From Microbispora sp. (GTDB lineage: Bacteria > Actinomycetota > Actinomycetes > Streptosporangiales > Streptosporangiaceae), in assembly GCA_019689655.1 (NCBI GenBank), contig JADGHC010000006.1:1-35110 (forward strand): 35,110 nucleotides of DNA, given 5' to 3'. The translations under genes and the position numbers were made by a program. Position 1 is the stretch's first letter; the number at the start of each line of letters is the position of its first letter. Positions 1 to 35,110 of the stretch are shown in pieces. The notes beneath the pieces were generated by a model. That model saw nothing but the letters and a program-made list of their open reading frames with translations, had not been told where the DNA came from and did no database searches.

Positions 1-1101
1 ACCCACTGGGAGGGCTTCGCCACCGCGACCAGGGCGGCGGCGGCCGGGGGCGTGACCACGATCGTGGACATGCCGCTGAACTCGCTGCCGCCGACCGTGG
101 ACGTGGCGGCGCTGGAGGTCAAGCGCAAGGCCGCCGAGGGGCGCTGCCACGTGGACGTCGCCTTCTGGGGCGGTGCGATCCCCGGCAACCTCGCCGACCT
201 GCGGCCCCTGCACGAGGCCGGGGTGGCGGGCGTCAAATGCTTCCTGTCCCCGTCGGGCGTGGAGGAGTTCCCCGCGCTCGACCGCGACGGGCTGCGTGCC
301 GCGCTGACGGAGGTGGCGGACTTCGACGGCCTGCTGATCGTCCATGCCGAGGACCCCGCCCTGCTGTCCGACCCCGGCGGCCCGGCGTACGAGGACTTCC
401 TGCGCTCCCGCCCGCAGGAGGCCGAGCGGCGGGCCGTGGAGCAGGTGATCGCCCTGGCGGCGGAGACCGGCGCGCGGGCGCACATCGTGCACGTGTCGGC
501 CGCCGCCTGCGTGGAACCGCTGCGCGCCGCCCGGTCGGCCGGGGTGCGCGTCACCGCCGAGACCTGCCCGCACTACCTGACGCTGGCGGCCGAGCAGGTC
601 ACCGGGCCCGCCTACAAGTGCTGCCCGCCCATCAGGGAAGCCGCCAACCGCGACGCGCTGTGGCGGGCGCTCGGCGAGGGCGTGCTGATCGGGATCGTCT
701 CCGACCACTCCCCGTCGACGCCCGATCTCAAGGTGCCCGACTTCGCCGCCGCCTGGGGCGGCATCTCCTCGCTCCAGGTCGGCCTGCCCGTGGTGTGGAC
801 CGCGGCCCGCGCCCGCGGGTACGGCCTGGCCGACGTGGCGCGCTGGATGGCCGAGGGACCGGCCCGCCTGGCGGGCCTGCCGTACAAGGGGGCGATCCGG
901 GTGGGCGCCGACGCGGACCTGGTCGCCTTCGACCCCGACGCCGAGTTCACCGTGGACGTCGCGGAGCTCCACCACCGCAACCCGATCTGCCCGTACCACG
1001 GTGCGCGGCTGACGGGCGTCGTACGCACCGCCTGGCTGCGCGGCGCGCCCGTCGATCCCGCCACGCCGCGCGGGCGACTGCTCAGGAGGGGAGCGCGATG
1101 A
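1..1101 (+). CDS. allB: Allantoinase (5' truncated by window start)
   Basis: Frame 1 is open from base 1 (THWEGFATATRAAAAGGVTTIVDMPLNS...). Amidohydrolase/dihydroorotase-like motifs HIVHVSAA, AETCPHYL, CCPPIR, SDHSPS are typical of AllB. Confidence 0.93.
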   Translation, partial: THWEGFATATRAAAAGGVTTIVDMPLNSLPPTVDVAALEVKRKAAEGRCHVDVAFWGGAIPGNLADLRPLHEAGVAGVKCFLSPSGVEEFPALDRDGLRAALTEVADFDGLLIVHAEDPALLSDPGGPAYEDFLRSRPQEAERRAVEQVIALAAETGARAHIVHVSAAACVEPLRAARSAGVRVTAETCPHYLTLAAEQVTGPAYKCCPPIREAANRDALWRALGEGVLIGIVSDHSPSTPDLKVPDFAAAWGGISSLQVGLPVVWTAARARGYGLADVARWMAEGPARLAGLPYKGAIRVGADADLVAFDPDAEFTVDVAELHHRNPICPYHGARLTGVVRTAWLRGAPVDPATPRGRLLRRGAR

Positions 1102-2063
1102 CCGGTTTCACCCACCTGCCCGACCTCGCCCTGCGCACGTACGGCGGATCGGTCGTGGCCGCCAACGACGAGTCGTTCGCCGGACGGGAGGCCCTGATCC
1201 GGCCGGGACCCGCCGAGTTCCGGCCGCACACCTTCGGCGGCAAGGGCCAGGTCTACGACGGCTGGGAGACCCGGCGGCGGCGCGAGCCCGGCCACGACTG
1301 GGCGATCGTCCGGCTCGGCATGCCGGGGGTCATCCACGGCGTCGTGGTGGACACCTCGTGGTTCCGCGGCAACTACCCTCCGTACGCGTCGGTCGAGGCG
1401 TGCGCGGCCGAGGGCTACCCCGCGCCGGAGGAGCTGGACGGCTGGGTGGAGATCGTGCCGAAGAGCCCGCTGAAGGGCGACGCGGTGCACGAGTTCGCCG
1501 TGACCGACCCCCGCCGCTTCACCCACGTGCGGCTGAACATCTTCCCCGACGGCGGCGTCGCGCGGCTGCGGGTCCACGGCCGGGTCGTGCCCGACCGGGC
1601 GTTCCTGGAGGGCCTCACCATCGACCTGGCCGCGCTGGAGAACGGCGGCCTGGTCACCGCCTGCTCCGACGCGTTCTACTCCTCGCCGAACAACGTCCTC
1701 GCCCCCGGCCTGGCCCGCAACCAGGCCGAGGGCTGGGAGACCGCCCGCCGCCGCGACGGCGGCAACGACTGGCTCGTCGTCGCCCTGGCCGGGCCCGGCC
1801 GGGTGGCCGTCGCCGAGATCGACACCACCAACCTGATCTTCAACGCCCCCGGCTGGGCGTCCCTGAAGGGCGCGGACGCCGGCCGGGCGCCGCTGGAGGA
1901 CGAGGACGCCTGGTTCACGCTGCTGCCCAAGACACGCCTCCAGCCCGACACCCGCCACCGCTTCCGCTTCGACGACGACCGCCGGATCACCCACGCCCGG
2001 CTCGACATCTACCCCGACGGCGGCCTCGCCCGCCTCCGCCTTCTCGGCACCCTGGCCTCTTGA
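1098..2063 (+). CDS. alc: Allantoicase
   Basis: Start overlaps the allB stop (ATGA). Two allantoicase repeats with GWETRRRR..HDWAIVRLG and GWETARRRDGGNDWLVVAL, and NIFPDGGVARLRVHG / DIYPDGGLARLRLLG. Confidence 0.93.
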   Translation: MTGFTHLPDLALRTYGGSVVAANDESFAGREALIRPGPAEFRPHTFGGKGQVYDGWETRRRREPGHDWAIVRLGMPGVIHGVVVDTSWFRGNYPPYASVEACAAEGYPAPEELDGWVEIVPKSPLKGDAVHEFAVTDPRRFTHVRLNIFPDGGVARLRVHGRVVPDRAFLEGLTIDLAALENGGLVTACSDAFYSSPNNVLAPGLARNQAEGWETARRRDGGNDWLVVALAGPGRVAVAEIDTTNLIFNAPGWASLKGADAGRAPLEDEDAWFTLLPKTRLQPDTRHRFRFDDDRRITHARLDIYPDGGLARLRLLGTLAS

Positions 2064-2189
2064 GGCCGCCCGCACGGCGGCGAATCCCGGGCGTACACCG
2101 ACGGCCGCCCGCTTACCGAGCACCGCAGGCCCCGCCCGGGCCCTTCGTGCGGCGGCCGGTCCGCACCGGGCGTGCCCGGTCGCCCGGGG

Positions 2190-4184
2190 TCAGTGCCAGA
2201 GGGTGATGGTGGTGCCCGGCGGTTGCTGGCCGAGCGGGTTCTCGCCGACCACGCGGTCCGTGCCCACCACCCTGCGGACCTTGACCGTGAAACCGGCCGC
2301 CTTCAGCTCGTTCACCGCGTCCCGTACGGACTTGAACATCACGTTGGGCACGTTGACGACGGTGGGCGGAGTCTGGTTGGGATCGGCGGGGTTGACCTCC
2401 CACGGCCAGTGGAAGCCCTGATCCGGGCCGCGCGACACCGTCAGGTGGACGGTCTGCCCGGCCACCACCTCGGCGCCGCCGGAGGGGTCCTGGGCGATCA
2501 CCGTGCCCGGCGGGGTGTCGTCGGCGGTCTCGTCGACTTGGACGTTGAAGCCCTTCTCCCGCAGGAGCTTTTCCGCCTGGTCACGCATCATCTGCGTGAC
2601 GTCCGGCATCAGCAGGCCCGCGCTGACGACGAAGTTGACCGTGCCGCCCTTCTTGACGCGCTTGCCCACCGGCGGGTTGGTACGGATGACCTGGTCGCGG
2701 GGGATGGTGTCGCTCGCGCTCTTGCTGACCCGCCCGGGGGTCAGCCCGGCCTCGGCGATCTTCGCGCGGGCGTCCGCCAGGCTGAGGCCCTCGACCGCCG
2801 GTACGGCGATCGTCTGCGGGCCGGCCGACGGGATCAGGGTGAGCACGGCGCCCTTGACCACCTCGGCGCCCGCTCCCGGATCGGTGTCGAGGACGACGTC
2901 CTTCGGCACCTTGTCGTCGAACCGCGCCTCGCCGATCCGGACCTCGAAACCGGCCTGCTGCGCCTCCAGCCTGGCGACCGTGATCGGCTTGTCCACCAGG
3001 TCGGGGACCTTCGTGTAGCGGCCCTGGGAGAACCACCAGCCGGTGAAGGCGATGCCGGCCACCATGACGAGGGCCAGCGCGGCCAGGAACCAGACGGTCC
3101 GGCTCCCGCGTGCCCGGGGTCGCTCCACCTCGGTGGGGCCGGTCAGCAGCTCCGTGCGCGGCTGGATCATCGTCTGGCCGAGCGGCTCGGGCTCCGCCAG
3201 GGCGTGCTGTGCCGTGCCGAACGACGACGCCTCGCCGTGCGGCGGCAGGGTCCGGTGCCCGCCCGTCCGCACGCCGCTGTGGGCACCGGTGTCCCCGGTC
3301 CCGAGGGGGGCGGCGTGGGCGCCGGTGTGCCCGGTCTTCGGCAGCGTACGGTGCACCTCGACGGCGGCGACGAGCATGGCGGTCGCGTCCGCCGGACGCG
3401 CGGCGGGGTCCTTGTCCGTGGCCGCGAGGACGAGTGCGTCGATCGAGGGCGGAACGTCGGGCACGATCGAGGACGGCGCGGGGACGCTCTCGTGCACGTG
3501 GCGGTAGGCGACCGCCATGGGCGTCTCGCCCGCGTACGGCTGCCGCCCGGTGAGCAGCTCGAACAGCATGATCCCGGTGGCGTACACGTCGCTGCGGGCG
3601 TCGGCGGTGCCGGTCGTGACCTGCTCGGGCGACATGTAGCCGATCGTGCCGATCATCATGCCGGTCTTGGTCTGGTTGGTCGCCTCGATCGCGCGGGCCA
3701 GGCCGAAGTCCACGACCTTCACCCGCCCGTCGTCGGCGAGCAGCACGTTCTCGGGCTTGACGTCCCGGTGGATGAGCCCGGCCTGGTGGGCCGCGCCGAG
3801 GGCGGCCAGCACCGGGATGACCATCTCCAGGGCCTCGCGGGCCGGGAGCCGGCCGCGCCGGCGCAAGACGTCGCGCAGCGTCCTGCCGGGGACGTACTCC
3901 ATCGACAGGTAGACGTTCGCTCCGTCGGTGCCCTGGTCGAAGACCTGCACGATGTTGGGGTGCGAGAGGCTGGCCACCGACTTGGCCTCGCCGATGAACC
4001 GCCGCACGAACTGCGGGTCCTCCGCAAGCGAGCGATGCATCACCTTGACGGCGACCGTGCGGTCGAGCCGGACGTCCAGAGCCAGGTAGACGGAGGCCAT
4101 GCCACCCCGGGCGATCCGGGACTCGACGCGGTAGCGCCCATCGAGCAACTGCCCCACGAGCGGGTCGGTTAGCGTCGTGTCCAC
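2190..4184 (-). CDS. Serine/threonine protein kinase with transmembrane helix and about four C-terminal PASTA repeats (PknB/PknL-like)
   Basis: Kinase motifs VAVKVM, HRDVKPENVLL, VDFGLAR, GTIGYMSPEQ; TM segment VWFLAALALVMVAGIAFTGWWF; PASTA-like units starting VPDLVDK, VPAVEGLS, MPDVTQMM, VPNVMFKS. Confidence 0.95.
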   Translation of the reverse strand: MDTTLTDPLVGQLLDGRYRVESRIARGGMASVYLALDVRLDRTVAVKVMHRSLAEDPQFVRRFIGEAKSVASLSHPNIVQVFDQGTDGANVYLSMEYVPGRTLRDVLRRRGRLPAREALEMVIPVLAALGAAHQAGLIHRDVKPENVLLADDGRVKVVDFGLARAIEATNQTKTGMMIGTIGYMSPEQVTTGTADARSDVYATGIMLFELLTGRQPYAGETPMAVAYRHVHESVPAPSSIVPDVPPSIDALVLAATDKDPAARPADATAMLVAAVEVHRTLPKTGHTGAHAAPLGTGDTGAHSGVRTGGHRTLPPHGEASSFGTAQHALAEPEPLGQTMIQPRTELLTGPTEVERPRARGSRTVWFLAALALVMVAGIAFTGWWFSQGRYTKVPDLVDKPITVARLEAQQAGFEVRIGEARFDDKVPKDVVLDTDPGAGAEVVKGAVLTLIPSAGPQTIAVPAVEGLSLADARAKIAEAGLTPGRVSKSASDTIPRDQVIRTNPPVGKRVKKGGTVNFVVSAGLLMPDVTQMMRDQAEKLLREKGFNVQVDETADDTPPGTVIAQDPSGGAEVVAGQTVHLTVSRGPDQGFHWPWEVNPADPNQTPPTVVNVPNVMFKSVRDAVNELKAAGFTVKVRRVVGTDRVVGENPLGQQPPGTTITLWH

Positions 4185-4440
4185 CCGCCAGAGTTTACGG
4201 GTGATTTGCCGCTCGCCGTGTTCCCTAATCCCAAACCGAGACCTATTCGGGCGCCTCCCGTCCCGTCCGAAAAGCCGTGCCGCTTGCGAAAACCGGGCCT
4301 ACCAGACGGAGATCGGGCGCCGGTCGCGGCGGGTGACGGGGGCGCGGTACGGAGCCCACGCCGGGCGGGTTCAGGAGGGCGCGGACGGCCCGCCCGGCGG
4401 GGGATGACGGGCGTCCGGCCTCGGGACGGCGTCGGGGCTG

Positions 4441-6541
<2,101 letters not shown>

Positions 6542-6545
6542 AGCG

Positions 6546-6636
6546 CTCCCTTCGCCGGCATTACCCGGATCAGGTCGTGGGCGGTCGAGAGCCTCGCGCT
6601 CTCCTCTCAGCCCGGTCCGCCGGGCTCCCGCGCGTC
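6546..6636 (-). promoter_or_regulatory. TPP riboswitch (THI element)
   Basis: Minus strand reads GGGAGCCCGGCGGACCGGGCTGAGAGG...GACCGCCCACGACCTGATCCGGGTAATGCCGGCGAAGGGAG. Both conserved THI-box halves (CTGAGAGG and ACCTGATCCGGGTAATGCCGGCGAAGGGAG) lie immediately upstream of thiO. Confidence 0.97.
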
Positions 6637-6689
6637 TTACCCGAACAAGCGTAGTACGCGGTCCATCGCGGCCGATCGCCGGACCGGCG

Positions 6690-6886
6690 AGTATGGGGGC
6701 CGTGCGACTCGCACGCCGCCGTCGAGGCGGCCAAGGCCGCCGCGGGCGGCAAGTACGTCAACGTGCCGGGCGCCGACGTCGCCGCGCAGTGCTTCCCGCT
6801 CCGGCGGGGCTCGCGTACGGCGGGAGCGGACCGGCGTCACGCACGTGCCGCACGCGACGAACATCCGGCTGCGGGTGATCCGGTGA
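6690..6886 (+). pseudogene. Degraded dihydrofolate reductase-family (RibD_C-like) remnant
   Basis: Frame 1 gives HAAVEAAKAAAGGKYVNVPGADVAAQCFPL, resembling the AVEQAKAAAGDKDV..GA..VQQCL region of DHFR-family proteins; a different frame gives GVTHVPHATNIRLRVIR* like the family C-terminus. No single frame joins them and the middle segment is missing. Confidence 0.5.
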
Positions 6887-6997
6887 GGGCGGGGGCCGCC
6901 TCACAACGCGGGCCTCTGCGGCGGTGCGCGTCAAGTGCCCAACTCGTTATGGGGGGCCCGTTGGCCAGCGCCCCCGTTGACAATCTATGGTCAAATT

Positions 6998-8176
6998 GTG
7001 GATCACGTCGTGGTGGTGGGTGCCGGCCTGGCCGGCGTGCGGAGCATCGAGGCGTTGCGGGCCCGTGGGTTCACCGGCCGGATCACGCTCGTCGGGGAGG
7101 AACACCATCGCCCCTATGACCGTCCGCCGCTGTCGAAGGCGGTGCTGCTCGGGGAGACCGACTCCACCGTGGTCGACTCCGACCTCGACGCCCTCGACGT
7201 ACGGCTGTGCCTCGGCACGGCCGCCAAGGGCCTGCGCGACGGCGTGCTGGAGACGACCGAGGGCGAGCTGGAGTACGACGGCCTGGTCATCGCCACCGGC
7301 GCCACCCCGATCCGGCTGCGCGGCGAGGGCCGCCAGCACGTGCTGCGCACGATCGAGGACGCGCTGACGCTGCGCGAGCGCCTGGTCCCCGGCGCCCGCG
7401 TGGCCGTCGTCGGGGCCGGATGGATCGGCGCCGAGGTCGCCACCGCCGCGGCGAAGGCCGGGTGCACGGTGACCGTGGTGGAGGCGGGGGAGAGCCCGCT
7501 GGCCGCGGCGCTCGGGCCCGCCGTCGGCAGCCACACCATCGACTGGTACGCGCGGGCCGGCGTCGAGCTGCGCCTGGGCGCGATGGTCGGGACCGTCGAC
7601 CCGGACGGCCTCACGCTCATGTCCGGCGCCCGGGTGAAGGCCGACGTGATCGTCAGCGGCATCGGGGTGCGCCCGGCCGTCGACTGGCTGAAGGGCTCGG
7701 CGGTCCGGCTGGACGACGGAGTGGTCGTCGACGAGCACCTGCGCACGTCGCTGCCCAACGTGGTCGCGGTGGGCGACTGCGCGAGCTGGTGGTCGCGCAG
7801 GTTCCGCACCCGCCTGCGGGTCGAGCACTGGGACACCGCGCTCCAGGCCCCCGACACGGCCGCCGCCACCCTGCTGGGCGAACCGGCGGTCTACGACCCC
7901 GTGCCGTACTTCTGGTCGGAGCAGTTCGGCCACATGGTGCAGTTCGCCGGTCACCGGAAGGCGGGCGACCGGATGCTGCTGCGCGGCGACCCGCGCAGGG
8001 ACCCGAAGTGGGCGGTGTGCTGGCTGACGCCGGAGGACCGGCTGGCGGCGGTGCTCACCGTCGACCGGCCGCGTGACGTGGTGCAGGGCCGCCGGCTCGT
8101 CGAGAGCGGGCAGCGGCTCGATCCCCTGCGGGTGGCCGATCCGGCCGTGCCGCTCCGCGACTGCATTATGGCGTAA
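6998..8176 (+). CDS. FAD-dependent NAD(P)H oxidoreductase, ferredoxin reductase family
   Basis: VDHVVVVGAGLAGVRSIEALR (FAD fold), VAVVGAGWIGAEVATAAAKAG (NAD fold), NVVAVGDCASW, HWDTALQAPDTAAATLLG. GTG start inferred at 6998. Confidence 0.9.
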   Translation: MDHVVVVGAGLAGVRSIEALRARGFTGRITLVGEEHHRPYDRPPLSKAVLLGETDSTVVDSDLDALDVRLCLGTAAKGLRDGVLETTEGELEYDGLVIATGATPIRLRGEGRQHVLRTIEDALTLRERLVPGARVAVVGAGWIGAEVATAAAKAGCTVTVVEAGESPLAAALGPAVGSHTIDWYARAGVELRLGAMVGTVDPDGLTLMSGARVKADVIVSGIGVRPAVDWLKGSAVRLDDGVVVDEHLRTSLPNVVAVGDCASWWSRRFRTRLRVEHWDTALQAPDTAAATLLGEPAVYDPVPYFWSEQFGHMVQFAGHRKAGDRMLLRGDPRRDPKWAVCWLTPEDRLAAVLTVDRPRDVVQGRRLVESGQRLDPLRVADPAVPLRDCIMA

Positions 8177-8219
8177 TCGAGGTGTTTCCCGGCAGCTCGC
8201 CTGTGGTAATGGTGGTTTC

Positions 8220-8597
8220 GTGACGCTTACTGTTGCGCAGATCGACCGGGAGACCGACCAGCTCGTAGGGGAATGGCTCCCCCTCTCGGAGGCCGCCAAG
8301 AAGCTGGGGCTCAGCGTCGGCCGCGCCAAGCAACTCCTCAAGGACAAAAAGCTCGTCGGAGTACGGCGCAGCGGAAGCGGTGAGCCGCAGATTCCGGCGG
8401 TGTTCATCGCCGGAGGCGAGGTGCTCAAGGGCCTGTCCGGCACGCTCACCCTGCTGTCGGACGCCGGATACGACGAGGTGGAGTCGATCCGGTGGCTGTT
8501 CACACCGGACGACTCGCTGCCGGGGTCGCCGATCGAGGCGATCGTCAAGGGCTGGCACACCGAGGTCAAGCGCAGGGCACAGGCCCTCGGCTTCTGA
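8220..8597 (+). CDS. Rv2175c-family winged-helix DNA-binding protein
   Basis: [34 protein letters not shown]...[43 protein letters not shown]...RRAQALGF matches the Rv2175c pattern (RWLFTPD, RRAQA C-terminus). GTG start. Confidence 0.9.
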
Positions 8598-8625
8598 CCA
8601 CGCCGCCGCGTGGCATTGTGGTCGG

Positions 8626-9279
8626 GTGAACGACATCCGGCGACAGCGGCTCGCGCAGGCCAGGCTCTACCTCTGCACCGACGGCAGGAGGGACCGCGGC
8701 GATCTGGAGAAGTTCCTCGACGCGGTCCTCGCCGCCGGGGTGGACATCGTCCAGCTCCGGGAGAAGGGCCTGGAGGCCCGCGAGGAGCTCGCTCTGCTCG
8801 AGGTCTTCCGCGCGGCCTGCGACCGGCACGGCGCGCTGCTCGCGGTCAACGACCGGGCGGACGTGGCGTACGCCGCCCGGCCCGACATCCTGCACCTCGG
8901 CCAAGACGACCTCCCGGTGCCGGTGGCCCGGGAGATCCTCGGCCCCGACGTGCTCATCGGCAGGTCCACGCATTCGGCGGCCGAGGCGTCGGCCGCCGCG
9001 GTGGAGCCGGGCGTCGACTACTTCTGCTGCGGGCCGATCTGGCCCACGCCCACCAAGCCGGGCCGTCCCGCGCCCGGCCCCGCGCTGCTGGAGCACGCCG
9101 CGCGGCTGGGCGCCGACCGGCCGTGGTTCGGCATCGGCGGCATCGACCTGGGCAACCTCGACGAGGTGATGGCGCACGGCGTGCGCCGCGTCGTGGTCGT
9201 CCGGGCCATCACCGAGGCCGACGATCCCGGTGCCGCGGCCGCCGCGCTCAAGGCCCGGCTGTCCGCCGTCCCGCTCTGA
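8626..9279 (+). CDS. thiE: Thiamine-phosphate synthase
   Basis: LYLCTDGR...[17 protein letters not shown]...[27 protein letters not shown]...GRSTHS...[17 protein letters not shown]...[11 protein letters not shown] start. Confidence 0.95.
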
Positions 9280-9407
9280 GCCGCCGTACGCTCACGGCCG
9301 GACGGTGGCCCGGACGGGCGGGCGTGCCGGGACGCGGCGCACGGGCCCGCCCGCCGCGCCGGGGCGCGGCGGGAGGCGACACGACGGCCAGGGCGCGGCG
9401 CGTCCGG

Positions 9408-10475
9408 TCAGGTGCGGCGGGAGGTGGCGGCGACGGCCAGGGCCGCCAGCGCCTCACGGGCGTCCTCCTCGATCGGCGCCTGGTCGAGCGAGTGCAGCGC
9501 GTCGTCGAGGTAGCGCTTGATCATGCCTTCGCACGCGGCGAGCGCGCCGGTCTCCTCGATGACCGTCCGCAGCCGCCCGATCCCCTCGGCGTCCAGGCCG
9601 GGGTCGCCGAGCAGGGTCCGTACGACCGCCGCCTGGGCGGGGGTGGCGGCGGCGAGCGCGCGGGCGATCAGGACGGTCCGCTTGCCCTCGCGCAGATCGT
9701 CCCCGGCAGGCTTGCCGGTCTCCGCCGGGTCGCCGAACACTCCGAGGATGTCGTCGCGGAGCTGGAAGGCGATGCCCACCTGCTGGCCGTACTCCACGCA
9801 GAGCCGGTCGATCCACCCGTGCGTGGCCCGGGCGGCGAGGACGAGCCCGAGCCGGAGCGGCTGCTCGACCGAGTACTTGCCGCTCTTGTAAAGGGCCACC
9901 CGCAGCGCGCTGTCGAACGTGCTCTCGCCCTGCGCCTGTTCGAGCAGGTCGAGGTACTGCCCGCACATCAGCTCGGTGAGCATGTGATCGTGCACCGGCT
10001 GGGCGGCGGCGAGCGCCTCGGGCGCCAGGCCGCTGGTGCGCCACATCTGTCCCGACCACACCAGCAGCAGGTTTCCCAGCAGCACGGCCGATCCCTCGCC
10101 AAACTGCCGTGCGGAGCCGTGCCAGCCCGCCTCGGTGTGCATCCGTTCGAACCGGCGGTGCGCCGAGGGCATCCCCCTGCGCACGTCGCTGGCGTCCATC
10201 ACGTCGTCGTGGATGAGCGCACTCGCCTGGAGCAGCTCCAGGGAGGCGGCGGCGAAATGCAGCCCGGGGTCGTCGCCGCCCCCGGCGGCGCGCCATCCCC
10301 AATGGCAGAAGGCCGGACGCAGTCGTTTGCCGCCCGACAGGAAGTCCTCAGCGGCGGACAGCAGGGCGGCCAGATGAGGGTCACCGAAGTGTGGTCGCTG
10401 CCGGTCGAGGAACTCCCGGAGTGCGCGGTCCACCTCCGTACGGATGAAATCGAGCGAGGCGGCAGAAATGGTCAT
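9408..10475 (-). CDS. Polyprenyl (geranylgeranyl-type) diphosphate synthase
   Basis: First Asp-rich motif HDDVMDASDVRRG, second motif FQLRDDILGVFGD, and GGKRLRP. Confidence 0.94.
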   Translation of the reverse strand: MTISAASLDFIRTEVDRALREFLDRQRPHFGDPHLAALLSAAEDFLSGGKRLRPAFCHWGWRAAGGGDDPGLHFAAASLELLQASALIHDDVMDASDVRRGMPSAHRRFERMHTEAGWHGSARQFGEGSAVLLGNLLLVWSGQMWRTSGLAPEALAAAQPVHDHMLTELMCGQYLDLLEQAQGESTFDSALRVALYKSGKYSVEQPLRLGLVLAARATHGWIDRLCVEYGQQVGIAFQLRDDILGVFGDPAETGKPAGDDLREGKRTVLIARALAAATPAQAAVVRTLLGDPGLDAEGIGRLRTVIEETGALAACEGMIKRYLDDALHSLDQAPIEEDAREALAALAVAATSRRT

Positions 10476-10615
10476 GTTCTGAGATTAACCGGCAATGATC
10501 CAGACACCCAGCGGCAGATCCCCTATAAGTGGTCTGACCCGCTCGCTTCACGCAAATGTCCACATAGCAAGACCGTGAGGCCGGTGAAAATCGTCATCGC
10601 TGTACCCTTGCGGGT

Positions 10616-11545
10616 ATGGCTCTCGGTCTGCCCTCGCGGCTTCCCGATCGCGTCCCGACGGTTCGCGAACTGCTCGCCGCGGGCGAGCGTTCGTTCTCCT
10701 TCGAGTTTTTCCCGCCGAAGACCGACGAGGGGGAGCGCCAGTTGTGGCGGGCGATCCGCGAGCTGGAGGCGCTGCGCCCGACCTTCGTCTCCGTCACCTA
10801 CGGCGCCGGCGGCTCGACGCGCGACCGCACCGTGGACATCGTGGAGCGGCTGGCGCACGAGACGACGCTGACCCCCGTCGCCCACATCACCGCGGTCGAC
10901 CACTCGATCCGCGAGCTGCGCCACCTCATCGGCAGGTTCGCCGACGCGGGAGTGCGCAACATGCTCGCGCTGCGCGGCGACCCGCCCGGCGGCAACCCTC
11001 TGGACGAGTGGGTCAAGCACCCGGAGGGCGTCATGTACGCCGAGGAGCTGGTGCGGCTGATCCGCCAATCGGGCGAGTTCTGCGTGGGGGTGGCCGCCTT
11101 CCCGTACAAGCACCCGAGGTCGGCGACCATCGAGTCGGACACCGCGTACTTCGTGCGGAAGTGCCGGGCCGGCGCGGACTTCGCGATCACTCAGATGTTC
11201 TTCCGCGCCGAGGACTACCTGCGCCTGCGCGACCGCGTGGCGGCCCACGGCTGCGACACGCCGATCATCCCCGGCATCATGCCCGTCACCCAGATGAGCA
11301 CGATCGCCAGGTCGGAGCAGCTGTCCGGAGCGCCGTTCCCGCCGGAGGTGGCCGAGCGGTTCGAGGCGGTCGCCGACGACCCGGCCGCGGTGCGCAGGCT
11401 GGGGATCGAGCACGCCGTGGAGCTGTGCCAGGAGCTTCTCGACGAGGGCGCGCCCGGGATCCACTTCATCACCTTCAACCGGTCGAGCGCGACCCGCGAG
11501 GTGTTCCGGGCGCTGCACAGCGTGCCCGCCGGCGTGGCCGGCTGA
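10616..11545 (+). CDS. metF: Methylenetetrahydrofolate reductase
   Basis: [80 protein letters not shown]. Confidence 0.95.
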
Positions 11546-11614
11546 GCCGGGGCTTCCGCGGGCTTCCGCGGGCGTCCGAGCGCCGCCCGGGCCGGTGTCG
11601 GCGGGCCCTGTCTG

Positions 11615-12214
11615 TCAGTGTTCGCGGTCCCTGCCCGGCCGGCGTTCGCGGGCCGGTGCGGGCAGCGGCAGCCGTACGCCGGCGATGGCGTACTCCTCGT
11701 AGCCGCCCGGGAAGACGAACCGGGTCATCAGGTCGGTGAACCCGACCTCCCGGTAGAGGTGCCGGGCCGCCGTGGGGGCGTCGTGCGTCGACAGCACGGC
11801 GGTGCGCTCCGGGCGGCCCTCGCACAACGCGTGGATCAGCCGCCGGCCGATTCCCCGGCCCTGGCACTCGGGACGCACATGGACCTCGGCGATCTCCAGG
11901 GCGTCGCCGAACCAGTCCTCGGCCACGACCGGCCCGGCCCGGTCCTGCAGCGCTCCGCGTACGACGTCATGCCACCACTGTCCCTGGCCTCCGTGAAAGC
12001 CGTACGCGAAGCCGGCGATTTCGGACGTCTGCGTGTTCTCGGCGAGCACGCAGGTGAAATCTGGATAGGTGGCGTGATTACGCATGATCGCCATGCGGCC
12101 CGCGAGCTGATCCGATGGCGGGCGCATGGCGACCGTGTAGATCTCCAGCACGGTGTCCAGCACCGCTTTGAACTCGTCGGGCCCCACCCGTCGCAGTCGG
12201 ATCACTCGTCGCAC
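11615..12214 (-). CDS. GNAT-family N-acetyltransferase
   Basis: IAEVHVRPECQGRGIGRRLIHALCEGRPERTAVLSTHDAPTAARHLYREVGF contains the acetyl-CoA-binding Q/RxxGxG/A motif. Confidence 0.9.
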   Translation of the reverse strand: MRRVIRLRRVGPDEFKAVLDTVLEIYTVAMRPPSDQLAGRMAIMRNHATYPDFTCVLAENTQTSEIAGFAYGFHGGQGQWWHDVVRGALQDRAGPVVAEDWFGDALEIAEVHVRPECQGRGIGRRLIHALCEGRPERTAVLSTHDAPTAARHLYREVGFTDLMTRFVFPGGYEEYAIAGVRLPLPAPARERRPGRDREH

Positions 12215-12248
12215 ACTAGCAAAGCGAGGCCGGACCGGCCCGCAGCCG

Positions 12249-12725
12249 TCACTCCACCTCTGCGGCGGTGCCTCCGGTGATGCGCAGCAGCTCCTCGTAG
12301 GACGTGGGGAAGACCGTGTGGGGATGCCCGGCGGCCGCCCACACGACGTCGTGCTTGCTCAGCCAGGTGTCCACCAGCGTCCGCACGGGCGCGGGGTGGC
12401 CGACCGGGGCGACGCCGCCGATGGGCTGCCCGGTGTGCTCGCGTACGAACTCCGGTGTGGCCCGCCGCACCTTCGCCGCGCCGACGAGCCGCGCGACCAG
12501 CTCGGTGTTCACGCGGTGGGCGCCGCTGGTCAGCACCAGCAGCGGGGCGCCGTCCGCGTCGAAGATCAGGCTGTTGGCGATCGCGCCGACCTCGCAGCCG
12601 AGCTGGGCCGCCGCCGTCGCGGCCGTCGGGGCCGCCTCGTCCAGCACGATGATCTCGCCCGCCACTCCGTGGGCCCGCAGGGCCTCGCGGACCCGCACGA
12701 CGTTCGGATGCAACTTTTCTGCCAC
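12249..12725 (-). CDS. YbaK/EbsC-family aminoacyl-tRNA deacylase-like protein
   Basis: PTAATAAAQLGCEVGAIANSLIFDADGAPLLVLTSGAHRVNTELVARLVGAAKVRRATPEFVREHTGQPIGGVAPVGHP is the typical YbaK pattern. Confidence 0.92.
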   Translation of the reverse strand: MAEKLHPNVVRVREALRAHGVAGEIIVLDEAAPTAATAAAQLGCEVGAIANSLIFDADGAPLLVLTSGAHRVNTELVARLVGAAKVRRATPEFVREHTGQPIGGVAPVGHPAPVRTLVDTWLSKHDVVWAAAGHPHTVFPTSYEELLRITGGTAAEVE

Positions 12726-12852
12726 CAGGCAACTCTAAACGGATTGCCAGGACATACGGGACCGTTTATGGCCACTTACGATCACGCGACTGACAATCGG
12801 ACCGTAAGGTGTGTCCTTTGTATTGGGAACTGGGCCTTATGAGGGGTTGGTC

Positions 12853-13695
12853 ATGATGAGCAGTCGACGGCGACTGGCTGCGGCCACACTCGTCGCGGTG
12901 GGGGTGGTGACGTTGGCGACCGCCGGCGGCACCGGCACGGCGCAGGCGCGCACCGCCGCGCCGGCGGGAGCCGTGATCGCGAAGACCGTGGCGGCCACCG
13001 GGACCGCGCTCCCGGCGTTCCCGGCGCGGGCCGCCGGATATCCGTCGTTCACCGCTCCCGGCAAGACGCTCAGGTTCGGCGCCAAGGGCTCCGCGGTGAA
13101 GGCGCTGCAGGCCCGGCTCAAGCAGCTCGGATACGTGCCCGGCAGCGTGGACGGCCGGTACGGCTCGGCCACGCTGATGGCGGTGTGGGCGTTCCAGAAG
13201 GTGCAGGGGATCAAGCCGACCAGCACGATCACCGCCCGCACCTGGCGGGCGCTGGAGAACCCCCGGGCGCCCAAGGTCCTGGTGCCGAAGGGCAAGCCGA
13301 CCCGCGTCGAGGTGAACCTGACCACGCAGGTGATGGTTCTGTATCGGGGTGGCGATCCGGTGCTGATCAGCCACATCTCCAGCGGCAGCGGCATCCCCTA
13401 CACCGAGTGGGTCACCTGGAACGGCAGGCGTCAGAAGTTCTCCGGCAGCGCCCGCACGCCGACCGGCGACTACAAGACCACCTGGCGGGTCAAGGGCTGG
13501 CACCGGTCCTACCTCGGGGAGCTGTACAACCCGATCTTCTTCAACGGCGGGATCGCGCTCCACGGCGCGCTGTCCGTGCCGCTCCACCCCGCCTCGCACG
13601 GCTGCGTACGGCTGCCCATGAACGTGGCCGAGATCCTGCCGCGCATGCTCGGCACCGGGGTCCCGGTGCACGTCAGGGGTGCTTTCAAGGGCTAG
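12853..13695 (+). CDS. Secreted L,D-transpeptidase (YkuD) with N-terminal peptidoglycan-binding domain
   Basis: Signal peptide MMSSRRRLAAATLVAVGVVTLATAGGTGTAQA; PG_binding_1-like SAVKALQARLKQLGYVPGSVDGRYGSATLMAVWAFQK; catalytic HGALSVPLHPASHGCVRLP. Confidence 0.94.
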   Translation: MMSSRRRLAAATLVAVGVVTLATAGGTGTAQARTAAPAGAVIAKTVAATGTALPAFPARAAGYPSFTAPGKTLRFGAKGSAVKALQARLKQLGYVPGSVDGRYGSATLMAVWAFQKVQGIKPTSTITARTWRALENPRAPKVLVPKGKPTRVEVNLTTQVMVLYRGGDPVLISHISSGSGIPYTEWVTWNGRRQKFSGSARTPTGDYKTTWRVKGWHRSYLGELYNPIFFNGGIALHGALSVPLHPASHGCVRLPMNVAEILPRMLGTGVPVHVRGAFKG

Positions 13696-13741
13696 CGCGG
13701 ACCGCTCGGGCGGCGGCGCTCACCGGCCCGGCCATCCGGAG

Positions 13742-13776
13742 AGGCCTCGCGCGAGGTGATCGCGCGAGGCCTTTTT
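13742..13776 (+). terminator. Rho-independent terminator downstream of the L,D-transpeptidase
   Basis: Perfect 12-bp inverted repeat AGGCCTCGCGCG-aggtgat-CGCGCGAGGCCT running into TTTTT. Confidence 0.93.
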
Positions 13777-13820
13777 GCCGTGCCGAGTCGCAGGACCCCA
13801 CGGGATGGCGGTGAGATCGG

Positions 13821-14702
13821 CTACTTGCCGAAGCTCGCGAAGTAGCCGGCCGCCATGTCCTTGTCGCCGTGGCCGAGCTCGGAGGCGCGGACGAAGCGGG
13901 CGAGACCGGCCTCGGCCAGGTCCATGCGAACGCCGGCGCGCCGGGCGGCCTCGACGATGAGGCGGGTGTCCTTGGCCGCGTTGTCCACCGAGAAGCTGGT
14001 GGTGTAGTCGCCGGAGATGACGGCGGCGGACTTGAGCTGGAAGTATCCGTTGTCCGTCGGGCCGCCGCTGACGACCTCGACGAAGTGCTTGGGGTCGACG
14101 CCGAGGCCCTTCGCGAGGGCGAGGGACTCGCCGATGCCGTGGGTGAGGGCGATGACCCAGGAGTTGAGGACCAGCTTGAGGCGGCTGGCGGCGCCGCTTT
14201 CGCCCTCGTCGGCCACCCACATGGTCCGCTTGCCGATGGCGTCGAAGAGCGGGGTGAGCGTGTCGCGCACCTCGGGCGCGGCGGCCGCCATGACGACGAG
14301 CTGGCCCTGCTCGGCGGGCTGGCGGGTGCCCTGCACGGGGGCGTCGACGAAGACCAGGGAGTGCTTGCGGGCGAAGGCGGCCAGCGACTCGACGGCGTCG
14401 CCCACGGTGCTCATCTGCACCCAGATCGTGCCCTCGGCGAGCGAGGGCGCGGCCGCGGTGACGGCTTCCAGCGCGGCGGGGCCGTCCTTGACGACGGTGA
14501 GCACGATCGCGGCTCCCTCGACGGCCTCGGCGGCCGTGTCCGCGACGTGCACCCCGTGCTCGGCGAGCGGTTCGGCCTTGGCGCGGGTGCGGTTCCAGGC
14601 CCGGACCGGGAAGCCGGCCCGGGCGAGATTACGGGCGACCGGGAAGCCGATGATGCCGGTGCCGAGGACGGCGACGGTGGGCTTCGGCGCGGTGCTGGTC
14701 AT
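13821..14702 (-). CDS. NAD(P)-dependent oxidoreductase, 3-hydroxyisobutyrate dehydrogenase / 6-phosphogluconate dehydrogenase NAD-binding family
   Basis: VAVLGTGIIGFPVARNLARAGFPVRAWNRTRAKAEPL, FVDAPVQGTRQPAEQGQLVVMAA, ASRLKLVLNSWV. Confidence 0.92.
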   Translation of the reverse strand: MTSTAPKPTVAVLGTGIIGFPVARNLARAGFPVRAWNRTRAKAEPLAEHGVHVADTAAEAVEGAAIVLTVVKDGPAALEAVTAAAPSLAEGTIWVQMSTVGDAVESLAAFARKHSLVFVDAPVQGTRQPAEQGQLVVMAAAAPEVRDTLTPLFDAIGKRTMWVADEGESGAASRLKLVLNSWVIALTHGIGESLALAKGLGVDPKHFVEVVSGGPTDNGYFQLKSAAVISGDYTTSFSVDNAAKDTRLIVEAARRAGVRMDLAEAGLARFVRASELGHGDKDMAAGYFASFGK

Positions 14703-14982
14703 TGGTGTGTTCCTCCAAGGGTCGGACGGTCCGGGCGGACCGGGAGTGGCGGGAAAGTCCGGGTGCCGGGGTGGCCGTCAGGCCCGGGCGGGCGCGGCCC
14801 CGCCCCTGCGGGCGCGGCGGCGCGGGACGCCCCCGGCGACGGCCGCGAGCGGGCCCGCTACGGCGAGCGGGGCGGCGGTTCGCGACGGGCATCGCACTCC
14901 TCGGGACGGTCGTTCGGCGGTTCTGGAACATTCATTAAAGAATCAGGGCGAGCCGGGCCGGCTCCCGCGCGACGCCGACGGC

Positions 14983-15561
14983 TCAGAGCGCCGCCAGCGT
15001 CGTGTCGACGATGCCGGTGAGGGTGCGGCGGTCCGCGACCTTGCCCAGGACCCGCAGGCCGTACATCGCGTTGAGTACGAACTGCGCGAGCGCCCGCGGA
15101 TCCTTCTCCGCGCCGATCTCGCCGTCTTGCCGGGCGCGGGCGAGCGCGCGGTACAGCGCCTCTTCCACGCGGCCGAAGATACGGCGCACCTGTGCGGTGA
15201 CGTCCGGGTCGAGCCCGGCCAGCTCCACCGCGGCGTTGACCGCGAGACAGCCCCGGCGGCCGTCCCGGGCGGCGGTCTCCTCCTCGACGATGGTCATCAT
15301 CACCGCGCGGATCCGCTCCCGGACCTGCCCGGGCCCGTCGAGGATCGCCTCCTGCCAGGTCGTCCGCTGCTCCTCGTACCGCCGGAGCACCTCCCGGAAG
15401 AGGTGGTGCTTGCTGGCGAAGGCGTTGTACAGGCTGCCCCGTCCCAGTCCGGTGCTGTCCACCAGGTCTTGGGCGGAGGTCGCCGCGTATCCCTTGCGCC
15501 AGAACGCGTCCATGGCGGCGTCGAGGGCGCGCTCGGGATCGAACTGCTTGGGACGGGCCAT
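14983..15561 (-). CDS. TetR/AcrR-family transcriptional regulator
   Basis: N-terminal HTH FDPERALDAAMDAFWRKGYAATSAQDLVDSTGLGRGSLYNAFASKHHLFREVL. Confidence 0.93.
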   Translation of the reverse strand: MARPKQFDPERALDAAMDAFWRKGYAATSAQDLVDSTGLGRGSLYNAFASKHHLFREVLRRYEEQRTTWQEAILDGPGQVRERIRAVMMTIVEEETAARDGRRGCLAVNAAVELAGLDPDVTAQVRRIFGRVEEALYRALARARQDGEIGAEKDPRALAQFVLNAMYGLRVLGKVADRRTLTGIVDTTLAAL

Positions 15562-15578
15562 GGTCCGAGCATGACACT

Positions 15579-15600
15579 TTCTGGAACGATCGGTCAAATA
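15579..15600. promoter_or_regulatory. Candidate TetR autoregulatory operator
   Basis: TTCTGGAACGATCGGTCAAATA; near-palindromic core GAACGATCGGTC. On the minus strand it begins at a TTGACC -35-like hexamer about 30 bp upstream of the tetR start. TTCTGGAAC recurs at 14921-14929. Confidence 0.5.
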
Positions 15601-15734
15601 CGACGGCGCCGCAACCGCCTTGCCCGCCGTGTACGGCCCGGCCCCTGCGGTCCGCTTCGTCGCCGGTGTGGTCCCGGGCGTCGTCTGCGGCCTGCTCGCC
15701 GGCCACGCCCGCCGCCGGCTTCGTGGTGCCGGCA

Positions 15735-15750
15735 TCGAACACATATTCGT
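15735..15750. promoter_or_regulatory. Second, degenerate SOS-box-like site
   Basis: TCGAACACATATTCGT: perfect left half-site, two mismatches in the right; spaced 40 bp from the stronger box. Confidence 0.4.
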
Positions 15751-15774
15751 TGACAGTCTTGACAGTGGACATGA

Positions 15775-15790
15775 TCGAATCTATGTTCGA
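15775..15790. promoter_or_regulatory. LexA/SOS-box-like operator (near consensus)
   Basis: TCGAATCTATGTTCGA versus actinobacterial consensus TCGAAC-N4-GTTCGA (one mismatch). It overlaps a TATGTT -10-like hexamer 17 bp downstream of TTGACA (15759-15764). Confidence 0.7.
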
Positions 15791-16050
15791 TGGTGTGGGC
15801 GTGGGACTCGCGGCTCGCGCCCACCCCGTTGGATTCGTGCCCTCGTCGTCGGCGGAGACGGATGCGGCATGACCCGCGGCGTGAGCCGGACGGGGAGAGG
15901 GGAAGCTCCTCGTCCGGCCGCCCGCGGGAAGGCGCGGGGCGATCTCGAGCGGTTCGCGGGGTCTCCCGGCCGGCGAAATTGTCGGTGCGGTCTGCGACTG
16001 TGAAGTCACCGGCGACCTTCGCCGGAGTGCCACGACTCAAGGAGGCGGGC

Positions 16051-16488
16051 ATGACTGAGCAGAACGACGATCAGAAAAGCGGGCCCCGGCTCTCGCAGGC
16101 GGTCCTGGCACACCTCGCGAACGCCAGGGCATGCCTCGCGGACGCCACCGCCGGGTCCACCCCCGCCGACCGCTACGTGTCGGCCCATCTGGCGGCTCTC
16201 CGTGCGGCCGCCGGGATCCTCGCGGCGCGTCCGCGGCTCACGAACGGCCGCAGGCGACGGCTGCGCAGCGCCTGGGAGCTGCTGCCGGAGGCCGAGCCCA
16301 AGCTCGCGGACTGGGCGGCCTACTTCTCGGTGACCGCGACCAAGCGCGCGGCGGCCGAGGCGGGCATGGTTCGCGTAGTCACGCAGAACGACGCGGAGGA
16401 GATCATAGCGGAGGCGGACAGGTTCGTCGGCGAGGTCGAGTCGATCCTCGGCCTGCCCGGCCGCCCCACCCTGCCCATGGCCGGCTGA
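16051..16488 (+). CDS. SAV_6107-type HEPN domain protein
   Basis: Preceded by RBS AAGGAGG. Protein LSQAVLAHLANARACLADATAGSTPADRYVSAHLAALRAAAGILAARPR...RRRLRSAWELLPEAEPKLADWAAYFSVTATKRAAAEAG matches my memory of the SAV_6107-like HEPN family. Confidence 0.85.
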   Translation: MTEQNDDQKSGPRLSQAVLAHLANARACLADATAGSTPADRYVSAHLAALRAAAGILAARPRLTNGRRRRLRSAWELLPEAEPKLADWAAYFSVTATKRAAAEAGMVRVVTQNDAEEIIAEADRFVGEVESILGLPGRPTLPMAG

Positions 16489-16519
16489 CTCCGGCTCCGG
16501 CCGGCCTGCGCCGCCCCGA

Positions 16520-17764
16520 TCAGACCGGGTCGCGTTCCAGGGGGCAGCTCATGCACCGCGGGCCGCCTCGCCCGCGGCCGAGCTCGCTGCCGCGGATCGT
16601 GATGACCTCGATGCCGTTCCTGCGCAGGTGGTTGTTGGTCGTGGTGTTGCGCTCGTAGGCCACGACCACCCCCGGCTCCAGCGCGAGCACGTTGCAGCCG
16701 TCGTCCCACTGCTCGCGCTCGGCCGCGTGCACGTCCTGGGTCGGCGTGAGGACCTTGATGTCGTCCAGGCCGATGGCCCGCGCGATCGCCTTGTGCATGT
16801 CCTCGGGCGGGTGGTCGGTGACCTTCAGCTCCTTGTCGGTGTCGCCCGGCTCCACGGTGTAGGACGGGAGCATGCCGAGCCCGGCGTACTTGGTGAACAC
16901 GCCGACGTCGACGTTGGTCATCACGGTGTCGAGGTGCATGAACGCGCGGGTCTTGGGCAGGTTGAGCGCCACGATCCGGGTCGCCGACCCCGCCCGGAAG
17001 AGGTTGATCGCCAGCATCTCCACGGCCTGCGGCTGGGTGCGTTCGCTCATGCCGATGAGCACGGCGCCGTCACCGAGCACCAGGACGTCGCCGCCCTCGA
17101 TGGTGGCCGGGGCCATGCGCACGCCCTCGTACCAGACGTTGAACCCGCCGCCGGCCGGATTGCCGTAGCCCGCGGCGAACAGCGGGTGCCACCGGTAGAC
17201 CGCCTCGTAGTTGACGGTCTCCCGCCTGCGGGCCTTCTTGCGCATGGCGTTGATCGACACCCCGTCGTACACCCAGCAGGAGGTGTCGCGGGCGAACAGG
17301 TGGTTGGGCAGCGGCGGGAGGACGAAGTCGTCCATGCCGAGCGTGTGGAAGGCGATGGAGCCCGGGTCGCAGCCCAGCTCCATGATCTCGCGTTTGGTGA
17401 TCCCGCCGGTCAGCAGCGGCGCGAGCGCGTCGGCGTCGAGGGCGTCGAGCGTGTTGCGGATCGCGTCGGCGGCCAGCGGGCCGAACCAGTGCTCGTCGAC
17501 GCTGCCGTCGAGGATGTGCTTGCGCGCGTCGGGGATCTCGATGACCTCCCGCAGGAGGTCGCCGAGGTGGTGCACCGTGACGCCGCGCCCGGCGAGCACC
17601 TCACACCATTCGTGGTGCTCCTCCAGGGCGCGGTGCACCCAGAGCACGTCGTCGAACAGCAGAGCGTCCTTGTTTCCCGGGGTGAGCCGCTTGAGCGCGA
17701 GTTCGGGTATGTCGACCAGGACCCGGCGCAGCCTGCCCACCTCGGAGCCCACGAAAAACGTCAT
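16520..17764 (-). CDS. arcA: Arginine deiminase
   Basis: [88 protein letters not shown]. Confidence 0.96.
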
Positions 17765-17903
17765 GCCCTGCCTATCCCCGCGTGGCGGGAATCAGTCGTG
17801 CCGGCGGCTCCCCGATGCGGAGACGCCGCCGGGCCACGCTGCGCAGGGGTAAGTCCGCCCGGCGCCGCCCGGAGCGGGCACCGCCGTACGGACCCGGAGG
17901 AGG

Positions 17904-18398
17904 TCAGAAGGACTCGACGGCGCGGCGGGCCTCCGCGTCGAGCACACCCCAGCTGATGAACTCCTCCGTCAGCTCGGCGGGCGACTTGTCATAAATGACC
18001 GCGAGCGAGCGCAGGTCCTCCTGCCGGATGGACAGCACCTTGCCGTTGTAGTCGCCACGCTGGCTTTGAATCGTGGCGGCATAACGGGCAAGCGGGCCGG
18101 CCTTATCCTTCGGCAGTTGCGCCAGCCGCTCAAGGTCGATGACCAGCTTGGGAGCCGGCGCGAGCGGGCTGGGGGCGGCTCCGCCGGGAAGAAGCTCCGA
18201 CACCGGCACTCCGTAGAAATCCGCGAGTTCGGCGAGCTTCTGCACGGTTACCGCGCGGTCGCCCCGCTCGTAAGAGCCCACGACGACGGCCTTCCACCGC
18301 CCGCGGGACTTCTCTTCCACACCGTGCAGGGACAGCCCCTGCTGGGTTCGGATGGCGCGCAGGCGCGCGCCCAGCGACTTGGCGTAGTCAGACGGCAT
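17904..18398 (-). CDS. bldD: Developmental regulator BldD (XRE-type HTH, c-di-GMP-binding C-terminal domain)
   Basis: GARLRAIRTQQGLSLHGVEEKSRGRWKAVVVGSYERGDRAVTVQKLAELADFYGVPVSELLPG... and RYAATIQSQRGDYNGKVLSIRQEDLRSLAVIYD, nearly identical to Streptomyces BldD as I recall it; RGD-X8-RQED is the c-di-GMP signature. Confidence 0.95.
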   Translation of the reverse strand: MPSDYAKSLGARLRAIRTQQGLSLHGVEEKSRGRWKAVVVGSYERGDRAVTVQKLAELADFYGVPVSELLPGGAAPSPLAPAPKLVIDLERLAQLPKDKAGPLARYAATIQSQRGDYNGKVLSIRQEDLRSLAVIYDKSPAELTEEFISWGVLDAEARRAVESF

Positions 18399-18772
18399 CG
18401 TGTGGCCCCCGGCTTTCTATGTCTCTTCTCACTTGATTGTGCGTCCTTGTCCTAAGCGTTCCGAACACCGGGGCTGGTGCCCGTAACCGGCACCTTCGGT
18501 GACCGCTGCGTCGGGTTTTACCCAGGAAGGTCGCGTGTTGTGGTTACGGACAGTGACGGTAAAGCCGACACCTCCAAAGGTCAAGCTGATTGGAAAAAAG
18601 AGCGTCAATCAGTGCTCTCACCGAAATCCCCGACACCCGATGTGATGCGGCTTCCGATCCCCGGCGCGTCCGGCACGCCTCCGTGTGGTCCGCGTCACCC
18701 GCGGAGGCCCCGGGCATCGCCCCTGGCGGGAGGGGTGTCCGCAGACGGCCCTGATACTCTAAGCCGAACCGG

Positions 18773-18809
18773 CACCCTTTAAGACCCGTCCCGTGAGGCG
18801 GGAAAGGTG
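18773..18809 (+). promoter_or_regulatory. PyrR-binding RNA hairpin in the pyr operon leader
   Basis: CACCcTTT-aaga-CCCG-TCCCGTGAGG-CGGG-AAAGGTG: lower stem, purine-rich internal loop, upper stem, and UCCNGNGAGGY consensus; the 3' arm contains the Shine-Dalgarno. Confidence 0.83.
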
Positions 18810-18821
18810 GTGACTTTTTTC

Positions 18822-19379
18822 ATGTCTGATGCCCGAAATCAGGCCCGCGCCGTCCTGGAGGGGCCCGACATCCACCGGGCGCTCACCCGGATCGCACACG
18901 AGATCCTCGAACGGACCCGGGGCGCGGAGAGCGTCGTCCTGATCGGCATACCCACCCGCGGCGCCACCCTCGCGCGGCGTATCGCCGGGCGCATCGCGCA
19001 GTTCGAGGGGATCGAGGTCCCCGTGGGCGCGATCGACGTCACGATGTACCGCGACGACCTGCGGTTGCGGCCCGCGCGCCCGCTCGGCCGCACCGAGCTC
19101 CCCCCGGACGGCGTGGACGGCAGGACCGTCGTGCTCGTGGACGACGTCCTCTACTCCGGCCGCACCGTGCGCGCCGCGCTCGACGCGCTGAACGACGTGG
19201 GCAGGCCCAGGGCGGTCCAGCTCGCCACGCTCGTGGACCGCGGCCACCGGGAGCTGCCGATCCGCGCCGACTACGTCGGCAAGAACCTGCCGACGTCCAA
19301 GAGCGAGAAGGTCAAGGTCTTCCTGGAGGAGACCGACGGGCGCGATGCGGTCGTGCTCATCAAGGAGGACGGCCGATGA
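18822..19379 (+). CDS. pyrR: Bifunctional pyr operon regulator / uracil phosphoribosyltransferase
   Basis: [62 protein letters not shown] (PRPP-binding motif). Confidence 0.96.
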
Positions 19380-20311
19380 AGCGCCACCTGATCTCGACCG
19401 GCGACCTCACCCGCGACGACGCCCTCCTCATCCTCGACACGGCCGAGGAGCTGGCGCGGGTATCGGAGCGCTCCATCAAGAAGCTGCCGACGCTGCGCGG
19501 CCGTACGGTCGTGAACCTCTTCTACGAAGACTCCACCCGGACCCGCATCTCCTTCGAGGCCGCGGCCAAGCGCCTGTCGGCCGATGTGATCAACTTCTCG
19601 GCCAGGGGGTCGAGCGTGTCCAAGGGCGAGTCGCTGAAGGACACCGCGCTCACCCTGGAGGCCATGGGCGCCGACGCCGTCGTGATCCGGCACGGCGCCT
19701 CGGGCGCGCCGCACCGCCTGGCCACCTGGGTGCGCGGCAGCGTGGTCAACGCCGGCGACGGCACCCACGAGCACCCCACCCAGGCGCTGCTCGACGCCTT
19801 CAGCATCCGGCGGCGGCTGGGCCGGCTGGAGGGCCTGAAGGTCGCGATCGTGGGCGACGTGCTGCACAGCCGGGTCGCCCGGTCCAACGTGCTGCTGCTG
19901 CACACGCTCGGCGCGGAGGTGACGCTGGTCGCGCCGCCGACCCTGCTGCCGGTGGCGGTCGAGACCTGGCCTTGCCAGATCTCCTACGACTTCGACGCCG
20001 TGCTGCCCAAGGCGGACGTGGTGATGATGCTGCGGGTCCAGCTCGAACGGATGAACGCGGCCTACTTCCCCTCCGCGCGGGAGTACAGCCGCCGCTACGG
20101 CCTCGACCGCGACCGTTTCGCCCGCCTCCACGACGACGCCGTCGTCATGCACCCCGGTCCGATGAACCGCGGCATGGAGATCTCCGCGGAGGTCGCCGAC
20201 TCGGCGCGCTCGACCGTCGTCGAGCAGGTCGCCAACGGCGTGACGGTCCGGATGGCCGTCCTCTACCTGCTGCTCGGCGGTTCCGAGCCCGCGATCGGGG
20301 GCGCCGAATGA
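19376..20311 (+). CDS. pyrB: Aspartate carbamoyltransferase catalytic subunit
   Basis: [62 protein letters not shown]. Confidence 0.97.
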
Positions 20312-21639
20312 GCACGCTCGACCCTCACGAGGAGACTGTGACCACCATCCTCATCAGGGGCGCCCGGATCCTCGGCGGCGCTCCCGGCGACATCCTGCTG
20401 CGCGACGGCGCCGTGGCCGAGGTCGGCGACCTGGCGGGCGCGAAGGCGGACCGGACGGTCGACGCCGACGGGCTGATCGCCCTGCCCGGCCTCGTCGACC
20501 TGCACACCCACCTGCGCGAGCCCGGCCGGGAGGACGCCGAGACCGTCGAGACCGGCACCCAGGCGGCGGCGCGCGGCGGCTACACCGCCGTCCACGCGAT
20601 GGCCAACACCTCTCCCGTCGCCGACACCGCCGGCGTGGTGGAGCAGGTCTGGCGGCTCGGCCGGGAGTACGGCCACTGCGACGTGCAGCCCGTCGGCGCG
20701 GTGACCTCCGGCCTGGAGGGCCGCCAGCTCGCCGAGCTCGGCGCGATGGCCGACTCCGCGGCCCGCGTGCGGGTCTTCTCCGACGACGGCAAGTGCGTGT
20801 CGGACGCGGTGCTGATGCGCCGGGCGCTGGAGTACGTCAAGGCGTTCGACGGCGTCATCGCCCAGCACGCCCAGGAGCCCAGGCTGACCGAGGGCGCCCA
20901 GCTCAACGAGGGCGAGGTGTCGGCCAGGCTCGGCCTCACCGGCTGGCCGGCGGTCGCCGAGGAGGCGATCATCGCGCGCGACTGCCTGCTCGCCGCGCAC
21001 GTCGGCTCCCGGCTGCACATCTGCCACGTCTCCACCGCCGGCTCTGTCGAGATCATCCGCTGGGCCAAGTCGAAGGGCTGGGACGTGACCGCCGAGGTCA
21101 CCCCGCACCACCTGCTGCTGACCGACTCCTGCGCGGAGCGCTCGCCGCTCGGCCCGTACAACCCGATCTACAAGGTGAACCCGCCGCTGCGCACCGCCGA
21201 GGACGTGCGGGCGCTGCGCGAGGCGCTGGCCGACGGCACGATCGACTGCGTGGCCACCGACCACGCGCCCCACCCGGTCGAGGACAAGGAGACCGAGTGG
21301 GCGGCCGCCGCCATGGGCATGATCGGGCTGGAGACGGCCCTGTCCGTGGTCCAGGAGGCCATGGTCGAGACCGGGCTGCTCGACTGGGCCGGCGTCGCCG
21401 ACCGCATGTCCGTACGGCCGGCCAGGATCGGCCGCCTGGCGGGGCACGGACGCCTCATCGAGCCCGGCGCCCCCGCGAACATCACGCTGTACGACCCGTC
21501 GGTCCGGCAGCCCGTGGACCCGGCCGCGATGGCGTCCAAGAGCCGCAACACCCCCTACGAGGGGATGACCCTGCCCGGTCGCGTCGTCGCCACGTTCCTG
21601 CGCGGTCGCCCCACCGTTCTCGAAGGGAAGCTCGTATGA
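20308..21639 (+). CDS. pyrC: Dihydroorotase (GTG at 20338 is an alternative start)
   Basis: [73 protein letters not shown]. Confidence 0.96.
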
Positions 21640-22743
21640 CAGCCCTGCTCGTGCTCGAGGACGGACGCGTCTTCGAGGGAAGGCCGTACGGCGCCGTGGG
21701 CGAGACGTTCGGCGAGATGGTCTTCAACACCGGCATGACCGGCTACCAGGAGACGCTGACCGACCCCTCCTACCACCGCCAGATCGTGGCGATGACCGCC
21801 CCGCACATCGGCAACACCGGGGTCAACGACGAGGACCCGGAGTCCCGCAAGGTGTGGGTGGCGGGCTACGTGGTGCGCGAGCCGTCGCGGATGCCGTCGA
21901 ACTGGCGCTCCCGCGGGAGTCTCGACGACTACCTGCGCGACCAGGGCGTCGTCGGCATCGCGATGCCCGGCACCCGGGCCCTCACCCGCCACCTGCGCGA
22001 GCGCGGCGCGATGCGCGCGGGCGTCTTCAGCGAGGGCGGCGACGTCGACGAGCTCGTCGAGCGGGTGCGGCGCTCGCCCGGCATGGAGGGCGCCGACCTG
22101 GCCAGGGAGGTCAGCACGCCCGAGCCGTACGTCGTGCCGGCGCGCGGGCGCAAGCGCTTCACCGTCGCCGCGGTCGACCTCGGCATCAAGGCCATGACCC
22201 CCCGGCGCATGTCCGAGCGGGGCTGCGAGGTGCACGTGCTGCCCGCGACCGCCACGGCGGCCGACATCCTCGCCCTCGACCCCGACGGCGTGTTCTTCTC
22301 CAACGGCCCCGGCGACCCCGCCGCCGCCGGGTACGCGGTCGAGTCCCTGCGCGAGGTGCTGGACGCGGGCGTGCCGTTCTTCGGCATCTGCTTCGGCAAC
22401 CAGATCCTCGGCCGGGCGCTGGGCCTGGGCACCTACAAGCTGCGCTACGGCCACCGCGGGGTGAACCAGCCGGTGCGCGACCGAAGGACCGGCAAGGTCG
22501 AGATCTCCGCGCACAACCACGGCTTCGCCGTACGGGCGCCGCTGGACGGCCCCTTCGAGACGCCGTACGGCGCGGCGGAGGTCAGCCACGTCAACCTCAA
22601 CGACGACTGCGTGGAGGGGCTGCGCCTGCTGGAGCGCCCCGCGTTCAGCGTGCAGTACCACCCCGAGGCGGCCGCGGGCCCGCACGACGCCGCATACCTG
22701 TTCGACGAGTTCTGCGAGCTGATGGACAAGAAGGGGGCCAAGG

Positions 22744-22751
<8 letters not shown>
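21636..22751 (+). CDS. carA: Carbamoyl-phosphate synthase small subunit
   Basis: [42 protein letters not shown]; glutaminase [35 protein letters not shown]. Confidence 0.97.
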
Positions 22752-26022
<3,271 letters not shown>

Positions 26023-26141
26023 CTCGGGACGCGAAAGGGCGCGCCGGCGATCCCGGGCGAGGGGAGCCGGCCCCGAGCGACGAGGTGTGGGCGCCCGCAG
26101 CCGCGTGCGCGGGGCGGGCGTCATGAGCAGGGAGGAAGGGA

Positions 26142-26999
26142 GTGGCCGGCAGTCCGGTTCAGGTCACGGGCACGGTGCTGACGACGCGCCGCGTGGACGC
26201 CTACCATGCGCTCACCGTCGTCGCGCCGGGCATCGCCGACCGGTTCCGGCCCGGTCACTTCGTCACGGTCGCGGTCGGGGGCCGCAACTCCTCGATGCTC
26301 ACCCGGCGGGCCTTCACGATCCACGACGTGAAGCCGGACTACGGTGGCACGGTGGAGCTCGTCTTCGCCGTACGCGGCCCTGGGACGGCCTGGCTCGCCG
26401 ACCTGCGGGCGCGCGACACGCTCGACATGGTCGGCCCGCTCGGCCGTCCCTTCCCCCTGCCCCGCGACCCCTGCACCTGCGTACTGGTCGGCGACGAGCA
26501 CGGCGCGGCGCCGCTGTTCGCCCTGGGGGACGCGCTGCAGCAGCGGGGCTGCCGCATCGACTTCGTGCTGGGGGCGTCGTCGGCCGACCGGGTCTTCGGC
26601 GCGCTGCGGGCCCGCAGGATGGGCGAGACGACCACGCTGACGACGGAGGACGGCTCGCTGGGCATGCGCGGCACGGTGACCGACGTGCTGCCCGGCGTGA
26701 TCGCCGACGCGCGGGCCGACGTGGTCTACGCGTGCGGCCCGATGGAGACGCTGCGCGGCGTCACGGCCGTCGCCGTCGAGTTCGACATCCCCGTGCAGGT
26801 GGCCGTGGAGGAGTCCATGGCCTGCGGCATCGGCGTCTGCATGACGTGCGTCGTGCCGGTCATCGGCGACGACGGCGTGACCCGCATGGTCCGGGCCTGC
26901 ACCGAGGGGCCGGTCTTCCGGGGGGAGCGGGTGCGGTTCGACGACGTCGGCACCATCCCGTTCGACGCGCTCGGCGCGCCGGGCGGACGACATGCCTGA
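26142..26999 (+). CDS. pyrK: Dihydroorotate dehydrogenase electron-transfer subunit
   Basis: FPGH-like FRPGHFVTV, RRAFTIHD, VYACGPMETLRGV, and 2Fe-2S motif ESMACGIGVCMTCVVPV...RACTEGPVF. Confidence 0.93.
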   Translation: MAGSPVQVTGTVLTTRRVDAYHALTVVAPGIADRFRPGHFVTVAVGGRNSSMLTRRAFTIHDVKPDYGGTVELVFAVRGPGTAWLADLRARDTLDMVGPLGRPFPLPRDPCTCVLVGDEHGAAPLFALGDALQQRGCRIDFVLGASSADRVFGALRARRMGETTTLTTEDGSLGMRGTVTDVLPGVIADARADVVYACGPMETLRGVTAVAVEFDIPVQVAVEESMACGIGVCMTCVVPVIGDDGVTRMVRACTEGPVFRGERVRFDDVGTIPFDALGAPGGRHA

Positions 27000-27017
27000 G
27001 CCGGGGTGGGGGGACCG

Positions 27018-27992
27018 GTGACCGCCGACCTCCGGACCTATCTTGCGCACGTCGAGCTGCCCAACCCGGTGCTGACCGCGTCCGGCTGCGGCGGGACCGG
27101 CCGTGAGCTGGCCCAGTTCTCCGACGTCCACCGGCTGGGCGCGTTCGTCACCCGGTCGATCACCATGGCCCCCCGTGCGGGACGGCCGACGCCGCGGATG
27201 GCGGAGACCCCCTCCGGGCTGCTGAACGCCGTGGGCCTGCAGGGCCCGGGCGTCGAGGCGTTCCTGGAGCGCGAGCTGCCCTGGCTGGCCGAGCGCGGGG
27301 CCCGCACCGTGGTGTCGATCGGCGGCGGCACCGTCGCCGAGTACACGGCGCTGGCGCGGCGCCTGGCGGGCGCCGAAGGCATCACCGCCGTGGAGATCAA
27401 CCTGTCCTGCCCGAACGTCGAGGACCGCGGCAGGGTGTTCGCCCGCGACGGGTCCGCCGCGGCGGAGGTCGTGGCCTCGGTGCGCGCGGCCACGCCGTAC
27501 GAGGTGCCGGTGATCGCCAAGCTCTCCCCGGACGTGGCGGACATCGTGGCGGTCGCGCGGGCGTGCGTGGACGGCGGCGCCGACGCCCTCGCGATGATCA
27601 ACACACCGGTCGGGATGAGCATCGACGTGGACACGATGCGCCCCGCGCTCGCGGCCGGCACCGGCGGCCTGTCCGGCCCCGCCATACGGCCCCTGGCGGT
27701 GCGCTGCGTGTGGCAGGTCCACGCGGCGCTGCCCGGCGTGCCGATCGTGGGCATGGGCGGCGTGACGACCGGCAGGGACGCCCTCGAGCTCGTCCTGGCG
27801 GGCGCCTGCGCCGTCGCGGTGGGCACGGCGCTGTTCCACGACCCCTACGCGTGCCCGCGCGTCCTGCGGGAGCTTGAGGAGCTTCTGGAGGAGCGCGGGT
27901 TCGACCGGCTCGCCGACGCCGTGGGCCTGGCCCACCGGCCGGCGGGCGCGCAACCACTGTCGCGATCAGATCTCGAGGAGAGTTCGCTTTGA
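27018..27992 (+). CDS. pyrD: Dihydroorotate dehydrogenase, class 1B catalytic subunit
   Basis: ELPNPVLTASGCGGTGRELAQ, TPSGLLNAVGLQGPGVEAFL, EINLSCPNVEDRG, AKLSPDVADIV, PIVGMGGVTTGRDALELVLAGACAVAVGTA. GTG start at 27018 inferred. Confidence 0.95.
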   Translation: MTADLRTYLAHVELPNPVLTASGCGGTGRELAQFSDVHRLGAFVTRSITMAPRAGRPTPRMAETPSGLLNAVGLQGPGVEAFLERELPWLAERGARTVVSIGGGTVAEYTALARRLAGAEGITAVEINLSCPNVEDRGRVFARDGSAAAEVVASVRAATPYEVPVIAKLSPDVADIVAVARACVDGGADALAMINTPVGMSIDVDTMRPALAAGTGGLSGPAIRPLAVRCVWQVHAALPGVPIVGMGGVTTGRDALELVLAGACAVAVGTALFHDPYACPRVLRELEELLEERGFDRLADAVGLAHRPAGAQPLSRSDLEESSL

Positions 27993-28702
27993 CCACGCCC
28001 GCTCCCATCGCCGTCGCCCTGGACGCGCCCGACCTGGAGACCGCGGCCCGCTGGGCCGGCCTGGTCACCCCGCACGTCTCCACGGTGAAGGTGGGACTGG
28101 AGCTCTACCTGCGGTACGGGCCCGACGTGATCGCCTCCGTGCGCGGCGCGAGCGGGGTGCAGATCTTCCTGGACCTCAAGCTCCACGACATCCCGAACAC
28201 CGTCGGCGCCGCCGCCCGCGCGGTCGCCCGGCTCAAGCCGACGTACCTCACCGTGCACGCCGCGGGCGGGCACGCGATGGTCAAGGCGGCCGTCGAGGCG
28301 GCCCCCAACACGCAGATCGCGGCCGTGACGCTCCTGACGTCGCTCTCCGAGGCCGATCTCGGCGAGATCGGTATCCAGGGACCCCCGGAGGACGTCGTGC
28401 GCCGTATGGCCGCCGTGGCCGTCTCGGCGGGCGCCCAGGCGCTGGTCTGCTCGCCCCGCGAGGTCGCCGCCGTACGCACGGAGGTCGGCCCGGATGTGAC
28501 GCTCATCACGCCCGGGGTGCGGCCCGCCGGCGCCGACACCCAGGACCAGGCGCGGGTGGCCACTCCCGAGGAGGCGATCGCCCGGGGGGCCGACCTCCTC
28601 GTGATCGGACGGCCCATCACCGGGGCGCCCGACCCCGGTGCGGCGGCCGCCGGAATCGCCGCCGCGCTGCGCCGCGTGAGCCCCGGGGCGAGCGCCGGCT
28701 GA
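27989..28702 (+). CDS. pyrF: Orotidine-5'-phosphate decarboxylase
   Basis: IAVALDAPDLETAARWA, FLDLKLHDIPNTVG, TLITPGVRPAGADTQDQARVATPEEAIARGADLLVIGRPIT. Confidence 0.95.
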   Translation: MTTPAPIAVALDAPDLETAARWAGLVTPHVSTVKVGLELYLRYGPDVIASVRGASGVQIFLDLKLHDIPNTVGAAARAVARLKPTYLTVHAAGGHAMVKAAVEAAPNTQIAAVTLLTSLSEADLGEIGIQGPPEDVVRRMAAVAVSAGAQALVCSPREVAAVRTEVGPDVTLITPGVRPAGADTQDQARVATPEEAIARGADLLVIGRPITGAPDPGAAAAGIAAALRRVSPGASAG

Positions 28703-28975
28703 GCCCCCGGCGGGGTCCCCGGCGGGGTCCCCGGGCGAGCGCCGGATGCGCCCGTGAGCGGGCGAGGAGCGGCTTCGGGATCGTCACCTTGCGTCATCCC
28801 GCTCCGGGCCTGCTGAGGCGGTTTCGATATACGAAGAGTGACTTTTCCAATACCAAAAGTAGTAAAATCTATTTTGTGGTCCGCGAAACCCCGCTTGACG
28901 TTGCCGTTACGGCCAAGACCAGCTAGTTTCCCCTCCCGTCCGAGTACATCGACAAGAAATTTGAGGTGACCCGGC

Positions 28976-29299
28976 GTGGCTCTTCCTCCCCTGACCCCCG
29001 AGCAGCGCGCCGCAGCTCTTGAGAAGGCTGCCAAGGCACGCAAGGAGCGTGCCGAGGTCAAGAACCGGCTCAAGCACGGCGCGGTTTCTCTGGCTGAGGT
29101 GCTGAAGGATGGGCAGACCGACGACGTCATCGGCAAGATGAAGGTCTCGGCTCTGCTGGAGTCGCTCCCTGGCGTCGGCAAGGTCCGCGCCAAGCAGCTC
29201 ATGGAGCGCCTTGGTATCGCCGAATCCCGTCGCGTGCGGGGTCTCGGCGCCAACCAGCGCGCCTCCTTGGAGCGCGAGTTCGGCGGCGCTGAGAGCTGA
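28976..29299 (+). CDS. mihF: Actinobacterial integration host factor
   Basis: [43 protein letters not shown]...[48 protein letters not shown]; located between pyrF and gmk as is typical. Confidence 0.96.
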
Positions 29300-29336
29300 T
29301 CTCGGCGACGTACGAGCGAGTTCACGGGGGTACGGA

Positions 29337-29981
29337 GTGACCGACATGTCCCGGTCCGCTGGAGATCGGGCCCGAGAGGCAGCCGCGACCAGCGCGTCCC
29401 GGACACGCGGCGGTGACTCCATGCCTCTCCCGCGCCTGACGGTCCTGTCCGGTCCGTCGGGTGTGGGGAAGTCCACGGTCGTCGCCGAGCTCCGGCGGTC
29501 CCACCCCGAGGTGTGGCTGTCGGTCTCGGTGACTACCCGCAAGCCCCGTCCGGGGGAGCGGCACGGCGTGGAGTACTTCTTCGCCGACGACGACGAGTTC
29601 GACGAGCTCGTCGCCTCCGGCGAGCTTCTGGAGTGGGCAGAGTTCGCCGGCAACCGGTACGGCACGCCCAGGCGGCCGGTGCTGGAGAAGCTGGCCGCCG
29701 GGGTCCCCACGCTGCTGGAGATCGACCTGCAGGGTGCCAGGCAGGTACGCAGGACGATGCCCGAGGCCCTGCTCGTGTTCCTGGCCCCGCCGAGCTGGGA
29801 GGAGCTGGAGCGGCGGCTGCGCGGCCGCGGCACCGAGCCTCCCGACGTGATCGCCCGGCGGCTGGAGGCGGCCCGTGTCGAGCTGGCGGCGGAGAAGGAG
29901 TTCGACGTCACAATCGTCAACACGTCCGTCAAGGACGTGTGCCACCGGCTGATAACCTTGATGGGAAACTCACCTAGGTAG
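29337..29981 (+). CDS. gmk: Guanylate kinase (start uncertain; 29421 also possible)
   Basis: [21 protein letters not shown]-loop; [68 protein letters not shown]. Confidence 0.95.
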
Positions 29982-29994
29982 GGGAATCACTGAC

Positions 29995-30258
29995 GTGGCA
30001 AGCAGCTCCGCCTACGCGGAAGGCATCACCAACCCGCCCATCGACACGCTTCTCGACATCGTCGACAGCAAGTACAGCCTCGTGATCATGGGCGCGAAGC
30101 GGGCGCGCCAGATCAACGCCTACTACTCGCAGCTCGGCGAGGGCCTGCTGGAGTACGTGGGGCCCCTCGTGGAGACCCACGCCCAGGAGAAGCCGCTGTC
30201 CATCGCCCTGCGCGAGGTCGCCGAGGGCCTGCTCACCGCCGAGCCCATCGAGAGCTGA
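29995..30258 (+). CDS. rpoZ: RNA polymerase omega subunit
   Basis: [71 protein letters not shown]. Confidence 0.96.
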
Positions 30259-30408
30259 GCGGACACCCGGTGAAGCCGGAGGGGCCGTGCCGCCGGTCCG
30301 GCCGGCCGGTGAGCGGCCCCGGGCGGCCCGGGAGGTTCTCCGGCACGCCCGCGGCGCGGACCGGCGTATGTGAGCGCCCCGATGGCGAGCGGGAAACACG
30401 GTGAGTCG

Positions 30409-31641
30409 ATGACGTCTGTCGTGCTGGGCGTGAGCGCCGGCATCGCGGTCTACAAGTCCTGCGAGCTGCTGCGCCTGTTCACCGAGTCGGGACACGACGT
30501 GCGTGTCGTGCCGACCCGGGACGCCTTGCGGTTCGTGGGCGAGCCGACCTGGGCGGCGCTGTCGGGCAACCCGGTGACCACCGAGGTCTGGCAGTCGGTG
30601 CACGAGGTGCCGCACGTGCGCATCGGGAAGGCCGCCGATCTTGTGGTCGTCGCCCCGGCGACGGCGGACGTGCTGGCCCGGGCCGCGCACGGCATCGCCG
30701 ACGACCTGCTCACCAACACCCTGCTCACGGCGCGCTGCCCGGTGGTGTTCGCGCCCGCCATGCACACCGAGATGTGGGAGCACCCCGCCACGCGGGCAAA
30801 TGTGGCGACGTTGCGCGAGCGCGGCGCGATCGTGATCGAGCCCGCCGTCGGCAGGCTCACCGGCGCGGACTCCGGCCCGGGGCGGCTGCCCGACCCCGCC
30901 GAGATCTTCGAGGTGTGCCGGCGGGTGCTGACGGGCCGGCGCGAGGACCTTGCGGGGCGGCACGTCGTCGTCTCCGCCGGCGGCACCCGTGAGGCGATCG
31001 ACCCGGTGCGCTTCATCGGCAACCGCTCCTCCGGGTTGCAGGGATACGCCCTCGCCCGTACGGCCGTGGCCAGGGGCGCGGAGGTCACGCTCGTGGCGGC
31101 GAACGTGACGCTGCCCGATCCCGCGGGCGCGAAGATCGTACGGGTGGAGTCGGCGCGGCAGATGCGGGACGCGGTCCTGGCGGCGGCCGAGCACGCCGAC
31201 GCGGTCGTGATGGCCGCCGCGGTCGCGGACTTCCGGCCGGTCCGGCAGAGCGACACCAAAATCAAGAAGTCGTCCGCCGAGCCCGACCCGATCCACCTGG
31301 TGAAGAACCCGGACATCCTCGCCGAGCTGGGGGAGATCCGCCGGGCCCGGCGGGAGGCGTACGCGCATGACGCGGAGCGGCCGGGCGGGCCGTACCCCCG
31401 GGTGATCGTGGGCTTCGCGGCGGAGACCGACGACGTGCTGGCCAACGGCCGGGCCAAGCTGGAGCGCAAGGGCTGCGACCTGCTCGTGGTGAACCAGGTC
31501 GGCGAGCACCTGGCGTTCGGCACCCCGGACAACGCGGCCGTCGTCCTCACGGCGGAGGGCGGCTCCGTGGAGATTCCGAGGGGTCCCAAAGAGGATCTCG
31601 CGGACGTAGTGTGGGATTTGGTGGCGCAGCGTCTCGCCTGA
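30409..31641 (+). CDS. coaBC: Phosphopantothenoylcysteine decarboxylase / phosphopantothenate-cysteine ligase (alternative upstream starts exist)
   Basis: VVLGVSAGIAVYKSCELLRLFTESGHDVRVV, HVRIGKAADLVVVAPATADVLA, FAPAMHTEMWEHPA, VVVSAGGTREAIDPVRFIGNRSSGLQGYALA. Confidence 0.95.
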   Translation: MTSVVLGVSAGIAVYKSCELLRLFTESGHDVRVVPTRDALRFVGEPTWAALSGNPVTTEVWQSVHEVPHVRIGKAADLVVVAPATADVLARAAHGIADDLLTNTLLTARCPVVFAPAMHTEMWEHPATRANVATLRERGAIVIEPAVGRLTGADSGPGRLPDPAEIFEVCRRVLTGRREDLAGRHVVVSAGGTREAIDPVRFIGNRSSGLQGYALARTAVARGAEVTLVAANVTLPDPAGAKIVRVESARQMRDAVLAAAEHADAVVMAAAVADFRPVRQSDTKIKKSSAEPDPIHLVKNPDILAELGEIRRARREAYAHDAERPGGPYPRVIVGFAAETDDVLANGRAKLERKGCDLLVVNQVGEHLAFGTPDNAAVVLTAEGGSVEIPRGPKEDLADVVWDLVAQRLA

Positions 31642-31711
31642 CCTCCGCGTGGTGCCCCGGCGCGGCGCCCGCCCCGCCCCCTGCAGGTCGTGCGTCGAGG
31701 GAGCGATCGCC

Positions 31712-32080
31712 ATGCCGGTGTCCGCCGCGATAAGGGAGCGCTGCCGGGCGATGCTCGGCCCCGGCGAGGACATCCGCTACGTGTTCCCGGCGGTGGCCCT
31801 GCCGCCGCACACCATGAGCCGTTTCCTCGTCGTCGTGACGGACCGTTCCGTCACCGTGCTGTCCACCACGATATTCGGCAGGGACGAGCCGTCCGGGGTG
31901 TGGGCGCGCTATCCCCGCCGCACCCGCCTCGGTCCCGTCGAGTCCGGCGTGGGCCCCCGCATCGAACTCGGCGGCATGACCCTGAAGGTCGACGGCGAGT
32001 ACGCCGCGGTGGTGGCGGCGGCGGACGCGGAGGCCTTCTCGCCCGGCGACCTGCCCAGAGATCCATTGCCCGACCTCTGA
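31712..32080 (+). CDS. Small conserved hypothetical, possibly bacterial PH-like fold
   Basis: 122-aa ORF with plausible upstream [64 protein letters not shown] has the beta-rich pattern of short PH-like proteins. Fold assignment is tentative. Confidence 0.6.
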
Positions 32081-32190
32081 TGAGTTGTCGGGAAATGGGA
32101 GAACCTCCTTATGGAAGGCCCGATTTTGTGACCGGAACCCGGATGACTTCGCCGCCGCGCAGCGCCTGAGGCTAGACTCGCGTGAGCATC

Positions 32191-32231
32191 GAGTGGCCGC
32201 CGGTGGAGCTCGGCTCCGCCGGCGGTCGCTC
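32191..32231 (+). promoter_or_regulatory. Strong hairpin in the metK 5' leader
   Basis: GAGTGGCCGCCGGTGGAGC-tcg-GCTCCGCCGGCGGTCGCTC: 19 consecutive pairs (including three G-U) around a 3-nt loop, 36 bp upstream of the metK start. Confidence 0.7.
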
Positions 32232-32267
32232 ATGGACGTCAGCAGCCGCTGCATGAGGAGCCCTGAG

Positions 32268-33455
32268 TTGTCCCGTCGCCTGTTCACCTCCGAGTCGGTC
32301 ACCGAGGGCCACCCGGACAAGATCGCCGACCAGATCAGTGATGCGATTCTCGACGCCATGCTCAAGGACGACCCCAAGAGCCGGGTCGCCGTCGAGACGC
32401 TGATCACTACTGGCCAGGTCCACGTCGCCGGCGAGGTGACGACGGAGACCTACGTCGACATCCCCGCCCTGATCCGCGAGAAGATCCTCGAGATCGGGTA
32501 CGACGCCTCGCACAAGGGCTTCGACGGCGCCTCCTGCGGCGTGTCGGTGTCCATCGGCGCGCAGTCCCCGGACATCGCCCAGGGTGTCGACGACGCCTAC
32601 GAGCACCGCGAGGGCGTGGCCGGCGACGAGCTCGACCGCCAGGGCGCCGGCGACCAGGGCCTGATGTTCGGCTACGCCTGCCGCGAGACCCCCGAGCTGA
32701 TGCCGCTGCCGATCCAGCTCGCGCACCGCATGGCCCAGCGCCTGGCGCAGGTCCGCAAGAACGGCACCATTCCCTACCTGCGCCCGGACGGCAAGACCCA
32801 GGTCACGATCGAGTACGACGGCGACCGCCCGGTCCGCCTCGACACCGTGGTCGTCTCCACCCAGCACGCCCCGGAGATCGACCTGAGGGAGATGCTGTCT
32901 CCCGACATCCGCGAGCACGTGGTCGAGCCGGTGCTGACCGACCTGGGGATCGAGACCGAGGGCTACCGCCTGCTGGTCAACCCGACCGGCCGCTTCGAGA
33001 TCGGCGGCCCGATGGGCGACGCCGGGCTCACCGGCCGCAAGATCATCATCGACACCTACGGTGGCATGGCCCGCCACGGCGGCGGCGCGTTCTCCGGCAA
33101 GGACCCGTCCAAGGTCGACCGCTCGGCCGCCTACGCCATGCGCTGGGTCGCCAAGAACGTCGTCGCGGCCGAGCTGGCCGACCGCTGCGAGGTCCAGGTG
33201 GCCTACGCCATCGGCAAGGCCCAGCCGGTCGGCCTGTTCGTCGAGACGTTCGGCACCGAGAAGGTGCCGGTGGACAAGATCCAGGACGCCGTGCTCGAGG
33301 TCTTCGACCTGCGGCCCGCCGCGATCATCCGCGACCTCGACCTGCTGCGCCCGATCTACTCCGAGACCGCGGTGTACGGCCACTTCGGCCGTGAGGGCTT
33401 CTCCTGGGAGTCCACCGACCGGTCCGACGCCCTGCGTAACGCCGTGGGCCTGTGA
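32268..33455 (+). CDS. metK: S-adenosylmethionine synthetase (TTG start preferred; ATG at 32253 or 32232 possible)
   Basis: [90 protein letters not shown]. Confidence 0.96.
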
Positions 33456-33607
33456 CCCGCGCCTGACGGCACGGCCGTCGTCGTCGCCGCCACGGCGCCC
33501 GGCCCGGCCGCCGGGTGCCGTCCGCCTGCGCCCGCCGCATACCGGGATATCCACATGCGGCGGGCGTACGTGTGATTGCGGCTCGCCGGGTCTGGTAGGA
33601 CGTAGAC

Positions 33608-35082
33608 GTGACCGAGCCGATCCCCGCCCCGCATCCGCAGGAGGCGCTCCTTCCGGTGCCCCCGTCCGCCGCGGAGCGGCCCACTGCGCAGCCGGGTGGC
33701 ACCGCGCGGGCGGGGGCTCCCAAGGGCGCGCGGGAGCCGGCGCCGAACCTCCCCGTCGCCCGGGTCGTGGTGGACACGCCGCTGCCGCATCTCGACCGGC
33801 CCTTCGACTACCTGGTCCCGGCCACGATGGATGCCGAGGCGGTGCCCGGCTGCCGGGTGCGCGTCCGTTTCGCCGGCCAGCTCGCCGACGGCTACCTGCT
33901 GGAACGGCTGGCCGAGAGCGAGCACGCGGGCCGGCTGTCCTTCCTGGAACGGGTCGTCTCCCCGGAGCCCGTCCTCACCCCCGACATCGCCCGGCTGGCC
34001 CGTGCCGTGGCCGACCGGTACGCCGGGACCATGCCGGACATCCTGCGGCTGGCCGTCCCGCCGCGGCACGCCAGGGTCGAGGCCGAGGCCAGGACGCCCG
34101 CCCGCCGCCCGCCGGGCGGCGACGTCTCCCCGCCCGCCGGGCAGCTCGTACGGTCGGCGGACCCCGGCGGAGGCGGCACACGGCGGGAGGCGGCGCAGGG
34201 GGATGCGCCGCACGGGGATGCGGACGCCGCGGACACGGTAGGAGCGCGAGCGGTGCGGGCGTACGGAGACGCCTGGAAGGCCTACCCGGCGGGCGCGTCC
34301 TTCCTGCGGGCGCTGGCGGAGGGCAGGGCGCCGCGCGCCGTGTGGACGGCCCTGCCCGGCACCGACGCCGGGGGGCCGTCGTGGCCGCACGCCATCGCGG
34401 CCGCCGCGCGGGCGACGGTGGACGGCGGCCGGGGGGTCGCCGTGGTGGTGCCCGACGGCAAGGACGTGGCGCTGGTGACCGCGGCACTGGGGGAGACCCC
34501 GCACGTGGCGATCACGGCGGATCTCGGGCCCGCCGAACGCTACCGCCGCTGGCTGAAGGCGCTGCGCGGCGAGGTCCAGATCGTGGTGGGCAACCGCCCT
34601 GCGGCGTACGCGCCGGTGGCCCGGCTCGGGCTGGCGGTCGTCTGGGACGACGGCGACGACCTGCACGCCGAGCGCCACGCGCCCTACCCGCACACGCGCG
34701 AGGTCCTCGCCCTGCGCGCGCATCAGGCGGGTGCGGGCCTGCTGATCGGCGGCTACGCGCGCACGGCCGAGGCCACGGTGCTCGTCGAGACGGGCTGGGC
34801 GGCCCCGCTCGTCCCGGACCGGGCGGTGGTCAGGGCCCGGGCGCCACGGGTGCGCCCGGCGGGCGACGACGCGGAACTGGCCCGTGACCAGGCGGCCAGG
34901 GCGGCCCGGCTGCCCAGCGTCGCCTGGCGGGCGCTGCGCAGGGGACTCGAGCACGGTCCGGTGCTCGTCCAGGTGCCGCGCAGGGGCTACCTGCCGGCGC
35001 TCGCGTGCCGGAACTGCCGCGCCCCCGCCCGCTGCTCGGCCGTACCGGCGACCCGCCCGGCCCCGATGCCGGGGACCGCGCC
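33608..35082 (+). CDS. priA: Primosomal protein N' (PriA), truncated at contig end
   Basis: ARVVVDTPLPHLDRPFDYLVPATMDAEAVPGCRVRVRFAGQLADGYLLERL N-terminal domain; GPVLVQVPRRGYLPALACRNCRAPARC start of the Zn region; located after metK as is typical of actinobacteria. Confidence 0.9.
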
Positions 35083-35110
35083 CAGTCTCTTAAACACATC
35101 TGACGCTGCC
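35083..35110. other. Residual Nextera/Tn5 transposase sequencing adapter (artefact)
   Basis: CAGTCTCTTAAACACATCTGACGCTGCC versus CTGTCTCTTATACACATCTGACGCTGCC: 26/28 identical, at the extreme end of the window. Confidence 0.92.

Follow-up and report, generated by a model that had tools for sequence, protein, structure and literature searches.

Two predicted DNA-damage promoters and a conserved structured RNA ahead of a HEPN_SAV_6107 gene in Microbispora

In the 35,110-nt stretch of a Microbispora sp. genome that we analysed (contig JADGHC010000006.1, assembly GCA_019689655.1; hereafter the window), a gene for a HEPN_SAV_6107 protein appears to lie behind two stacked DNA-damage promoters, the distal of which would produce a structured SOS RNA that also serves as leader, and the encoded protein would act as an accessory of translesion synthesis. 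We put the probability of this reading as a whole at roughly 0.78. The promoter elements, the covarying helices, the orphan copies of the RNA and the operon linkage to translesion polymerases are supported by comparison among genomes. The locus comprises the following features:

15735-15750, plus strand: LexA-like box 1, TCGAACACATATTCGT, with 2 mismatches to the consensus; position kept in relatives
15759-15764, plus strand: -35 hexamer TTGACA of the predicted LexA-controlled promoter; offset from box 2 kept in relatives
15775-15790, no strand given: LexA box 2, TCGAATCTATGTTCGA, with 1 mismatch to TCGAAC-N4-GTTCGA; overlaps the -10 hexamer
15782-15787, plus strand: -10 hexamer TATGTT, inside box 2
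about 15793-15924, plus strand: structured RNA predicted from the LexA promoter (covariance model R1, fold z, no Rfam match)
15795-15824, plus strand: hairpin A, loop ACUCGCGG (15806-15813); stem covaries
15884-15919, plus strand: hairpin C, near-invariant loop AGGGGAAG; stem covaries across families; matched by model R2
15979-16001, plus strand: putative PafBC / RecA_NDp-type promoter motif TTGTCGGTG-N8-GACTGT, in full TTGTCGGTGCGGTCTGCGACTGT; near match to the published consensus
16039-16045, plus strand: ribosome-binding site AAGGAGG; conserved in the genus
16051-16488, plus strand: HEPN_SAV_6107 protein, 145 aa, predicted five-helix HEPN fold (Pfam, AlphaFold)

The distal promoter agrees with what an initial annotation had described: the box at 15775-15790 departs from the LexA consensus by a single base, carrying T instead of C at its sixth position, and covers a -10 hexamer that is separated by 17 bp from TTGACA. 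Box 1, which sits 40 bp upstream of box 2, was absent from that annotation, as were the PafBC-type motif at 15979-16001 and the structured RNA that separates it from the boxes. Taken alone, a box with one mismatch is mildly unusual and proves little; the 6.3-Mb genome contains 38 of them, as against 12 for the reversed pattern, and lexA in the same genome is preceded by three. We nevertheless consider that the box here is not a chance match because it is conserved upstream of the HEPN gene in relatives. When the upstream 600 nt were scanned at 80 related loci, retrieved by protein similarity, a LexA box with at most one mismatch was found at 79 of them, compared to 0.5% of control windows drawn from those same loci. 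At 74 loci of this set box 2 is preceded by a further box at a distance of 39-41 bp, the offset of TTGACA from box 2 is identical in 67 of the 75 loci having box 2, and the operator-over-promoter layout, with two boxes and box 2 on the -10 hexamer, is kept across about 20 genera. For most same-genus relatives, homology begins exactly at 15735 and spans both leader and gene at 81-94% identity. The comparison of upstream regions of orthologues that the annotation had proposed also recovered boxes in distant actinobacterial families, where 32 of 38 loci have one with at most one mismatch (0.9% of controls) and 29 of 38 have a perfect one (0 of 570 controls). These comparisons give strong support to SOS control of the HEPN locus by LexA. 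Of the refuting conditions listed in the annotation, none that sequence can address spoke against such control.

Transcription from the distal promoter is predicted to start at about 15793-15795, and covariance model R1 matches 15792-15924 at 110.8 bits, the window being among the sequences from which R1 was built. The leader folds more stably than its shuffled versions (z -2.5). Roughly 20 genera share hairpin A, with its loop ACUCGCGG, and hairpin C, with the core GGGGAAGC, while the remaining leader drifts. Compensatory changes were seen at 6 of 7 pairs in hairpin A (covariation 0.70 versus 0.30 for the control) and, across families, at 11 of 14 pairs in hairpin C (0.49 versus 0.21 when shuffled and 0.10-0.15 when slid). 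Searching the whole class for the pattern of the hairpin core yielded many chance matches, and a covariance model was used instead. Among the 4227 covariance models of Rfam we found no family match to the RNA, with sub-threshold miRNA matches only. The covariation of the two helices indicates that the leader encodes a structured RNA, one that was previously uncatalogued. Hairpin B (loop CUCGACC) and hairpin D (loop CUUCCCC) are present as well in some orders. The loop of D is complementary to the GGGGAAG loop of hairpin C, and pairing between these two loops is possible in about ten loci of the class; it is absent in Microbispora and is not claimed for the window. Alternatively, hairpin C could act as a terminator and restrict how much transcription from the LexA promoter continues into the HEPN gene, since actinobacterial terminators often have no U-tract.

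A 232-aa in-frame ORF, running from the ATG at 15790 to the HEPN stop, was considered as an N-terminal extension of the protein and rejected, because in several relatives a stop codon interrupts the frame about 120 nt ahead of the HEPN start. The idea of a DUF222/HNH gene remnant near the box, which came from an MFDG start, was dropped once the RNA helices explained the conservation of the leader.

The proximal promoter motif resembles one half of a known arrangement: mycobacterial recA has a dual promoter, P1 dependent on PafBC and P2 on LexA, and the published consensus for RecA-independent (PafBC) promoters is tTGTCRgtg-N8-TAnnnT (PMC5656591). The motif at 15979-16001 fits this consensus except for the first base of the -10 element (GACTGT versus TAnnnT). 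It is the one match in the whole window, and genome-wide there are 17 matches versus 1 for the reversed control. The motif is present in 78 of the 80 related HEPN loci, compared to 1.2% of controls, typically 58-86 nt ahead of the HEPN start codon. Elsewhere in the same genome such motifs precede a dnaN-like sliding clamp gene (a clamp by Pfam) and UvrB-, UvrA- and SbcD-like genes (named by eye, with compatible Pfam domains). Most loci of other orders have no PafBC motif close to the HEPN gene, and there the entire operon evidently has the LexA box as its promoter; the Streptomyces orthologues sampled have the PafBC motif, with no LexA box upstream. We infer that the motif marks a LexA-independent DNA-damage promoter directly serving the HEPN gene. 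The initial annotation had set a constitutive start close to 16051 against its reading; a separate promoter does appear to be present there, and what it matches is a PafBC-type damage promoter, not a constitutive one. The long leader, which that annotation regarded as its main weakness, is no longer an objection because a putative PafBC-type promoter lies near the HEPN start and the leader itself encodes a structured RNA. PafBC-type motifs in this genome are also found ahead of a RibD-C domain gene and a double-zinc-ribbon (ComF-like) gene.

Copies of the RNA also occur in genomes that have no HEPN gene. Model R2, which consists of hairpin C alone, was built without these orphan genomes and includes no LexA box; it matches 61 of the 395 sampled Actinomycetia genomes, once in each. 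In HEPN-bearing genomes with comparable coordinates, the match is immediately upstream of the HEPN gene, the exception being family f28. We inspected 10 same-family genomes of several genera lacking PF18726, and in all 10 a LexA box with at most one mismatch was found 51-122 nt upstream of the hairpin. As R2 was built without those genomes and without the box, this is independent support. All 10 orphan RNAs are in the same bldD-pyrR neighbourhood, and no gene separates them from the convergent bldD; several have a strong following hairpin. No small ORF common to the 10 loci was found, and a conserved RNA-encoded ORF was rejected. Because these copies persist with a LexA box in the absence of HEPN, it is probable that the RNA is an independent non-coding RNA induced in the SOS response, beyond any role as a leader. 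At these loci (L268-L275, L281 and L284) the SOS RNA is aimed at the 3' end of bldD, some 130-550 nt off, and read-through would be antisense to this developmental regulator. In family f28, genus g63 (L276-L279), a similar GUGGGGAAGC hairpin is located between nrdR and an nrdJ-like gene, at about 2550-2640 in the oriented loci, with no LexA box and no Rfam match and sometimes followed by CUUCCCCC; this is possibly a separate RNA of the ribonucleotide reductase operon.

The genes found next to HEPN_SAV_6107 in other families point to translesion synthesis. DnaE2 and/or DinB is in the locus at 28 of 40 sampled Actinomycetia HEPN loci, and in most of these 28 DnaE2 lies within about 500 nt of the HEPN start. 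The HEPN gene often immediately precedes DnaE2, and a DUF6504 gene is close by; in most HEPN-bearing genomes the RNA is directly ahead of HEPN or of a DUF6504-HEPN-DnaE2 operon. One locus, L234, has the order SOS box, HEPN, probable ImuA', probable ImuB and DnaE2 (about -130 to +6100 from HEPN); ImuA' and ImuB were named by eye, and Pfam gave no match for the fragments submitted. In the window's genus, the HEPN gene does not adjoin dnaE2 or dinB and stands alone. Given the operon linkage, with the partnership taken from other families, the likeliest role of the protein is as a non-catalytic accessory in SOS mutagenic translesion synthesis by DnaE2/DinB. The 5-6 Mb genomes sampled from genus g16 of family f6 have no HEPN_SAV_6107, unlike L234, where HEPN heads the operon.

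The SAV_6107-type HEPN gene with a strong ribosome-binding site was itself correctly recognised in the initial annotation: the protein matches PF18726 with an E-value of 7.9e-33 and 113.4 bits against a curated cut-off of 27.2. This family is found in 248 of the 395 sampled Actinomycetia genomes, nearly always as a single copy. The AlphaFold model has five helices (pLDDT 84), and its best PDB matches are HEPN proteins. The annotation had gone on to propose an effector degrading RNA upon DNA damage, which would be compatible with the HEPN fold and with an R41-x4-H46 that is invariant in the family. However, these residues are located in helix 2, and the canonical RNase site reads KRAAAEAG, with no histidine (by a profile alignment with 2HSB that is weak, E 0.076), such that no Rx4-6H was found at the canonical C-terminal helix. 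The family was also published without the HEPN RNase motif and with no partner given (PMC3710099), and no antitoxin-like or MNT partner was noticed at the HEPN loci, which are single-copy, widespread and found in repair-polymerase operons. The LexA control proposed for the locus is well supported by comparison, whereas an RNA-directed effector is very improbable given the absent motif and the polymerase neighbours.

Two further readings accept the damage promoters and differ on the RNA. It could be merely a cis-acting 5' leader, by attenuation or translational control, with the orphans as remnants after loss of HEPN. Its position directly ahead of HEPN or the DnaE2 operon in most HEPN-bearing genomes speaks for this, as does the switch-like pairing open to the loops of hairpins C and D at about ten loci. 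A leader without use should decay, however, and ten genomes of several genera that have no HEPN gene still carry the promoter, the LexA box and the hairpin, several of them with a strong following hairpin as well; we hold the cis-leader to be a real possibility, if not the favoured one. Somewhat less probable is a pair of units that simply overlap, in which the LexA box drives the RNA alone and all HEPN expression comes from the PafBC-type promoter. With only some 15-60 nt between it and the PafBC motif that follows, hairpin C could terminate the first transcript, and the Streptomyces orthologues manage without a LexA box; against this, most loci of other orders depend for an evident operon promoter on the LexA box, with no PafBC motif near HEPN.

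In the two-promoter reading that we prefer, LexA would repress the distal promoter (15759-15790) through two operators, and derepression would yield the structured RNA with hairpins A and C, continuing toward the HEPN gene. The proximal promoter (15979-16001) would give a HEPN mRNA with a short leader, so that, like mycobacterial recA with its P1 and P2, the gene would be responsive to LexA cleavage as well as to the RecA-independent branch. The RNA could exist without the gene and would double as a leader where HEPN or mutasome genes follow; its place is probably that of a transcript from the LexA promoter, and the HEPN protein would be a non-catalytic accessory of DnaE2/DinB translesion synthesis. 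Transcription, binding by LexA and PafBC, activity of the RNA, read-through of the LexA transcript into HEPN and the role of the protein are what we infer from the comparisons above. A broader version is tentative and somewhat doubtful: across the class Actinomycetia, a LexA-repressed structured non-coding RNA may act alone in the SOS response and elsewhere as leader of a polymerase operon, with HEPN_SAV_6107 as its non-catalytic RNA-binding partner and a component of the mutasome.

Like mycobacterial recA (PMC5656591), the HEPN gene has one predicted LexA-type and one predicted PafBC/RecA_NDp-type promoter, but here two LexA boxes are far upstream, a conserved structured RNA lies between the promoters, and the gene is HEPN_SAV_6107. 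The ImuA'-ImuB-DnaE2 and DnaE2B-PolY mutasome operons are SOS-boxed and encode DnaE2 with Y-family polymerases (PMC12926913, PMC6511836); in other families HEPN_SAV_6107 is found inside them, whereas it is solitary in the window's genus, and these DnaE2/PolY surveys make no mention of HEPN. The LexA regulon described for Streptomyces venezuelae has the same 16-bp LexA motif as here and includes dnaE2 and dinP as two of its strongest targets, but no HEPN gene is named and we saw no structured RNA described (PMC9380542). HEPN RNase toxins and HepT-MntA type modules share the predicted fold of the window's protein, which differs in the absent canonical RNase motif, the lack of a noticed MNT partner, and the SOS and mutasome context.

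If correct, this reading would mean that the actinobacterial SOS response includes a layer of RNA, and it would provide the widespread orphan family HEPN_SAV_6107 with a context to guide work on its function. Actinobacteria can acquire resistance mutations through DnaE2-dependent mutagenesis, and a leader RNA or accessory protein on the DnaE2 operon would offer a concrete new handle. The orphan copies let the RNA be studied apart from the protein.

The flanking tetR and arcA genes are on the minus strand, as initially annotated. A 3-hydroxyisobutyrate dehydrogenase-like gene and this tetR (13821-15561, minus strand) are between an L,D-transpeptidase gene and the SOS promoter. They look like a lineage-specific insertion, because the promoter of several Microbispora relatives follows immediately after the end of the transpeptidase gene.
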